NCBI RefSeq assembly: GCF_030409835.1
Contig: NZ_JAUFQO010000001.1
Span: 1-64,000, forward strand
Source of the DNA: Lutimonas halocynthiae
GTDB taxonomy: Bacteria > Bacteroidota > Bacteroidia > Flavobacteriales > Flavobacteriaceae
Length of the DNA: 64,000 nucleotides
Reading direction: 5' to 3'
Shown here: piece after piece, positions 1 through 64,000 of the stretch
How positions within the stretch are numbered: position 1 is the first letter of the stretch
Layout: every line of letters begins with the position of its first letter
The notes under the pieces: generated by a model
The model's database searches: none
What the model saw: only the letters and a program-made list of their open reading frames with translations
What the model was told of the DNA's origin: nothing
Made by a program: the position numbers and the translations under genes

Positions 1-1574
1 CTTGCTGTTGTAGCACCTGTATTCCATAAATATGTAGATCCCCCTGATGCAGTTAAAGTAATGTTTTCTCCTTCACATATAGAAACATCTGATCCAGCAT
101 TAGCATTTACTGGTTCTTGTGAATCTTTTTTAATAACTTTTGAAATTACTATCTGAGTTGGATTACGTGTAAATTTTCCAATTGTTATGATTGCGTCCTT
201 ATAATCTAAAGTTGGATCAGTATTATGTTCTATATCTGAAGGATGATTTAGTTCCATATTTGGAGCGGAAAACCACTCATTATTCGATCTTTCAACTGTC
301 AATCTACCATCATAATTTGTAGCTCCTCGCGAGTTAACAGTAAGGTTATTTTCGAAATTCATTGAATAATCAGAATCAATATTAACATTTCTTAAATTCC
401 AAGAATTTCCAAATGAATGAGACACATTTTTTAACAAATTATTAATAATACTGACATTATCAGAATCGTAAATATACAATGTAAAACCTTTTATATTTGT
501 AAAAATATTATTACTAATGGTCGCATTTCTTATCGCATATCCTCCTCGAGCTCCTGACGCACCAAGACCATAGTTAGAATCCGCTATAATATTTCCATCT
601 AAAATAAAGTTACCAACGTTAAAATGCATTGTAATCGCATCACCGTTTGCTCTTAAACCACTATTTGTCTCATCCGCTATTCTATAGCCAGCCATATAAT
701 TATTAGATATAATCATAGGATTATCGGGGTTTAGTGACCCTGCTTTGAAATCTAACGCATTCTCAGCATAACAAAAATTACCATTAGGATCATGATTTCC
801 TGAACCATCGGTATAAACTGTAGAATCTATGTAAAAATTATTCGAATCAATTATGGTGCCTTCAAAATTTACTCCAGTCTGATTATTGTTTCCCGTTTTC
901 ACCAACTGCAAACCATCATTTAAATTGTAAGTCTCATTTTGAATAAATTTATTTCCAATGCAATTTGCAATATTTAAATCATCATTAGTAATTCCAAAAC
1001 CTAACATAGTGTCATTAAAAAGAGAGATATCTGTGCGTTCAATATAAGAATTTTGCACTGTATTATAACTTGCTCCAGGATAAATAATTATCCCACCGCT
1101 ATTGCAGTTTAACGTATAATACCTATTTATTATATTATGAGATCCATGAATTTCAATTTGATCTACGTATGACTCAGTTCTATCCCAGTAGGCCATTCTA
1201 TCAATAATCCAGTTATCTCCTGTTACCTTAAACCCGATTTTTGCCAGTTGAGCCTGATTCAATTTACCTGGATGTAGGTCATTTCCATTATATAATTGAA
1301 TTGTTCTTTTGTTAGATGAAGAACCGTTTGCAGTTAATTTCACATAACCATAACGTGACACCCCAGAATAATCTCCTGGTTCAACAAAAAAATGTTTAAA
1401 TGATTCATTATTTATGTCTATCCAGTCTCCATTATTTTGAATCAATCTATGTGTTGTGTTCCCACTATCATAAATTGGCAAATTAATTGATTCTTCATAT
1501 ATTGATTGAGAGACAACCAATTGTGACATCATTAAAAAAAGAATTCCAATTACACACCTTTTCATTTTTCATTA
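1..1574 (-). CDS. Secreted right-handed parallel beta-helix protein (3' end outside window)
   Basis: The reading frame is open from an ATG at 1574 to the window edge, about 524 codons, and has no stop because the gene runs off the left end. The N-terminus (MKNEKRCVIGILFLMMSQ, then LVVSQ) is a signal peptide of about 23 residues. Residues about 100-450 are rich in Asn and carry repeated short strands such as IISNNYM, ATISNNIFTNI and VSIINNLLKNV, the pattern of a parallel beta-helix like those of polysaccharide lyases and hydrolases. From about residue 490 a PKD/Ig-like domain begins (NANAGSDVSICEGEN), usual before a type IX secretion sorting domain, which would lie outside the window. It sits at the end of the polysaccharide locus and may act on the polymer outside the cell; the substrate cannot be read. 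Confidence 0.85.
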
Positions 1575-1920
1575 CTTTAAAATCACATTACATTGTGAAA
1601 ATTAGTGACTTATTTTGCTAACTTACAGGGAAGATAATTTATTAGAATTTATTCTTTAGATTTAAAAATTAGGTGAAATTGTTATTCCTAAAAAACGTAA
1701 AAAATAAAAAGATGTTGTGCTAAAACCTAAATAAATTTATATTGTACTCAGCGAATTTAATTCGAGATTCTAAATAGATTCTAAAGTTTCGACGTAATCT
1801 TAAAGAAGAATTAGTGTTCACAGAAAGCATAAGACCACTTAAACATAAAAAAACCCAAATTAATAATTTGGGTTTTATCTTTAAACAAAATAAAAGTGAT
1901 GAAACATATTAATTCAGAAG
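1575..1920. other. Intergenic gap after the Wzc gene
   Basis: This is AT-rich sequence with no convincing ORF. It contains the terminator at 1850-1876 and must hold the promoter of the beta-helix gene if that gene is transcribed separately. I see no clear TAnnTTTG box on the minus strand here. Confidence 0.5.
1850..1876 (-). terminator. Rho-independent terminator after the Wzc gene
   Basis: The arms AAAACCCAAAT (1850-1860) and ATTTGGGTTTT (1866-1876) pair perfectly around a 5-nt loop. On the minus strand the hairpin ends in a run of T. It lies 45 nt past the Wzc stop and would separate the polysaccharide operon from the beta-helix gene. Confidence 0.75.
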
Positions 1921-4281
1921 TCACTTACTAAATAATGAATTCCAAAAACTTTTCTTCTCATTCTTATAACCATAACTATAAGTTCCATGCTGTTTAACTA
2001 CAGAATTTAACAAGATTGCCATGTTTGGAAGCCGTTTATTCTTATACATTAATTGTGGAATTTTTAATAATTTTTTATCCAAGAATTCTGCTCGAATGAC
2101 ATATATAAAACTGTCGGCCAACGATCCCAATAGTAAAGTGTCGGTAACAACGCTGACCGGGGCTGTATCAATAAAAATAAAATCATAATTTTCTTTCGAG
2201 TATTTTACTATTTTTTCAAATCTACCGTTCAATAATAACTCCGAAGGATTTGGGGGAATCTCTCCAGAAGTAATAATATCAATATGAGTTTCTTCATTTT
2301 TAAATATAATATCCTGAGGTTCTACATCTTTATCGACTAAAAAATGTGTCAACCCCTTCGGGCGGCTTAATTTAAGATATTTAGCAATTTTCGGCTTTCG
2401 AATATCGGCCTCAATTAATAACACTCTTTTTTCAAGAAGACCCATTGACATGGCTAAATTGATTGCAGTAAATGTCTTCCCTTCTGAACCTATAGTTGAA
2501 GTTAAAAATATAACTTTAGGTTCATTTTGCGAATTATTTAGCATGAAGTTGATATTAGTTCTTACTAATCTGAATGCCTCCGCTATCCCATCATTTTGCG
2601 CATCGTTCATCACAAGTTTTCTCTTTGAAGAAGTCATTGGGATTTCACCTAAAATTGGTGCCTCTACCATTAACTCAACATCTTCGGTTGAGTGAACTTT
2701 ATTATCCAACAGAGACTTAAATAATATTATTGAAATCGAAAAGACAGCACCAAGAAAAATGCTAACAACATAAATAAGAATAGGAATAGGAGATACCGGT
2801 TTATCACTGCCATAAGCCTTATCAACAACTTTAGCATTTGGAACAGGAATTCCTAATGAAATAGCATTTTCTTCTCTTTTCTCCAATAGATATAAGTACA
2901 GAGATTCAATTATTACTTGTTTCCTTTTAATATCTTGAAATTCTCTCTCTTGTTGTGGGGCATTCCCTCTTCTAACATTTAATTTATATTCTTGATTTTT
3001 AGCCTGGTCAAGAGAGAAATTTAAAGATGACTTTGAACTTGCCAAACTTTGTCTTATACTCTGTCTTAATTTTAAAAGTTGCTCATCCAGAGCAATTACC
3101 GTAGGATTCATTCTGCTAGATCCTTTTAATATCCTATTTCTTTCCAAAAGAAGTTTGTTGTAATCCTGAATTATGTTATTACTTGAATCATCATTGACAC
3201 CTAAATTTGGTGGGATTAATTGATCAGAGTTGTTATTCAAATAATCCGATATATAATCTAACACTTGTATTTGAGAAGACAGCTCTACAATACGTTTACC
3301 AACTTCAGAATTTGATTCAAGAACTAAACTAGATTCATATTCTATATTTGTCAATTTATTCTTGGTCTTAAATTCTTCTACTCCTCGATCAACATCATTC
3401 AAATCTTCAGAAATATCCATTATTCTGTCATTAATAAAATTATCTGTATTCTCAGAAATTTTGATTTTAAAATTAACTCCTTCGATTACATAATTCGAAA
3501 CAAGATAGTTTAAAATCGATTTAGCCTTTTCTTTAACCGGATCTGTCAAACTCAAAACTAATATACTAGACAAATCTTGTTGAGGTTCTATTTTCACTTT
3601 GTCCATATAATAATTACAAACATCATCTAACTTTTGAGTTTTCAACAAAATAATAGATCCTGGGGAAATTGTATGATTATTTGCTGGAACTATATTAATT
3701 TCACCAAAATCAACTTTAATGTTATTCCCAAAAGAATACTTAGTCATTGATTCATCGCCTTCTGTCTGAAATAAAAACTCCGTTTCAGAAGTATGAATTA
3801 TTTTATACTCTCTATCTGTATTAAATGATACTGAATCCTTAATAAAATAATTAACTTTTATTGGTAAATCTTTTCCATAAATTTCATACTTACCGATTTT
3901 GCCTTGCGAGAAATATGATATATTTAGATTTAGTCCCTCAATTACACTTCTCATTAAAGAATAAGATTTCAAAACACCTATTTCGTTGACTATTGACTTA
4001 TTAGAATTACTACCTGGGATACCCAAATCTTCAAAAGCAGAAAGAGTAGACGCTAAACCTCCATTATCTTCATCATCAATAAAAATTGTAGTTCTTACTC
4101 TAAATTGTGGTTCAGAATACCTCAAATAAATAAATGCTATTAAAACACCCAATAGAACACTAGTAAGGATTAATATCCAATTAGATTTCGCTTTTTGAAT
4201 TATATTAACCAATTTTATTTCACTATCTGAATCTAATTTCTTATTGATATAAGATCTACTATTATCGAATTCCATTCTCAT
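1921..4281 (-). CDS. wzc: Wzc-type polysaccharide co-polymerase / BY-kinase
   Basis: This 786-residue inner-membrane protein combines a Wzz-like chain-length domain with a bacterial tyrosine kinase. TM1 is at about residues 34-55 and TM2 at about 499-521, bracketing a long periplasmic coiled-coil region with the conserved basic/Pro segment before TM2. The cytoplasmic kinase has Walker A GSEGKT at about 598-603, the A' motif LIEADIRKP and Walker B FIFIDTAP at about 700-707. The C-terminus carries a small Tyr cluster (GTYSYGYKNEKK), the usual autophosphorylation site. The family controls polymer length and export in Wzx/Wzy systems with a Wza-type outer-membrane channel; no Wza gene is in the window. 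The start at 4281 follows a gap of 50 nt after the GT4 stop. Confidence 0.93.
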   Translation of the reverse strand: MRMEFDNSRSYINKKLDSDSEIKLVNIIQKAKSNWILILTSVLLGVLIAFIYLRYSEPQFRVRTTIFIDDEDNGGLASTLSAFEDLGIPGSNSNKSIVNEIGVLKSYSLMRSVIEGLNLNISYFSQGKIGKYEIYGKDLPIKVNYFIKDSVSFNTDREYKIIHTSETEFLFQTEGDESMTKYSFGNNIKVDFGEINIVPANNHTISPGSIILLKTQKLDDVCNYYMDKVKIEPQQDLSSILVLSLTDPVKEKAKSILNYLVSNYVIEGVNFKIKISENTDNFINDRIMDISEDLNDVDRGVEEFKTKNKLTNIEYESSLVLESNSEVGKRIVELSSQIQVLDYISDYLNNNSDQLIPPNLGVNDDSSNNIIQDYNKLLLERNRILKGSSRMNPTVIALDEQLLKLRQSIRQSLASSKSSLNFSLDQAKNQEYKLNVRRGNAPQQEREFQDIKRKQVIIESLYLYLLEKREENAISLGIPVPNAKVVDKAYGSDKPVSPIPILIYVVSIFLGAVFSISIILFKSLLDNKVHSTEDVELMVEAPILGEIPMTSSKRKLVMNDAQNDGIAEAFRLVRTNINFMLNNSQNEPKVIFLTSTIGSEGKTFTAINLAMSMGLLEKRVLLIEADIRKPKIAKYLKLSRPKGLTHFLVDKDVEPQDIIFKNEETHIDIITSGEIPPNPSELLLNGRFEKIVKYSKENYDFIFIDTAPVSVVTDTLLLGSLADSFIYVIRAEFLDKKLLKIPQLMYKNKRLPNMAILLNSVVKQHGTYSYGYKNEKKSFWNSLFSK

Positions 4282-4331
4282 TTATAATTTTAATTAACTT
4301 ATACAACAAAGCATTTAATTCCTATTCAATA

Positions 4332-5606
4332 TCAACTAGGACATTTATTAGTTCTTAAGATTTTAAGCATCTGATCGGCTAATCTTGCTCTATCATATTC
4401 CAAAGCAAGTTGGTTACCACCCATTTTAAACTTGGTCAAAATATCTGAATCATTTTTCATAAAATCTATCTTATTCATAAAATCTTCTTCATTCTCTGGC
4501 TCAAAATATAACCCTGCGTTATGTTTTTCTATTATTTCTCTTGCTTCTCCATCTACACCTAATAAAATCGGTATATTCATCGCGGCATTTTCAAAGATTT
4601 TAGAAGGTATAACCGTCTTAAATAACGCATCTTTTTTCAAATTTACTAAGGCCACATCTAAAATAGATAAATATTCTTTCAATTCTTTCTTACTCATCAT
4701 ATCTAAAAATGTTACATTATTTATCTTTAGTTCATTAGCTAACTTTATTAAACTATTTTTTTCTGACCCATCGCCAATAAATAGAAAATGAATATCAGGA
4801 TCATTAATTTTTGAAGCGCAATTTAAAATAAAATCTAATTTATGGGCCATCCCATGAGTTCCTGTAAAACCGATAATAAATTTATCTTTTAAATTTAATT
4901 CTTCTAAAAGACTAGTATTTTTATCGAGTGGCTTAAAAAGATTTCTATTCGCTCCGTTAGTTATTACACTAATTTTATTCTCATCTATACCTTTATTAAT
5001 TATCTCCTCCTTAAAGGAATGTGTGACTGTGATAATTTGACTAGCCTTATGATAACATTTTAACTCCTGCCTTTCAAAATATTTAATTATTAAGCTATCC
5101 TTCATTGCCCCAACAGTTTTTATAGATTCAGGCCACAAATCCCTCACCTCCATAACCCATGGAGTCTTTCTCCAATACCCTAATGCACGCCCTGATAATG
5201 CCGTAAAAAATTGTGGTGAAGTTGCAATAATCAAATCTGATTTGATAAAAAATCCAGCGATAAAAGAGCTAAACGCAAACGATATATAATCTATTGTTCT
5301 TTTATAAACACCGCTGTTTTTTGTTATATAGGTCCATACCCTTATAACTCTTATTCCATCAATATACTCGATTTTATATAACCCATTTTTATATCCTTCA
5401 TAAACTTTTCCAACTGGAAAATTTGGAGCACATGTAATGACGGTTACATCGACATCTTTCGACACCCAAGATTTGCAGTGTTCGTATGTCCTTGTAGCAG
5501 GGGCATTTAATTCCGGTGGGAAATTATCTGTTAAAAATAATATTTTTAATTTTTTTTTCATCAAGGTATAATTTTTTAAATACTTTAAATGTAAATTATT
5601 TATCAT
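4332..5606 (-). CDS. GT4 glycosyltransferase, WbuB-like
   Basis: A 424-residue cytoplasmic or peripheral glycosyltransferase with GT-B fold. The N-terminal motif FLTDNFPPELNAPATRTYEH and the segment WVMEVRDLWPES are typical of the WbuB group of GT4 enzymes. The second domain has the nucleotide-sugar site around GFTGTHGMAHKLD and KIFENAAMNIPILLG. The first 15 residues look unlike the family, which usually begins at MKKKLKILFL, so the true start may be the ATG at 5561. It lies 12 nt after the heparinase-fold gene and is probably co-transcribed. It should add one sugar to the lipid-linked repeat unit; the donor sugar is not predictable from the sequence alone. Confidence 0.88.
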   Translation of the reverse strand: MINNLHLKYLKNYTLMKKKLKILFLTDNFPPELNAPATRTYEHCKSWVSKDVDVTVITCAPNFPVGKVYEGYKNGLYKIEYIDGIRVIRVWTYITKNSGVYKRTIDYISFAFSSFIAGFFIKSDLIIATSPQFFTALSGRALGYWRKTPWVMEVRDLWPESIKTVGAMKDSLIIKYFERQELKCYHKASQIITVTHSFKEEIINKGIDENKISVITNGANRNLFKPLDKNTSLLEELNLKDKFIIGFTGTHGMAHKLDFILNCASKINDPDIHFLFIGDGSEKNSLIKLANELKINNVTFLDMMSKKELKEYLSILDVALVNLKKDALFKTVIPSKIFENAAMNIPILLGVDGEAREIIEKHNAGLYFEPENEEDFMNKIDFMKNDSDILTKFKMGGNQLALEYDRARLADQMLKILRTNKCPS

Positions 5607-5618
5607 TAGGTTTTAATC

Positions 5619-7223
5619 TCATTCAAAAACAAGTTCTGTTACCAATGAATTAGTAAATGACACTTTGATACAACTTGATTTTGTTAAATCATTAAAACCT
5701 AATGAAAAATTATATTCCAACTCTTCGAGCTTATTGCAACCTATAAAATTAATTAAGCATTTAAAATCCTCAAGATAAATAGAATCATTTGATATTTTAA
5801 TTTTCTTAACCAATGGATGCAGGTGAAAAAAAGCTACCGCCTTTATTTTTGTTCCAGAAAGATAATCTGAAATTTTAATCTTATGCTCTTCAAATATAAA
5901 CTTCCTTTTATGAGTTACTCCTAAAGATCTATATCCATTGTGATGCGCAATTATTTCATCATCCTCGTCATATAGAATTACAGTTTTTGCTCTTTTCCCA
6001 AGCCTAAATCCACCCCAAACTTCAGATTGATTTTGATCATTGACAACTACTGTGTTATGATAGGATGTGCTTCTTTCCAATTGTCTAGTTTCATTTTTTT
6101 CATACGTTGAAATTCCTGGATCTACAATTAGTGGTTTATTTTTGTGATAGAGAATAAAATTAAAAATATCTGCATGAGAATGACCCGGTATATATTTTGG
6201 TCCCATATTTCCAACATCGACAATAATAGAATAATTTTGATTAACGATCTTTCTATATCCACTGTCGGACAACTCAATTTCGGATAAATTTTTATCACTT
6301 AATTTTAAATCTAATCTATTATAATAATTTATTAACTCTTGGGTAGATGGAGCAATTTTTACTGAACTATCATTAAGTAAAGGAATATCACCATTTTCAA
6401 ATGTAACTTTCCTTATCCAATTAAGCATTAACTTTGCTTTCTCTTTCAAAGGAAAGAATAACTCTTTCCCTTTAAAATTGTTATTCTCAACAAGGTTAAT
6501 GCAGTCCAAAACTCTTAATAACAAAATCTGGTGATACATGGGGCTTAGTTCATAATGCGCTCCATCATTTAAAATTTGTTCATCTAATTCCGTTAGTATA
6601 ATTTTTTTGGCTGATCTATAAATATTATCATCTTTAAAATAATAGGCAACGAATAATAAAGAAAATGCGTTTTCTATTAAGTGATTTCCTAAAAGGTGAT
6701 ATTCTAAATTTTTTAGTAATCGATTAACTTGATTTAATATGCTATTATCAATTATTTTATTTCGAATATTATTCTGTGAAACAAAAAAAATCCAGTTGCG
6801 TAATCTTAATGAAATGGGATATGATTCTAAACCATCTTTTATATTTTGAGAATTTTTTATGAAGTTTAAAATTAAGTGCTCTCCTTCATCTTTAGAAATA
6901 TTCTTCTGTTGTAAAAAATCAAAATAATTTAAATTATAAACCCATAATTTCCCATATTCAGGAAAATTCCAATCAATTCCATCGCTAAAATCCTTTTTAA
7001 TATTTAAGAATTTGAAGACCCCACTATTGTATGAAGTAGAGGATGCTATTGAATCAATCAATTTAACCGTGTTCAACGAAGACTCAAATTCATGCAGAAT
7101 TTCCACCTCCATGTATAACGATGGTCGTTTCAGCCTATATTTAGCTTGATAAAATAATTGTATCAGTTTTAAATATTTTACTGTGTATAAAAACCTCAAT
7201 ATCAATTTAATTCTGTTCCTCAT
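5619..7223 (-). CDS. Heparinase II/III-fold protein of the polysaccharide locus
   Basis: A 534-residue protein with an N-terminal helical toroid (GNHLIENAFSLLFVAYYF, YELSPMYHQILLLRVLD) and a C-terminal beta-sandwich beginning near GHSHADIFNFILYHKNKP and VDPGISTYE, the architecture of heparinase II/III and alginate-lyase-like enzymes. No signal peptide or membrane segment is seen at the N-terminus (MRNRIKLILRFLYTVKYLKL). Relatives inside polysaccharide synthesis loci often lack one too, suggesting that it works on the nascent chain or on a precursor rather than as a secreted degradative lyase. Known members cleave uronic-acid polymers, which fits the amidotransferases nearby. The exact activity is unproven. 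Confidence 0.85.
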   Translation of the reverse strand: MRNRIKLILRFLYTVKYLKLIQLFYQAKYRLKRPSLYMEVEILHEFESSLNTVKLIDSIASSTSYNSGVFKFLNIKKDFSDGIDWNFPEYGKLWVYNLNYFDFLQQKNISKDEGEHLILNFIKNSQNIKDGLESYPISLRLRNWIFFVSQNNIRNKIIDNSILNQVNRLLKNLEYHLLGNHLIENAFSLLFVAYYFKDDNIYRSAKKIILTELDEQILNDGAHYELSPMYHQILLLRVLDCINLVENNNFKGKELFFPLKEKAKLMLNWIRKVTFENGDIPLLNDSSVKIAPSTQELINYYNRLDLKLSDKNLSEIELSDSGYRKIVNQNYSIIVDVGNMGPKYIPGHSHADIFNFILYHKNKPLIVDPGISTYEKNETRQLERSTSYHNTVVVNDQNQSEVWGGFRLGKRAKTVILYDEDDEIIAHHNGYRSLGVTHKRKFIFEEHKIKISDYLSGTKIKAVAFFHLHPLVKKIKISNDSIYLEDFKCLINFIGCNKLEELEYNFSLGFNDLTKSSCIKVSFTNSLVTELVFE

Positions 7224-7343
7224 TAACTAACTTTTGATAAGAGTTTCAATATAATTTTAAAAAGACTTTTAGCGATGGAATTAATTTTCAATTATAGTTT
7301 TCATAAAATGGTTGTTGTTTGACAATGAACTAATCAAGAATTA

Positions 7344-8360
7344 TTATGAGTTGAACATCTCTTTACACATTAAATAAAAATTTCTCGACCAATCATTAAG
7401 GTCGAATTCTTTGGCTGATAAATATGACTTTGTTTTCATGTCCATAAGATAATTACGATCCTGTTGAAGTCTCTGGATACATTTGACTATTCCATTAACA
7501 TCTTTGGGTTTTAATAAGAATCCGTTTTCATCATTATCAATTAATTCAGAAATACTAATCCAATCAGAAGTCACAATTGCCAGTCCCGCTATTTTTGCTT
7601 CAATAATAACTCCTGGATAACCTTCTCCATTATAAAATGTAGGAAATAATAAAATATCATAATCTTGCATAGTATTTATAACGTTTTCTGGATTTATTAT
7701 TCCTTTATAATTGATTGTAGTATTGCTGAATAAAGACTCATCCAGCGAATCATAAAAAGGTCCATAAATATCTATTTCGACTTTCTTTAGCATTTTGGAG
7801 GCCTGAATAATTTCCAAAATTCCTTTTTCAATTCGAATATGACCAACATAAATTATTCTTAATAAATCATTTTTTTTAGCATTAAATTCTCGCAGGTCAA
7901 TTTCTCTCGATGTTGGAAACCAACGAAGATTTTGATTTTTCGATTCAAATGTTGAAATCAATGACTTTGTTTGAAAAAGAATAAGTTCGGATTTAAAAAA
8001 CGTATAATCCAATAAATACTTAAAAATAAAATTTAAATTATTATAATAGCGATCAAAAACGCCGCCAAATTTTCTTGTTATTACTTTTTTATCAAATATT
8101 ACTGCCAGAACAAAAACAATTGGCGAAAGCACTAATGATCCTTTGTTCCCAACATGTAAAGAAACAACATCACACTTTTTAATAGAAACCAATATGCTCC
8201 AGAATAAAAATAAAACTCTAGTTGAAGTTACGTTTGTATTGATCACCTCAAGTTCATCATTTTTATTCAATTCTTGTTTCAAAGACTTCACCAAAGAGGA
8301 AAATGAAACAGTCGTTCCTCCATACGGAGGGGGTAGGGGCCCGATTAATAAAATTTTCAT
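7344..8360 (-). CDS. GT4 glycosyltransferase
   Basis: A 338-residue GT-B enzyme. It opens with MKILLIGPLPPPYGGTTVSF, the glycine-rich acceptor-side loop common in GT4 proteins. The donor-binding half shows IIYVGHIRIEKGI and the EX7E motif in GEGYPGVIIEAKIAG. No signal peptide is present. Its ATG is directly next to the stop codon of the upstream amidotransferase (8361), so the two are translated from one message. It probably adds a sugar to the repeat unit; donor and linkage are unknown. Confidence 0.9.
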   Translation of the reverse strand: MKILLIGPLPPPYGGTTVSFSSLVKSLKQELNKNDELEVINTNVTSTRVLFLFWSILVSIKKCDVVSLHVGNKGSLVLSPIVFVLAVIFDKKVITRKFGGVFDRYYNNLNFIFKYLLDYTFFKSELILFQTKSLISTFESKNQNLRWFPTSREIDLREFNAKKNDLLRIIYVGHIRIEKGILEIIQASKMLKKVEIDIYGPFYDSLDESLFSNTTINYKGIINPENVINTMQDYDILLFPTFYNGEGYPGVIIEAKIAGLAIVTSDWISISELIDNDENGFLLKPKDVNGIVKCIQRLQQDRNYLMDMKTKSYLSAKEFDLNDWSRNFYLMCKEMFNS

Positions 8361-10202
8361 TTAATTATAAGTTTTTCGATACCAAATCGAAAGATTCAGC
8401 AATTTCCATAAAATATATCCATAATCTCTTCTACCATTAACATGATCCACCATCATTTTTTCTACCTCATCACTATAAATATTTGTAGATTTTATTGTGT
8501 CAAACATATAATCTTTCATTGATGTTCTCAACCAATACTGAAAGGGCACACTAAAACCTCGTTTAGGTCCGTAAAGAATATTATCCGGCACTATTCCAGC
8601 AAACGCCTTCTTTAGCAAATATTTTTTCTCTTTTCCTTGAATTTTATACTTTGATGGCAAAGACATAACGTACGCAGCAAGATCATTATCTAAAAATGGA
8701 ACTCTCACTTCTAAGCTATTAGCCATAGTGGCTCGATCAACCTTTTCAAGGTATTGATCCGGAAGCATCGTATTCATATCAGTATATAATAACTCCTGTA
8801 ATAAATCAAAATGCTTAAAATTATTATGCAATTGTCTGTGGCGAATGAAAGGGTCAATTAAATCTAGATTAGATCTTAAGTCATCCTTAAATATCCTAGT
8901 TGTGTTTTCATTAATCATTTCCTGTGAATACAATCTCGCAGTAATTAATTCTTTGTCTGATTGACATACTGCGTACATACTTCTAAGTTTTCTATAATAT
9001 TTGCTTGATTTTGGAATTCCAAAAGCAAATTTAGTACCAATAAAAGAAAACATTTTATAAAGGTTTTCGTTTTTTATACGATAATACTGATTATATCCAG
9101 CAAAAAGTTCGTCGCCTCCATCTCCTTGCAGAATAACTTTATGATTACCTTTTAATTCTCTACCCATTAAATAAAGTGGAATATTTGCAGCATCTGAAAA
9201 AGGTTGATCAAAAAAGCTGTTAATATTCTCCAAAACCGAAGGGACATCTCCTCCTTTAATGTGCATTTCATGATGATCGGTATCAAATAATTTTGATACT
9301 AATTTAGCATTTGGCAGTTCATTTATCCCCTTATCAAAGTCGAACCCGGCAGAAAAAGTCTTCAACCTTCCATTATAATGACGATTAGCCAAAGATGTTA
9401 TAGCAGTAGAATCAATACCTCCACTTAGAAAAACACCAATAGGAACATCAGCCATCAACTGACGTTTAACACTTTTTTCAAACAAGGTTCTAACATTTTG
9501 TACTATCCCATTTGCAGATTGGCTTTTGAAAGGAAGATCATAATTTAATTTAAAAGGTGCTATTTTTACCTTTTTATTCAATAAATCATAATTCAAAATA
9601 TGTCCTGGTAACAGTTTTTTAATATCCTTATAAAAAGTTGTAATACCTAAAGTTGTGGAAAAGTGTAAATACTCATGTAGACCTTGGAAACTCATTTCCT
9701 TTGAAACCCGATTTGAAGCTAGAATTCCCTTTATTTCTGAAGCAAAGATAAGCTCATCATTTAACAATGAATAATATAATGGTTTGATACCAAATCTATC
9801 TCTCACAAGTTTTAAAACCTTTCTTTCCTTATCAAATATCGCCATAGCAAACATTCCATTCAGCTTTTCAAAAAAAGAATCGCCCCATTTCTCAAAACCC
9901 TCTAATATAACTTCGGTATCACAATTAGATCTAAAAATTACACCTTGAGAAATTAATTCTTTTCTTAATTCTCTAAAGTTATATACTTCACCATTATATA
10001 CTATAATTACTTTTCCACTTCGACTCAACATTGGTTGGTTTCCGGCTGAAGATAGATCTAGGATAGACAATCTAACATGTCCTAATGAAAGTTTATTTTC
10101 TTTATAAGTATCTTGAAAATCAGGCCCTCTATGATGAATAGAATCAACCATTCTTTCAATTTCAATGTCATTCTCAGATATTGCTCCACAAATTCCACAC
10201 AT
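8361..10202 (-). CDS. asnB: AsnB-like glutamine-dependent amidotransferase (copy 1)
   Basis: A 613-residue protein with an N-terminal class II glutamine amidotransferase domain starting at the catalytic Cys2 (MCGICGAISE), the RLSILDLS segment and VYNGEVYNF. The C-terminal synthetase domain has the PP-loop SGGIDSTA at about residue 260 and the family segments GDGGDELFAGYNQYY, EKVDRATMANSLEVRVPFLD and KRGFSVPF. All catalytic landmarks of asparagine synthetase B are present. Its position between glycosyltransferases argues against a plain asparagine role; members in such loci are inferred to amidate sugar carboxylates. A 395-nt gap precedes it, so it may start its own transcript. Confidence 0.9.
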   Translation of the reverse strand: MCGICGAISENDIEIERMVDSIHHRGPDFQDTYKENKLSLGHVRLSILDLSSAGNQPMLSRSGKVIIVYNGEVYNFRELRKELISQGVIFRSNCDTEVILEGFEKWGDSFFEKLNGMFAMAIFDKERKVLKLVRDRFGIKPLYYSLLNDELIFASEIKGILASNRVSKEMSFQGLHEYLHFSTTLGITTFYKDIKKLLPGHILNYDLLNKKVKIAPFKLNYDLPFKSQSANGIVQNVRTLFEKSVKRQLMADVPIGVFLSGGIDSTAITSLANRHYNGRLKTFSAGFDFDKGINELPNAKLVSKLFDTDHHEMHIKGGDVPSVLENINSFFDQPFSDAANIPLYLMGRELKGNHKVILQGDGGDELFAGYNQYYRIKNENLYKMFSFIGTKFAFGIPKSSKYYRKLRSMYAVCQSDKELITARLYSQEMINENTTRIFKDDLRSNLDLIDPFIRHRQLHNNFKHFDLLQELLYTDMNTMLPDQYLEKVDRATMANSLEVRVPFLDNDLAAYVMSLPSKYKIQGKEKKYLLKKAFAGIVPDNILYGPKRGFSVPFQYWLRTSMKDYMFDTIKSTNIYSDEVEKMMVDHVNGRRDYGYILWKLLNLSIWYRKTYN

Positions 10203-10597
10203 ATTAAAAATATTACTTTATAATTATAATCTATCTGATCGTCAATTGAGGTCTTAAATATCTATTTCATAATTAATAAAAACTGACGAAATATTCCTTA
10301 AACCAAATACATTAGATCTAACATTGACATTATTATCAATTTTAAACTGATACCATGTATCCTTTTATTCCCAATTACTACTTAATGACTCCAACACAAC
10401 ATTCTCTTATTTTCCTCTATTACGATTAACCCTTTTTGCCATAAATAAATCATTATTCTATCCATTATTTCAAGAAATACAAGTATATGTATATCTATTT
10501 ATTAGGTTCAAAAGCATGAAAAATTTTGATAATATTGGAATTCCAAATTTACACTTTGTATTATATATCGATAATTAAGAATGCATAAGACATCATT
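10203..10597. other. Gap inside the polysaccharide locus
   Basis: These 395 nt are very AT-rich and hold no credible ORF, tRNA or terminator. A possible minus-strand -7 box (TAAATTTG, 10544-10551) is present, but there is no TTG at the right distance, so I do not call a promoter. Confidence 0.5.
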
Positions 10598-11674
10598 CTA
10601 GTTTTTAACTAATCCCGTAAAGACCTTATCAATAATATCATTTTCAAAATTCATAGTGTTATAATTGACATCTATGATCTTATAATTCAGTATTGCTTCC
10701 GCCATTGAAACTTCATCTTCAACTTCAACTAAAATACCGTTCTTACCATCTTTTATTAATTTGGCTATAGATTCCAAACACTTAGTAGCTATAATCGGTT
10801 TATTTAAATATAAGTTTTCCAAAACTACATTAGGCATTCCTTCATTTCTAGAGGACAAAACGAACAAGTCAGAATGAAAATAATATTTGAAGGAGTCTTT
10901 CTTGAATCCTAAAAAATATATATAATCATTCAATCCTTCAACATTTATGAGATGTTGAAGGCTATTCTGATAACCTTCAAAATCATTTCCTAAAATATAT
11001 AACCTAAACCTATCATTTTTCTCAATTACACTTTTAAAACTGTGTATTAACACATCAAATCCTTTTTCATAAACTATTCTACCAGCAGCAATGACATTAA
11101 CAAAACCTTTTTCATATGGATAATGACTTCCTTCAATTTGCTCCTCAATGAGTTTTTTATCAATGGGGTTCATCAAAACTTTAATTTTATTTGAATTCAA
11201 ATTGAAAACCGAAATCAAATCAATTTTCATTTCATCAGTTTGGGCGATTATCAAGTCAGCTCTTCTAAATGATAGCTTCAAGAATAACTTGAAAATGTAA
11301 CTAACATTATTATTCTTATAATAAACACTTGGCAAATTTGGACTTCGTAAAACAACTTTTACATTAGATACACCCATTATTAATGTGAGGTAAATTGCGA
11401 TATTTGTTCTATATAAAGTTGAGTATAAAACATCAGGGTTTAGTTTCAAAATTATCTTTTTAAAACTCATCAAAGTTGTAATAATAGACTTCGAATTGAG
11501 TTCGAAAATCTTAATTTCTTTAGGAATCAATTCTAGTAAATCACCGTTTTTTTTTACTAAAATTAAGAATATTTCAAAATTTTTTGAATTTAGCTGTCTC
11601 AAATAGTTCACTGAAACTCTTTCTGCTCCTCCACCATTTAAATTGGGTAAAAAAAATACAATTCTAGGTTTCAT
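10598..11674 (-). CDS. GT4 glycosyltransferase
   Basis: A 358-residue GT-B enzyme. The N-terminus MKPRIVFFLPNLNGGGAERV is the classic start of a GT4 enzyme. The donor domain has VIAAGRIVYEKGFDVLI and the EX7E motif in NEGMPNVVLENLYLNKPII. It begins 14 nt after the stop of the membrane polymerase gene and is probably in the same transcript. It should transfer one sugar to the lipid-linked intermediate; specificity cannot be read. Confidence 0.92.
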   Translation of the reverse strand: MKPRIVFFLPNLNGGGAERVSVNYLRQLNSKNFEIFLILVKKNGDLLELIPKEIKIFELNSKSIITTLMSFKKIILKLNPDVLYSTLYRTNIAIYLTLIMGVSNVKVVLRSPNLPSVYYKNNNVSYIFKLFLKLSFRRADLIIAQTDEMKIDLISVFNLNSNKIKVLMNPIDKKLIEEQIEGSHYPYEKGFVNVIAAGRIVYEKGFDVLIHSFKSVIEKNDRFRLYILGNDFEGYQNSLQHLINVEGLNDYIYFLGFKKDSFKYYFHSDLFVLSSRNEGMPNVVLENLYLNKPIIATKCLESIAKLIKDGKNGILVEVEDEVSMAEAILNYKIIDVNYNTMNFENDIIDKVFTGLVKN

Positions 11675-11688
11675 TTTTCTACATTTTT

Positions 11689-12891
11689 TTATGATGATTC
11701 TAAATATAAATGTTCTTTAACTATTAGAAAAATCATTAGTAAACTTAGTATTTTAAATTTTCCTGTGTATGAAACAATGCTCTGATCAAAAATAAAATAT
11801 AATAACAGAAATAATATTAGTATTATTCGAAGTTTACCATCTTTTAGAATTACTATTTGAGAGAAAATATGAGCAAAAATACTATAGTACAATAAGAACC
11901 CTATTATTCCCAACGCTGATAAAAGTTCAACAACATTATTATGAGAATAATGACCGTATTGAAATTCATAAGCAGCCATTCCATTTCCAATAACTGGACT
12001 TAATCCCCACATTTCTAAAGCACTTTTTATCATATTTACCCTATCACTAGTGCTCTTGGACCCTCCTTCTGTTCCTAATTCACGAACAAACTCTACCAAT
12101 CTTTTTTCCAAATTGACAAATGTGTATTCTAAATCTAGGCTAGAATTTGATCCAACAAATTCAATCAAAGGAGAAAACTTAAAAAGAACAAACACAAAAA
12201 CAACTGCTAATAAAGTTTTCGTAATATATTTTGGCTTAAAGACTTGAATAAGGAGAATCAAAATTAACACAAAAACACTCAGTAATCCTGCTTTTGACGC
12301 TGTCATAACGACCAATAATATTGTTATCAAAAATAGTAGCATTAGTGCTGTATTTAGGAGTATATATTCTCTTTTATTAACAAAAAAATACACCATCATC
12401 ATCATACCAAACATCAATATATATACAAAATTATTTGCTTGAAGAACACTTCCTTGAAATCTCCATCCTTCAAATGTTAGACCAAGATCAATTAAACCAA
12501 CGAACCAAAGAAAATTAACAAAAATCGACATCAATACACCATAAATAATAAATCTATAATTCCTAAATTCCTTATTAATATTATAAATAAAAAAAATATT
12601 TAAAAAAATTAGAACTAAGTTTAAGGCTCTACGGGCAGTAAAATAAAAATCTTCGGCCCAAAAAGAAGATGCTATTGCAAAAACAACGAATATTAAATAA
12701 ATATTAAAAAAAGTATTAAAATAAATCTTTACTTTTCCTGATAAAACTAACAAAACAAAGCTACAGCCAATAATCGCATTAATAAGATATATAAACGATA
12801 TGTAACGAAAATTATCACATAAAACTATCACCAAACCATAAAGAAAAAACAGAGCGTTCAAATAAAATCCGATAAATCCATGTTTTTTCAT
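11689..12891 (-). CDS. wzy: O-antigen polymerase/ligase-family membrane protein (Wzy/WaaL)
   Basis: A 400-residue protein of about ten membrane segments, with a large extracytoplasmic loop near residues 260-310 and a Wzy_C-like region (STSDRVNMIKSALEMWG, IGNGMAAYEF, HYSHNNVVELLSALG). The fold places it in the polymerase/ligase superfamily that acts on undecaprenyl-linked glycans at the periplasmic face. In a locus with a flippase and Wzc it most simply serves as the Wzy polymerase. Wzy and WaaL cannot be told apart safely by sequence. The neighbouring acyltransferase gene ends 13 nt before it. Confidence 0.82.
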   Translation of the reverse strand: MKKHGFIGFYLNALFFLYGLVIVLCDNFRYISFIYLINAIIGCSFVLLVLSGKVKIYFNTFFNIYLIFVVFAIASSFWAEDFYFTARRALNLVLIFLNIFFIYNINKEFRNYRFIIYGVLMSIFVNFLWFVGLIDLGLTFEGWRFQGSVLQANNFVYILMFGMMMMVYFFVNKREYILLNTALMLLFLITILLVVMTASKAGLLSVFVLILILLIQVFKPKYITKTLLAVVFVFVLFKFSPLIEFVGSNSSLDLEYTFVNLEKRLVEFVRELGTEGGSKSTSDRVNMIKSALEMWGLSPVIGNGMAAYEFQYGHYSHNNVVELLSALGIIGFLLYYSIFAHIFSQIVILKDGKLRIILILFLLLYFIFDQSIVSYTGKFKILSLLMIFLIVKEHLYLESS

Positions 12892-12904
12892 ATTTCAATA
12901 ACGA

Positions 12905-13894
12905 CTATCTAGGAAAAAAATACGTGTTCAATCTAATCACTTTCAATAATAAACTAATACCAATTGATAAAAAAATTACAAAGACGAATTTCAAAATTAG
13001 TACCCAAAGAACTTCAGATTTAGTAAATAACAGTAAGAATTGAATAATTAAAGGGTGAATACAGTAAATACTGATTGAATTTTTCCCAATAAAACTTAAA
13101 TAAGATATTGATTTACTTATATACAGCAATAGTATAAATGCTGAAATCATAATTAAGTCTCTTAAAACTAAATCTAATAAATCATCATATCCAGGAATAA
13201 TTGGCGTTGCAAGATTGAAATTCTTTCCAAATGCATAATAACAAGAAATAAATAAAATTGCTGAAACAAATATTATAAGAGGAATTTTAAATTGAACGTT
13301 CTTAACAATAATTTTTATCAATATCCCTAATCCAAATAAATAAAATGTTACGTAAAAACTTAGCGGGAAAAACCTTAGAATATCATAGTTAGGCCCTGAA
13401 TAATGCCCAATGACTAAATGCCCAATTAACATTATAAATAAAAAAACATATCTCATTTTCTCTGATAACGAATTATAAGTCATAATCGTCAATAAAAGAA
13501 AAAATAACGCCGGGAAAAACCAGTAAGCTGATATTCCAATACTTTCCCTTAAGAAAAAACTAGTCCCAATAAACCATGAATTGAAGGTTTGACCAACTCC
13601 AATATTCATATTATAAACAATTGAATATGAAACTAAAGAAATAATATAAAATATCGAATAAGGGATATAGATCCTTCTAAATATTTTAAAAATATTTTCT
13701 AAACTTAACTTATCCTTATTAAACAGAAAGGGAAGGAATAAAAAGGAAGAAACATGAAAACTATATAGAACACTTTGAAAATTGATTGACGTTAATCCCT
13801 TAATATGGCCAAAGATTACCAAAACTATTAAAAGTCCTTTAAAATTATCAATAGACTCGAAACTTAAAATATCACTATTCAGATTTACATCCAT
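12905..13894 (-). CDS. Acyltransferase family 3 (OafA/fucose 4-O-acetylase-like) membrane protein
   Basis: A 329-residue integral membrane protein with about ten hydrophobic segments. The first segment carries FKGLLIVLVIFGHIKGL, the conserved His-bearing motif of acyltransferase-3 enzymes (domain COG3594-like), and later segments contain ISAYWFFPALFFLLL and SISIYCIHPLIIQFLL. Family members move an acetyl or other acyl group onto a sugar of a surface glycan. Its start overlaps the end of the second amidotransferase by 10 nt, showing translational coupling. O-acylation of the polymer repeat is the likely role. Confidence 0.85.
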   Translation of the reverse strand: MDVNLNSDILSFESIDNFKGLLIVLVIFGHIKGLTSINFQSVLYSFHVSSFLFLPFLFNKDKLSLENIFKIFRRIYIPYSIFYIISLVSYSIVYNMNIGVGQTFNSWFIGTSFFLRESIGISAYWFFPALFFLLLTIMTYNSLSEKMRYVFLFIMLIGHLVIGHYSGPNYDILRFFPLSFYVTFYLFGLGILIKIIVKNVQFKIPLIIFVSAILFISCYYAFGKNFNLATPIIPGYDDLLDLVLRDLIMISAFILLLYISKSISYLSFIGKNSISIYCIHPLIIQFLLLFTKSEVLWVLILKFVFVIFLSIGISLLLKVIRLNTYFFPR

Positions 13895-15774
13895 CGTTCA
13901 TACCACATTTCAAAAATTATAAAATTCCATATTTTCACGTAATATATTGGGTTAAAAGGTTCTTTAAAATATTGTGTTTTTAGCTTCTCAATTTCATCAA
14001 TGTCAAATATATTTTCTTTTCTTAAACGAGTATTATTTAAATATAATTTAATCATATTTTCTAACTCATCCTTAAACCAAATCTGCATAGGTGCTGCGAA
14101 TCCAGTCTTAGGTCTATCCATCAATTCCTTAGGAATGTAATTATGAACGATATCCTTCAAAATCATCTTAGAGTTACCTTTATTTGACTTAAGTGAAGAT
14201 GGTAATTGCGAACTAAACTCTATTATTCTATAATCAAGCAAAGGCTCTCTTCCTTCTAAACTTACAGACATTGTTGATCTGTCCACTTTAGTCAAAATAT
14301 CATCAACCAAATATGTCTTATAATCGATAGCAAGCATTTTATTCAAATTATCATTTGAATTTAACAATTCATTTTCGTCGTCAAAAAAAGTTTTCAAATG
14401 ATTTGGTTTCTTTAAAAAATACTTATTAATTTCTTCCTGATTCATAGTGCACATGAACTTTAAAACTGATTCCGATTCATGCTTTTTTAGAGTTTCCACT
14501 ATTCTTCCAATCTTATTATTATACTTATCATCTAACATTTTGCTTTTCATAAGCAAGGGCAGAGAATTTTTCAATAAGAATTGTGAAAAACTATTTTTTT
14601 TTAAATACTCTAAGTATTTCAAGGATCTTACATACTTATTATACCCAGCAAAGGCTTCATCTCCCCCGTCAGCACTCAAAGCTACAGTTACTTGTTCTCG
14701 AGCAATTTTACTAACTAAAATTGTCGGAATTGCCGATAAATCAGCAAAAGGTTCGTCAAAAATTTCAACCAAATTCGGGATAATATCTAGGGCTTCTTTT
14801 TGCGTACAATAATATTCAGTATGATCAGTCCCCAAAAAATTAGCAATATTTTTTGCAAATGGTGCTTCGTCAAAACCCTTTTCATCAAAACCAATTGTAA
14901 ATGTTTTAATCTTTTCAGACCTCTCTTTCTGAAGAATCGAAGCAACTGCAGTACTGTCATAACCTCCACTTAAAAACACACCGACAGGGACATCAGATAC
15001 CATCCTATATTCAAACGAATTAGTAAGTAATTTTTCTAACTCAATGGTAGCCTCTTTTTTGTCGATATTTAATTTAGGCTTATTATAATAATCAATTACA
15101 TCCCAATATTTAGTCTCTGTTATTTTCTTAGTGTTTAAATCAACCTCAATAAAATGTCCAGACCTAAGTTTAAAAGTATTCTTGAAAATTGTATGAGGCT
15201 GAGGAATATAACCATATTGAAAATATAAGCTTAAGCCTGCCTTATCAATTTCTTTATGGAAATTTGGGAATTGATGAAAACTTTTTATTTCACTAGAAAA
15301 AAGAAAGTAATTACCCCTTAAATACCAAAATAATGGCTTAATTCCTGCCCTATCTCGAATTAAAATTATTTTTTCCTGATCCCGATCATAAAGAACAATC
15401 ACGAACATCCCGTTAAATTTATTAACAGCATCGATTCCCCATTTATGGTAAGCTTTTAAAATTACTTCAGTGTCCGAGTCTGATTCAAAAGTATAATTAA
15501 GTTCAATTAATTCTCTTCTAATTTCTTTGAAGTTATATATTTCACCATTATAAACAATTTCAATATTTTGAAATATCATCGGTTGATGTCCATGTTTAGA
15601 CAGATCTAAAATAGAAAGCCTCCTATGGCCCAATCCAATATTGGCTAACTTACTTTCATTAAAAGAATAACCGCTGTCATCAGGGCCCCTATGGTTCAGG
15701 ACATCTGTCATTTTGTTAAGAACCTGACTAGATACTGATTTACTAAAATCTACAAAACCTGCTACTCCACACAT
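13885..15774 (-). CDS. asnB: AsnB-like glutamine-dependent amidotransferase (copy 2)
   Basis: A 629-residue paralogue of the gene at 8361. The class II glutaminase domain begins at Cys2 (MCGVAGFVDFS) and includes HRRLSILDLSKHGHQPM and IVYNGEIYNFKE. The PP-loop is SGGYDSTA at about residue 269, followed by ADGGDEAFAGYNKY and KVDRSTMSVSLEGREPLLDYR. Glutaminase and synthetase sites look intact. It starts exactly where the sulfotransferase stop ends and overlaps the acyltransferase, deep in the operon. Two diverged copies in one locus suggest two different amidation targets, which is inference. Confidence 0.9.
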   Translation of the reverse strand: MCGVAGFVDFSKSVSSQVLNKMTDVLNHRGPDDSGYSFNESKLANIGLGHRRLSILDLSKHGHQPMIFQNIEIVYNGEIYNFKEIRRELIELNYTFESDSDTEVILKAYHKWGIDAVNKFNGMFVIVLYDRDQEKIILIRDRAGIKPLFWYLRGNYFLFSSEIKSFHQFPNFHKEIDKAGLSLYFQYGYIPQPHTIFKNTFKLRSGHFIEVDLNTKKITETKYWDVIDYYNKPKLNIDKKEATIELEKLLTNSFEYRMVSDVPVGVFLSGGYDSTAVASILQKERSEKIKTFTIGFDEKGFDEAPFAKNIANFLGTDHTEYYCTQKEALDIIPNLVEIFDEPFADLSAIPTILVSKIAREQVTVALSADGGDEAFAGYNKYVRSLKYLEYLKKNSFSQFLLKNSLPLLMKSKMLDDKYNNKIGRIVETLKKHESESVLKFMCTMNQEEINKYFLKKPNHLKTFFDDENELLNSNDNLNKMLAIDYKTYLVDDILTKVDRSTMSVSLEGREPLLDYRIIEFSSQLPSSLKSNKGNSKMILKDIVHNYIPKELMDRPKTGFAAPMQIWFKDELENMIKLYLNNTRLRKENIFDIDEIEKLKTQYFKEPFNPIYYVKIWNFIIFEMWYERWM

Positions 15775-16695
15775 TTATTTAGTCCAATTATTAAGATCTC
15801 TATTTATAATAATACTAAGCCTTTTTATATCCCCAATATAGTTATTAATCATTTCTTGTTTTAATTTTTCATTTAGAGGTTTACGTTTTACTTTTTTAGT
15901 ATTCAATTCATTTATAGCTGAAGCAATATTTAATTGATCTTTTTTTAGAATAAATTTAATCATATTCTTCAACAAAATCAACCCTTTTGGTTGATTTACA
16001 ACTAGGGTCTTTAACCAATAGCTTTTTGACGCTGTGTTTTGGTTTATAACTGGGAAATCATCTCTTTCTTCATGCAAAACACCTAAAAAATCTAATACTT
16101 CATTATACACTTTCCGAGTATCTTCTTTGAAATCTTCAAACAATATAATCTTAACCTGTTCTTTAGGGAAATATTGATAAAGACGATCTAACTGCTCAGA
16201 ATATAAAGCTATTTTAGAATAAACAATATTTTGAGGTGCTCTACAATATTTAGGTATTGATTTTCCATTTTCTCTATTTCTATTTAAACCCCATGCTGTT
16301 TCAAAATCGTTGATATCCTCATCCGTACTTATCAGATGTTGGGCATGCATTGAAGGCACCATCTCAAGTGGATTACGCAACATTACGATAATTTTAGCCA
16401 TCGAATTAAACTTGAAAACATTTCTTATAGCCTCCTTAGAATATAAATACCATACAGAAGCATCTCCTATTGCAATTGTTTTATCGGAAATATTCTTAAA
16501 ATAGTTTAAATATGTTTGTTCATTATCTGTGGTTCTCATTTTTAACATATCACTTGTGAAAAAATGAGTTTCTTTAGGATCCGAAATAACTACATTATCA
16601 TGTTCCCTCAAGTATTCACTTAAAGCAGTGGTTCCCGATTTCGGCGCTCCAATTATAAAAAAATTAGGTTTTATCTTATTCATTAAATTTTTCAT
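15775..16695 (-). CDS. PAPS-dependent sulfotransferase
   Basis: A 306-residue soluble protein with the 5'-phosphosulfate binding loop FFIIGAPKSGTTALSEYL near residues 12-29 and the 3'-phosphate site VMLRNPLEMVPSMHAQHL. These are the two signatures of the sulfotransferase superfamily. The start is uncertain: ATGs at 16695 and 16683 are both usable, and either overlaps the flippase 3' end by 8-20 nt. In this operon it probably sulfates a sugar of the polymer before export. No PAPS synthesis genes are in the window. Confidence 0.88.
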   Translation of the reverse strand: MKNLMNKIKPNFFIIGAPKSGTTALSEYLREHDNVVISDPKETHFFTSDMLKMRTTDNEQTYLNYFKNISDKTIAIGDASVWYLYSKEAIRNVFKFNSMAKIIVMLRNPLEMVPSMHAQHLISTDEDINDFETAWGLNRNRENGKSIPKYCRAPQNIVYSKIALYSEQLDRLYQYFPKEQVKIILFEDFKEDTRKVYNEVLDFLGVLHEERDDFPVINQNTASKSYWLKTLVVNQPKGLILLKNMIKFILKKDQLNIASAINELNTKKVKRKPLNEKLKQEMINNYIGDIKRLSIIINRDLNNWTK

Positions 16696-18058
16696 TTAAA
16701 AAGGTGTAAAAGGGCAGATACCCTATAAAAAATCCAAATTTTCGTTTGGCATAAAACATAGCAAGAATTTTCCATAAAACTAAACTAAATGCACTTGCAA
16801 TAGCTGCACCCTCCATTCCGTATATTGGAATAAGAAAATAATTTAAAATTATATTTAAAGCACCTGCAAAAATCACAAATTTATTCAATTCCTTTTGATG
16901 TCCGGTCATATTTAGAAAATATCCTATCGAACCTACCATCGATGCAATAAGTTGACCTAAAACAATAATTAATAAAGGAACGTATCCAATATTAAATTCA
17001 GTTCCAAATAAATCTAAAATAATAGTTCCAAAAATTACCAATATAAGAACAATAGGCAGACTAGTCAAAAACATAAGTTTTGAAGATTTCTGAGCAACAC
17101 TTCTTAATTCCTCAATTTGTCCATTATGAAATAACTCTGAAAATTTTGGTGCTATCATCGTGTTAATTGCTCCTAGAACAAAACTTGTTAAAACAGCTAA
17201 TTTCATAACTATGGCATATACACCAACTTGTTTCAAGTCTGAAAACATACCAAGCATAAGAATATCCGTCTGAGAAATAACTATAAGTAAAGCTGCTGTC
17301 AGGAACATTGGAAAAGATAACGATAGGATTGAGAAATAATCTACTTTATATTCTTTTTTAGAGTCGACAATTGAAGATGATTTCAAATTAAAATTCAATA
17401 TATACCATACAAGTCCAAAGGAAACTAGCAAGAATAAAACATTTCCTGCAAAAATTGCATATACTGGATTATATAAGTTAGCTGACAAAATTGTTAATAT
17501 AATTAAACTCAAAATTTTTGTTATTGGTCGTACTATTTCCAAAACGGCAAATAATTTAATAGCCTTAAAAGCTCGAATAAAGTTTAAGTTTAATGCACCT
17601 AATGCATTTATTACTATAAACATTGCAGCCACTGTTAAAGGGTAACTAATCTCAACTTTATCAAATAAATATTTCGAAATCCACTCAATATTAAAATAAC
17701 TAATTCCTGTAACTATTAAAGACATAATAATAATCATTACAACTATTTTCACGTACAAACTTATTACTGTATTAAAAAAATATCTGTTTCGATATTCTGG
17801 AACAAGCCTTAATATTGCAGTATCAATTCCCATTAAACTCATAATAAGTGCTATAGCAAAAAAAGAATTTATTAATGCGAACAACCCCATTGATTCCGCG
17901 CCATAATACCTGGTGATGAAAAGGTTAAGTAGCAAACCCAAAATCATGGCAATCGTTCTACCTCCAAAAGACCAAACACTACCATATAGGATTTCTAAAA
18001 AATGCTTATCATTCTGACTACCTATGATCCTATTTTTAATTTTTGTTAACATATTCAT
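16676..18058 (-). CDS. wzx: Wzx-type polysaccharide flippase
   Basis: A 460-residue membrane protein with about 12-14 hydrophobic segments of the MATE/MVF polysaccharide-transporter superfamily. The first segment region FGGRTIAMILGLLLNLFITRYYGAE is split here between GSVWSFGGRTIAM and LFITRYYGAESMGLF, a typical Wzx start. Further marks are LSFPMFLTAALLIVISQTDI and the C-terminal helix pairs. It should flip the lipid-linked repeat unit across the inner membrane. It overlaps the sulfotransferase start. The first gene after a 304-nt gap containing a strong hairpin, it may be under its own or attenuated control. Confidence 0.9.
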   Translation of the reverse strand: MNMLTKIKNRIIGSQNDKHFLEILYGSVWSFGGRTIAMILGLLLNLFITRYYGAESMGLFALINSFFAIALIMSLMGIDTAILRLVPEYRNRYFFNTVISLYVKIVVMIIIMSLIVTGISYFNIEWISKYLFDKVEISYPLTVAAMFIVINALGALNLNFIRAFKAIKLFAVLEIVRPITKILSLIILTILSANLYNPVYAIFAGNVLFLLVSFGLVWYILNFNLKSSSIVDSKKEYKVDYFSILSLSFPMFLTAALLIVISQTDILMLGMFSDLKQVGVYAIVMKLAVLTSFVLGAINTMIAPKFSELFHNGQIEELRSVAQKSSKLMFLTSLPIVLILVIFGTIILDLFGTEFNIGYVPLLIIVLGQLIASMVGSIGYFLNMTGHQKELNKFVIFAGALNIILNYFLIPIYGMEGAAIASAFSLVLWKILAMFYAKRKFGFFIGYLPFYTFLNEKFNE

Positions 18059-18362
18059 TAATCTGGCTTGCTGAACTTAAAAATTAATTTCTGAATAAAT
18101 AATATTCAACCTTAAAAAGACCATGTGAAAATTGATATGGGTTTTTAAGGTTGAATATTTAAAACACAATTACTTTTTGTGTTGGATTTTAATATTAAAT
18201 GAAGAATTAAACAAGATGATAAAATTGTAATAACTTCTAATCACAGATTTGTATTTAGTATGAATCTATTTGAACTAAATTTTCTTTCTGAAGTTTCAAA
18301 TTTCAATGAAGGAGAAGCCAGCCTTTTAAATAAGCATAATATCTAGACAATAAAATTAGAAT
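18059..18362. other. Gap between wecA and wzx
   Basis: No ORF is supported here. The notable content is the 18-bp inverted repeat at 18101-18159. The rest is AT-rich. Confidence 0.5.
18101..18159 (-). repeat. 18-bp perfect inverted repeat in the wzx leader
   Basis: Arms at 18101-18118 and 18142-18159 are exact reverse complements (AATATTCAACCTTAAAAA). The 23-nt loop contains a further CCAT/ATGG pair that can extend the stem. It lies 43 nt upstream of the wzx start. In RNA it could act as a terminator, attenuator or stability element; on DNA it could be a protein site. Confidence 0.7.
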
Positions 18363-19571
18363 TTACAGCATGTTCCTATAAAAAAACTTTTTCAAAAGTA
18401 ATATTATCTTCTTTCTAATTCTAAATTCAAATTTTTGAATAGACCTAGGAAATATTGCCTTAAATCTTTTTCTGTAGCCACTAGCATTTTCATCATAATC
18501 TAAAAGCAATAATACTGAAAAGGTTAACAAATATATGCCGATGAAAACGGAAGTTAGACCCCAAGAATTAAGGTAAATATTACATACATACATTATAAGA
18601 AAAATAATTCCTCCGCATATTGTTAAAGTAATACTTGCCGTCTTGTGAATTAAACCCCTATCCACCAAAATATGATGCATATGGCATCTGTCTGGAGAAA
18701 AAGGACCTCGCTCATTCAATAACCTCATTAGGATCACCCTTATTACATCCACGATGGGGAAAAATGTAATAGATAAGGCAATTAAAAATTTATTGATGGG
18801 TTTTATCCATATTTGCTCATAACTAGCATCAGGCATTGCTAAAAACCGAATGGTTAAAATTGCAATTAAAAAACCAACAATGAGAGAACCAGTGTCTCCC
18901 ATAAAAATTCTTTGATTTTTAGATAAATTATATCTGAGAAAAGCAATTAGAAATCCAACTCCTGTCACGCTCAGTAGAAAATAAAAATTACTGCCTGATA
19001 AATAAAATAAAATAGCATATATGCCCAATATTAAAATCCCAAGCATCCCAGCCAAGCCATCAATTCCATCAATTAAATTATAAGCGTTAATGATAAACAC
19101 CATTATAAAATAACTCATTAATATTGAGAACAAAAGAGGCACTTCGTGAATTCCTAAAAATCCACTAAATCCATTAATCCACAATTCAGGCATAATTAGA
19201 ACAAATGAAATTGAAATTAGCTGTGCCCAAAGTTTTGTCTGAGCTGAAAGTACCATTAAATCATCTTTTAGACCAACAAAAAACAGGATTAGTATTGCCA
19301 TTATTATATTTAAAGCTGATCCATCATAGTCAAATGAGTGAATAATAAAAAGAGCGAATACAATACTTATAAAGAAAGTTACACCGCCCAAAGTAGGTGT
19401 TTTTTCTTTATGAGAACTGCGTTCATCCGGATGATCCATTAAATTTTTAAAATGAATTATGCCCAACAATTTAGGTATGAGAATGAATGTAGACAAAAAA
19501 GAAGCTATAAAAACAAAAATAGCAACTCCTTCTAACTCAACACTTTTTAATATTTCAAATAATTTTTCCAA
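18363..19571 (-). CDS. wecA: WecA/MraY-family undecaprenyl-phosphate phosphosugar transferase
   Basis: A 402-residue membrane protein with about 11 segments. It carries the family's cytoplasmic motifs: HPDERSSHKEKTPTLGG (substrate loop), NAYNLIDGIDGLAG (the Asp-rich metal site), MGDTGSLIVGF and the His motif PDRCHMHHILVDRG. That last HxHH-type motif is typical of WecA/TagO rather than MraY. It transfers a sugar-1-phosphate, usually HexNAc-1-P, to undecaprenyl phosphate and so starts repeat-unit assembly. It is the first gene of the polysaccharide locus and is preceded by a recognisable promoter. About 40 residues at the C-terminus are basic and divergent. Confidence 0.92.
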   Translation of the reverse strand: MEKLFEILKSVELEGVAIFVFIASFLSTFILIPKLLGIIHFKNLMDHPDERSSHKEKTPTLGGVTFFISIVFALFIIHSFDYDGSALNIIMAILILFFVGLKDDLMVLSAQTKLWAQLISISFVLIMPELWINGFSGFLGIHEVPLLFSILMSYFIMVFIINAYNLIDGIDGLAGMLGILILGIYAILFYLSGSNFYFLLSVTGVGFLIAFLRYNLSKNQRIFMGDTGSLIVGFLIAILTIRFLAMPDASYEQIWIKPINKFLIALSITFFPIVDVIRVILMRLLNERGPFSPDRCHMHHILVDRGLIHKTASITLTICGGIIFLIMYVCNIYLNSWGLTSVFIGIYLLTFSVLLLLDYDENASGYRKRFKAIFPRSIQKFEFRIRKKIILLLKKFFYRNML

Positions 19572-19722
19572 TATTCAAATTTGCATCTATGTTAAATTTT
19601 ACGGCTTCGCCCCTCTAAGTCACATAAGAATTAATGCTTAGACATAGATAATTACTCTCCTTAACGATTATTTTACCAATATATTCCAGCGCTAAAAAAA
19701 AATACTTTCAATCAATTATAAA

Positions 19723-19740
19723 TTATGTTCTAGAACATAA
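19723..19740. promoter_or_regulatory. 18-bp palindrome at the predicted wecA start point
   Basis: TTATGTTCTAGAACATAA is a perfect palindrome. It begins 2 nt downstream of the predicted -7 box on the minus strand, so it would cover the transcription start. That position suits a repressor operator; the binding protein is unknown. Confidence 0.6.
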
Positions 19741-19741
19741 A

Positions 19742-19772
19742 CAAAATTAGCTAGGTGAATAAATAATAACAA
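19742..19772 (-). promoter_or_regulatory. Bacteroidota-type promoter of wecA and the polysaccharide locus
   Basis: On the minus strand the -33 TTG (19770-19772) and -7 TAATTTTG (19742-19749) are separated by 20 nt, close to the consensus TTG-N19-TAnnTTTG. It would give a leader of about 165 nt before wecA. Confidence 0.55.
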
Positions 19773-20104
19773 AAGAATAAAGTTCAATCACCAAATGAGA
19801 TGTCTTTAATTTAATACTCAACAGAATCATGATTCAAATCACGCTTAACTAAAATTTAATAATTGAGAAATATCGTTAAAACTGAACAGTTTAACAACAA
19901 TAAGAAGTAGTCTTTTTTTCATAACGAGGGGTTTTATGATAAAAATTTATTTGATTTTAAATAGAATATCCATTTAAAATAAGCCGCTAATATAATAAAA
20001 GGAATCAATAAAGGAAAGATGTAATTTTCATTACTTAATTTTCATATTCTTTATAATTCCATAACAATTTGGTGGCTAATATACAAAATATTTGAATATA
20101 ACAA

Positions 20105-20122
20105 ATACCGCCGCTAGGGTAT
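20105..20122. promoter_or_regulatory. Regulator-associated dyad, copy 1 (diverged)
   Basis: ATACCGC-CGCT-AGGGTAT keeps one perfect half-site and the 4-nt spacing of the repeated dyad, with two changes in the other half. It lies 5 nt past the stop of the last regulator and 534 nt upstream of wecA. Confidence 0.5.
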
Positions 20123-20126
20123 ACAA

Positions 20127-20867
20127 TCACAACACCCCATTCCTCTTACAAAATTTCAACAATTCTTCAGCTGAATGACAGCCGCTTTTCTTCATGATCT
20201 TTTTTCTATGGGTTGCCACGGTATGCTTAGATATCTCAAGGCTTTCTGCAATGTCTTGGCTTGATTTTCCTTTGGCAATTTCTTTGATAATATCAAGTTC
20301 TCTATTTGTAAATAAATCTTTGCTGCTATGATAAATTTTATACTTAAAAGCCTCCTGATCCAGGTTCTCCGCTACAAATTTATAGCGTACCACTTCTCCG
20401 TCTTCTATAAAAGAAAGGTCACTTACTTTGACAAGGGAGCTAATCATCTGCCCCTCTTGACCTATTTCAAACACAGAAGATTGACTTAAAACCTTTATAT
20501 ATTCATTATTAGATTTTCTAATCCTAAATGAAATGTATAAAACATTGTCCTTATTATTATTAGGATTGCTATGGGTGTGTTCCATAGTTGCGGCACCAAT
20601 CCTTCCAACCAGATCAATATCATCTGGATGTATCTTTTCCAAATAATTTCCAAGAGACATTTTTTCATCTTTATACCCGACAAATGATTCAAATCCATTG
20701 GCAAAGGTCATTTTATTCTTAGAAAAATCGATGACATAGATGCATTCGGTTTGACTTAGATTAAGTGCTTGTAAAGTTTCCAAATAATCATCTCGAAATT
20801 CAATATGTTTATATTTCTTGGCAAATTCATCCAGAAACTCTAAAATTTTTAAACCTTCTTCTTGCAT
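20127..20867 (-). CDS. PAS-LuxR transcriptional regulator A
   Basis: A 246-residue soluble protein. Residues about 25-145 form a PAS-like sensor fold (YVIDFSKNKMTFANGFESF, the HPDD segment, then YISFRIRKSNNEYIKVLSQS). Residues about 185-240 are a LuxR/GerE helix-turn-helix (FTNRELDIIKEIAKGKSS, SKHTVATHRKKIMKK). There is no receiver domain, so it is not a classical response regulator. It is 8 nt downstream of a paralogue and probably co-transcribed with it. The ligand is unknown. Its place next to the polysaccharide locus makes that locus a candidate target, which is inference. Confidence 0.85.
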   Translation of the reverse strand: MQEEGLKILEFLDEFAKKYKHIEFRDDYLETLQALNLSQTECIYVIDFSKNKMTFANGFESFVGYKDEKMSLGNYLEKIHPDDIDLVGRIGAATMEHTHSNPNNNKDNVLYISFRIRKSNNEYIKVLSQSSVFEIGQEGQMISSLVKVSDLSFIEDGEVVRYKFVAENLDQEAFKYKIYHSSKDLFTNRELDIIKEIAKGKSSQDIAESLEISKHTVATHRKKIMKKSGCHSAEELLKFCKRNGVL

Positions 20868-20875
20868 TTTCTTTC

Positions 20876-21610
20876 TTAATTTTCAGTATTTATTTTAATT
20901 CCATTTCTTTTGCAAAATAGTTGTAATTGATGACTATCGCTACAATTTGATTTAAATAATATGTTTTTTCTGTGCGTTGCAACAGTATGCCTACTAATAC
21001 TTAGTTTGGCTGCAATTTCATGATTTGATTCACCTTCAAAAACTCTGGCAATTATTTCTAATTCTCTAGGTGTGAAAATTGTCATACCTTCTCCATACAC
21101 ACCATATTGAATCTTATCTTCATTCATATAAGTGGAATCCACCTTCCATTCAACCGCATCAGACTCATGAATAAAAGAGATATCTGCATATTTGACCAGC
21201 ACACTAAGGATCCTGTCACTTTCATCTGTTTGGTAAACAATCGTATTACTCAAGACCCTGGCATAGGTTCCATCTGATCTTTTAAACCGATATGAAATGT
21301 TTAAAATATTGGAGAATTCAGGAATGGTAATATCAACTAATTGATTGATCAGTTCTTTTATAATACTTTGAATCAATGGCGCATCTTCTGAATGGTACTT
21401 GTCAAAAATAAAGTCCATATCAAATTGCTTCTCCTCGTAACCAAATGCAGTATCAAATCCTTTATGGTGTAAAATCGAATTTTTAGTGAAATCAAAGAGA
21501 TAATAACATTCCAGATTATTTAATGGAATTGTCTCCAAAGATGCAAGGTCAAGGCCATTACCTTTTCGATTCCTTACCTTCCCCTCAATTTCCTTAAAAA
21601 ACGATTTCAT
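20876..21610 (-). CDS. PAS-LuxR transcriptional regulator B
   Basis: A 244-residue paralogue of the genes on either side. The PAS-like part includes YYLFDFTKNSILHHKGF, YHSEDAPL and ISYRFKRSDGTYARVLSNT; the HPDD motif is changed to HSED. The C-terminal LuxR domain reads FTPRELEIIARVFEGESNHEIA and SRHTVATHRKNILFKS. It is the most diverged of the three: it ends in a NGIKINTEN tail and has Ser-Asp-Ser-His where the others have His-Ser-Ala-Glu. It shares a transcript with regulator A. An operator-like dyad lies 107 nt upstream of its start. Confidence 0.85.
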   Translation of the reverse strand: MKSFFKEIEGKVRNRKGNGLDLASLETIPLNNLECYYLFDFTKNSILHHKGFDTAFGYEEKQFDMDFIFDKYHSEDAPLIQSIIKELINQLVDITIPEFSNILNISYRFKRSDGTYARVLSNTIVYQTDESDRILSVLVKYADISFIHESDAVEWKVDSTYMNEDKIQYGVYGEGMTIFTPRELEIIARVFEGESNHEIAAKLSISRHTVATHRKNILFKSNCSDSHQLQLFCKRNGIKINTEN

Positions 21611-21716
21611 AAATGACTATTACATTGTATCATATAGCCAAGATGAACTCATTTCAATTCACTGAGATCATGGCTCCAAATACATCTTGTAAATTAAGTA
21701 GAATAACCTAATATAG

Positions 21717-21738
21717 ATATACCCTTGTCAGGGTATAT
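21717..21738. promoter_or_regulatory. Regulator-associated dyad, copy 2
   Basis: ATATACCCT-TGTC-AGGGTATAT has 9-bp perfect arms and a 4-nt spacer. It lies between regulators C and B, 107 nt upstream of the start of B. No T-run follows it on the minus strand, so a protein site is more likely than a terminator. Confidence 0.65.
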
Positions 21739-21883
21739 TTGGTTTTTAAAAAATATGTTTCTATAAAGTAATTGTAAGGATTTTTGTTGGCACGATTATT
21801 TGCTTCTTTATTTTTAAAAGAGAAATCTGGTTTTTTGCTCTGGTTAGAGTGCGGATAGCGAGGTTTAACAATCATTTTTAAAA

Positions 21884-22618
21884 TTAAAGAACACCATTTC
21901 GTTGACAAAATAAAATCAACTCCTCCGCTGAATGGGATTCGCTCTTTTTCATAATTTTCTTACGATGGGTCTCTACTGTAAACTTTGAAATTCGAAGATT
22001 TTCTGCAATTTGAAAATTTGACATGCCTTTTTGTATTTCTTTGATTATTTCTAACTCGCGAGGTGTGAAAATCGATTTATTCTTATCATAAACCAAATCA
22101 TGAAACAACTCATCATCAAGGCTGTTGGCTAAGAACTTATACTGAACAGCATCTGTTGTGTCAACAAAACTGATATCGCTTAGTTTTACTAAAAAGCTAG
22201 AGATTAACCCCTGGTTGTCAATACTATGTGGTGAAGATTGTGCCATTATTTTGATATAATCTCCATTAGATTTTTTTATTCTATGCGACACATACAGGCA
22301 GAAGTCCGAATTTAATTCAGGGTGCTTTATAGAATGACGTATAGCCGCCTGCCCTAATCGATAAATGTATTCTTGGTCTTCAGGATGAAACAATGCTCCA
22401 AATTTTTCGAGATTGACATCTTCATTCTGAAAACCCAAAAGGTTTATAAAACCTCTTTTAAAGACCATTTCACCCAATCGCAGATCCCAGACAAATAAAC
22501 ATTCATTCTTGTTAAACTTTATTTTCTCCAGGTCATTAATACTTCCTTCCACTTTTGTGTGTGGAGGATAATGTTTTGCAATATCATCAATAAACTGTTC
22601 TATAGTTTTTGTTTTCAT
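21884..22618 (-). CDS. PAS-LuxR transcriptional regulator C
   Basis: A 244-residue paralogue with the same layout: PAS-like region about 25-145 (LFVWDLRLGEMVFKRGF, FHPEDQEYIYRLGQAA, VSHRIKKSNGDYIKIMAQS) and LuxR helix-turn-helix about 185-240 (FTPRELEIIKEIQKGMSN, SKFTVETHRKKIMKKS). The recognition helix differs from the others at TVET versus TVAT. A perfect ATACCCT-N4-AGGGTAT dyad lies 52 nt upstream of its start and another about 340 nt upstream, which suggests self-regulation. It is separated from B by 273 nt. Confidence 0.85.
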   Translation of the reverse strand: MKTKTIEQFIDDIAKHYPPHTKVEGSINDLEKIKFNKNECLFVWDLRLGEMVFKRGFINLLGFQNEDVNLEKFGALFHPEDQEYIYRLGQAAIRHSIKHPELNSDFCLYVSHRIKKSNGDYIKIMAQSSPHSIDNQGLISSFLVKLSDISFVDTTDAVQYKFLANSLDDELFHDLVYDKNKSIFTPRELEIIKEIQKGMSNFQIAENLRISKFTVETHRKKIMKKSESHSAEELILFCQRNGVL

Positions 22619-22669
22619 TCAGGGGCATTAGAATCAAGTGCACAATATAGTGCAAATAACAAACCAATG

Positions 22670-22689
22670 CATACCCTTATGAGGGTATG
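22670..22689. promoter_or_regulatory. Regulator-associated dyad, copy 3
   Basis: CATACCCT-TATG-AGGGTATG has 8-bp perfect arms with the same 4-nt spacer as copy 2. It is 52 nt upstream of the regulator C start. Confidence 0.65.
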
Positions 22690-22735
22690 TTGAAGCCGAA
22701 ATATAATTAAGAATTAATTGAAGAAGTTTTGAGTT

Positions 22736-22775
22736 CAATAAAATAGCCCATAATTTTGGCTTAAATCATGGGCTA
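22736..22775 (-). terminator. Possible terminator hairpin
   Basis: Arms TAGCCCAT (22744-22751) and ATGGGCTA (22768-22775) pair, and on the minus strand TTTTATT follows. It may end the transporter transcript or lie in the leader of regulator C. Confidence 0.5.
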
Positions 22776-22843
22776 AAGCAAATAGCTAGAAATTTAATCA
22801 TTTCTATGCTCGAGGGGAAAAATTATTAATTCAAAATAAAGTA

Positions 22844-22863
22844 GAGACCTCCGAAGAGGTCTC
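22844..22863 (-). terminator. Hairpin with cUUCGg tetraloop
   Basis: GAGACCTC and GAGGTCTC pair perfectly; on the minus strand the loop is TTCG closed by C-G, an unusually stable tetraloop. The following minus-strand sequence is only moderately T-rich. It lies 140 nt past the transporter gene and is a likely terminator or 3' stabiliser. Confidence 0.5.
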
Positions 22864-22957
22864 CCTAAAGATCCTTACACTGTAAAGACGCTCAAAGAAC
22901 ATCTTTAGTTCGGGAAAATTGTTACTGTAAAAGTAAATACTAAAGTGTCACTTGTCA

Positions 22958-22975
22958 ATACCCTCTAGAAGGTAT
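22958..22975. promoter_or_regulatory. Regulator-associated dyad, copy 4
   Basis: ATACCCT-CTAG-AAGGTAT differs from the perfect dyad by one base and keeps the 4-nt spacer. It lies 29 nt past the transporter stop and about 340 nt upstream of regulator C. Confidence 0.55.
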
Positions 22976-23003
22976 ATTTCATTCTTATAGAAATCATTGG
23001 AAT

Positions 23004-23735
23004 TTACAGTTCAATCTCTTCGTGGGGCTCGAGCTTAAATCTTGCTCTAAACCAGTAAACAAAAACGTAAAGAATTGGGGTGTCTAATAGTGCTACCAGC
23101 AATTTAAATAAAAACCCATTGAGTAGTAAAATACCAAAGAGATCCCATTCAATTACGCCAAAAGAACATAATAAAAAGAGTACTGAAAACGTATCCAGAA
23201 ACTGTGAAGCAATAGTCGAAAAGTTATTTCTCAACCACAAATGCCTTCCTTTGGTTTTGACTTTCCAGAAGTGATAAATCCTGATATCAACAAATTGCGC
23301 TACCAAATAAGCCATCGCTGAAGCGAAAACTGCCAAAGCCGATAGCCCAAATACGCTGTGAAAAACTTCATTTCCAATAGGCGACCATTCTGTGGCTGTT
23401 GCTGCATCAGATAACATAATGATCAACAATGAAAAAGCTGAAGCAAAAATCCCGGTTATGACAACCTGATTTGCTTTCTTTTTACCATAGATCTCAGAGA
23501 TCAGATCTGTTACTAAAAAAGTGATAGGATATGGTAAAATACCAACCGATATTTCAAAATTATACCAACCCAAAAAATTCCAGGAAAAGAATTTTTGAAA
23601 GATGAGATTGGAAACCACCAAAGAGGAAATAAAAATCGCCGCTAGAATTAAAAAGATATTAAAAGCAAGAGGCTTGTCCTTTTCTGAGAGAGGTTTTGAG
23701 TTCATGGAGCTAAAATAAGGATTTATACTTTCCAA
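23004..23735 (-). CDS. yhhQ: Queuosine precursor transporter (YhhQ/VUT family)
   Basis: A 243-residue inner-membrane protein with about six segments. Family marks include NIFLILAAIFISSLVVSN, the acidic/polar stretch PYPITFLVTDLISEIYGKK, AYLVAQFVDIRIYHFWK and NNFSTIASQFLDTFSVLFL. YhhQ proteins take up queuosine precursors such as preQ0/preQ1 for tRNA wobble modification. The start could instead be the second Met, MNSKPLSEKDKP at residue 11, which begins 30 nt later. It appears to be a single-gene unit ending at hairpins downstream. Confidence 0.88.
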   Translation of the reverse strand: MESINPYFSSMNSKPLSEKDKPLAFNIFLILAAIFISSLVVSNLIFQKFFSWNFLGWYNFEISVGILPYPITFLVTDLISEIYGKKKANQVVITGIFASAFSLLIIMLSDAATATEWSPIGNEVFHSVFGLSALAVFASAMAYLVAQFVDIRIYHFWKVKTKGRHLWLRNNFSTIASQFLDTFSVLFLLCSFGVIEWDLFGILLLNGFLFKLLVALLDTPILYVFVYWFRARFKLEPHEEIEL

Positions 23736-24223
23736 TCATTTTTTTGCTTCTCCAAAAAAAAACGATCCAAACCCGCCTGCCGGTGAGGCAGGAAAAGGAG
23801 CCTTTTACGAAGGTGTTTTTTAATCTTTTCTGTCGAACGCTTAAAAACCGTTTTTCAAGCGCTAAATTTCCTGCAGGGCTTCAAAAATTCTTAACGCGCT
23901 TATCAAACTACACTACCGTAAAAGATTCGATTTAATTAACGCTCTTTGGAATAAGATTATTCTTAGGATTGTTTTCGACCTATTTGAATTCTCGTTTTAG
24001 CTTCCGAATTATTTTAGGAAGGTAAAGAGCAGCAGCCAAAAAGTGAAACGGTTCAGGCTGCGGTGGAGAAAATAATGAGGAGAAGCTACAGAGAAATCGA
24101 AGATTCAGCGGAGCTAATTGAAATGAGTCTTGAAATCGAAGATTCATGAATCCTTTGAAAGCAAATAGATTCCTGAGTAATTTTTCGTTCTTTTGCATCA
24201 AGGCAAAAGGACAGAAGAATTCA
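23736..24223. other. Repeat-bearing gap without supported gene
   Basis: About 490 nt. It contains a CCTGCC-type palindrome (23776-23792). Short frames exist on both strands, but their translations are rich in Phe, Leu and Pro, with no domain or start context. I read it as intergenic, possibly degenerate, sequence. Confidence 0.5.
23774..23792. repeat. CCTGCC-type palindromic repeat
   Basis: CCGCCTGCCGGTGAGGCAGG-like element with CCTGCC/GGCAGG arms. Related copies are at 25236 and 58365. Confidence 0.65.
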
Positions 24224-24403
24224 TTAATCTAAATCTTTCCTATTCTTAAACCTACTAAACATCAAATAAGCTATAACAACAAGAATGACAAAAGGCAAAT
24301 AGGTGCCAATGGTGACTCCGATTTCATAGCCTTTATCTGGTGCATTTTTCATTTTTTCTTCGATGTCAACCTGAAGTAATGTTAAGAGAATTAAATACTT
24401 CAT
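24224..24403 (-). CDS. Small membrane protein, 59 residues
   Basis: An ATG at 24403 opens a frame to a TAA at 24224. It starts with MKYLILLTLLQVD, a hydrophobic N-terminus, followed by a charged stretch IEEKMKNAPDKGYEIG. A single strong membrane helix at about residues 30-50 (TYLPFVILVVIAYLMFS) then leads to a basic tail RFKNRKDLD. The gene begins 4 nt after the stop of the enoyl-CoA hydratase gene, so the two are probably co-transcribed. I do not recognise a family. Hydrophobicity, tail charge and tight spacing support a real gene. Confidence 0.6.
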   Translation of the reverse strand: MKYLILLTLLQVDIEEKMKNAPDKGYEIGVTIGTYLPFVILVVIAYLMFSRFKNRKDLD

Positions 24404-24407
24404 AAAC

Positions 24408-25160
24408 CTAAGATCTAAATTTAGCTAATGCTTTTTTTGTAAAATCAGAGAGAACTAGTTTGCCACTTATTTCTGCTCTTTGTAGTAATAATTCATCCCA
24501 GTGTTCGGTTCCTTCCCAAAAAACCTTTTTCATTTCAAACAGTGCTTCGGGGTTGTATTGAGAAAGTTGAAGGCTAAGAAAATCTATACCTTCATCCATA
24601 TCTCGAATGGTTTCAAAGACCCTGTTAAATAGACCCTTCTTTTGTGCCCAATAGGCTGTTTTCCAGTTTTTGGCGTCAAGGCTTAATTCACTGAATGCAG
24701 AAACGCCCATTTTTCTTTCCAGAGCTGGAGCAATGACAAAGGGGCCAATACCGATGCTTAATTCAGAGAGTTTGATATCAGCTGCTTCAGTAGCAAAAAC
24801 ATAGTCACAAGAAGCCAGAATTCCAACACCTCCACCAACTGATTTACCCTGAACGCGCCCAATGATGATTTTGGAACACTTCCTCATAGCATTAATCAGG
24901 TTTGCAAAACCAGAGAAAAAGGATTTACCACTTTCGAGATCATTAATGGCCATCAGTTCATCAAACGAAGCCCCGGCACAGAAAGTTTTTTCTCCTTCGC
25001 TCTGAAGCACAATGACCCGAACTTTATCATCTGTGGATAATCGATCAAAGGTCTCTACCAATTTTTGAAGTAAGTCTCCAGGAAAAGAATTGCTTTGCGG
25101 ATGCGAAAAAGTTACTGTTGCGATATAATGATCAATATGGGTAAAAATAGAACCAGCCAT
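24408..25160 (-). CDS. Enoyl-CoA hydratase/isomerase family protein
   Basis: A 250-residue crotonase-fold protein. The CoA-binding and oxyanion-hole segments are seen as EKTFCAGASFDELMAIN and GRVQGKSVGGGVGILASCDYVFA. The position of the second catalytic Glu is occupied by the SELSIGIGPFVIAPALERK region, where hydratases carry Glu followed by a hydrophobic run. The length fits the family. It probably acts in acyl-CoA turnover such as beta-oxidation or leucine degradation, but crotonase members vary widely and the substrate is unknown. The 59-residue membrane protein follows it directly. Confidence 0.85.
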   Translation of the reverse strand: MAGSIFTHIDHYIATVTFSHPQSNSFPGDLLQKLVETFDRLSTDDKVRVIVLQSEGEKTFCAGASFDELMAINDLESGKSFFSGFANLINAMRKCSKIIIGRVQGKSVGGGVGILASCDYVFATEAADIKLSELSIGIGPFVIAPALERKMGVSAFSELSLDAKNWKTAYWAQKKGLFNRVFETIRDMDEGIDFLSLQLSQYNPEALFEMKKVFWEGTEHWDELLLQRAEISGKLVLSDFTKKALAKFRS

Positions 25161-25235
25161 AGTTAATGATGTAATGAATTAATATTAGGATGGAGATCTT
25201 TTTATTCTGAAATCAAAAATCTCCAATCTTCAATA

Positions 25236-25255
25236 CCTGCCTGCCGGCAGGCAGG
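25236..25255. repeat. 20-bp CCTGCC palindrome
   Basis: CCTGCCTGCCGGCAGGCAGG is a perfect 20-bp palindrome in the gap between fabD and the hydratase gene. It is much more GC-rich than its surroundings. Confidence 0.8.
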
Positions 25256-25274
25256 TCCAATCTTCGATCAAATT

Positions 25275-26153
25275 TTAGCTCATCCCGCTAGTCGTAACAC
25301 TTCTATCAATTTTTCTCATCAAGCCTTGTAATACTTTACCAGGACCTAATTCGATAAATTCAGTACCCCCATCGGCAATCATTTGCTGAATGGTTTGTGT
25401 CCATTTCACAGGAGCAGTTAATTGCGCCATGAGGTTCTTTTTTATTTCAGTAGGGTCGATAACAGCACTTGCTGTAACGTTTTGATATATCGGGCAAGAT
25501 GGTTTTTCGAAACTTGTATTTTCTATAGCAGCAGCCAATTGTTCTCTGGCTGGTTCCATTAACGGAGAATGAAAAGCTCCACCTACAGGAAGAACCATTG
25601 CCATTCTAGCACCTTTTTCTTTAGCAGTTTCACAAGCTAGATTGATCGCTTCGATTTCACCAGAAATTACTAATTGGCCTGGACAGTTGTAATTCGCTGC
25701 CACAACAATTCCGGGAGTATTCTCACAGATTTCTTCCACAAGACTATCCTCTAGACTAAGTATCGCCGCCATGGTCGAAGGCTGCAATTCGCAAGCTTTT
25801 TGCATGGCTTGAGCTCGTTGAGAAACCAACTCAAGCGCTGCATCAAAAGACAAAGCACCGTTTGCAACAAGCGCAGAAAACTCACCTAGTGAATGACCTG
25901 CTACCATTTCAGGTTTAAAATCATCTCCTAAAGTTTTCGCCAATATCACCGAGTGTAAAAAGATGGCAGGCTGTGTTACTTTGGTTTGCTTAAGATCATC
26001 TACAGAGCCTTCGAACATAATATCGGTAATGGAAAAACCTAAAATATTATTAGCTTGGTTAAAAAGATCTTTAGCCAATGGAGAACTTTCAAAAAGATTC
26101 AATCCCATTCCTGAAAATTGAGCTCCCTGACCAGGGAATATGTATGCTTTCAT
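25275..26153 (-). CDS. fabD: Malonyl-CoA:ACP transacylase FabD
   Basis: A 292-residue cytoplasmic enzyme of fatty-acid synthesis that loads malonyl from CoA onto acyl carrier protein. It begins with MKAYIFPGQGAQFSGMG. The nucleophile elbow GHSLGEFSAL places the catalytic Ser at about 89, an Arg lies in LVSQRAQAMQ, and the catalytic His is in GGAFHSPLM near 196. The C-terminal segment FIELGPGKVLQGLMRKI is also typical. Length matches the family. It is monocistronic here, followed by the palindrome-bearing gap. Confidence 0.95.
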   Translation of the reverse strand: MKAYIFPGQGAQFSGMGLNLFESSPLAKDLFNQANNILGFSITDIMFEGSVDDLKQTKVTQPAIFLHSVILAKTLGDDFKPEMVAGHSLGEFSALVANGALSFDAALELVSQRAQAMQKACELQPSTMAAILSLEDSLVEEICENTPGIVVAANYNCPGQLVISGEIEAINLACETAKEKGARMAMVLPVGGAFHSPLMEPAREQLAAAIENTSFEKPSCPIYQNVTASAVIDPTEIKKNLMAQLTAPVKWTQTIQQMIADGGTEFIELGPGKVLQGLMRKIDRSVTTSGMS

Positions 26154-26388
26154 TTTTAAATGTTTTTGTTGTTTAACAAAAGTACAGAAATCAATTTAGA
26201 TTGATGATGTTAGATTAGAGATTGATGATACCAGCCTCTTCGGCAGGCGAGTTGAATTTCGAATTCCGAACAAGGAATTTCGAATTATATGTCTTATACT
26301 GAAATAGATTTGATTTGACCCATCTGCCTCTGCAGCAGGGATTGTTGATTGAAGATTGTTGATTTTGGATTTATAATCATGTGGTCCT

Positions 26389-26542
26389 CCCCTCTTGAGA
26401 GGGGAAGCTCGCGTGGCTAAAAAGAACAATGCATCATTACCTGAATTAATTCATGATTCATAATAGATTTAATTTATAATTTTGATGGGAAGTCCTCCCC
26501 TCTTGAGAGGGGAAATCCGACGCAGGAGGATAGGGGTGTGTT
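26389..26542 (+). repeat. 154-bp repeat, left copy (palindromic ends)
   Basis: It opens and closes with the hairpin CCCCTC-TTGA-GAGGGG, and the right end continues to ATAGGGGTGTGTT. A closely matching copy in the same orientation is at 27624-27778; they share a block of 28 identical bases around ATTACCTGAATTAATTCATG. The two copies bracket the DUF559 gene. Confidence 0.75.
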
Positions 26543-26556
26543 AAAGGTAATCGGAA

Positions 26557-26940
26557 TCAACCTTCCTCCTCAAACTTCAAAATATAAGTCTCGATTTCCC
26601 ATAAAACATTATCCATATCATTAAAAACTTGATCGTCAGAGAATCTTAAAATAGTTATCCCCAGATTCTTCAATCTTAAAGTCTTCACAGAATCCTTTTC
26701 GATTACCTCAATGAATTCATGTGAATATCCATCTAGTTCGATTCCTAAATTCAATTCAGAACAATAGAAATCTAGAATATAATTGTCGATAGGTTTTTGC
26801 CGGTTAAAATCATACCCATACATTTGTTTTCTTTTTAATTTCATCCATAAAAAGATCTCCGATTTTGTTGAATTATTCCTGAGAATTCTGGTAAATTTTG
26901 TTAAATGAGATTGGTATGGGATTATTTTTCTTTTTTTCAT
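26557..26940 (-). CDS. DUF559 domain protein, putative Vsr/restriction-fold endonuclease
   Basis: A 127-residue basic protein. It opens with MKKRKIIPYQSHLTKFTRIL and RNNSTKSEIFLWMKLKRKQM. The core reads YGYDFNRQKPIDNYILDFYC, ELNLGIELDGYSH, then TLRLKNLGITILRFSDDQVF. This is the DUF559 layout: a PD-(D/E)XK-like fold in which the D in YILDFYC, the E in GIELDG and neighbouring residues form the putative metal site. The family is related to very-short-patch-repair nucleases; its function in this setting is not known. It lies 14 nt from the left 154-bp repeat and inside a repeat-rich 1.4-kb segment, which suggests a mobile or repeat-associated origin. Confidence 0.85.
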   Translation of the reverse strand: MKKRKIIPYQSHLTKFTRILRNNSTKSEIFLWMKLKRKQMYGYDFNRQKPIDNYILDFYCSELNLGIELDGYSHEFIEVIEKDSVKTLRLKNLGITILRFSDDQVFNDMDNVLWEIETYILKFEEEG

Positions 26941-27043
26941 TGTTACGTTTTAAGAGTTAGTGAATTTGTTAATACAGGTTAACATTTGATGTATTCAAGT
27001 TCATTATTTATGTACCCCTAGCCTGTCTGTTCTTCCTCTTTCA

Positions 27044-27660
27044 AAACACACCCCTGAACCTATGGGTTCTTCCCCTCTCTAGAGGGGAGAATCCATCCAT
27101 TAAAAACTCGTAAAAAAACTAATGGGTTTTTAAACCATTAATATTAAACATCTTCAGCCTTGCGGCTAACTCCTCTCAATACAGATCCTTTAGCCTATCG
27201 GTTCGCTCTCTTTCAAAACACACCCCTGAACCTAGCGGTTCTTCCCTTCTCAAGAGGGGAGAAGTCCATGCAAGAAAAACTCGTAAAAAAAACTAATGGA
27301 TTTTTAAACCATTAATATTAAACATCTTCAGCCTTGCGGCTAACTCCTCTCAATACAGATCCTTTAGCCTATCGGTTCGCCCCCTCTCAAAACACACCCC
27401 TGAACCTAGCGGTTCTTCCCCTCTCAAGAGGGGAGGAGTCCATCCATGAAAAACTCGCAAAAAAACTAATGGGTTTTTAAACCATTAATATTATATACCC
27501 TTAGCCTTCCGGCTACCTCCTCTTAATACACACCCTCTGCCCTGTCGGTTCTTGCTCTCAGAATTCAAACCCATCACCTTTCTGCTATCCGACTTTAAAA
27601 CACACCCCTGGCCTGTCGGCCATCCCCTCTCAAGAGGGGAAACTAACCTGGCTAAAGAAG
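27044..27660. repeat. Tandem array of about 171-208-bp units (3 full, 1 partial)
   Basis: Units begin at 27044, 27215, 27389 and 27597, each with ACACACCCCTG followed by a CCCCTCT...AGAGGGG hairpin. The first three contain an inner inverted repeat AATGGGTTTTTAAACCATT or a close variant and a conserved AGCCTTGCGGCTAA-like block. No ORF of note is present. The stretch 26941-27623 has no gene. Confidence 0.8.
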
Positions 27661-27778
27661 AACATTACATCATTACCTGAATTAATTCATGATTCGAAAT
27701 AGATTTAATCCTTGATTATGGTGGGGAGTCCTCCCCTCTTAAGAGGGGAAATCCGACGTAGGAGGATAGGGGTGTGTT
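27624..27778 (+). repeat. 155-bp repeat, right copy
   Basis: Direct repeat of 26389-26542, ending 69 nt upstream of glpF. The terminal 50 bp recur inverted at 32824-32873. Confidence 0.75.
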
Positions 27779-27792
27779 TTTCAAAAAAAAAC

Positions 27793-27806
27793 AAAAACCG
27801 GTTTTT
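27793..27806. promoter_or_regulatory. 14-bp palindrome upstream of glpF
   Basis: AAAAACCGGTTTTT lies 41 nt before the glpF start, in the short unique stretch between the repeat and the gene. It could be an operator for the glycerol operon; this is only positional evidence. Confidence 0.3.
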
Positions 27807-27846
27807 TCAGAAAAAATCGTAATTTGTCCTAAACAAAACCAAACCT

Positions 27847-28659
27847 ATGTCCATATACCTCGCTGAATTCCTAGGAACCTTTTTTTTAATCCTGATTGGT
27901 GGAGGCGTAGTGGCCGGAGTTGTTTTAAAAGACTCGAAATCCTTTGGGTCTGGTTGGAATACTATTGTTGTAAGTTGGGGATTGGCGGTAACTTTTGCCA
28001 TCTATGGCGTGGGTAGTATTAGTGGAGCACATATTAATCCTGCAGTGACACTGGGGTTCGCTTTTGTTGGAGAATTTCCTTGGGGCAAAGTTCCTGGTTA
28101 TATTTTATCTCAAGTAGCTGGAGCATTTTGTGGCGCTTTTATTGTCTGGATATTTTATATTCCTTTATGGTCTAGAACAGATGATCCGGCAGCTAAATTA
28201 GGCAGCTTTGCTACCATTCCTGCTGTGAGATCCTATGTGCACAACATGATTTCTGAGATTATCGGAACAGCTGTATTGATTTTTAGTTTGCTATTTATGG
28301 GTACAACTACTTTTACAGAAGGTCTAAATCCGCTAGTAGTTGGCGCCTTGATCATGGTCATTGGATTTGCCTTAGGAGGTACAACAGGATTTGCCATAAA
28401 TCCGGCAAGAGATTTCGGGCCGCGACTGGCACATTTTTTACTTCCTATACACGGAAAAGGAAATTCAGATTGGAAATACGCCTTTGTTCCAATAATCGGA
28501 CCTATTCTGGGAAGCTTCTTAGGCGCGTCCTGCTATCAATTGCTTTATAAAAATGATTTTCAAATTCGATATGGAATTGTTTTAGCCATCGTAGCGGCTA
28601 TTTTTATCTCCGTAGTGGTCAACAACATACAATCTCAAAAAAATAAGGATCATGTCTAA
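27847..28659 (+). CDS. glpF: Glycerol facilitator GlpF (aquaglyceroporin)
   Basis: A 270-residue inner-membrane channel with six helices and two half-helices. The NPA motifs are [10 protein letters not shown] (NPA at 64-66) and [11 protein letters not shown] (NPA at 185-187). The Asp directly after the second NPAR is the mark of glycerol-conducting members. It passes glycerol into the cell for GlpK. It overlaps glpK by 8 nt, so the genes are translationally coupled, and it is the first gene of the operon. The promoter lies in a short stretch after the repeat and is not obvious. Confidence 0.95.
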
Positions 28660-30142
28660 AAAATATATTCTTGCCTTAGATCAGGGCACAACCAGTTCAC
28701 GTACCGTTTTGTTCGACGATACAGGTAAAATCTACGGTATCTCTCAAAAGGAAACGGAACAGATCTATCCCAAGCATGGATGGGTTGAACAAAATGCGGT
28801 TGAAATTTATCAATCTCAGCTAGAGACCATGCACAACGTAATGCGTGATCAAAATATTGACTTTAAAGATGTACTGTCAATTGGCATCACCAATCAAAGG
28901 GAAACTACTATTGTTTGGAACAAGAAAACAGGAGAACCCATTTACAACGCTATTGTCTGGCAAGATGTCAGAACCAGTAAGTATTGTAAAGAACTTAAAG
29001 CTGATGTAAATCTGAACCAATATGTTCATTTCAATACCGGTCTGGTCATAGACTCCTATTTTTCAGCTACAAAAATAAAATGGATACTTGACAATGTACC
29101 CAAGGCAAGAGAGATGAGCAAAAATGATCAGCTTTTATTTGGAACCGTTGACACCTGGCTACTTTGGAACCTTACAAAGGGGAAAGTTCACGCTACCGAT
29201 TATTCCAACGCTTCCCGAACCATGCTTTATAATATCAAAGACCTGGAATGGGATCAACAGATGTTAGAGAGGCTCGACATTCCAGCATCAATGCTTCCTC
29301 AAGTGAGACCTTCGAGTTTCCATTTTGGAGATTTCTCGTTCGATGAGCACGTTATCCCAATCAATGGCATCGCAGGTGATCAGCAGGCTGCCTTGTTTGG
29401 TCAGGCTTGTTTTAAAAAAGGAGAGACAAAAAACACCTATGGAACAGGTTGTTTCTTGCTGATGAATACCGGGAAAAAACCAAAATTTTCTTCTAATGGT
29501 TTGTTGACAACTATTGCCTGGGGAATTGATGGAAAAGTACAATATGCCCTTGAAGGAAGTGTATTTATTGCTGGAGCTGCCATACAATGGTTAAGAGACG
29601 GCTTACAACTCATTGATCATGCAAAAGATTCAGAATATTTTGCCAATCAGGTTGATGGAGACAGCAGCGTATATGTAGTGCCTGCCTTTGCAGGATTAGG
29701 AGCTCCTTATTGGGATATGGATGCCAGAGGCTCGATCTTTGGGCTGACTCGAGATACAGGCAAAAACCATCTGATAAAGGCCACACTGGAATCACTGGCC
29801 TATCGCAGTAAAGACCTGATTCTTGCCATGGAAGAAGATTCCGGAGTACCGCTGACTTCACTAAAAGTGGATGGAGGTGCCTGTGCCAATAATTATTTAA
29901 TGCAGTTTCAGGCAGATATGCTGAATACCAAAGTAGAAAGAGCGGAAATTATAGAATCAACCGCACTTGGTGCAGCTTATTTGGCCGGTATTGGTGTAGG
30001 GCTATGGAAAAAAGAGGATATTTTAAAGAATAGAAAAATTGAAAAAGAGTTTCATCCGGCAATGGAAGAAGAGAAAAGAGTAAAAATGTATGCCACCTGG
30101 AAAAAGGCCGTCTCAAGGTCTATGGATTGGGAGACTGACTAG
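28652..30142 (+). CDS. glpK: Glycerol kinase
   Basis: A 496-residue cytoplasmic FGGY kinase that makes sn-glycerol 3-phosphate from glycerol and ATP. It opens with [17 protein letters not shown], the phosphate-1 motif. [11 protein letters not shown] and the substrate segment with Trp/Asp in WQDVRTSKY follow. The ADP-site segments [14 protein letters not shown] and [18 protein letters not shown] are intact. Length agrees with bacterial GlpK (about 500). It lies between glpF and a gene of unknown function in one operon. Confidence 0.97.
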
Positions 30143-30151
30143 CAAAGAAAT

Positions 30152-30547
30152 ATGAAAAAAGACATAAACATCCCGAAAGTTGAAAATGTAAGCCTTGCTA
30201 TCAGCCAGGAATATAATGAAGCCTTCAAATCAAATGATCATTATGCCTACCTTATCAACCATAAAGAAGTAGCCCTTGAAATGGTACTCATTGTAACTCA
30301 GGGAAGCGATGGCGAACGGAGCACTTCAACCATGAGGCATAAAATAGAAACCTTACCTCCTAATTCATTTGCTAAGGTTGAGCTCATGCAGGAAGCGTTA
30401 ATGGCGCTTAACAACCATTTTAAAGTTACTTTTTTCGAAAACAATAAAATGTTCGAAAAAGAATTTACTCTAAAGAAAAACAGTTTTAAAGAAGGGGCTT
30501 TACGACATATAGACATCCTTAACAAAAGAGGCATTATCCTTAAATAA
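30152..30547 (+). CDS. Unknown protein in the glycerol operon
   Basis: A 131-residue soluble protein that I do not recognise. It is rich in charged residues, with no signal peptide, Cys motif or membrane segment. Segments such as HYAYLINHKEVALEMVLIVTQG and HFKVTFFENNKMFEKEFTLKK suggest an alpha/beta fold with strands. It begins 9 nt after glpK and ends 6 nt before the flavin split-barrel gene, so co-transcription is nearly certain. A role tied to glycerol or flavin chemistry is only an inference from context. Confidence 0.7.
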   Translation: MKKDINIPKVENVSLAISQEYNEAFKSNDHYAYLINHKEVALEMVLIVTQGSDGERSTSTMRHKIETLPPNSFAKVELMQEALMALNNHFKVTFFENNKMFEKEFTLKKNSFKEGALRHIDILNKRGIILK

Positions 30548-30553
30548 CAAATT

Positions 30554-31102
30554 ATGGCCAAACAATACGACCACATTAACCAACGAATTCAAAAATTCAT
30601 TGCGGCACAAAAAATATTCTTTGTAGCCACTGCAACTGATCAAAGCAGGATCAATTTGTCTCCAAAGGGAATGGACAGTTTTAGAGTCATCGATAAAAAC
30701 AAGGTGCTGTGGCTCAACTTAACAGGTAGCGGAAACGAAACGGCCGCACACATCAGTACAGACGGGCGTATTACAATTATGTTCTGTGCCTTTGAAGGAG
30801 CCCCCATGATCTTAAGACTCTATGGAAAAGGAAAGGTGATCAATCCTAATGATGAGCAATGGTCGTCGGTTGTTGAGTTGTTTCCAAAACAGGCCGGTAC
30901 ACGTCAGATTATTGAGATAGATATTGAAATGGTGCAAACATCATGTGGTATGTCTATTCCTTATTTTGATTTTAAAGAAGAAAGACTTCAATTAGATGAC
31001 TGGGCACAGAATAAAGGTGAAGAAGGTATCAAAGAATATTGGAAGGAAAAGAATGAACTAAGCATTGATGGTATTCCTACCAAGATTCAGGAAGGATATT
31101 AG
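30554..31102 (+). CDS. Pyridoxamine 5'-phosphate oxidase-family flavin split-barrel protein
   Basis: A 182-residue cytoplasmic protein. The N-terminal KFIAAQKIFFVATATDQSRI, then NLSPKGMDSFRVIDKNKVLW and ETAAHISTDGRITIMFCAFE, follow the FMN-binding split-barrel fold of the PNPOx family. The C-terminal half (TSCGMSIPYFDFKEER) is typical of the uncharacterised general-stress or heme/flavin-binding branch rather than of true PdxH. It stops one base before the glpD start. Substrate unknown. Confidence 0.8.
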   Translation: MAKQYDHINQRIQKFIAAQKIFFVATATDQSRINLSPKGMDSFRVIDKNKVLWLNLTGSGNETAAHISTDGRITIMFCAFEGAPMILRLYGKGKVINPNDEQWSSVVELFPKQAGTRQIIEIDIEMVQTSCGMSIPYFDFKEERLQLDDWAQNKGEEGIKEYWKEKNELSIDGIPTKIQEGY

Positions 31103-31103
31103 T

Positions 31104-32756
31104 ATGGATTCATTCTCAAACCTGCATCGCGACAAAGCTATAAGCCGTTTAGAAAATGAAGACTTTGACCTACTTGTTATTGGAGGAGGGATTACCGGTG
31201 CCGGTATTGCATTAGATGCCATAAGCAGGGGATTAAAAGTTGCTTTGGTTGAGCAAAATGACTTCGCCTCAGGAACCAGTTCCAAATCTACCAAGTTGAT
31301 TCACGGTGGCCTGCGCTATCTAAAACAATTCGATTTCTGGCTGGTAAAAGAAGTAGGCTCCGAACGAGCCATCATACATCAATTGGCACCTCATTTGGTG
31401 GTTCCTGATAAAATGATTCTTCCAATTATTGAAAATGGCACCTACGGTTCGTGGCTTACTTCAATAGGCTTGAAAATATATGATATCCTGGCTAATGTTG
31501 AAGGAGATGATAGAAGGCTTATGCTCGATAAAAAAACGACACTTGAAAAAGAACCGCTTTTGCCTGAAGACATATTAGAGGGCTCAGGGTTTTATGCAGA
31601 ATATAGAACTGATGATGCCCGTTTAACCATCGAAGTATTAAAGACCGCTGTTAGACTAGGGACCTTGGCATTGAATTATTGTGAGATCTCTCAATTAAGC
31701 TATACTGATGGTCTGGTTGATGGCGCTTTGGCAACTGATCGATTCACTTCAAACAAAATTCCAATCAAAGCGAGGTATGTGGTCAATGCGACCGGGCCAT
31801 GGGTGGATACCTTGAGAGAAGATATGGATCCACAGGCCAATAGGTCAAAAAGTTTACAACTCACCAAGGGAGTGCACATTGTATTTCCATATGAAAAGTT
31901 ACCAGTCAAACAATCTGTTTATTTTGATGTTCCCGATGGGAGGATGATCTTTGCTATTCCGAGAGGTAAAGTAACTTATGTAGGTACAACCGATACAAAA
32001 TTTGAGGCTGCTCCTGAAACAGTTGAAGTTGAATTAGTAGATGCCCTTTATCTCGTAAAAGCCGTAAACAATATGTTTCCTGAGATCGAATTACAACTGG
32101 AAGATATCATATCAAGTTGGGCCGGTTTAAGGCCTTTGATATACGAAGAGGGAAAATCGGCTGGAGAGCTATCGCGAAAAGATGAAATTTTTGAGTCTGA
32201 CTCTGGGCTAATTTCCATAGCCGGGGGTAAACTGACAGGTTATAGAAAAATGGCTGAACGAGTTGTAGACGTTGTTTCTAAAAGAGCATCCAAACAATAT
32301 GAGATGGATCTCAAAGAAGTGCAAACTGAAAAAATTGATTTGATTCAAGATCCATTTAAAAACTACAAAGCAGTCAAAGTATATACCAATAAAGTTTATC
32401 AGGAATGGAAAGCCTTTGGATTTGACAAATCAACCATCGAAGGGCTCGTGCACCGTTATGGAAGACAGACAGATACCATTCTTGATCGTTTCAAAGAAAT
32501 TCCTGAACAAGACATTGAAATTAGGCTGGCCAAGGCTGAACTATGGTTCGGAATACATCATGAAATGATAAGCAAACCCTTGGATTTTTTCGAGAGAAGA
32601 AGTGGTCGGTTATTCTTTGATCCAGACACCTTACAAATGCTTAAAGACCCGATATTAAAAGAGTTCTCCAATTATTTCAGTTGGGATAAAGATACTTTTA
32701 GAAGAGAAAAAGAAATTTTAGACAAGACCTTTAAAAAGATTACTGAATTCAAATAA
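31104..32756 (+). CDS. glpD: Aerobic glycerol-3-phosphate dehydrogenase, FAD-dependent
   Basis: A 550-residue membrane-associated flavoenzyme that oxidises glycerol 3-phosphate to dihydroxyacetone phosphate and feeds the quinone pool. The Rossmann FAD motif is LLVIGGGITGAGIALDA. ASGTSSKSTKLIHGGLRYL and the late GKLTGYRKMAERVVD are family marks. I place the start at the ATG 31104, preceded by AGGAAGGA at good spacing; an in-frame ATG at 31065 would overlap the previous gene and adds residues foreign to the family. It is the last operon gene, followed by the repeat array. Confidence 0.95.
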   Translation: MDSFSNLHRDKAISRLENEDFDLLVIGGGITGAGIALDAISRGLKVALVEQNDFASGTSSKSTKLIHGGLRYLKQFDFWLVKEVGSERAIIHQLAPHLVVPDKMILPIIENGTYGSWLTSIGLKIYDILANVEGDDRRLMLDKKTTLEKEPLLPEDILEGSGFYAEYRTDDARLTIEVLKTAVRLGTLALNYCEISQLSYTDGLVDGALATDRFTSNKIPIKARYVVNATGPWVDTLREDMDPQANRSKSLQLTKGVHIVFPYEKLPVKQSVYFDVPDGRMIFAIPRGKVTYVGTTDTKFEAAPETVEVELVDALYLVKAVNNMFPEIELQLEDIISSWAGLRPLIYEEGKSAGELSRKDEIFESDSGLISIAGGKLTGYRKMAERVVDVVSKRASKQYEMDLKEVQTEKIDLIQDPFKNYKAVKVYTNKVYQEWKAFGFDKSTIEGLVHRYGRQTDTILDRFKEIPEQDIEIRLAKAELWFGIHHEMISKPLDFFERRSGRLFFDPDTLQMLKDPILKEFSNYFSWDKDTFRREKEILDKTFKKITEFK

Positions 32757-32823
32757 TCTTTCTGCTTTGTTTTAAGAATTCGTGATGGTGTCTTATTCTT
32801 ATATAGTTAATCATTCTATAATG

Positions 32824-32873
32824 GAATACACCCCTATCCTCCTACGTCGGATTTCCCCTCTCAAGAGGGGAGG
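32824..32873 (-). repeat. Inverted copy of the 50-bp repeat end
   Basis: ATACACCCCTATCCTCC, CTACGTCGGATTTCCCC and the TCAA-loop hairpin match the right end of 27624-27778 in reverse orientation. Thus the glycerol operon lies between inverted copies. Confidence 0.75.
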
Positions 32874-33271
32874 ATTCCACATCATATTTGAGCAATAAAC
32901 AATAGTATGATTATGAATTCATTTGAATATCATCACATTGCATTATTAACTACTGGTTACATGTTTTATAGTGAAGAGATCCCCTCTCAAGAGGGGAGGA
33001 TTCCACATCATAATTAAGAAATAAAAACCCTACGAATATGAAATCATCTGAATACCATCGTAATGCAATATTAACTACTTTTTACATATTTTATACTGAA
33101 GAGATCCCTTCTCACGGGGGGAGGATTCCACATCATAATTAAGAAACAAACAATGCTAAGAATATGGATTCATCTGAATACCATCGCATTGCATTTTTAA
33201 CTACTGTTTACAAAATATCTACTGAATGGATCCCCTCTTGAGAGGGGAGGACCGACAGGTCAGGGGTGTGT
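32854..33271. repeat. Tandem array of 125-126-bp units
   Basis: Three units start at 32854, 32980 and 33105, each opening with a CCCCTCTCAAGAGGGG-type hairpin and GAGGATTCCACATCAT. A terminal hairpin at 33231 has the opposite loop (TTGA) and runs into GGTCAGGGGTGTGTAA. The array fills most of the glpD-gpsA gap (32757-33292), which has no gene. Confidence 0.8.
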
Positions 33272-33292
33272 AATGGCTTAATTCCCAATCTC

Positions 33293-34309
33293 CTAGTTAA
33301 TAATATCAGTAAGCTTTTTAAACTCTTCCTTCGCATCCTTATTCTCATAAAGGATTCGATAAACCGAATTAATGATAGGCGTATCCGCACCGTTCTTCTG
33401 GTTGATATTATAGGCACTTTTTGTGGCATAATAACCTTCTGCCACCATACTCATTTCAAGCATAGCAGATTTAACGGTATATCCTTTCCCTATCATGTTT
33501 CCGAACATTCTATTCCTACTAAAAACAGAATAACCCGTAACCAATAAATCCCCTAAATAGGCCGAATTATTGATGTTTCGTTTCATCTTATGGATCTTTT
33601 TGATGAAGCGCTTCATTTCTCTGATCGCATTAGACATCAAAACCGCCTGAAAATTATCTCCATAACCTAAACCATGTGCCATTCCAGCAGCAATCGCGAA
33701 AATGTTTTTTAACATGGCCGCATATTCTGTACCGATGATGTCATCAGAAATTTTTGTCTTGATATACCTCCCTGATAATTTATCCGCAAGAATTTCAGCC
33801 TTACGCTCATCCTGGCAAGCTATGGTAAGGTAAGATAGTCGTTCCATAGCCACTTCTTCTGCATGACAAGGGCCTGTAATAACACCTATATTTTCAAAGG
33901 GAACCTTTAGTATTTCATTAAAATGCTCGCCTACAATCAGACCAGACTCGGGAACAATACCCTTTATGGCTGAAAAAATAACTTTCCCCTCGAGGGATGT
34001 CGTGATTTTTTCTAATTCTGCCTGTACAAAGGCAGATGGAACGGCGAATATCAGGTAATCTGCATACTCGATCATCTCATTGATGTCTTCAGAAAAATAA
34101 AGTTTATTGGGGTCAAAATAGGCAGAACTCAAATAATGAGGATTATGCTTGTTTAATTTAATGTGTTCAATGATATAATGACTGCGCATATACCAGCCAA
34201 CCTCATTCAAATTTTCACATAACATCTTAACTATAGCTGTTGCCCAGCTTCCTCCTCCTATTACTGCTACTTTATGTTTCGATTGCATATATTGATCAAT
34301 ATGTACCAA
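33293..34309 (-). CDS. gpsA: NAD(P)H-dependent glycerol-3-phosphate dehydrogenase
   Basis: A 338-residue cytoplasmic enzyme that makes sn-glycerol 3-phosphate from dihydroxyacetone phosphate for phospholipids. The NAD(P) motif is KVAVIGGGSWATAIVKML. Family segments are IFAVPSAFVQAEL, ITGPCHAEEVAME and YAAMLKNIFAIAAGMAHGLGYGDN, which contain the catalytic Lys. The start may be the ATG at 34288 (MQSKHKVAVIGG), because the first seven residues look foreign. It converges with glpD across the repeat array, so the two opposite directions of the same interconversion are neighbours. Confidence 0.94.
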   Translation of the reverse strand: MVHIDQYMQSKHKVAVIGGGSWATAIVKMLCENLNEVGWYMRSHYIIEHIKLNKHNPHYLSSAYFDPNKLYFSEDINEMIEYADYLIFAVPSAFVQAELEKITTSLEGKVIFSAIKGIVPESGLIVGEHFNEILKVPFENIGVITGPCHAEEVAMERLSYLTIACQDERKAEILADKLSGRYIKTKISDDIIGTEYAAMLKNIFAIAAGMAHGLGYGDNFQAVLMSNAIREMKRFIKKIHKMKRNINNSAYLGDLLVTGYSVFSRNRMFGNMIGKGYTVKSAMLEMSMVAEGYYATKSAYNINQKNGADTPIINSVYRILYENKDAKEEFKKLTDIIN

Positions 34310-34398
34310 AAGTAGTAAAATTTAAAGAACTAAGAAGGATAGGTTTTGATTATTAAATTCTATAAATTTGTTAGTGATTCATCCAAAATAGCTGTGTT

Positions 34399-34845
34399 AT
34401 GAGTGATACTGATAAAAATGAAAATGCTAAGAAGGATCTGAAGAATGATCTGAAAGAAGGAGCCCAGAAACTAAAGGACAAAGCCAAAGAAATTGCCAAG
34501 GATATTGATGAAAATACCCAGGAATTTCAGGAAGAAGCCAAATCGACTGCCTCCGATTTTACGGAAGGCGCCAAGGAAGTATACGAACAGTTTACTTCCG
34601 ATCATCAAAGCAAAAGGATTGTGGCAGGCATAATTGCCATTATTTTTGGTTCTTTGGGGATTCATAAATTCATCCTCGGTTATCAAAAAGAAGGTATCAT
34701 TATGTTAGTTGTCAGCTTATTAAGTTTTGGTTTTTTAGCCGGACTTGTTGCTTTGGTAGGATTAATTGAAGGAATTATTTATTTAACAAAGTCTGATGAA
34801 GAGTTTTATCAAACCTATCAGATCGGAAGAAAACCTTGGTTTTAA
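34399..34845 (+). CDS. TM2 domain protein with charged N-terminal coiled region
   Basis: A 148-residue protein. Residues 1-70 are highly charged and helical (KNDLKEGAQKLKDKAKEIAK), like YtxH/apolipophorin-type stress proteins. Residues about 72-135 are a TM2 domain with two membrane helices and the turn FGSLGIHKFILGYQKEG. The role of TM2 proteins in bacteria is not established. It ends directly at the start codon of a second TM2 gene, so they form a pair. A possible -7 box TAAATTTG lies at 34363-34370. Confidence 0.8.
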   Translation: MSDTDKNENAKKDLKNDLKEGAQKLKDKAKEIAKDIDENTQEFQEEAKSTASDFTEGAKEVYEQFTSDHQSKRIVAGIIAIIFGSLGIHKFILGYQKEGIIMLVVSLLSFGFLAGLVALVGLIEGIIYLTKSDEEFYQTYQIGRKPWF

Positions 34846-35130
34846 ATGGAAATAGTTGACGAATTAGGCAATAAATTGCCAGCTCCTCAGGAGAATAAAA
34901 GAATACTTGCCGGAGTTCTCGGGATTTTATTAGGAGTTTTTGGCGTTCATAAATTTGTTTTAGGATATCAAAATGAAGGGCTGACCATGTTATTAATTTC
35001 AGTGCTAACCTGTGGCATAGGAGCAATTTTTATTTCCCTTATCGGCTTGATCGAAGGTATTGTTTACCTCACTAAGTCTGACGAAGAGTTTTATCAGATG
35101 TATCAGGAAAATAAAAAAGGTTGGTTTTAG
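34846..35130 (+). CDS. TM2 domain protein (short paralogue)
   Basis: A 94-residue protein whose TM2 domain (ILLGVFGVHKFVLGYQNEG, then two membrane helices) closely matches the C-terminal half of the preceding gene, including the shared ending SDEEFYQxY. It lacks the charged N-terminal region. Start and upstream stop codon abut. Its last 4 nt overlap the convergent acyltransferase gene. Confidence 0.82.
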   Translation: MEIVDELGNKLPAPQENKRILAGVLGILLGVFGVHKFVLGYQNEGLTMLLISVLTCGIGAIFISLIGLIEGIVYLTKSDEEFYQMYQENKKGWF

Positions 35131-36935
35131 CTTGTTGAATTCTCGTGGTTTAATTTCCTTTCGAGTTCCTTCTGGAATTCTTCCATAACCGGTTTTACAG
35201 TACTTTCAGGAAGATCTGCTATACGAATATACATTAGCCCGTCAACAGCATTATTGAATTTAGGATCCACATTAAAGCCTACAAGCCTGGCATTTTGTTT
35301 GACATATTTTTTCATTAAGACCGGGAGTCTCAAATCACCAGGTTCGATCTCATCTATTATTTTATCAAACTTGTTCATATCAGCCTTAGTGGTGTCAAAA
35401 ACAAAGTCTTTATCGGCAACATTCAATTTGACCTTATACTCTTTTTTTGGAGAAACATATTGGGCAATAAACGGGTCGTAATAATGAGATTTCATGAATT
35501 CGATCATCAGGGATTTCGAAAAATTAGAAAATTTATTACTGATACTAACGCCTCCCATAAGGTATTTATATTCGGGATACCTCAACGTGACATGAACGAT
35601 ACCCTTCCAAAGTAAAAACAAGGGCATGGGCCGCTGCTGGTAACTTTTTATGATAAATGCCCTTCCCATTTCTATGGTACTTTCCATCATGTCATACAAC
35701 TCCGGTTCTATCTTAAAAAGGTCATTGACATAAAAACCTTCAATGCCTTGCTTCTTAAAAATGTCTTTTCCCAGACCCATTCTATAGGCTCCCACTAATT
35801 GCTTACCCACATCATCCCAAAGAAATAAATGCTTGTAAATTTTGTCAAATTCGTCTAGGTCTAAAGGCTTATTAGTTCCTTCCCCTACCGCTCTAAAAGT
35901 TAACTCTCTTAAGCGCCCTATTTCATTTAATATGTTCGGAATATCTTTGCTATCTGCCAAATAAATTCTGTAGGTCTTACTCGTAAAAAGTAAGGAATCG
36001 TTTTCATCCAACACCTTTAATTCTTTACTGATCAAGTCTGCATCCACTGGCTCAATAATCTTTTTGGGAGATTTTGGTAATTTGAAATTATTGGGATTGA
36101 TATAAGAGCTGTTTTTTTCGAAAGGATTTGCCAGCATATAGGTCTTCTTCCTTAAATATTGATGGAAATCCTCCAGGCTTGTAAATGCATCTTGGTCTTT
36201 TACGGATATGGGCTTCCCAATTCTAACTTTGATCAGTCTGTGCTTTTGAGTGAGTAATTCAGAGGGTAGTTTTGCTGTACGCAGCGTATCGCTCATATTT
36301 GACAAGAAATAGAACAACTTGCTGTTTTTGGCATGAAAATAAATTGGTATAACCGGTACTTTAGCCTTTTTAATAATCTTGATGGCTCCTTCTTCCCAGG
36401 GTTTATCAACGACTAACTTTCCGTCCTTATAAGTTGAAACTTCACCTGCAGGAAAGATCCCTAATGGGTAGCCTTTGCTTAAATGAACCAAGGCATTTTT
36501 AACACCCGTTATACTTGATTTAGCGTCTTTGTGTTCCTCAAAAGGATTCACAGGCATCACATATTTTTTTAAAGGCAAGATTCTGTGCAACAGGAAGTTT
36601 GCAATAATCTTATAGTCAGGTCTTTTTTCAAGTAACAATTTTAACAACAATATCCCATCGATTCCACCCAATGGATGATTAGACACCGTAATAAAGGCGC
36701 CATCTTTTGGAATTCTTGCTAAATCTTCTTCCGGTATTTCAAAATCGATCTGAAAATCTCCCAAAACGCCGTCCAGGAATTCGATGTCTTCTTTGTGCAT
36801 ATGCCGCTCATATACCCTGTTTAACTCTGAAATTCTCAAGACCTTTAATAACATCCATCCAAAAAAAGTGCCCATCCATCCCATTTTATCGAGTTGAATA
36901 ACCTTGGCTATTTCCTTTGAACTTACGAGACCCAT
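35127..36935 (-). CDS. olsF: Bifunctional O-/N-acyltransferase, OlsF-like (aminolipid synthesis)
   Basis: A 602-residue protein with two acyltransferase domains. The N-terminal one (about 60-270) is PlsC-like, with VSNHPLGGIDGILLLK (HX4D at about 87-92) and GIFPAGEVSTYKDGK. The C-terminal one (about 320-560) is the hemolysin/OlsB-like GNAT fold (RELTFRAVGEGTNKPLDLDEF, YRMGLGKDIFKKQGI, EMGRAFIIKSYQ). That order is as described for OlsF, which N-acylates and then O-acylates ornithine. Glycine or another amino acid is equally possible in this phylum. It lies 7 nt after the aspartate kinase gene. Confidence 0.8.
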   Translation of the reverse strand: MGLVSSKEIAKVIQLDKMGWMGTFFGWMLLKVLRISELNRVYERHMHKEDIEFLDGVLGDFQIDFEIPEEDLARIPKDGAFITVSNHPLGGIDGILLLKLLLEKRPDYKIIANFLLHRILPLKKYVMPVNPFEEHKDAKSSITGVKNALVHLSKGYPLGIFPAGEVSTYKDGKLVVDKPWEEGAIKIIKKAKVPVIPIYFHAKNSKLFYFLSNMSDTLRTAKLPSELLTQKHRLIKVRIGKPISVKDQDAFTSLEDFHQYLRKKTYMLANPFEKNSSYINPNNFKLPKSPKKIIEPVDADLISKELKVLDENDSLLFTSKTYRIYLADSKDIPNILNEIGRLRELTFRAVGEGTNKPLDLDEFDKIYKHLFLWDDVGKQLVGAYRMGLGKDIFKKQGIEGFYVNDLFKIEPELYDMMESTIEMGRAFIIKSYQQRPMPLFLLWKGIVHVTLRYPEYKYLMGGVSISNKFSNFSKSLMIEFMKSHYYDPFIAQYVSPKKEYKVKLNVADKDFVFDTTKADMNKFDKIIDEIEPGDLRLPVLMKKYVKQNARLVGFNVDPKFNNAVDGLMYIRIADLPESTVKPVMEEFQKELERKLNHENSTS

Positions 36936-36942
36936 ATGTGGC

Positions 36943-38196
36943 TTAACCTTTTACAATTAGTTGGACAGTTTCTCTGCTTCTTTGTTTCAATAGCACTTCT
37001 TTGCTATCTTCTATGGTTGACACCACTTCCTCATTAAAATGCCTGATGGTATACAAACTGACATTTTCATTGTATTTCACTTTATACTTTGGTTTCAGTT
37101 TGGCCATCAACTCCTTAAAATTATTAAAATTATCCTCAATACACAGCGAAAAACTTATCGCCGAGTTTTGAATCATATTGGCTTTGACTTTGAACTCATG
37201 AAGTAATTTAAAGATTTCACTAATATCCTGTTCCATAACAAAATGGAATTCTTTGTCAGCTACTGAAATCAAGATCTGATTTTTCTTGACTATAAAACAA
37301 GGGATTTCCGGCACAATATCGAGTTCACTTCCTACATAGGTTCCTTTTTTTTCGGGAGCCAGAAATGACCTTACCCTTAGCGGTATTCCTTTGCGCTGTA
37401 ATGGTTGTAATGTCTTAGGATGAATCACTGAAGCACCATAAAAGGCCATTTCTATGGCTTCTCTATAGGATATTTCTTCAATCAAAGTTGTCTGCTCAAA
37501 TTCCCTGGGATCCGCATTGAGCACCCCTTGAACATCCTTGAAAATAGACACCTCTTTAGCATCCAGACAAAAAGCAAAAATTCCTGCAGTATAATCAGAA
37601 CCTTCTCTACCGAGAGTAGTAGTTCTTCCCTTGTTATCTTTCCCAATAAATCCCTGGGTTATTGTTATTGACGATGTGTCGACATGCTTTAAGATTCCCT
37701 CGGATGTTTTATCCCAGTTAACCTTTGCCCGCCTAAAATCGCTATTCGTTTTAATGCACTCTCTAACATCAAGCCAGGTATTTATAAGGCCTACATCATT
37801 CAAATAGGCGCTACAAATTCTTGTGGAAAGAAATTCGGCCCTACTAACAACCTGATCGTAAATATAATCGTAATCTGTTTCCTGATTCTGATTAAAAAAC
37901 TGTGTGATTTCAAAAAATACAGCCTCAACTTGCTCGGCAACAAAGTCATTCTCTTTAAAATCTAACCGATCAATGATATCAAAATGAAAGCTTTTGATTG
38001 CTCCAAAAACCTGTTGAAGCTTATCCGTTTTTAAAAAATAAGCATTGACAAGGTCTTCAAATGCATTGGTCATTTTCCCCATTGCTGAAATCACAATGAG
38101 TACTTCCTTTTTATCCAATTTATGCAGTGTTGATACAAGATTTCTGACGCCATTGGCGTCTTTTACTGAAGCTCCCCCGAATTTAAATACCTCCAT
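36943..38196 (-). CDS. lysC: Aspartate kinase
   Basis: A 417-residue monofunctional enzyme that phosphorylates aspartate, the first step to lysine, threonine and methionine. It begins with EVFKFGGASVKDANGVRNLV (KFGG motif). TTTLGREGSDYTAGIFA and FKDVQGVLNADPREF are the kinase core. The last 110 residues form a regulatory ACT-like pair, so feedback control is possible. It is flanked by an acetyltransferase gene 27 nt upstream and olsF downstream, probably one transcript. No homoserine dehydrogenase is fused. Confidence 0.93.
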   Translation of the reverse strand: MEVFKFGGASVKDANGVRNLVSTLHKLDKKEVLIVISAMGKMTNAFEDLVNAYFLKTDKLQQVFGAIKSFHFDIIDRLDFKENDFVAEQVEAVFFEITQFFNQNQETDYDYIYDQVVSRAEFLSTRICSAYLNDVGLINTWLDVRECIKTNSDFRRAKVNWDKTSEGILKHVDTSSITITQGFIGKDNKGRTTTLGREGSDYTAGIFAFCLDAKEVSIFKDVQGVLNADPREFEQTTLIEEISYREAIEMAFYGASVIHPKTLQPLQRKGIPLRVRSFLAPEKKGTYVGSELDIVPEIPCFIVKKNQILISVADKEFHFVMEQDISEIFKLLHEFKVKANMIQNSAISFSLCIEDNFNNFKELMAKLKPKYKVKYNENVSLYTIRHFNEEVVSTIEDSKEVLLKQRSRETVQLIVKG

Positions 38197-38223
38197 TGAT
38201 TCTATTTAAACAATCCAAATAAA

Positions 38224-38703
38224 TTATTCTTGTGCTATAAAGTTCTGTAAAGAATGCTCATTCATATGCACTACCTGCCATCCATCAAGAATTTTGGCCC
38301 CTGTAGATACATAAAAATCAACAGCAACCTTATTCCAGTCAAGTACTTCCCAAGATACCCTTTTCAACTCTTTCTGATGGGCAAAAGACAATACCTTGGT
38401 GTAAAGTGCCTTGCCTATACCTTCACCTCTGAAGGCTTTTTTGACGATTAGGTCTTCTAAATGAATCGACCTGCCTTTCCAGGTAGAATATCTTTCATAA
38501 AAAAGAGCCATCCCTACTATTTCACCCTTCTTTTCAGCGATAAACACCTTAAACAATGGATACGTTCCAAAACCATCTCTTTCCAAATCTTCAGCAGTAA
38601 TCTCAACCGCATTGGCCTCTTTCTCAAAACTAGCCAACTCTTTGATTAGCATTAGAACAGCAGGCATATCAGATTTTTGCCCTTCTCTCAATATTATCTC
38701 CAT
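38224..38703 (-). CDS. GNAT-family N-acetyltransferase
   Basis: A 159-residue single-domain protein. It starts with EIILREGQKSDMPAVLMLI. The acetyl-CoA loop is LIVKKAFRGEGIGKALYTKV, and the end LKRVSWEVLDWNKVAVDFYVS is typical of diamine/spermidine-type acetyltransferases in the SAT branch. Substrate unknown. It seems to be the first gene of the lysC-olsF unit, divergent from fbp. Confidence 0.85.
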   Translation of the reverse strand: MEIILREGQKSDMPAVLMLIKELASFEKEANAVEITAEDLERDGFGTYPLFKVFIAEKKGEIVGMALFYERYSTWKGRSIHLEDLIVKKAFRGEGIGKALYTKVLSFAHQKELKRVSWEVLDWNKVAVDFYVSTGAKILDGWQVVHMNEHSLQNFIAQE

Positions 38704-38767
38704 ATTTGCGTTTTAAAGTATACAAAAATAACCATATTTGTATACGAATCCTCTAAACTCAAATAAA

Positions 38768-39787
38768 ATGCACAAACCTAAAACCCTCGGAGAGTATATC
38801 ATTGAGAATCAGAATGATTTTCAATATTCTTCCGGAGAATTGTCTCGCCTTTTGAGCTCAATCAAGTTGGCAAGTAAAGTAGTAAATCACGAAGTAAACA
38901 AAGCTGGATTGGTTGATATTGTTGGAGCAGCCGGCGAAACCAATATTCAAGGTGAAGATCAACAAAAATTGGATGTTTACGCCAATGATATCTTTATGAA
39001 AACTTTGGTAAACAGAGAAATCGTCTGTGGTATCGCCAGTGAAGAAGAAGATGATTATGTGGTAATTGAAGGGAAAAACAAGTCACATGACAATAAATAT
39101 ATCGTGCTCATTGATCCTTTGGATGGTTCTTCAAATATTGATGTAAATGTTTCTGTCGGAACTATTTTTTCAATTTATAGAAGGGTTACCCCTATTGGCA
39201 CTCCAGTAACTAAAGAAGACTTTTTACAACCTGGAAACCTTCAGGTAGCCGCTGGTTATGTTGTCTACGGAACTTCTACAATGATTGTCTATACCACGGG
39301 GCACGGTGTTAACGGATTTACACTAAACCCGGCTATGGGAACTTATTATTTGTCTCATCCAAATATGATGTTTCCTGATGATGGAAATATATATTCGATT
39401 AATGAGGGCTATTATGTTCATTTTCCGCAGGGGGTAAAAGATTATTTAAAGTATTGTCAGGAAGAGGAAGGTAACCGACCTTATTCTGCTCGTTATATAG
39501 GGTCATTGGTGTCAGATTTTCACAGGAATATGATAAAGGGAGGTATATACATGTACCCAACAAGTTCAAAGTCGCCGCAAGGGAAACTGAGATTGTTATA
39601 CGAATGTAATCCAATCGCTTTTCTAGCCGAACAGGCTGGTGCCAAAGCCACAGATGGCTACAAAAGAATTATGGAAATCAAACCGACTGAATTACATCAG
39701 CGCGTACCCATTTTTTGTGGAAGTAAGGTGATGGTTGATAAACTGGAAGAATTTATGGCGAAGTATCCGGAGAGTGCTGATTATTAA
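38768..39787 (+). CDS. fbp: Fructose-1,6-bisphosphatase, class I
   Basis: A 339-residue cytoplasmic gluconeogenic enzyme that hydrolyses fructose 1,6-bisphosphate. The metal site reads [23 protein letters not shown], preceded by [11 protein letters not shown], and the substrate segment is [15 protein letters not shown]. The C-terminal [22 protein letters not shown] is the class I signature. I choose ATG 38768 ([11 protein letters not shown]), because the in-frame ATG at 38738 adds residues foreign to the family. Its stop codon lies inside the first unit of a TTAAGTG array. Confidence 0.94.
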
Positions 39788-39860
39788 GTGTTAAGTGTTA
39801 AGTGTTAAGTGTTAAGTGTTAAGTGTTAAGTGTTAAGTGTTAAGTGTTAAGTGTTAAGTG
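39784..39860 (+). repeat. (TTAAGTG)11 heptamer tandem repeat
   Basis: Eleven perfect copies of TTAAGTG start at the fbp stop codon, whose TAA is the second to fourth bases of the first unit. A looser stretch of CCTTAATC/AGTCCTTA follows to 39930. Perfect copies suggest recent slippage. Confidence 0.97.
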
Positions 39861-39973
39861 AAAAATATTTTTTTCTACATCAAACGGAAATACTTAATCC
39901 TTAAAACTTAGTCCTTAATCCTTAGTCCTTATTTGATTTTGGAATAAGTATATTTGCACAAATTCTTCGAGTC

Positions 39974-40330
39974 TTGGGAACAATTAAAATAAGTAATATT
40001 CGAGTCTATGCCTACCATGGTTGTTTAGTGGAGGAAGGTAAAATAGGCTCAGATTATAGAATCGATCTTAAGGTAAAAGCAAATCTTAAGCCTTCGGCAA
40101 AATCAGACAACCTTGCTGATACGGTTGATTATGTTCATTTGAACAGAATCGTTAAAGAAGAGATGGCCATTCGAACAAAGTTACTTGAAACAGTCGCTAA
40201 GCTTATACTTGACAGAATTTTACTTGAAATTCCTATAGTGAATGAGGCTAAAATTAAAGTCTCTAAGTTAAATCCTCCTATCGGTGGAAATGTTGAAATG
40301 GTTTCTATAATAATGAATCAAAAGAGATAA
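39974..40330 (+). CDS. folB: Dihydroneopterin aldolase FolB (TTG start)
   Basis: A 118-residue cytoplasmic enzyme of folate synthesis that forms 6-hydroxymethyl-7,8-dihydropterin. Seen are IRVYAYHGCLVEEGKIGSDY (with the conserved YHG and E/G residues) and TVDYVHLNRIV, then ETVAKLILDRIL and VSKLNPPIGGNVEMVSI. The frame has no upstream ATG in a sensible place; TTG at 39974 gives the standard length. A TATATTTG box at 39949-39956 lies just 17 nt upstream, which would leave a short leader. Confidence 0.88.
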   Translation: MGTIKISNIRVYAYHGCLVEEGKIGSDYRIDLKVKANLKPSAKSDNLADTVDYVHLNRIVKEEMAIRTKLLETVAKLILDRILLEIPIVNEAKIKVSKLNPPIGGNVEMVSIIMNQKR

Positions 40331-40360
40331 ATAGGGCAATAAAAGAATAAGCATTGTTTT

Positions 40361-40393
40361 TTGTCGATATCAATAAATTTTTTTATAAATTTG
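40361..40393 (+). promoter_or_regulatory. Probable tRNA-Cys promoter
   Basis: -7 TAAATTTG (40386-40393) with TTG at 40361-40363, spacer 22 nt, slightly longer than the usual 19. It ends 11 nt before the tRNA. Confidence 0.4.
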
Positions 40394-40404
40394 CATCCGT
40401 TTTT

Positions 40405-40475
40405 GGCGTCATGGCCGAGTGGCTAGGCAGGGCTCTGCAAAAGCTCGTACAGCAGTTCGAATCTGCTTGACGCCT
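40405..40475 (+). tRNA. tRNA-Cys (anticodon GCA)
   Basis: The 7-bp acceptor GGCGTCA/TGACGCC pairs perfectly with discriminator T. The anticodon stem GGGCT/AGCTC encloses CTGCAAA, giving GCA. The T-arm is AGCAG-TTCGAAT-CTGCT. CCA is not encoded. Confidence 0.96.
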
Positions 40476-40478
40476 CTT

Positions 40479-40519
40479 AAAAACCTCATTTTCCGCTAAT
40501 ATTGGAGATGAGGTTTTTT
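40479..40519 (+). terminator. Terminator after tRNA-Cys
   Basis: AAAAACCTCAT (40479-40489) pairs with ATGAGGTTTTT (40508-40518), followed by TTGTTTT. Confidence 0.8.
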
Positions 40520-40579
40520 GTTTTAATTAACAGTATTTTACGCGAATTTTTGCATCTTTGCATGTCTTATAAATTGCTC

Positions 40580-41440
40580 ATGCAAGTTTACCCAATTGAA
40601 ACAGGGAATTTTAAATTAGATGGTGGCGCTATGTTTGGGGTTGTACCCAAAGTTATATGGCAAAAGACCAATCCTGCCGATGTCAATAATCTTATTGACA
40701 TGAGTATGAGATGTATGCTCATAGAAGATGGAGATCGTTTAATTCTTATTGATAACGGTACCGGCGACAAGCAAAGCGAAAAGTTTTTTGGTTACTATTT
40801 CCCTTTCGGGGATGCAGATCTAGATAGCTCTCTTCATAAATATGGTTTTCACCGAGACGACATTACTGATGTTTTTTTGACACATTTACATTTTGACCAT
40901 TGTGGCGGCAGCATTCAATGGAATAAATCGAGAACCGGGTATGAACCAGCTTTTAAAAACGCAAAATTCTGGTCAAATGAAAATCATTGGGCATGGGCCA
41001 CAAAACCTAATCCAAGAGAAAAAGCTTCCTTCTTAAAAGAAAATATCAACCCTATTGAAGCAAGTGGTCAGCTTAATTTTATAAGCCTTCCTGAAAAGGA
41101 TATGTTGAAAGACGGGCCTTTAGGATTTGACATTCTTTTTGCTGATGGTCACACAGAAAAACAAATGATACCCCATCTTACATATCAGGATAAGACTTTG
41201 GTATTTATGGCTGATCTGCTTCCAACAGTGGGCCACATCCCTTTGCCCTATGTAATGAGTTATGATGCAAGACCTCTTATCACAATGGACGAAAAACAAC
41301 GCTTTTTAAATAAGGCTGCTAACGAAGGTTATTATTTGTTCCTTGAACATGATGCCAAAAATGAAATATGTACCGTAAAACACACCGAAAAGGGAGTTCG
41401 ATTAGATCAGACTTTCCGTTTCGATGAACTATTTAAATAA
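40580..41440 (+). CDS. MBL-fold metallohydrolase
   Basis: A 286-residue protein of the metallo-beta-lactamase superfamily. The metal motif is FLTHLHFDHCGG (HxHxDH), followed by the ligands in FADGHTEKQMIPHL and FMADLLPT, and a late His in FLEHDAKNE. The N-terminus reads YPIETGNFKLDGGAMFGVVPK. I choose ATG 40580 because a plausible -7 region (CATCTTTG, 40552-40559) lies just upstream; in-frame ATG 40562 is an alternative, and a longer frame runs into the tRNA terminator. Substrate unknown; lactonase-like and quinolone-signal-hydrolase-like members share this pattern. Confidence 0.85.
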   Translation: MQVYPIETGNFKLDGGAMFGVVPKVIWQKTNPADVNNLIDMSMRCMLIEDGDRLILIDNGTGDKQSEKFFGYYFPFGDADLDSSLHKYGFHRDDITDVFLTHLHFDHCGGSIQWNKSRTGYEPAFKNAKFWSNENHWAWATKPNPREKASFLKENINPIEASGQLNFISLPEKDMLKDGPLGFDILFADGHTEKQMIPHLTYQDKTLVFMADLLPTVGHIPLPYVMSYDARPLITMDEKQRFLNKAANEGYYLFLEHDAKNEICTVKHTEKGVRLDQTFRFDELFK

Positions 41441-41460
41441 TAAAAAACAAATTTTTAGTG

Positions 41461-43155
41461 ATGAACAAGAGATTAATATTAGGCTTAGGTTTAGCCATCG
41501 TTCTTTCCGGATGTAGTACGACAAAAAACCTTCATAGTGTAGTTGTTCCTGAAGGATCAACGATAGCTGTTGATATGGTTGCGAAAAAAGGCAGCATGAG
41601 TGAGGAAGAAATCAGAGCCTGGCCGCATGCTGATATCATGAAGGATTCAATTCCTGGAATGAGTCTTGATCAGGCCTATGCATTTTTAGCTGATAAAAAA
41701 GGAACAACTGTTATCCTTGGAGTTATAGATTCAGGTATTGACAATGAACATGAAGATTTAAAAGATAATGTTTGGACCAATACAGATGAAATTGCTGGAA
41801 ATGGAAAAGACGACGATGAGAATGGATACATTGATGACATTCACGGCTGGAATTTCTTAGGTGGTGAAGGTGAAGCAACACCTGAGCAACTTGAAGTAAC
41901 CAGAATTTATAAGATGCTAGACCCAAAGTATAGCGGAACATCAGCCAAAGATTTTAATCCTTCTGAAAAAGATGGGTATAACTATTACCAAAAGGTAAAG
42001 AAAGATTATGAAAAGAGAATCAACGGTGTTAATGAAAAAGTAGATGAGGCCTCAAAAAATTATGATTATCTGCAAAAGCTAACCGTGTACATTACTGATG
42101 CGGATAAGACAGCCACTACAAAATTAGGTAAAAAAGACTATACGATAACTGAATTAAAATCTATAGATGAATTCGAAGGAACTCAGGTATTGATAAAAAT
42201 TTTGGAAGAAGGCGGTAATGCTGATGAAGTTTTAGCACAAGTTAAAACTGAGATGGACTATGAAAAGAGAAAGCTTGATTATTATGCACCTCAGGCAGAA
42301 ACGATGTATAACCTTAATTTTAACGGTAGAACGACAAATGATGATGCCTATGACATAAAAGACGTTCCTTATGGCAATGCCTTTACTATTGGATCGCTTG
42401 ACGATGAAATGCACGGGACTCATGTTACTGGAATTGCAATGGCTACCAGAAATAATGGAAAAGGAATGAATGGTGTAGCTCAAAATGTAAAGCTATTATC
42501 TGTGAGAGCCGTTCCTGATGGGGATGAATACGATAAAGATGTAGCATTAGCCATCAGATATGCTGTTGACAACGGCGCCAAGGTGATCAATATGAGTTTT
42601 GGGAAAAGCTATTCACCAAATGCTGAATGGGTTTATGATGCGATTAAATATGCAGCAAGTAAAGACGTGCTTTTAGTGCATGCAGCAGGCAATGACCACA
42701 AGGATATTGATAAAAGTGACAACTTTCCTACTGATTCACCTGATAAAGTAAAAGAGATCGCTGACAATGTAATTACAATCGGTTCAATGACCAGAAATTA
42801 CAATGAAGATCTTGTTTCTACATTTTCTAATTATGGTAAACTAAACGTTGATCTTTTTGCTCCTGGATCTGAGATTTATTCAACAGTTCCAAAAAATGAA
42901 TACAAATCTATACAAGGTACATCAATGGCAGCTCCTGAGGTTGCAGGTGTAGCGTCTTTGATTCGTTCTTATTATCCTGAACTTTCTGCAAGTCAGGTAA
43001 AACATATTTTAATGAATTCAGGTATTAAGGTTGACCTTGAAGTTAAATTACCAGGAGGAGATGGCAAAACCGTTCCTTTTAGTGATCTATCTGTTTCTGG
43101 ACGCGTTTTAAATGCATATAATGCATTGAAAATGGCAGACAGCATGGTGAATTAA
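41461..43155 (+). CDS. S8 (subtilisin) family peptidase, lipoprotein
   Basis: A 564-residue exported lipoprotein. The signal MNKRLILGLGLAIVLSGC ends in a lipobox with Cys18. Catalytic residues are Asp90 (VIDSGID), His318 (MHGTHVTGIA) and Ser488 (GTSMAAPEVAG), all intact. The stretch between Asp and His is about 228 residues, against about 30 in subtilisin, and contains a charged helical segment (YQKVKKDYEKRINGVNEKVD). A GTG directly before the ATG is in frame, but ATG is preferred. It is followed by a clear terminator. Confidence 0.92.
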   Translation: MNKRLILGLGLAIVLSGCSTTKNLHSVVVPEGSTIAVDMVAKKGSMSEEEIRAWPHADIMKDSIPGMSLDQAYAFLADKKGTTVILGVIDSGIDNEHEDLKDNVWTNTDEIAGNGKDDDENGYIDDIHGWNFLGGEGEATPEQLEVTRIYKMLDPKYSGTSAKDFNPSEKDGYNYYQKVKKDYEKRINGVNEKVDEASKNYDYLQKLTVYITDADKTATTKLGKKDYTITELKSIDEFEGTQVLIKILEEGGNADEVLAQVKTEMDYEKRKLDYYAPQAETMYNLNFNGRTTNDDAYDIKDVPYGNAFTIGSLDDEMHGTHVTGIAMATRNNGKGMNGVAQNVKLLSVRAVPDGDEYDKDVALAIRYAVDNGAKVINMSFGKSYSPNAEWVYDAIKYAASKDVLLVHAAGNDHKDIDKSDNFPTDSPDKVKEIADNVITIGSMTRNYNEDLVSTFSNYGKLNVDLFAPGSEIYSTVPKNEYKSIQGTSMAAPEVAGVASLIRSYYPELSASQVKHILMNSGIKVDLEVKLPGGDGKTVPFSDLSVSGRVLNAYNALKMADSMVN

Positions 43156-43176
43156 CTGATAATTAAATACATAACA

Positions 43177-43214
43177 AAAGCTACAAAGGAGTCATTCCTT
43201 TGTAGCTTTCTTTT
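43177..43214 (+). terminator. Terminator after the S8 peptidase gene
   Basis: 14-bp perfect stem AAAGCTACAAAGGA / TCCTTTGTAGCTTT with loop GTCAT, followed by CTTTT. Confidence 0.9.
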
Positions 43215-43229
43215 AAACAACTGTTTACA

Positions 43230-45080
43230 ATGAAAAGAAATTTTACACTTATTGCTTTTACTATCCTATGTCTACATGCCTTTGGTCAACAAAAAACCTA
43301 TTGGCAGCAACACGTAGATTATACAATGGATATTGACGTGGATGCTGAAAAGTATCAATACAAAGGCAAGCAAAAACTTGTTTACACAAACAATTCTCCT
43401 GACGAATTAAACGAGGTTTTTTACCTTCTGCAATTCAATGCTTTTCAACCAGGAAGTGAAATGGACATTAGATTACAGCACATTGCTGATCCAGATGGTA
43501 GGATGTCAATTAATAAAGGGACTAAAGAAAATCCTGACTATGAAAGTCGCATTGCAAGCTTAAAACCTGATGAAATCGGTTATCAAAAAATTCTATCCTT
43601 AAAACAGGATGGTAAAGCAGTGCCTTTTGAGGTTTTCGGGACGGTGATGAAAGTGAATTTGAATTCGGCAATTGCTTCGGGTAAAAAAGCTACTTTTGAA
43701 ATGGAATTTGAGGCTCAGGTTCCGGTTCAAATTCGCAGATCAGGACGTAATAACAGTGATGGTGTTGCACTATCCATGGCTCAGTGGTATCCAAAATTAG
43801 CCGAATATGATTTTGAAGGATGGCATGCCAATGCTTATATTGGAAGAGAATTTCATGGTGTCTGGGGTGACTTCGATGTAACGATACATATTGATAAAGA
43901 CTATACTATTGGTGGTTCTGGATATTTACAAAATCCTCAGGAAATAGGCCACGGATATGAGAATCCGGATAAAAAACTAAACCTTCCTAAAGGTGAGAAG
44001 TTGAGCTGGCACTTTAAAGCACCAAATGTTCATGATTTTACATGGGCAGCTGACGCGGAGTATATTCATGAAAAAGTTATAGGTGAAAATGATGTTGAAC
44101 TTCACTTTTTTTACAAGAATGACAATGAGGAAGTAATCGCGAATTGGAAGCAATTACCTGAAAAAACCCAAAAGATTCTTGCCTACTTCAATAAACATAT
44201 TGGCCAATATCCCTACAAACAATACTCTGTCATCCAAGGCGGAGATGGAGGTATGGAATATGCCATGTGCACTTTGATTGCGGGAGGTGAAAACTTAGGT
44301 TCTCTTATCGGCACAACAGCTCATGAATTTGCACATTCTTGGTTCCAATTTATATTGGCTACCAATGAGACCAAACACGAATGGATGGATGAAGGCTTTA
44401 CTTCCTATATTTCAAATGCAGCCATGAATGAAATCATGGACCAAAAGAAGGAGTTACCCAATTCAAGATCCTATAATGGTTATTTCTATCTGGTTCAAAG
44501 TGGCAAACAAGAGCCGCTTACAACCTTTGCTGATCGGTATGAATCTAACCGCGTACATGGTATTTCTGCCTATAGTAAAGGAAGTATATTTTTGTCTCAA
44601 TTAGGCTATATCATCGGTAAGGATAACCTAGATAAAACCATCTTAAAGTACTATGATGAATTTAAGTTTACTCATCCAACTCCTAATGACATCAAAAGGA
44701 CTGCCGAAAAAGTCTCAGGGCTTCAATTAGAATGGTATCTAAACTATTGGATCAGCACCACACGAGTAATAGACTATGCTGTTGTATCTATTGATGAACA
44801 AAATATTGTACTGGAACGAAAGGGATCTATGCCTATGCCTGTTGACATAAGCGTAACATATGAAGACGGAAGTACTGAAGACTTTAATATACCCTTACAA
44901 ATGATGTATGGACATAAACCGACGCAAGCGAAGGTTCTAGATAGCTGGTCATGGGTAAGCCCGAGTTATACCGTAAAAACGGACAAGAAAATTAAATCTG
45001 TTCAGATTGATCCAAAGAATTTAATGGCAGATATTGACAGAGAAAATAATACAATGGCTACATCAGTTATTGAAAAATAA
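43230..45080 (+). CDS. M1-family metallopeptidase, secreted
   Basis: A 616-residue protein with signal peptide MKRNFTLIAFTILCLHAFGQ. The substrate motif GGMEYAM is the M1 GxMEN-like variant. The zinc site is His365-Glu366-x2-His369 with the third ligand Glu388 (HEFAHSW and KHEWMDEGF), an HEXXH-X18-E layout. The C-terminal 120 residues form a beta domain. Members trim peptides outside the cytoplasm. It stands alone, 75 nt after the S8 gene terminator, and a bidirectional terminator lies between it and infB. Confidence 0.92.
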   Translation: MKRNFTLIAFTILCLHAFGQQKTYWQQHVDYTMDIDVDAEKYQYKGKQKLVYTNNSPDELNEVFYLLQFNAFQPGSEMDIRLQHIADPDGRMSINKGTKENPDYESRIASLKPDEIGYQKILSLKQDGKAVPFEVFGTVMKVNLNSAIASGKKATFEMEFEAQVPVQIRRSGRNNSDGVALSMAQWYPKLAEYDFEGWHANAYIGREFHGVWGDFDVTIHIDKDYTIGGSGYLQNPQEIGHGYENPDKKLNLPKGEKLSWHFKAPNVHDFTWAADAEYIHEKVIGENDVELHFFYKNDNEEVIANWKQLPEKTQKILAYFNKHIGQYPYKQYSVIQGGDGGMEYAMCTLIAGGENLGSLIGTTAHEFAHSWFQFILATNETKHEWMDEGFTSYISNAAMNEIMDQKKELPNSRSYNGYFYLVQSGKQEPLTTFADRYESNRVHGISAYSKGSIFLSQLGYIIGKDNLDKTILKYYDEFKFTHPTPNDIKRTAEKVSGLQLEWYLNYWISTTRVIDYAVVSIDEQNIVLERKGSMPMPVDISVTYEDGSTEDFNIPLQMMYGHKPTQAKVLDSWSWVSPSYTVKTDKKIKSVQIDPKNLMADIDRENNTMATSVIEK

Positions 45081-45130
45081 AGCTTGTTAAATTCCTGTTC
45101 TAGAATCACAAATTCTTAGTATTGAAACAA

Positions 45131-45164
45131 AAAAAAATCCCGATCAAATGATCGGGATTTTTTT
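45131..45164. terminator. Bidirectional terminator between M1 peptidase and infB
   Basis: ATCCCGATC (45137-45145) pairs with GATCGGGAT (45150-45158) around AAAT, with A-run before and T-run after, so it can end both convergent transcripts. Confidence 0.92.
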
Positions 45165-45177
45165 ATTATAATAAATC

Positions 45178-47973
45178 TTATTTCAGTGTCTTCTTAACCT
45201 CCACTTCCTGGAAAGCTTCGATTATATCATCCACCATTACATCATTGTAATTCTTAAGCTGAATACCACAATCGTAACCTTTAGCTACCTCTTTGGCGTC
45301 ATCTTTGAATCGTTTTAACGAAGTTAATTCTCCTGTCCAGATCACTACATTATCTCTAATCAATCTGATTTTAGAATTTCTAAATATCTTTCCATCAAGA
45401 ACCATACAACCTGCAATAGTTCCTACTTTAGAAATTTTATAGGTTTCTCTGATTTCAGCATTACCTGAGATCTCTTCAACAATATCAGGAGATAACATTC
45501 CTTCCATCGCATCCTTAACCTCATCTATAACTTTATAAATGATCGAGTAGTTTCTAATATCAATTTCTTCCTTCTCTGCAATTTGTCTAGCACTTGCTGA
45601 AGGTCTTACATTAAATCCTATAATAATCGCTTCAGAAGCTGATGCTAATAACACATCTGATTCAGTAATGGCTCCAACTCCTTTGTGAATAATATTCACT
45701 TGAATCTCTTCAGTTGATAATTTCTGTAAAGAATCAGTCAGTGCTTCAACAGAACCATCCACATCCCCTTTAAGGATAATGTTCAATTCTTTAAAGCCAC
45801 CTAAAGCAATTCTTCTTCCAATTTCATCAAGCGTAATGTGTCGTTGCGTTCTTACAGATTGCTCACGACTCAATTGAGAGCGTTTTGCAGCAATTTGTTT
45901 CGCTTCTCGCTCATCTTCATACACCTTGAATTTATCACCTGCTTGAGGCGCTCCATCAAGCCCTAAAATTGACACCGGTCTCGAAGGACCTGCTTCTTGT
46001 ACATTATTACCCCTTTCATCCTGTAAAGCTTTTACTTTACCTGAATGATGACCTGCAAGAATATAATCTCCAACCTTAAGTGTTCCTCCATCTACAAGAA
46101 CAGTAGCCACATATCCTTTCCCTTTATCAAGGAAGGCTTCAACAACTGAACCATTTGCCATCTTATTTGGATTGGCTTTCAATTCTAACAATTCAGCCTC
46201 CAAAAGGATTTTCTCAAGTAATTCCTTGATGCCAAGTCCTTTTAATGCCGAAACGTCATGAGATTGGATTTTTCCACCCCAGTCTTCAACCAGAAGATTC
46301 ATCTGAGCCAATTCTTCTTTTACCTTTTCAGGATTAGCATCTGGCTTATCAATTTTATTAATCGCAAATACAATTGGGACACCTGCTGCCTGAGCGTGAC
46401 TTATAGCCTCTTTTGTTTGAGGCATTATCGCATCATCTGCAGAGATAACAATCACCGCAATATCTGTTACTTGAGTACCACGTGCACGCATCGCCGTAAA
46501 GGCTTCGTGACCAGGTGTATCCAAGAAAGTGATTTTCTGACCATCTTCAAGTTCAACAGCATAAGCTCCAATATGTTGTGTAATTCCACCTGATTCTCCG
46601 GCGATTACATTGGCTTTTCTAATATAATCCAGTAATGAAGTTTTACCGTGATCTACGTGACCCATTACCGTTACAATTGGCGATCTTGGTTCAAGATCCT
46701 CAGGGTTATCTACTTCTTCCTCAACAGTTTCTTCTGCCTCAGCACCAACAAAATCAACCTTATATCCAAATTCTTCAGCAACAATTGTAATTGTTTCAGC
46801 ATCCAAACGTTGATTCATTGAAATCATCATTCCTAATGACATACAAGCTGAAATAACTTCAGTCACTGATACATTCATCATCGTAGCAATCTCGTTCGCA
46901 GTAACAAATTCAGTTACCTTTACAACTTTGCTTTCTGCTTCTTGTTGTTCAATATCTTTTTCAACCTGTTGACGGTGAAGGTCTCGTTTCTCTCTTCTGT
47001 ATTTGGCTCCTTTTCCTTTTTTAGATTTACCTTGAAGTTTTTCAAGGGTCTCTCTAACCTGTTTTTGTACTTCTTCTGGAGATGGCTCCTCTTTTACAAT
47101 TGGTTTTCTTCCAGTTTGAGGACCTCTTTGACCTCCTCTATTTCCACCTTTATTAGCTCCAAAATCTGTACGTTGTACATGAATTCTCTTACGCTTCTTT
47201 TTGGTCTTATTTGCGTCGGCACTGGTTTCTTTTTTCGTCTCAACCGGCTTCTTCTTTGGTCTGACAAATTTTGAAAGATCAATGGTTTCACCTGTTTTCT
47301 TAGGCCCAGATAATTTTTGATATTCTGTCTTCAAGGTTTGAGTCTCCTCCGGAGTAGGTTCTGCTTCGGGAACCGTATTTTCTACAACTGGTTCTTTAGG
47401 GGCAGGTGCCTCTTCTTTAGCAGGCTCAACTGGTTTGACAGCTTCTTTTTTCTTAGCAGCAGGCTTTTCTTTCGGTTCTACATCAATCTTGCCAACTTGC
47501 TTCAGGCCTTTTAATTTTTTCGATCCTTTGATCACCTCATCAACTACTTCCTTCTTCTCAGGTTCAGGAGTAACAGCTTCAACAGGCGCTTCTTCTTTCA
47601 CTTCAGGTTTAGGGTCGATATCAATTTTCCCAACCATTTTTGGGCCACTGATTTTTTCAGATTCAGTTTTAAAGATTTCGGCTTTTCTTGCTTCATCTTC
47701 CAGACGTTTCTTTTCTACTTCTTTCTCTAAAGCCAAACGAATTTCTTCCTTCTCTTTTCTTTTCTCTTCTCCAATTTCCTTCGAGGCTACCTTTTTACTC
47801 TTATCCGTCTGGAATTCATTAGACAAGATTGTATAAACATCCTGAGAAATCTTAGCCGTTGGCCTATGATCAATGTCTATGCCTTTATTAGCAAGAAACT
47901 CAACAGCCCTGTCCAGAGAAATATTCAATTCTCTCAGAACTTTGTTAAATCGTTGTGGCTTATAGTCTGTCAT
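45178..47973 (-). CDS. infB: Translation initiation factor IF-2
   Basis: A 931-residue GTPase that places initiator tRNA on the ribosome. Residues 1-55 are the IF2_N helix domain, 60-340 a long Lys/Glu/Pro/Ala-rich linker, then a second IF2_N. The G domain has [15 protein letters not shown] (G1, about 436), DTPGHEAF (G3) and NKIDKPDAN (G4). Domains II-IV follow to the C-terminus. Third gene of the rimP-nusA-infB operon, 49 nt after nusA. The linker is low-complexity and gives antisense frames that are not genes. Confidence 0.97.
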
Positions 47974-48022
47974 ATATTAATTTAAAATGAACCTCTAATT
48001 TCCTATTGCAAAATAAAAAATA

Positions 48023-49267
48023 TTATGATTCGAATTCTTCTTTTAAAATTCTTTGTACTTCAAGAATCGTTTCTTCTTCCAGATCTGTTCTTTTTACTAA
48101 TTCACTTAGCTCAAGATCCAAAACGCTTCTTGCTGTATCAAGACCAATATTTTTAAATTCATTGATCACCCATGCTTCAATTTCATCAGAGAATTCTAAC
48201 AATTCTACATCGTCCTCTACTCCTTCTCTCTGAACATCGATCTCATAACCGGTCAGCTGACTAGCCAATCGGATATTTACACCGCCTTTACCAATCGCTT
48301 TTGAAACTTCTTCGGGTTTTAGAAATACGTCAACTCTTGGTTTATCATCACCTACAGCCTCGTGTATCTTTAACGATACCACTTTAGCCGGGCTTAATGC
48401 TCTTTTTATAAATTGCTCGTCAATTTTTGTAAAATTAACAACATCAATATTCTCATTACCTAGTTCTCTAACAATTCCATGAATTCTCGATCCTTTCATA
48501 CCTACACAGGCACCAACCGGGTCAATCCTGTCGTCATAAGAATCTACGGCAATTTTTGCTTTCTCTCCAGGAATTCTTGCAACGCGTTCAATCGTAATTA
48601 AACCATCAAAAACTTCAGGAATTTCTTGTTCAAAAAGCTTCACCAAAAATTCAGGAGCTGTTCTTGACAATACAATAGAAGGCTTATTACCCCTCAGTTC
48701 CACATGCTTGATGATTCCTCTAACTGACTCTCCCTTGCGGAAAAAGTCTGAACGAATCTGCTCACTTTTAGGCAAAACAAGCTCATTTCCATTGTCATCC
48801 AACAAAATTATTGCATTGTGCCTTACATGATGAACTTCGGCAGAATATAACTCTCCTTCAAGTTCTTTATAATGCTTGAAGATATTTGTATTATCGTGTT
48901 CGTGAATCTTTGAAATCAAATTCTGGCGTAAAGCCAATATGGCTCTTCTTCCAAGATCAATTAATTTCACCTCTTCAGATACTTCCTCTCCTACTTCAAA
49001 ATCAGGCTCGATCTTTTGTGCCTCATCCAAAGAGATTTCTTCATTGTCATCTTCAACTGCATCATTTTCAACAACAATACGGTTCCTCCAGATTTCAAGG
49101 TCACCTTTGTCCGGGTTGATGATAATATCAAAATTTTCATCCGATCCGAACTTTCTCTTTAAAGCAGACCTAAATACTTCTTCAAGTATAGCCATCAAAG
49201 TTACCCTGTCAATACTCTTTTCGTCTTTGAATTCCGAAAATGATTCAATTAATGCGATATTTTCCAT
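48023..49267 (-). CDS. nusA: Transcription termination/antitermination factor NusA
   Basis: A 414-residue cytoplasmic RNA-polymerase-associated factor. N-terminal domain 1-135, S1 domain from about 138 (ELEGELYSAEVHHVRHNAIILL), then KH1 and KH2 (ACVGMKGSRIHGIVRELGNE and EVSKAIGKGGVNIRLASQL). It lacks the C-terminal acidic repeats of the E. coli protein, as is normal in this phylum. It lies 10 nt after rimP. Confidence 0.97.
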   Translation of the reverse strand: MENIALIESFSEFKDEKSIDRVTLMAILEEVFRSALKRKFGSDENFDIIINPDKGDLEIWRNRIVVENDAVEDDNEEISLDEAQKIEPDFEVGEEVSEEVKLIDLGRRAILALRQNLISKIHEHDNTNIFKHYKELEGELYSAEVHHVRHNAIILLDDNGNELVLPKSEQIRSDFFRKGESVRGIIKHVELRGNKPSIVLSRTAPEFLVKLFEQEIPEVFDGLITIERVARIPGEKAKIAVDSYDDRIDPVGACVGMKGSRIHGIVRELGNENIDVVNFTKIDEQFIKRALSPAKVVSLKIHEAVGDDKPRVDVFLKPEEVSKAIGKGGVNIRLASQLTGYEIDVQREGVEDDVELLEFSDEIEAWVINEFKNIGLDTARSVLDLELSELVKRTDLEEETILEVQRILKEEFES

Positions 49268-49277
49268 TGTGCTCTTA

Positions 49278-49739
49278 TTAAAAAATAATCTTAACTTTAG
49301 CTTCTTTTATTTCACTTAGCGGAATTGTCTGTTGTTTTTCCACTGTTACTTTTCCTTTTCCAATTGGTTTCGGCTCCCGGGCTTTCCAAAATAATGTAAT
49401 CCCTTCATCCGTTATCTCAATCAATTTACCTTCAAAACGATCCTCTGCAGTTTTTACTTGAAGTGTTCTGTCAATATTTTTGTTGTATTGCCTTCGATCG
49501 ATTATTGGGTCTGTGACGTTTGGGGTAGTAACCTCAAGTGAAAAATCTTCAATTTCACGATCTAGATTGTGCTCTACGCCCCTGCTGATTCTTATACATT
49601 CACTAAGTGGAACACCTGAATCTCCATCGACAATTACTTTTATACTACCCTCTGCTCCAAAAGTCAAATCAATAAGAAAAAGTGTTTCATTTTCGGAAAG
49701 GGCATCGTCCACCAACTGCTTTACTTTATTCTGATCCAT
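49278..49739 (-). CDS. rimP: Ribosome maturation factor RimP
   Basis: A 153-residue protein needed for 30S maturation. The core has ETLFLIDLTFGAEGSIKVIVDGDSG and ECIRISRGVEHNLDRE, then the C-terminal Sm-like domain (RFEGKLIEITDEGITLFW). The start is MDQNKVKQLVDDA at 49739. A longer frame from 49841 would run upstream of the predicted start point (promoter 49805-49834), so it is rejected. First gene of the operon. Confidence 0.93.
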   Translation of the reverse strand: MDQNKVKQLVDDALSENETLFLIDLTFGAEGSIKVIVDGDSGVPLSECIRISRGVEHNLDREIEDFSLEVTTPNVTDPIIDRRQYNKNIDRTLQVKTAEDRFEGKLIEITDEGITLFWKAREPKPIGKGKVTVEKQQTIPLSEIKEAKVKIIF

Positions 49740-49804
49740 GTGGCTTGTATAAAAAGAGGGGACTATCTGTCCCCTCCAACTCAAATTCATTATAAAATTC
49801 GCTG

Positions 49805-49834
49805 CAAATATACTAATTCCTTTGATACTAACAA
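49805..49834 (-). promoter_or_regulatory. Promoter of rimP-nusA-infB
   Basis: On the minus strand TTG (49832-49834) and TATATTTG (49805-49812) are spaced by exactly 19 nt, the consensus of the phylum. The leader would be about 55-60 nt. Confidence 0.75.
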
Positions 49835-49876
49835 AAATCATAGGGCTAATACATGAAATTTTATTAACTTTAGCTT

Positions 49877-50728
49877 ATGAATCAAAAACCGTATGTTATG
49901 AAACGAATATTAGTACCCGTAGATTTTTCACCTGAAGCCGAAAGTGCAGCTAAAATTGCAGCAAGTATTGCCCGTAAAACAGGTAGCGAAATTTTTCTTG
50001 TTCACATGCTTGAATTACCTGTTACTACAATAGATCCGGCAGAAATGAACACTATTAGCTCAGAGCCTCAAATCATTTATTTTATGAAACTGGCACATGA
50101 GAAATTTGATAAATTTAAAAAGCTTCCATTTTTAAAAGGTTTAAGAGTAATTGAAACCATTCAGTTTCAACACGCATTTTCAGGAATTATAGCCGAAAGT
50201 GAAAAAAATAAGATTGACTTAATTGTCATGGGATCTCAAGGCGCCTCAGGATTACAGGAAATGTTTATTGGATCAAATACAGAAAAGGTTGTTAGACGAT
50301 CTCATGTTCCGGTATTAGTCATAAAACAAGGCACCGAAGAATTCACAGTGAAGGATATGATTTTTGCCTCTGATTTTAATAAAGAAAGTAAATCTACTTT
50401 TCACCGTGTTATAAATTTTGCAAAATTATTTGATGCAAAAATCCATCTTTTATACATCAATACGATTCACAACTTCAATACCACTAAAAATATTGAATCA
50501 AGAATGGCTCTTTTTATGGATGATTTTGACTTTATAAATTATACGACAAATATTTATAATGACATTTCTATTGAAAAGGGAATATTGAGTTATGCCAGAG
50601 ATATTGATGCTGATTTAATTGCTTTAAATACGCATGGAAGAAGCGGACTATCTCAGTTATTTAATGGCAGTATTGGTCAGGAACTAGCCAATCACGCATT
50701 AAGACCTGTTATTACTTTTAAACTCTAA
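49877..50728 (+). CDS. Universal stress protein, two-domain
   Basis: A 283-residue cytoplasmic protein of two UspA domains. Domain 1 (KRILVPVDFSPEAESAA to VVRRSHVPVLVIKQG) carries the ATP-loop LIVMGSQGASGLQEMFIGSNTEKV. Domain 2 has the looser variant LIALNTHGRSGLSQLFNGSIGQEL. The start may be ATG 49898 (MKRILVP), because the first seven residues are not part of the fold. It is divergent from rimP. Confidence 0.9.
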   Translation: MNQKPYVMKRILVPVDFSPEAESAAKIAASIARKTGSEIFLVHMLELPVTTIDPAEMNTISSEPQIIYFMKLAHEKFDKFKKLPFLKGLRVIETIQFQHAFSGIIAESEKNKIDLIVMGSQGASGLQEMFIGSNTEKVVRRSHVPVLVIKQGTEEFTVKDMIFASDFNKESKSTFHRVINFAKLFDAKIHLLYINTIHNFNTTKNIESRMALFMDDFDFINYTTNIYNDISIEKGILSYARDIDADLIALNTHGRSGLSQLFNGSIGQELANHALRPVITFKL

Positions 50729-50734
50729 GTAGGA

Positions 50735-51943
50735 TTACCATTTGAATGGTCTAAAACCAACACCAAATTCTACCCAGTCAGCTCTCGAAGTTTCTTTAGT
50801 TTTGAGACCAAGTTGGGCGAACATCCATTTGGTAATATCATACCTAAATGCTGTTCTTAAGTAAGTAGGTGTTTTGCCTTTGTCGTCGCCTAAATAAGCC
50901 CCAGCCTGGAGGCGAACGGCCATTCTGCCAAACATGAAATCATAACCAAGGTGTGCCCCTAAAAGGGTTTGATCCTTGGTTTCAGGATAATCGACCTCTA
51001 AACTCCCATCATAAAAATAATCAAAGCCTGCAGTAAGCGCATGCATTGTATTAAATTTAAATCGATAGTCTATTACACCTGAAAAAACCCCATAGCGCTT
51101 ATCGGTGCCTTTATCTTCTTCATTTTGGACAGTACCTCCTGCCAGATAAACTTCAATAGAACTTTCTCTCAATTTTATGTTCTTGGAAGTTTTAGGTCTG
51201 TCAAATCTTGCCGGAAGCACCTTTTCTGTATATATGTCTTTATCAACATATTTTTGATCGGCATTATAATGATAACGAAGGCCTAAATTTAAACCATACA
51301 TATTAAACCCATAATTTGGCGTCGTTATTCTGCCATTTGAAAAGTGTGTGAAATCAAGCCCGTAAAGCAAATCCAGCTCCCTTGTTAATTTAAAAGCAGC
51401 ACCAAAATTTAAGTTGAAATAAATAGCAAAAGGTGACCCTATGGCATCGTTTTCCGGATTTGACTCCTCATCATATGGCTCAAGATTATAAGTCAGTCCT
51501 GTTGCCAGGCTCATTTCAAATACATTTCTCTTTCTTCCATTGCTTAAAGGAAAAGTAACAAAACCAAACACTGCATTAGGCTTGCCTAAAACCTCAGGAT
51601 TTCCAACAAAGCCAGAGTAATATCCAATTCCATAGGTCGCATAGCCATATCTACTTGTCCAATGGTCAGGATCTTTCTTTTGCCATCCAAACCTTATCTC
51701 CAATGAACCGTATCCATCTTCGATTGCCTCGTTTAAAAGCTCCCCAGTATAGAGATGATAACCTGTATGACCCTTTACTTCTATATATCTAAACCGACCG
51801 TAATTTTTCTCCTCCTTAACTTCATCATAAGAAATTGTATTTTTCTGACCATAAGCATGGTAAACATTGATTGAAGAAATCAATGCCAGCAAGAAAAGAT
51901 TAATAGAAATATTTTTTTTAAAATTCAACAAAACTGAATCCAT
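50735..51943 (-). CDS. PagL-like lipid A 3-O-deacylase (acyloxyacyl hydrolase family)
   Basis: A 402-residue exported protein with signal peptide (LFLLALISSINVYHAYGQ). The body is a series of amphipathic strands of an outer-membrane barrel. The segment GLDFTHFSNGRITTPNYGFNMYG matches the PagL active-site pattern (His-Ser with downstream Glu/aromatics). PagL removes a 3-hydroxyacyl chain from lipid A. It is about twice the usual length; residues 270-402 hold a second set of strands. I keep the family assignment at moderate strength. Confidence 0.75.
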   Translation of the reverse strand: MDSVLLNFKKNISINLFLLALISSINVYHAYGQKNTISYDEVKEEKNYGRFRYIEVKGHTGYHLYTGELLNEAIEDGYGSLEIRFGWQKKDPDHWTSRYGYATYGIGYYSGFVGNPEVLGKPNAVFGFVTFPLSNGRKRNVFEMSLATGLTYNLEPYDEESNPENDAIGSPFAIYFNLNFGAAFKLTRELDLLYGLDFTHFSNGRITTPNYGFNMYGLNLGLRYHYNADQKYVDKDIYTEKVLPARFDRPKTSKNIKLRESSIEVYLAGGTVQNEEDKGTDKRYGVFSGVIDYRFKFNTMHALTAGFDYFYDGSLEVDYPETKDQTLLGAHLGYDFMFGRMAVRLQAGAYLGDDKGKTPTYLRTAFRYDITKWMFAQLGLKTKETSRADWVEFGVGFRPFKW

Positions 51944-51984
51944 ATATAGGCCTAAGGGCGGGTAAAGTAAACATTATATTCAGA

Positions 51985-52022
51985 AAATAAAAAATCCATT
52001 ATAGCTTAACTTATAATGGATT
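51985..52022 (-). terminator. Terminator after tRNA-Gln copy 1
   Basis: AATCCATTATA (51993-52003) pairs with TATAATGGATT (52012-52022). On the minus strand a T-rich tail follows. Confidence 0.8.
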
Positions 52023-52034
52023 TCTCTATTTATG

Positions 52035-52105
52035 TTGACCCACAAGGATTCGAACCTTGACTGGCGGTACCAAAAACCGAAGTGCTACCGTTACACCATG
52101 GGTCA
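52035..52105 (-). tRNA. tRNA-Gln (anticodon TTG), copy 1
   Basis: Acceptor TGACCCA/TGGGTCA is perfect, the anticodon loop TTTTGGT gives TTG, and the T-arm contains GGTTCGAATCC. CCA is not encoded. Identical to the copy at 54321. Confidence 0.96.
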
Positions 52106-52510
52106 GAAAACCTAAAAAAATATCCATTATAAATTCAAGCAGGTCCAACATACGTCAAGATTTATTTCAAAATAAACCGATTTGCTCATTGGGACCTCTG
52201 TAACAGATTTTACTTTTACAGGCTGGCAAAAGTAGATTATAAAATTAGAAGTACAAAACAATTAAATATATCTGTTTTTGCACACTTAAATATGAATACA
52301 AGCTTCTTTTAGCTATATAGATAATCAAAGGAGCTTGACGGCTCATGATTAAATAATAATTGAAATGTTTAATTGGGCTAAAGATTATAAATACCCTTGG
52401 TTGCCTCAACTAAAATTCACTTACCTTGTTCTGAAGCTTCCCTGAAAAATGAGAAATTAAAATCGTATCTAATAAAAAATCTGTAAATTTATCTGGAGAC
52501 TTTATAACAT
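52106..52510. other. Gap between tRNA-Gln copy 1 and the CotH-like gene
   Basis: No ORF is supported. It contains the tRNA promoter at 52227-52256 and AT-rich sequence before the CotH-like gene, whose promoter is not clear. Confidence 0.5.
52227..52256 (-). promoter_or_regulatory. Promoter of tRNA-Gln copy 1
   Basis: Minus-strand TTG (52254-52256) and TACTTTTG (52227-52234) are 19 nt apart. The tRNA begins about 115 nt downstream of the start point. Confidence 0.7.
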
Positions 52511-53572
52511 ATGAATAAACGACTAACAGGCATAGTTCTTATCCTTTCTTTTGCTTTTTGCGCTCTGGGACAGGCCCAGAATACTGTGGATTCAATAAAA
52601 ACCGGAAAAGTAACCAAGCTTTTTATCCAAGAAAGCATTCTTCCCATAAAACTGAGTTATTCCAACAAAGACATAAAGAAAAAAACGAACGACAGTACTT
52701 TTATCCAGACTGTTCTATCTTATCAGGAAGAAGATTTGTCATGGAAAGACCTGCAAGTTAAGATAAGGCGACGTGGAGATTTCAGACTGAACAACTGTTA
52801 TTTTGCTCCTATCAAAATGAAAATTAAAAAATCGGCTAGTAAAGGCAGCTTGTTTGAAAAGAATAAAAAATTAAAATTAGCTGTTAAATGTTCAGATAAA
52901 AAAGGCACCGAAGATTATATTGTCAAGGAATATATGGCATACAAAATATATGAAGTGGTCTCCAACTATCACTATAAAGTAAGGTTGGCTGACATTTTGC
53001 TTACGGAACCAGCAAACGAAAAGGATAAAACTTTTGAATTTAAAGGCTACTTTATAGAAGACATTAAATTGGTCGCAAAAAGACATGGAGGACAACCCAT
53101 AGACAGAAATATGCATCCTCAGGCCCAAGATCCGGTTTCTTCAGTTCAAAACGCATTTTTTCAATTCATGATTGGGAATATTGATTTCTCAACTTATGTA
53201 CAACACAATGAAAAATTAATATTTGTTGATGAAAAAGTGGTGCCGATTCCATTTGACTTTGATATGTCTGGCCTTGTAAATACCAGCTATGCAACCGTAT
53301 CCGAATCGAATAATGAGTCGTTACCTATTACATCGGTGACCGACAGATTATACCGAGGTTTTAAGAGAGATCCTGAAGTAATTGCACAGGTTAGAAAAGA
53401 ATACCTCGACAAGAAGCAGCTTGTGATTGAGGTAATCGATAGTTTACAAGTTTATTTTGCAAACCCAAAACAGTTTGAAGAAGCCAAGAATTACGTACTA
53501 GGATTTTATAATATCCTAGAAGATGACAACCTGTATTCCAAAGAAATCATCAATAAACTCAGAACCCGATAG
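52511..53572 (+). CDS. Exported CotH-kinase-like protein
   Basis: A 353-residue protein with signal peptide (GIVLILSFAFCALGQAQ). It follows the CotH pattern: QVKIRRRGDFRLNN in the early sheet (the basic ligand segment), EYMAYKIYEVVSNYHYKVRL, then FFQFMIGNIDFSTYVQHN (catalytic GNxD-like motif) and IPFDFDMSGL (DFD, a DFG-like metal motif). CotH proteins are atypical extracytoplasmic kinases. The overall match is weak at the ends, so I call it CotH-like only. It lies between the duplicated tRNA-Gln genes. Confidence 0.6.
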   Translation: MNKRLTGIVLILSFAFCALGQAQNTVDSIKTGKVTKLFIQESILPIKLSYSNKDIKKKTNDSTFIQTVLSYQEEDLSWKDLQVKIRRRGDFRLNNCYFAPIKMKIKKSASKGSLFEKNKKLKLAVKCSDKKGTEDYIVKEYMAYKIYEVVSNYHYKVRLADILLTEPANEKDKTFEFKGYFIEDIKLVAKRHGGQPIDRNMHPQAQDPVSSVQNAFFQFMIGNIDFSTYVQHNEKLIFVDEKVVPIPFDFDMSGLVNTSYATVSESNNESLPITSVTDRLYRGFKRDPEVIAQVRKEYLDKKQLVIEVIDSLQVYFANPKQFEEAKNYVLGFYNILEDDNLYSKEIINKLRTR

Positions 53573-53633
53573 GGGCCAAGTCAAGCCAAAGTCCTTAGCG
53601 GTGATTCGATTTTTTAACAAAGAGAAAACAGGT

Positions 53634-53666
53634 CCAAACAAAAAAACTCTCCACTTTCTTGGAGAG
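53634..53666 (-). terminator. Terminator after the lipoprotein gene
   Basis: CTCTCC (53647-53652) pairs with GGAGAG (53661-53666). On the minus strand TTTTTTTGTTTGGACC follows; the same tail follows the hairpin at 54275. Confidence 0.75.
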
Positions 53667-53673
53667 GTAATTT

Positions 53674-54174
53674 CTATTTAACAAAAACTGGATGCCAAAT
53701 TGATAACTCCGTGACCGCATGGTTCATCGCCATAGAATCTACCTCAGTTTCTAAAATTAAATTATCCTCAATGGCAAGCGACATTATATGTTCACCCTTT
53801 TCACTAAAAGAAACTCCAAAAAAATATGATCCATTTCCGGTTGTATCTTTATAAATAAGATGATTTCTCTTAGCAATTTCTTTCGTTCCACCTTCTACAA
53901 AATCTTTGGTTACATATAGAAAAGTAAATCTGTCTTGCAACTTCTCGGACAAAGAATCATTAAGGTGCAAATCATATTGTAATGTGCCTCTGGCTTCCGT
54001 CCCTAATTCCACTGTATCGGGAAATACAAATTTCAACAACCCATTGTCATCATCAACGAAAATCGACTCAGCGGTTGTTGAGTGATTGGGCTGTTGCTTA
54101 GATTCTAATTGCTTTTCTTTAGTTTGAGTACAACTAATTATTACCAGTAAAATGAGAATAAATATAAACCTCAT
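53674..54174 (-). CDS. Lipoprotein of unknown function
   Basis: A 166-residue protein with signal MRFIFILILLVIISC; lipobox IISC with Cys15. The mature part begins with a Gln/Lys/Ser-rich linker (TQTKEKQLESKQQPN). A beta-rich region follows (VELGTEARGTLQYDLHL, GEHIMSLAIEDNLIL), resembling an Ig-like strand pattern. I recognise no family. It is transcribed toward the CotH-like gene and ends in its own terminator. Confidence 0.7.
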   Translation of the reverse strand: MRFIFILILLVIISCTQTKEKQLESKQQPNHSTTAESIFVDDDNGLLKFVFPDTVELGTEARGTLQYDLHLNDSLSEKLQDRFTFLYVTKDFVEGGTKEIAKRNHLIYKDTTGNGSYFFGVSFSEKGEHIMSLAIEDNLILETEVDSMAMNHAVTELSIWHPVFVK

Positions 54175-54274
54175 GAATAAAGTTGGCTTAGGTTAAAGCT
54201 ATTAATTATTAGGTTCAAATATAAGAATTCAAGTATAATCAGGCGAATCATTTCTCAAAGATAAAAAGGTCCAA

Positions 54275-54306
54275 ACAAAAAAACTCTCCAAGAAATTGGA
54301 GAGTTT
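54275..54306 (-). terminator. Terminator after tRNA-Gln copy 2
   Basis: AAACTCTCCAA (54281-54291) pairs with TTGGAGAGTTT (54296-54306) around a 4-nt loop; TTTTTGTTT follows on the minus strand. Confidence 0.85.
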
Positions 54307-54320
54307 ATCTGACTTTAATG

Positions 54321-54391
54321 TTGACCCACAAGGATTCGAACCTTGACTGGCGGTACCAAAAACCGAAGTGCTACCGTTACACCATGGGTCA
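54321..54391 (-). tRNA. tRNA-Gln (anticodon TTG), copy 2
   Basis: Same sequence as 52035-52105 over all 71 nt. Its flanks differ except for three bases (ATG) on the downstream side. Confidence 0.96.
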
Positions 54392-54428
54392 ATTTTTCAC
54401 TGCAAAATCTCATTTGATTAAGCAGGCG

Positions 54429-54458
54429 CAAATTTAAGACAAAGTTTTTGTTTGGCAA
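54429..54458 (-). promoter_or_regulatory. Promoter of tRNA-Gln copy 2
   Basis: Minus-strand TTG (54456-54458) and TAAATTTG (54429-54436) are 19 nt apart; start point about 30 nt before the tRNA. Confidence 0.75.
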
Positions 54459-54548
54459 AAGAGTTTTTTTGATTTTTTTCTCAGGTCCATTATTTCCAAG
54501 CAGTTTCCATTTAATTTACTAAATTCGCCTCAGTTTTAAAACGTGTCT

Positions 54549-57500
54549 ATGCTTTCTTTTGATTATAAAAAATTCAACACCATTCTGGGTTGGCTTGCCT
54601 TTGGTATTGCGCTATTAACTTATACCTTAACACTTGAACCAACAGTTAGTTATTGGGATTGTGGTGAATATATTGCCACATCCGTTAAACTTGAAGTAGG
54701 GCATCCTCCAGGAGCTCCTTTGTTTCAAATGATGGGTGCTTTTTTCGCAATGTTCACAAATGACGTGTCTCAAATAGCCATGGCGGTGAATTTTATGTCT
54801 GCTTTAGCTAGTGCATTCACGATACTTTTTCTTTTCTGGACCATTACGGCTCTGGCAAAAAAAGTTGTAGAAAAAAACAGTGGTGAAATGAGTAAAGGTA
54901 GCGGTATCGCTATCCTTGGAAGTGGTCTTGTTGGTGCATTGGCCTACACTTTTTCTGATAGTTTCTGGTTTAGCGCAGTAGAAGCAGAGGTTTATGCCAT
55001 GTCTTCTTTTTTAATGGCGTTGCTCTTTTGGCTGGCCATTCATTGGGAAGCAGAAATGGATAAACCACGAGGTAACAAATGGCTTTTACTCATCAGTTTT
55101 ATAGTAGGCTTATCATTTGGTGTTCACATATTATCCCTATTGGTGATCCCTTCTATCGTATTCATTTATATTTATAAAAGATACCCTGAACTCAATTTAA
55201 AACAATTTATCCTTGCCAATGTAGTGGCTATTCTAGTCTTGGCTTTTGTCTTTAAATTATTGTTTCCTTATACCTTAAGATTCTTTAGTGCCTCTGAGTT
55301 ATTTTTTATCAATACCCTAGGCTTACCATTTAATTCAGGCAGTATTATTGCCGGAACGCTACTTGTTGCACTCTTTTATTTTGGCCTCAGACATACACGT
55401 AAAAAGAAACTGTATACCGCTAATTTATTAATCTTGTCTGTTCTTTTTATTATGATTGGTTTTTCCTCATGGTTAATGTTACCGATTCGAGCCAATGCAG
55501 ATACCACCATAAATGAAAACAACCCATCAAGTGCCCGAGAATTATTAGCCTATTACAATAGAGAACAATATGGCGATGCCAATGTTTTCTATGGCTCTTA
55601 TTATTCTCAAACTGCAGATAGAGACAAAGAAAATCCTTATCGTGATGCAAAACCAAAATATGAAAAGGATGAAAAAGCGGGCAAATATATTATAGTCAAC
55701 AACTATAAAGATGCTTTACCAAATTATAACAGCAAGCACAAGGGAATCATTCCCCGTATGGTAGATCCTACCCCATCGGTTGTCCAAAATTATAAGGCCG
55801 TTGCAGGTATTCCTCAAAGATCGAAAAGACGCCCTACTTTTGGTGAGAACATTACTTTTATGGCCAGGTATCAATTTGGCTATATGTACGGTCGATATTT
55901 CATGTGGAATTTTGCAGGAAGGCAAGATGATATACAGGGTAATCTGGATAACCATGGTAATTGGCTTAGTGGAATTGATCAAATTGACGAATTGAGACTT
56001 GGTTCTCAAAAAAATCTTCCAAGTGAAATAACAGAAAATAAAGGGAGAAATAAATATTATTTCCTCCCGCTTATCTTAGGACTTATCGGGCTAATCTTTC
56101 ATTTGAAAAGAGACATAAATAATTTTTATATTCTGCTTCTCTTCTTTGCTTTTACAGGACTGGCTATCGTTTTCTATACCAATCCAAAACCCTTTGAACC
56201 CAGAGAAAGGGATTATGCAGTAGTTGGTTCGTTTTATGTTTTTGCCGTATGGATAGGCTTCGGAGTTTTAGCCATCTATGAAAAATTTAAGTCCAAAATA
56301 CAATCGACTGTGATGCCTATAGCATTATCATTTGTTTGCCTGCTGGCCGTTCCGGTGTTAATGGCCAATGAGAATTGGGATGACCATGATCGATCAGGAA
56401 AATATACTACCTGGAACAATGCAAAATCATATTTGGATTCGTGTCAGGAAAATGCGATTATGTTTACCATCGGTGATAATGACACCTTTCCGCTTTGGTA
56501 TATGCAGGAAGTAGAAGATTACAGAACAGATATCAAGCTTATCAACACGAGTTTATTTGCTAAGGACTGGTATATTGACCAGCAAAAAAGAAAGACCTAC
56601 AAGGCCGATCCTATTCCTTCACAATTGAGCCATAGTGATTATAAAGAAGGCTCTCTCGACGTTGCCTATTATTATCCATACGCATTTCCGCAATTCAAGG
56701 ATTCTATCATGGATATCAAGTTCTTTATGAAATGGATACAGAGTAAAGACAGCAGAACTATGATTGATTTTGAAGAAAACGGTCATCCTGAAAAAGTATA
56801 TCCTACAACAAAATTAAGGATCATGGTAGACAAGGAGGCGGTTCTTAGAAATGGTATTGTTGCCGAAAAAGATTCAGCCTTGATAGAGCCTTATATAGAT
56901 ATTCAAATAGCAGAATCTGCATTGATCAAAAACCGGATCCTGATGCTTGATATCTTAGCGAATAACAACTGGGAAAGACCTTTATATTTTACTGGTGGAG
57001 CTCAAGCAGCCGAGGAGTATATCTGGCTAAAAGACTACCTACAACTTGATGGTCTTGCTTATAGGTTCGTTCCGATTAAAACTCCCATTTCTCAAAAGAG
57101 TTTTATGGACATGGGGAGAATTGATACGGAAACAATGTATGCAAATGTCAAGAAATGGTCTTGGAAAAACTCTAATGGAGATATCTATTTTGATCCTGAA
57201 ACAAGGAAAAATGGGATCTCGTTTAGAAACAGTTTAGGCAGGTTGGCTGATGAATTTATCAAGGAAAAAGATTTTGTCAGGGCTGAGGAGATTTTAGACA
57301 TGTCAATGGAAAAAATGCCAATGGAATCTTATGGTTATTTCAGATTGGTCATTGGCCATATTGAATCGTATTATCTTATAGACAGACCTGAAAAAGCAAG
57401 AATAATAGTAGATTATTTAATCAAAAACTTCAAAGAAAGAATCTTTTTCTACAGTGGGTTAAGCTCTTATGAGCTGACACAAAATTTTGGCGACCTTGAA

Positions 57501-57629
57501 GGGACACTGGATCTATATAAATACATTATTGCCACCGCAGTGGAATACGACACTGAAGAATATTCAGGTAAGCTTAAAGATGAGTTCATGACGTCTGTAA
57601 CACTTTTAGAGGAAGTGCTTGAGGAATAA
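54549..57629 (+). CDS. DUF2723/TMEM260-like membrane glycosyltransferase
   Basis: A 1026-residue protein. About 12 membrane helices lie in residues 1-590, then a soluble C-terminal half. The N-terminal LTYTLTLEPTVSYWDCGEYI and VGHPPGAPLFQMMG are the DUF2723 signature, with an Asp-Cys-Gly-Glu active-site-like loop as in GT-C enzymes. The human relative TMEM260 is a protein O-mannosyltransferase, so glycosyl transfer to exported proteins is likely. The last 120 residues look TPR-like (RAEEILDMSMEKMP). An in-frame GTG at 54543 is possible, but ATG 54549 is preferred. Confidence 0.85.
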   Translation: MLSFDYKKFNTILGWLAFGIALLTYTLTLEPTVSYWDCGEYIATSVKLEVGHPPGAPLFQMMGAFFAMFTNDVSQIAMAVNFMSALASAFTILFLFWTITALAKKVVEKNSGEMSKGSGIAILGSGLVGALAYTFSDSFWFSAVEAEVYAMSSFLMALLFWLAIHWEAEMDKPRGNKWLLLISFIVGLSFGVHILSLLVIPSIVFIYIYKRYPELNLKQFILANVVAILVLAFVFKLLFPYTLRFFSASELFFINTLGLPFNSGSIIAGTLLVALFYFGLRHTRKKKLYTANLLILSVLFIMIGFSSWLMLPIRANADTTINENNPSSARELLAYYNREQYGDANVFYGSYYSQTADRDKENPYRDAKPKYEKDEKAGKYIIVNNYKDALPNYNSKHKGIIPRMVDPTPSVVQNYKAVAGIPQRSKRRPTFGENITFMARYQFGYMYGRYFMWNFAGRQDDIQGNLDNHGNWLSGIDQIDELRLGSQKNLPSEITENKGRNKYYFLPLILGLIGLIFHLKRDINNFYILLLFFAFTGLAIVFYTNPKPFEPRERDYAVVGSFYVFAVWIGFGVLAIYEKFKSKIQSTVMPIALSFVCLLAVPVLMANENWDDHDRSGKYTTWNNAKSYLDSCQENAIMFTIGDNDTFPLWYMQEVEDYRTDIKLINTSLFAKDWYIDQQKRKTYKADPIPSQLSHSDYKEGSLDVAYYYPYAFPQFKDSIMDIKFFMKWIQSKDSRTMIDFEENGHPEKVYPTTKLRIMVDKEAVLRNGIVAEKDSALIEPYIDIQIAESALIKNRILMLDILANNNWERPLYFTGGAQAAEEYIWLKDYLQLDGLAYRFVPIKTPISQKSFMDMGRIDTETMYANVKKWSWKNSNGDIYFDPETRKNGISFRNSLGRLADEFIKEKDFVRAEEILDMSMEKMPMESYGYFRLVIGHIESYYLIDRPEKARIIVDYLIKNFKERIFFYSGLSSYELTQNFGDLEGTLDLYKYIIATAVEYDTEEYSGKLKDEFMTSVTLLEEVLEE

Positions 57630-57695
57630 ATCACATTTAGCCTTTTTTTTGTATCTTGGGTTTACCCCCTACATGTTTTTAATACATAATATCAA

Positions 57696-58334
57696 ATGAG
57701 ATCTTATCTTGTAAAAACACCTAGATTGGTGCAAAAATTTTTTAGTAATTATTCATGGCGAATCAAAACGAATGAAAAAGAGATTTATCTCACATTTGAC
57801 GATGGTCCGGTACCTGAATTTACACCCTGGGTTCTTGAAACGCTTGAAAAATTTAATGCCAAGGCTACTTTCTTTTGTGTGGGTGAGAACATTAAAAAAT
57901 ACCCTCATATTTACCTGGAAATAAAGGATAAAAACCACAGCATAGGTAATCACACCTTTAATCATTTACAGGGATGGAAAACACCAACTACTAAATATGT
58001 GAAAAATATTCTAAAAGCTGAATCCTATCTGCAGGATGCTTCAGATAAACAGGGCAATAAGCTTTTTAGACCTCCTCATGGTAGAATAAGACCCATGCAA
58101 GCCAGAATACTTCGTAAAAAAGGGTATAAAATTATTATGTGGGACGTTTTAAGCGGTGACTTTGACCAGGGTCTGAGCAAGAAAGCCTGTTTGGAGCATA
58201 CAATCAAACACATTAATAATGGTAGCATTGTCGTTTTTCACGACAGTGATAAATCATTTAAAAACCTTGATTATGTACTTCCCAAGGTATTAGAACATTT
58301 TACACAGAAAGGATATAAGTTTAAGGCTCTTTGA
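57696..58334 (+). CDS. Polysaccharide deacetylase (NodB domain)
   Basis: A 212-residue protein of one NodB domain. The five motifs are present: TFDDGP (Asp base and metal), GNHTFNH (metal His pair), RPPHGR, the WDVLSGDFD region and VFHDSD. No clear signal peptide, though a hydrophobic or amphipathic start is possible. It may remove N-acetyl groups from peptidoglycan or a surface glycan. It follows the TMEM260-like gene by 66 nt and may share its transcript. Confidence 0.9.
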   Translation: MRSYLVKTPRLVQKFFSNYSWRIKTNEKEIYLTFDDGPVPEFTPWVLETLEKFNAKATFFCVGENIKKYPHIYLEIKDKNHSIGNHTFNHLQGWKTPTTKYVKNILKAESYLQDASDKQGNKLFRPPHGRIRPMQARILRKKGYKIIMWDVLSGDFDQGLSKKACLEHTIKHINNGSIVVFHDSDKSFKNLDYVLPKVLEHFTQKGYKFKAL

Positions 58335-58364
58335 TAGAGTTGGCCCGATAAGTATTGGTTTAAT

Positions 58365-58384
58365 CCGCCTGGCGGCGAGGCAGG
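58365..58384. repeat. CCTGCC-type palindromic repeat
   Basis: CCGCCTGGCGGCGAGGCAGG differs by two bases from the element at 23774. Low GC around it makes it stand out. Confidence 0.6.
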
Positions 58385-58512
58385 GATTGGAGATTTTTAA
58401 TCTAAGATTTTATATCTAAACAGAGGTAGTTGCTGCTTTTTTAATCCTAAATCTTTCTTATAAATAATGTTTGATATTCTGTAGAAATAGAATATCAAAA
58501 ATCTTAAATCGA

Positions 58513-58545
58513 CAATCTTCAATCTTCAATCTTCAATCTTCAATC
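58513..58545. repeat. (CAATCTT)4.7 heptamer tandem repeat
   Basis: Four perfect CAATCTT units plus CAATC, just past the stop of the thioredoxin-like gene. Confidence 0.9.
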
Positions 58546-58552
58546 AACTGAA

Positions 58553-58849
58553 TCAAACATACTGTTCCACCAGACTAATCAAAGTATTAGCGTCTTGTTG
58601 CCCGGTCTGTCGCCATTTCATTTCGCCATTCTTATAAATAATGAATGTAGGGTTGCCTTTAATACGCAAGGCTGCTGCCAATGTCTCGTTTTTAGAGACA
58701 TCAATCTTTACAACTTTTGCCTTATCTCCAAGCGCTGCAGCTACATCACGCAGAATAGAGTGCAAATTCGTATTTTCTCCCTCCCAGTCTGCGTAAAAAT
58801 CGATCAGGGTGGGGATTCTTGAACCAATTAATTCTCCAAACTTAGTCAT
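58553..58849 (-). CDS. Thioredoxin-fold protein lacking the active-site cysteines
   Basis: A 98-residue cytoplasmic protein with the full thioredoxin pattern: PTLIDFYADW, VVKIDVSKNETLAAALRIKG, then the cis-Pro segment NPTFIIYKNGE and GQQDANTLISLVEQ. Where thioredoxins have WCGPC it reads WEGEN, and there is no Cys in the protein at all. It cannot do dithiol exchange. A binding, scaffold or assembly role is possible. Frame and start are clear. It is divergent from polA. Confidence 0.88.
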   Translation of the reverse strand: MTKFGELIGSRIPTLIDFYADWEGENTNLHSILRDVAAALGDKAKVVKIDVSKNETLAAALRIKGNPTFIIYKNGEMKWRQTGQQDANTLISLVEQYV

Positions 58850-59000
58850 ACTTAAGTTTTTAATTCTATACTTACAAATATAGTATTTTATCTAACAAAA
58901 TTTATAAAGTCCAAAAAATTAACGATTTAGCAATTATTTTAATATTTTTTCAAACGACATATACAAATTTGTACTTTTACATTGATCTAAACTATTTTTA

Positions 59001-61835
59001 ATGGCCGAACAAAAAAGACTTTTTTTACTTGACGCTTTCGCCCTGATCTTTCGGGGTTACTATGCTTTTATTAAGAATCCTATAATCAATTCAAAAGGAA
59101 TGGATACCTCAGCCATTATGGGGTTCACAAATTCTCTTTTAGATGTAATCAGGCGTGAAAAACCGGATCATTTGGCAGTAGCCTTTGACAAAGGCGGTTC
59201 ACACCAAAGAACTGAAGCATTTCCTGAATACAAGTCAAACAGACTAGAAACACCTGAAGCGATCAAAATTGCAGTTCCCTACATACATGAAATCCTTAAG
59301 GCCATGCATATTCCCATAGTTGAATTAGAAGGATATGAAGCCGATGACCTCATTGGAACCTTATCAGTTCAGGCAGAAAAGGCAGGTTATAAAACATTTA
59401 TGGTGACACCCGATAAAGACTTTGCTCAGTTGGTCACAGAAAATGTTGTGATGTATAAACCGGCACGAATGGGTAACGGCATTGAAATTTGGGATGTTGA
59501 TAGGGTAAAAGAAAAATTTGAAATTGAGGATCCAAAACAAGTGATCGATTTTTTAGGTATGATGGGGGATTCAGTTGATAACATTCCCGGCTTACCTGGA
59601 GTAGGTGAAAAGACCGCCAAAAAATTTCTCAAACAATACGGCAGCATGGAAGTGCTGCTCGAAAACACGCATGAGCTGAAAGGCAAAATGAAAGAAAAAG
59701 TTGAGGCTAATAAAGAATTAGGAATTCTTTCAAAAGAACTCGCCACCATTATGCTTGATTGCCCTGTTGAATTTCATGAAGAAAATTTTGAATTGAATAC
59801 GCCTGATATTGAAAAAGTTACAGAGATATTTCAAGATCTTGAATTCAGAAGGGCTCTGGAAAATTTACAAAGAATCTTTAAAACAGATCAATATGTTGAG
59901 ATTCCTAAAACGGTTACTGAGAAAGTTACAACTACAGATCCTGAAACAGGTCATCAACTCGACATGTTCTCAGCAGCAGTAGCAGCGAATGAATCAGCCA
60001 CTTCAGCGCAATCCGGTGGATACCAAAAAGCAGAAAATAAGGATCATTTTTATCAATCTGTTGCTACAGAATTTTCACAACAATTATTGCTTAAAAAATT
60101 ACTGAAGCAAAACTCGGTATGTTTTGATACAGAAACCACAAGTTTAAACACGCTTGAAGCAAAACTAGTAGGAATCGCTTTTTCATATGAAAAGGGGAAA
60201 GGATATTATGTTCCTGTTCCTGAAAATAATGAAGAAGCTCAAATCGTTCTTGAAAGGTTTAGACCTTTCTTTTCAGATGAAAAAATTGAGAAAATAGGCC
60301 AAAACCTGAAATACGACATCAAGGTTTTGAAAAATTACGCAATGGATGTAAACGGGCCTTTGTTCGATACCATGATTGCGCATTATTTGATCAATCCTGA
60401 TATGAGACACAATATGACAGTCTTATCGGAGACCTATTTGCACTATACACCTATCCCTATAGAAGCGTTGATCGGGAAAAAAGGAAAGAACCAAGGATCG
60501 ATGCGAGATGTTGCTCTTGAGGAGCAAACCGAATATGCTTCGGAAGATGCTGACATCACATGGCAGTTGAAACAACTGTTTGAAAAAGAATTAGAGAAAA
60601 ATTCATTGACCAGCTTATTTAAAGATATCGAGATTCCTTTGGTCGATGTGCTTGCTTCTATGGAAATGGAAGGCATCAATTTGGATAAGAATTTCCTTAA
60701 GTCTTTATCAAGCGACCTAAGTCATGATATAGAACATTTAGAAAATTTAATATACAAAGAAGCCGACACAGATTTCAACCTTGCTTCTCCCAAACAATTA
60801 GGTGTGGTTCTCTTTGAGAAAATGAAATTAATTGAAAAGCCCAAAAAGACAAAAACAGGTCAGTATGCTACAGGTGAAGAAGTGCTTTCTAAACTGGCAG
60901 CCAAACACCCCATTGTAAAGAATATACTGGAATGGAGAGGCCTCGTTAAATTGAAAAACACCTACATCGATTCATTACCTAACGAAGTGAATGCCACTTC
61001 TGGAAGAGTCCATACCACTTATAGTCAAATTGTAGCTGCTACCGGCAGATTGAGCTCGAACAACCCTAACCTGCAGAATATACCCATAAGGACTGAGCGG
61101 GGGAAACAGGTGAGAAAAGCCTTTATTCCAAGAGATAAAAATTACACTCTTTTAGCTGCAGATTATTCTCAAATTGAACTAAGACTTATTGCCGAAATGA
61201 GTGGCGATGAAGAAATGAAATCTTCTTTTATAAGAGGAGAAGACATTCACAAATCTACAGCAGCCAAAGTTTTTCAAGTGGCATTAGATGAAGTAACAAA
61301 AGAACAACGAAGTTATGCAAAGACGGTTAATTTTGGAATCATCTATGGCGTCTCTGCTTTTGGCTTGAGTCAACAAACTGATTTGAGCAGGTCTGAGGCC
61401 AAAGAATTAATCGAAACCTATTATGAAACCTACCCCACCTTGAAGTCATATATAGCAAAACAAATTGACTTTGCAAGAGATCATGGCTATGTTGAAACCA
61501 TTCTTGGAAGGCGGAGGTATCTAAAAAATATAAATTCCAGAAATGCTATAGTTCGTTCGGCTGATGAACGTAATGCAGTTAACGCCCCTATTCAGGGAAG
61601 TGCTGCTGATATTATCAAAATAGCAATGATTCAAATTCATAAACTGCTAAAAACAGGTGCTTACAAATCAAAAATGTTATTGCAAGTTCATGATGAATTG
61701 GTCTTTGATATACATTGTGATGAAATGGATATTTTAAAACCGATTATTCAAGATACAATGGAAAATGCATATAAAATGTCTATCCCTTTAACCGTTGATC
61801 TGGGTCAGGGAAACAATTGGCTTGAAGCGCATTAA
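59001..61835 (+). CDS. polA: DNA polymerase I
   Basis: A 944-residue repair and primer-removal enzyme. Residues 1-290 are the 5' nuclease (FLLDAFALIFRGYYA, GDSVDNIPGLPGVGEKTAKKFL). Residues about 340-530 are the 3'-5' exonuclease with intact metal residues (FDTETTSLN near 376, NLKYDIKVL, ASEDADITW), so proofreading is likely. The polymerase has motif A DYSQIELR near 721, the O-helix KTVNFGIIYGVSAFGL and motif C VHDEL near 897. It ends 3 nt before a strong inverted repeat. Confidence 0.97.
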   Translation: MAEQKRLFLLDAFALIFRGYYAFIKNPIINSKGMDTSAIMGFTNSLLDVIRREKPDHLAVAFDKGGSHQRTEAFPEYKSNRLETPEAIKIAVPYIHEILKAMHIPIVELEGYEADDLIGTLSVQAEKAGYKTFMVTPDKDFAQLVTENVVMYKPARMGNGIEIWDVDRVKEKFEIEDPKQVIDFLGMMGDSVDNIPGLPGVGEKTAKKFLKQYGSMEVLLENTHELKGKMKEKVEANKELGILSKELATIMLDCPVEFHEENFELNTPDIEKVTEIFQDLEFRRALENLQRIFKTDQYVEIPKTVTEKVTTTDPETGHQLDMFSAAVAANESATSAQSGGYQKAENKDHFYQSVATEFSQQLLLKKLLKQNSVCFDTETTSLNTLEAKLVGIAFSYEKGKGYYVPVPENNEEAQIVLERFRPFFSDEKIEKIGQNLKYDIKVLKNYAMDVNGPLFDTMIAHYLINPDMRHNMTVLSETYLHYTPIPIEALIGKKGKNQGSMRDVALEEQTEYASEDADITWQLKQLFEKELEKNSLTSLFKDIEIPLVDVLASMEMEGINLDKNFLKSLSSDLSHDIEHLENLIYKEADTDFNLASPKQLGVVLFEKMKLIEKPKKTKTGQYATGEEVLSKLAAKHPIVKNILEWRGLVKLKNTYIDSLPNEVNATSGRVHTTYSQIVAATGRLSSNNPNLQNIPIRTERGKQVRKAFIPRDKNYTLLAADYSQIELRLIAEMSGDEEMKSSFIRGEDIHKSTAAKVFQVALDEVTKEQRSYAKTVNFGIIYGVSAFGLSQQTDLSRSEAKELIETYYETYPTLKSYIAKQIDFARDHGYVETILGRRRYLKNINSRNAIVRSADERNAVNAPIQGSAADIIKIAMIQIHKLLKTGAYKSKMLLQVHDELVFDIHCDEMDILKPIIQDTMENAYKMSIPLTVDLGQGNNWLEAH

Positions 61836-61837
61836 TT

Positions 61838-61882
61838 ACTGAAGGGTTCGCAGGTGAAGGCCTCACCTGCGAACCCTTCAGT
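61838..61882. repeat. 20-bp perfect inverted repeat after polA
   Basis: Arms ACTGAAGGGTTCGCAGGTGA (61838-61857) and its exact complement (61863-61882) around AGGCC. No T-run follows; the next 30 nt repeat CAGTTCTCA/ACCCCTCAG elements. It may be a 3' stem or a short inserted sequence. Confidence 0.75.
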
Positions 61883-62049
61883 TCTCAACCCCTCAGTTCT
61901 CACCCATTCAATGATTGGGAGTGAAACCACGGTCTTTTATTATTGTATTTCAGGATCATTGTTAAATATGGTTTGAAATTCTCCCTATTGGTCTAATTCT
62001 AAATAATTTGGACTCAACTTCTCTTTAATAAAATATCCCAATATCGTGC

Positions 62050-62079
62050 TTGCAGAATAAATAAATAGTTGTACTTTTG
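62050..62079 (+). promoter_or_regulatory. Promoter of rplM-rpsI
   Basis: TTG (62050-62052) and TACTTTTG (62072-62079) spaced by 19 nt. The leader of about 43 nt contains a small hairpin CTCTT-TGAACTG-AAGAG (62084-62100), possibly an L13 autoregulatory site. Confidence 0.75.
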
Positions 62080-62128
62080 CAAACTCTTTGAACTGAAGAG
62101 AAGGAATGTTTAATTTTAATAAATACGT

Positions 62129-62584
62129 GTGAACACATTAAGTTACAGAACAGTATCAGCCAACAAAGCGACCGTGAACAAGGAATGGCTAGTGGTAGAT
62201 GCTGAAGGAGAAGTGTTAGGGCGTTTGGCCTCAAAGGTTGCAAAACTTATCAGAGGGAAACACAAACCTAACTTTACACCTCACGTTGATTGCGGTGACA
62301 ATGTAGTTATCATCAACGCTGAGAAGATCAAATTAACCGGAAACAAATGGAATGACAAAACTTACGTTCGTCATACTGGATACCCGGGTGGACAGAGAAC
62401 GCTTTCTGCTATTGAATTATTTGGGAAAAGCCCAAGTAGAGTTGTAGAAAAAGCTGTAAAAGGTATGTTACCTAAAAACAAACTTGGAAGTGCCTTGTTT
62501 AGAAACCTTTATGTATATACTGGAGGTGAACATCAACAAGAAGCACAAAAGCCAAAAGTTATTAACCTAAATGATATCAAGTAA
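62129..62584 (+). CDS. rplM: 50S ribosomal protein L13 (GTG start)
   Basis: A 151-residue protein. It opens at GTG ([20 protein letters not shown]) and contains [20 protein letters not shown] and [20 protein letters not shown], all typical of L13. It is co-transcribed with rpsI. The frame has no ATG in a suitable place upstream. Confidence 0.97.
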
Positions 62585-62585
62585 T

Positions 62586-62972
62586 ATGGAGACTATTCAC
62601 AAAATTGGTAGAAGAAAAACCGCTGTTGCTAGAGTATATCTTTCAGAAGGAAAAGGAAATATCACTGTAAATGACAAATCTTATGATAGTTATTTTACAA
62701 CTGATACACTTAAATACAAGGTTCTTCAACCTTTAACTCTTACTGAAAATTTAGAAGCTTATGATATTAAAGCTAAGGTATTTGGTGGAGGAATTACAGG
62801 ACAAGCTGAGGCTATCCGATTGGCTATTACCAGAGCTTTAGTTGAGATTGATGCAGAACACAGAACGGTTTTAAAGCCTGAAGGTTTACTTACAAGAGAT
62901 CCAAGAATGGTTGAACGTAAGAAATTCGGTCAGAAGAAAGCTCGTAAGAAATTCCAATTCTCTAAACGTTAA
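62586..62972 (+). CDS. rpsI: 30S ribosomal protein S9
   Basis: A 128-residue protein starting METIHKIGRRKTAVARVYL, with GGGITGQAEAIRLAITRAL and the C-terminal KKFGQKKARKKFQFSKR that reaches the ribosomal P site. ATG 62586 gives the usual length; it lies 1 nt after the rplM stop. Confidence 0.98.
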   Translation: METIHKIGRRKTAVARVYLSEGKGNITVNDKSYDSYFTTDTLKYKVLQPLTLTENLEAYDIKAKVFGGGITGQAEAIRLAITRALVEIDAEHRTVLKPEGLLTRDPRMVERKKFGQKKARKKFQFSKR

Positions 62973-63129
62973 TATTGGAAACTTATTCAATTTGTTTTGG
63001 ATAAGAAGAGAAAAGTAAAAAAGAATAAAACAGTTGTCGTACAAGTCTAGCATCCAAATAATTAAGATCCATAATTTATCATGACTACTTAATTATTGCG
63101 AAAACCCACGGAACGTAAACTAAAACAAA

Positions 63130-63978
63130 ATGGCAAACATAGAAATAAAAGATTTAATTGATTCTGGTGTACACTTCGGACACCTTACAAGAAAATGGAA
63201 TCCAAACATGGCTCCTTATGTTTATACTGAGCGTAAAGGAATTCATATCATCGATTTATACAAAACTGCTGCAAAAATTGACGAAGCCGGTTCAGCTTTA
63301 GGAAAAATTGCAGCTTCTGGTAGAAAAATATTATTTGTTGCTACCAAAAAACAAGCAAAAGACATCGTTTCTGACAAAGCAAAAGAAGTTAACATGCCTT
63401 TTATCACTGAGCGTTGGCCAGGTGGTATGCTAACTAACTTCGTTACAATCAGAAAAGCCGTTAAAAAAATGGCCTACATTGATAGAATGAAGAAAGATGG
63501 TTCTTTTGAAGCATTATCAAAAAGGGAAAAACTACAAATCAATCGTCAAAGAGCAAAACTAGAAAAGAATTTAGGTTCTATTGTAGATATGACGCGTTTA
63601 CCAGGTGCAATTTTAATAGTTGATATTAAAAGAGAGCACATCGCAGTTGCTGAAGCACAAAAATTAAACATTCCAATTTTTGCGATGGTCGACACGAACT
63701 CTGATCCAAGACCAATTGATTATGTAATTCCTTCAAATGATGATGCATCCAAATCAATTGAAAAGGTACTTTCTTATCTAACTACAGCAATCACTGAAGG
63801 ATTAGCTGACAGAAAGAAAAGTAAAGAACAGGAAGCCGCTCCAGCTGCTAAAGCTGCTGCTGCAACTCCAGTTGCTCCGGCAGAAACCGTAGCCCCTGCA
63901 GAACCTGTAGCTCCTGCAGTGAAAGCAACAGAAGAAGTTGCCCCTGAAACTGCTGAAGCACCAAAGGAAGAAAAATAA
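63130..63978 (+). CDS. rpsB: 30S ribosomal protein S2 with Ala/Pro/Glu-rich tail
   Basis: A 282-residue protein. Seen are LIDSGVHFGHLTRKWNPNMA, ERWPGGMLTNFVTIRKAV and PIFAMVDTNSDPRPIDYVIP. From about residue 232 it has a low-complexity tail (AAPAAKAAAATPVAPAE and further APE repeats), common in the phylum. A 157-nt gap without clear promoter separates it from rpsI. Confidence 0.97.
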   Translation: MANIEIKDLIDSGVHFGHLTRKWNPNMAPYVYTERKGIHIIDLYKTAAKIDEAGSALGKIAASGRKILFVATKKQAKDIVSDKAKEVNMPFITERWPGGMLTNFVTIRKAVKKMAYIDRMKKDGSFEALSKREKLQINRQRAKLEKNLGSIVDMTRLPGAILIVDIKREHIAVAEAQKLNIPIFAMVDTNSDPRPIDYVIPSNDDASKSIEKVLSYLTTAITEGLADRKKSKEQEAAPAAKAAAATPVAPAETVAPAEPVAPAVKATEEVAPETAEAPKEEK

Positions 63979-64000
63979 TTGTAGAACTTGTTATTAATGC

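Follow-up and report, generated by a model that had tools for sequence, protein, structure and literature searches.

An inverted repeat beside PAS-LuxR regulator genes of Lutimonas halocynthiae as a candidate operator of GerE-type regulators

Introduction

The described systems closest to the locus analysed here are the NarL operators of Escherichia coli and the VqmA-VqmR pair of Vibrio cholerae. The NarL heptamer is spelled TACYYMT, and vqmR adjoins vqmA. In the operators of yeaR and ogt two 7-base elements form an inverted repeat with 2 bp between them, and the site is bound by a GerE-type dimer. NarL is described as being able to activate from such a 7-2-7 site when it is centred at -44.5 (PMC7419079). 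VqmA is presented as a cytoplasmic PAS-LuxR regulator that activates a small RNA gene by way of a promoter palindrome, the operator being given as GG-N6-CC (PMC8284805). For F. psychrophilum the promoter box TAnnTTTG is placed at -12 to -5 (PMC9723704).

The window studied here is a stretch of 64,000 nucleotides from Lutimonas halocynthiae. It contains three regulator genes, A, B and C, with copies of the dyad ATACCCT-N4-AGGGTAT beside them. Judged from sequence, this dyad appears to share the geometry of the NarL sites and it co-occurs with GerE genes; unlike the NarL system, the sensor is a PAS domain rather than a receiver, the arm reads TACCCTN, and the promoter carries the Bacteroidota box TAnnTTTG. 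The likeness to VqmA-VqmR consists, at the sequence level, of a PAS-LuxR gene and a candidate small RNA with a palindrome in its promoter in G000, G011 and G017, while in G012 the RNA and dyad are present and the contig ends before any regulator. VqmA chains were also among the top structure matches to the model of C. In contrast to the Vibrio system, identity is only 16-19%, two or three regulators are found here, the dyad does not resemble the operator given for VqmA, and the candidate RNA has no Rfam match. The best structure match to the model of C was 3clo, a LuxR-type protein of Bacteroides whose HTH is also matched by the family profile. A literature search covering titles and the openings of abstracts found no description of such an operator.

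The regulators and their dyads

A, B and C are PAS-LuxR proteins with an HTH of the GerE/NarL type (Table 1). The C-terminal HTH is matched by Pfam PF00196 in all three (1.5e-13 to 6.7e-16). The N-terminal PAS fold is supported by PAS_3 matches slightly under the cut-off (21.6-24.3 vs 25.6 bits), which exceed it in the relatives L258 and L136, and by the resemblance of a model to ARNT PAS-B (TMt 0.79); structure comparison likewise relates the model of C to VqmA and EL222. Pfam gives PAS_3 and GerE only, and the autoinducer-binding domain of acyl-homoserine-lactone LuxR receptors was not found in the three proteins. B and A probably form one transcript. An alpha/beta hydrolase gene adjoins many PAS-LuxR regulator genes.

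Table 1. Features of the regulator locus, with positions in the window
Feature	Position	Strand	Description
Distal dyad	22958..22975	-	ATACCTTCTAGAGGGTAT on - strand, 1 mismatch; proposed operator of sRNA1
-7 box TACTTTTA	22928..22935	-	22 nt downstream of distal dyad
sRNA1, predicted non-coding RNA	22832..22923	-	Inferred start ~22923; UUCG-capped terminator-like hairpin at end
sRNA2, second conserved block	22736..22826	-	Begins AATTTTTCCCC; hairpin and covarying terminator-like hairpin; ends approximate
Proximal dyad, perfect	22671..22688	-	52 bp upstream of C; proposed operator of C
-7 box TATATTGT	22642..22649	-	21 nt downstream of proximal dyad; 22 nt in G011, G017, G013
Regulator C	21884..22618	-	PAS + GerE (LuxR) protein, 244 aa
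Perfect dyad	21719..21736	-	108 bp upstream of B; proposed operator of B-A transcript
-7 box TAATTTAC	21689..21696	-	22 nt downstream of 21719 dyad; imperfect, 4/6 letters
Regulator B	20876..21610	-	PAS + GerE protein, 244 aa
Regulator A	20127..20867	-	PAS + GerE protein, 246 aa; 8 bp after B
Weak dyad, 2 mismatches	20105..20122	-	4 bp past A stop; candidate promoter toward polysaccharide locus
Candidate -7 box TATATTAG	20076..20083	-	21 nt downstream of 20105 dyad; 5/6 letters

A pattern scan of the window recovered the four dyads of the initial annotation with the mismatches it had given (two at 20105, none at 21719 and 22671, one at 22958). Its placing of one site between A and the polysaccharide locus and its distance to C held, whereas the 107 nt it gave upstream of B became 108 bp. 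Two further matches with 3 mismatches lie elsewhere in the window; the six matches at up to 3 mismatches compare with 2.16 expected, and one of 100 shuffles gave as many. In the whole genome of 3,989,279 bases the dyad occurs at 33 places at up to 2 mismatches (12 for the reversed pattern) and at 19 places at up to 1 mismatch (none for the reversed pattern). The sites cluster at the regulators, where an interval of 2,871 bp holds four of the 33 vs 0.024 expected (P ~1e-8, for an interval picked post hoc). Because about one third of the genome matches at 2 mismatches are background, the 20105 dyad is weak when taken alone; its support comes from G017, where a perfect site follows the stop codon of the second regulator by 5 bp (L090:7289). 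Control of wecA, which the initial annotation had raised as a possibility, is weakly suggested by position only: the dyad in question has 2 mismatches, lies 533 bp away from wecA and has an imperfect box.

Spacing between dyad and promoter box

A search of 149 Flavobacteriaceae genomes that permitted 31 offsets between the dyad and a following sigma-A -7 box (TAnnTTTG) gave 45 pattern matches, and in 28 of these the offset is exactly 22 nt (P ~1e-30 against a uniform null). In the 22 nearest named loci there were 14 matches at this offset, vs a mean of 0.05 in 40 block shuffles. In each of five genomes compared, the distal dyad keeps the 22-nt spacing to its box, and a further 6 nt separate the box from CAATTTTCC; the boxes in the other four are TATTTTAG, TACATTAG, TACCTTGT and TAAATTTG. 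In Lutimonas the boxes are degenerate: a search with the exact composite pattern found no site in the window genome and one, at offset 25, in G011, and among 48 Lutimonas sites there were 8 box matches at offset 22, but 9 at 48 and 6 at 37.

With its end 22 nt before the -7 box, the dyad is centred near -43.5. We consider it likely that the dyad serves as an operator for regulators of the GerE type, in this locus the PAS-LuxR proteins A, B and C, which would activate from about this position. A dimer of these proteins, probably joined through their PAS domains, would bind TACCCTN-NN-NAGGGTA in a 7-2-7 geometry like that of NarL and would recruit RNA polymerase by class II activation. Sequence alone does not distinguish activation from repression, and autorepression is common among regulators, both of which would allow the dyads to be repressor operators through which the regulators keep down their own expression and that of the RNA. 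The centre near -43.5, upstream of the -7 box, resembles the -44.5 of NarL and for this reason activation is favoured, which makes repression a rather improbable reading.

The dyad might also act as RNA, its arms forming a 7-bp stem with a 4-nt loop, often followed by T, in the manner of a hairpin or intrinsic terminator rather than a protein site. Several sites do lie shortly after a stop codon, and T runs come after many of them. Against this, the distance to the promoter box is fixed at 22 nt, the majority of sites are upstream of genes, ATAC is preserved in most variants where base pairing alone would not need it, and the sRNA1 unit contains a stronger terminator-like hairpin elsewhere (22844-22864). 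A control with the wrong arm gap (N8 for N6, i.e. 6 nt between the arms) gave 12 matches and no offset peak, the 4-nt gap itself being preset by the search pattern. Given the fixed spacing in particular, a terminator role is very improbable.

Conservation and changes in the arms

The search of related genomes advocated in the initial annotation found dyads beside orthologous regulators at matching positions in G011, G017 and G013, where the proximal dyad likewise precedes the first regulator gene. In G012 the contig stops after the proximal dyad and before any gene, and in G014 a proximal-type dyad precedes a truncated homologue in a different gene neighbourhood. The distal dyad has an altered left arm, ATACCTT.., common to G011, G017 and G013, and ATACCTC.. 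in G012. No dyad at up to 1 mismatch was seen in G002, G010, G016 and G021, four Lutimonas genomes whose regulators are close ones; in G016 and G021 a variant with 2 mismatches occurs and ATACCCC..GGGGTAT-type sites follow the regulator, the regulator gene of G010 begins at the contig end, and G002 has no site even though the region upstream of its regulator was covered. In six Lutimonas genomes 50 of the 52 sites examined (up to 1 mismatch) are intergenic, though ~84% of the sequence is coding; in G039, from another genus of the family, 6 of 7 matches are inside genes.

In other genera the palindrome is kept with both arms changed together (ATACCCC, ATACTCA, ATACCCA, ATCCCCT). Among 25 named loci a palindrome of this type with co-changed arms is perfect in 14 and imperfect in 3, and 8 are without one. 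Recognition-helix residues matched the arms with P 0.0003, but with 0.04 after thinning of relatives, in a comparison chosen post hoc that left out the contrary L131 (an A-type helix with TACTCA); an earlier table of 18 pairs gave P 0.0004. The pair table was compiled by hand from perfect palindromes and excluded, besides L131, the imperfect L146, L147, L153, L168, L173, L177, L249, L262 and L275, and L142, where no GerE ORF was called.

Which GerE-type protein would bind the dyad is a separate matter. The same composite promoter adjoins genes in which Pfam finds a receiver as well as a GerE domain (L249, L262, L274, L275 and L206), and exclusive ownership of it by PAS-LuxR proteins is rejected, since it also occurs with response regulators that have the same HTH. 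The dyad could be bound by another GerE-type regulator, such as one of these, with the PAS-LuxR genes as mere targets. Consistent with this are the nine matches to the PAS-LuxR family profile in the window genome at E <= 1e-4, several of them in the HTH only, and a weak association across genera, where offset-22 sites occur in 12 of 17 genomes with the family vs 79 of 149 overall. On the other side, many loci show arm changes that go along with changes in the neighbouring regulator (with modest statistics), the regulators are flanked by dyads at orthologous positions, and the dyad-rich Lutimonas genomes G000, G011, G013 and G017 are those with the closest homologues of A, B and C. Within Lutimonas the link between dyad and regulator is seen at a strict homology cut (4/4 vs 4/18, P 0.01) and is lost at a looser one (5/9 vs 3/13, P 0.13). 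At 29 loci chosen solely by the promoter pattern, the stretches up to 1 kb from a site make up 25% of the bases and contain 9 of the 10 GerE genes. Of 31 composite sites, however, only 8 have a GerE gene at that distance. On balance we regard binding by another GerE-type regulator as unlikely and retain A, B and C as the probable ligands of the dyad. The self- and cross-regulating operator of the initial annotation finds support in conservation, compensatory arms and fixed box spacing; operators of this type are not unique to the family.

Candidate small RNAs upstream of C

Between a queuosine-precursor-type transporter gene and C lies sRNA1, whose model R1 has matches in 4 of 149 genomes, all of the genus Lutimonas (22837-22922 in the window), with a fold z of -3.46. 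Rfam gave nothing above gathering scores for 19500-23100, and its three sub-threshold matches are all within regulator genes. A peptide in sRNA1 is judged unlikely because loop lengths differ by 1-2 nt between genomes. The second block, sRNA2, has compensatory changes in 10 of 21 predicted pairs among 4 sequences, and may be either its own transcript or a processed part. For the 22958 site, the best reading is that it belongs to C only in position and marks the promoter of a conserved non-coding RNA, in place of a distal site of C; sRNA1 seems to be an undescribed small RNA driven by this dyad. Both the candidate RNA and the promoter geometry were absent from the initial annotation. With A, B and C as the binding proteins, the locus would be an autoregulated circuit comprising the C and B-A promoters and a dyad-driven sRNA1.

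Other genes adjoining the dyad

The dyads are not confined to the three regulators: they are found genome-wide and often precede genes of secreted proteins and lipoproteins, which dyad-bound regulators may activate. The domain scan of dyad-adjacent gene products covered nine proteins and left out the curlin-like gene of L116 and the genes of L109, L118 and L266. On C8 and C12 the dyads form arrays with similar flanks; gene cassettes or integron-like repeats were set aside for these, as 7 of 8 sites (up to 1 mismatch) are 40-113 bp upstream of a gene. A CsgD-like biofilm regulon was also considered. Curlin repeats were present in only two of 11 genomes searched (G013 and G017, both with dyads 352 bp upstream), and curlin is therefore not the core target.

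Implications

A fixed rule for the distance from dyad to box would make it possible to deduce from sequence alone the direction and the targets of GerE-type regulators, in the Flavobacteriaceae and perhaps more widely in the Bacteroidota. A candidate small RNA under direct PAS-LuxR control would be a circuit of a type known from Vibrio quorum sensing. More speculatively, and as a proposal that we hold to be possible but doubtful, the locus may represent a VqmA-VqmR-like module of Bacteroidota in which PAS-LuxR proteins respond to some small molecule that the neighbouring alpha/beta hydrolase may make or break, and activate the genes that encode them, a small RNA and a regulon of secreted proteins through a standard promoter (dyad, 22 nt, TAnnTTTG), the arms being re-tuned for each regulator copy by its recognition helix so that many insulated circuits could exist in one genome.

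Distribution of the dyad

The initial annotation described four copies of the dyad ATACCCT-N4-AGGGTAT around three paralogous PAS-LuxR regulators, and a pattern search of the window recovered all four at the positions given, outside the three regulator genes. Across the window genome (G000) the dyad occurs at 19 places with at most one mismatch and at 33 with at most two, against 0 and 12 for the reversed pattern. In G000, G008, G011, G013, G014 and G017 together, 50 of 52 sites with at most one mismatch are intergenic, a count that omits one further G012 site. The two exceptions lie inside a doubtful ORF (L089) and inside a gene (L114) that, from its sequence, we take to be isocitrate-dehydrogenase-like.

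Features of the regulator region in the window
Feature	Position	Strand	Dyad-to-box distance (nt)
CCCCTCRYTATGAA block	about 19890-19960	-	
Dyad	20105		
Regulator A	20127-20867	-	
Regulator B	20876-21610	-	
Dyad	21719		22
Regulator C	21884-22618	-	
Proximal dyad	22671		21
sRNA2 (predicted)	22736-22826	-	
sRNA1 (predicted)	22832-22923		
Distal dyad	22958		22

In G011, G017 and G013, of the same genus, the queuosine-precursor-type transporter gene is adjoined by a B-like and an A-like gene, relative to which C is an additional copy in the window. A perfect dyad precedes the first regulator in all three genomes, and a second, altered dyad lies directly past the transporter gene. Dyads beside orthologues, as the annotation expected, are thus present in these genomes. 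G002 has no dyad in view at the regulator locus, and in G016 and G021 a fully palindromic two-mismatch variant directly follows the regulator. In G012 both dyads and the RNA are present on a contig that stops ahead of any regulator; G014 has a perfect dyad 85 bp ahead of a truncated homologue whose gene neighbourhood differs, and G018 has a single site. Among 22 same-genus genomes, many of them incomplete, dyads with at most one mismatch were present in 4/4 having a best homologue below 1e-90 and in 4/18 others (P 0.01), and with the cut at 1e-50 in 5/9 and 3/13 (P 0.13).

A perfect palindrome of the dyad type with a 4-nt gap was found in 14 of 25 named loci (L129-L153), which are partly genomes of the same-genus comparison; three have an imperfect one (L146, L147, L153) and eight none (L130, L132, L134, L135, L139, L140, L151, L152). 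Examples by name are Aurantibacter, Zobellia, Zeaxanthinibacter, Mariniflexile, Aureibaculum, Algibacter, Hyunsoonleella and Mesonia. The arms vary between loci yet stay complementary within each.

Promoter geometry

With the offset from dyad end to the sigma-A -7 box TAnnTTTG left free between 7 and 37 nt, 149 Flavobacteriaceae genomes from 148 genera yielded 45 composite matches, spread over 30 genomes; offset 22 accounts for 28 (17 genomes), and every other offset for at most two. In the 30 listed loci, the intergenic sites comprise 11 of the 15 at offset 22 and all three at 21 or 23; the remaining four offset-22 sites are in ORFs, three of them short. At other offsets, 10 of 12 sites fall within ORFs. 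The 22 nearest named loci held 14 offset-22 matches, spread over 13 loci, where shuffled sequence averaged 0.05, and 55 more distant GerE loci held 12 in 10 loci, with other offsets at three or fewer. Among these ten are records titled Parapedobacter, Cyclobacteriaceae, Flammeovirgaceae and Bacteroidales; the palindrome is imperfect in three, and two sites fall within a called ORF. Since the F. psychrophilum box spans -12 to -5, as given in PMC9723704, the dyad centre would lie near -43.5, comparable to the -44.5 from which NarL can activate (PMC7419079).

The Lutimonas boxes are degenerate: those of the window promoters are imperfect, and the exact composite pattern does not occur in the window genome. 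At five of six box letters, 48 sites searched in both directions gave eight matches at 22 and four at 21, but nine at 48 and six at 37. Elsewhere in the window genome, in two stretches (L005, G000:C8:137468-144555; L007 and L008, G000:C12:225123-240729), dyads lie upstream of several small lipoprotein-like or unknown genes, mostly lacking a box at 22 nt, with a second spacing of 47-48 nt and wider flank similarity at some sites.

Neighbouring genes

The pattern was the sole criterion for choosing 29 loci from the composite matches (26 at offset 22, three at 21 or 23). Of their ten GerE genes, nine are no more than 1 kb from a composite site, a span of 61,597 of 245,602 bases; 8 of 31 composite sites have a GerE gene within that distance and 23 do not. 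Receiver-GerE proteins account for several of the neighbours: L249, L262, L274, L275 and, from the distant set, L206.

An alpha/beta-hydrolase-like gene adjoins the PAS-LuxR gene in nine loci, confirmed with Pfam in L133, L136, L137, L144 and L101 and judged by eye in L134, L139, L140 and L096. Possibly its product makes or breaks a regulator ligand.

A Pfam scan of nine genes downstream of dyads matched, among others, two proteins bearing a type IX secretion tail, one a reprolysin-like peptidase and the other a BNR protein, as well as an SMP-30-like protein and an InlB-repeat/LRR protein. The curlin-repeat genes of G013 and G017 (L116:4247, L104:4678) are preceded at 352 bp by a perfect dyad whose -7 box, 22 nt away, is perfect too; L116 has an additional one-mismatch dyad at 4290.

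Predicted small RNAs

The window, G011, G017 and G012 share a well-conserved block of some 85 nt past the distal dyad, which averages 85% column identity and starts with CAATTTTCCC 6 nt beyond the -7 box. The block closes with a strong hairpin, folds better than shuffles (z -3.46) and matches nothing in Rfam above the gathering score. A model of these four sequences (R1) matched, under strict filters, only its own four genomes of 149, all of the same genus; within them there are zero compensatory pairs and the covariation term is slightly unfavourable. For the second block (AATTTTTCCCC in the window), 10 of 21 pairs show compensatory changes. G013 seems, from the sequence, to lack the segment between the two similar block starts, and the second body would therefore stand directly behind the dyad promoter.

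The CCCCTCRYTATGAA block, kept downstream of regulators also at L090:7531 and L091:5215, sits in the window between the 20105 dyad and the wecA-like gene. At L094:4915, L095:4286 and L143:3668 a dyad past the regulator is followed by some 280-430 bases with no called ORF, where further RNAs are possible.

Regulator structure and overall reading

In 25 hand-compiled pairs of regulator and dyad the recognition-helix residue after T-V tends to track the palindrome arm (P 0.0003; 0.04 once relatives were thinned): K with CCC in 3/3, N with CTA in 2/2, D mixed (TCA 2, CCA 2, CTA 1). L131, excluded from the pairs, contradicts this trend. In VqmA an HTH residue likewise contributes to promoter choice, according to PMC8284805. 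An AlphaFold2 model of regulator C (mean pLDDT 86.8) retrieved 3clo as the top Foldseek match, then VqmA and EL222 chains, at whole-chain TM-scores of only 0.3-0.5, presumably because domain orientation differs.

Judged from sequence, the dyad appears to be a genuine operator set in a fixed promoter layout, common to GerE-type regulators in Flavobacteriaceae and probably extending wider than that family. In the window it would form a PAS-LuxR circuit under its own control, to which a predicted small RNA is attached.
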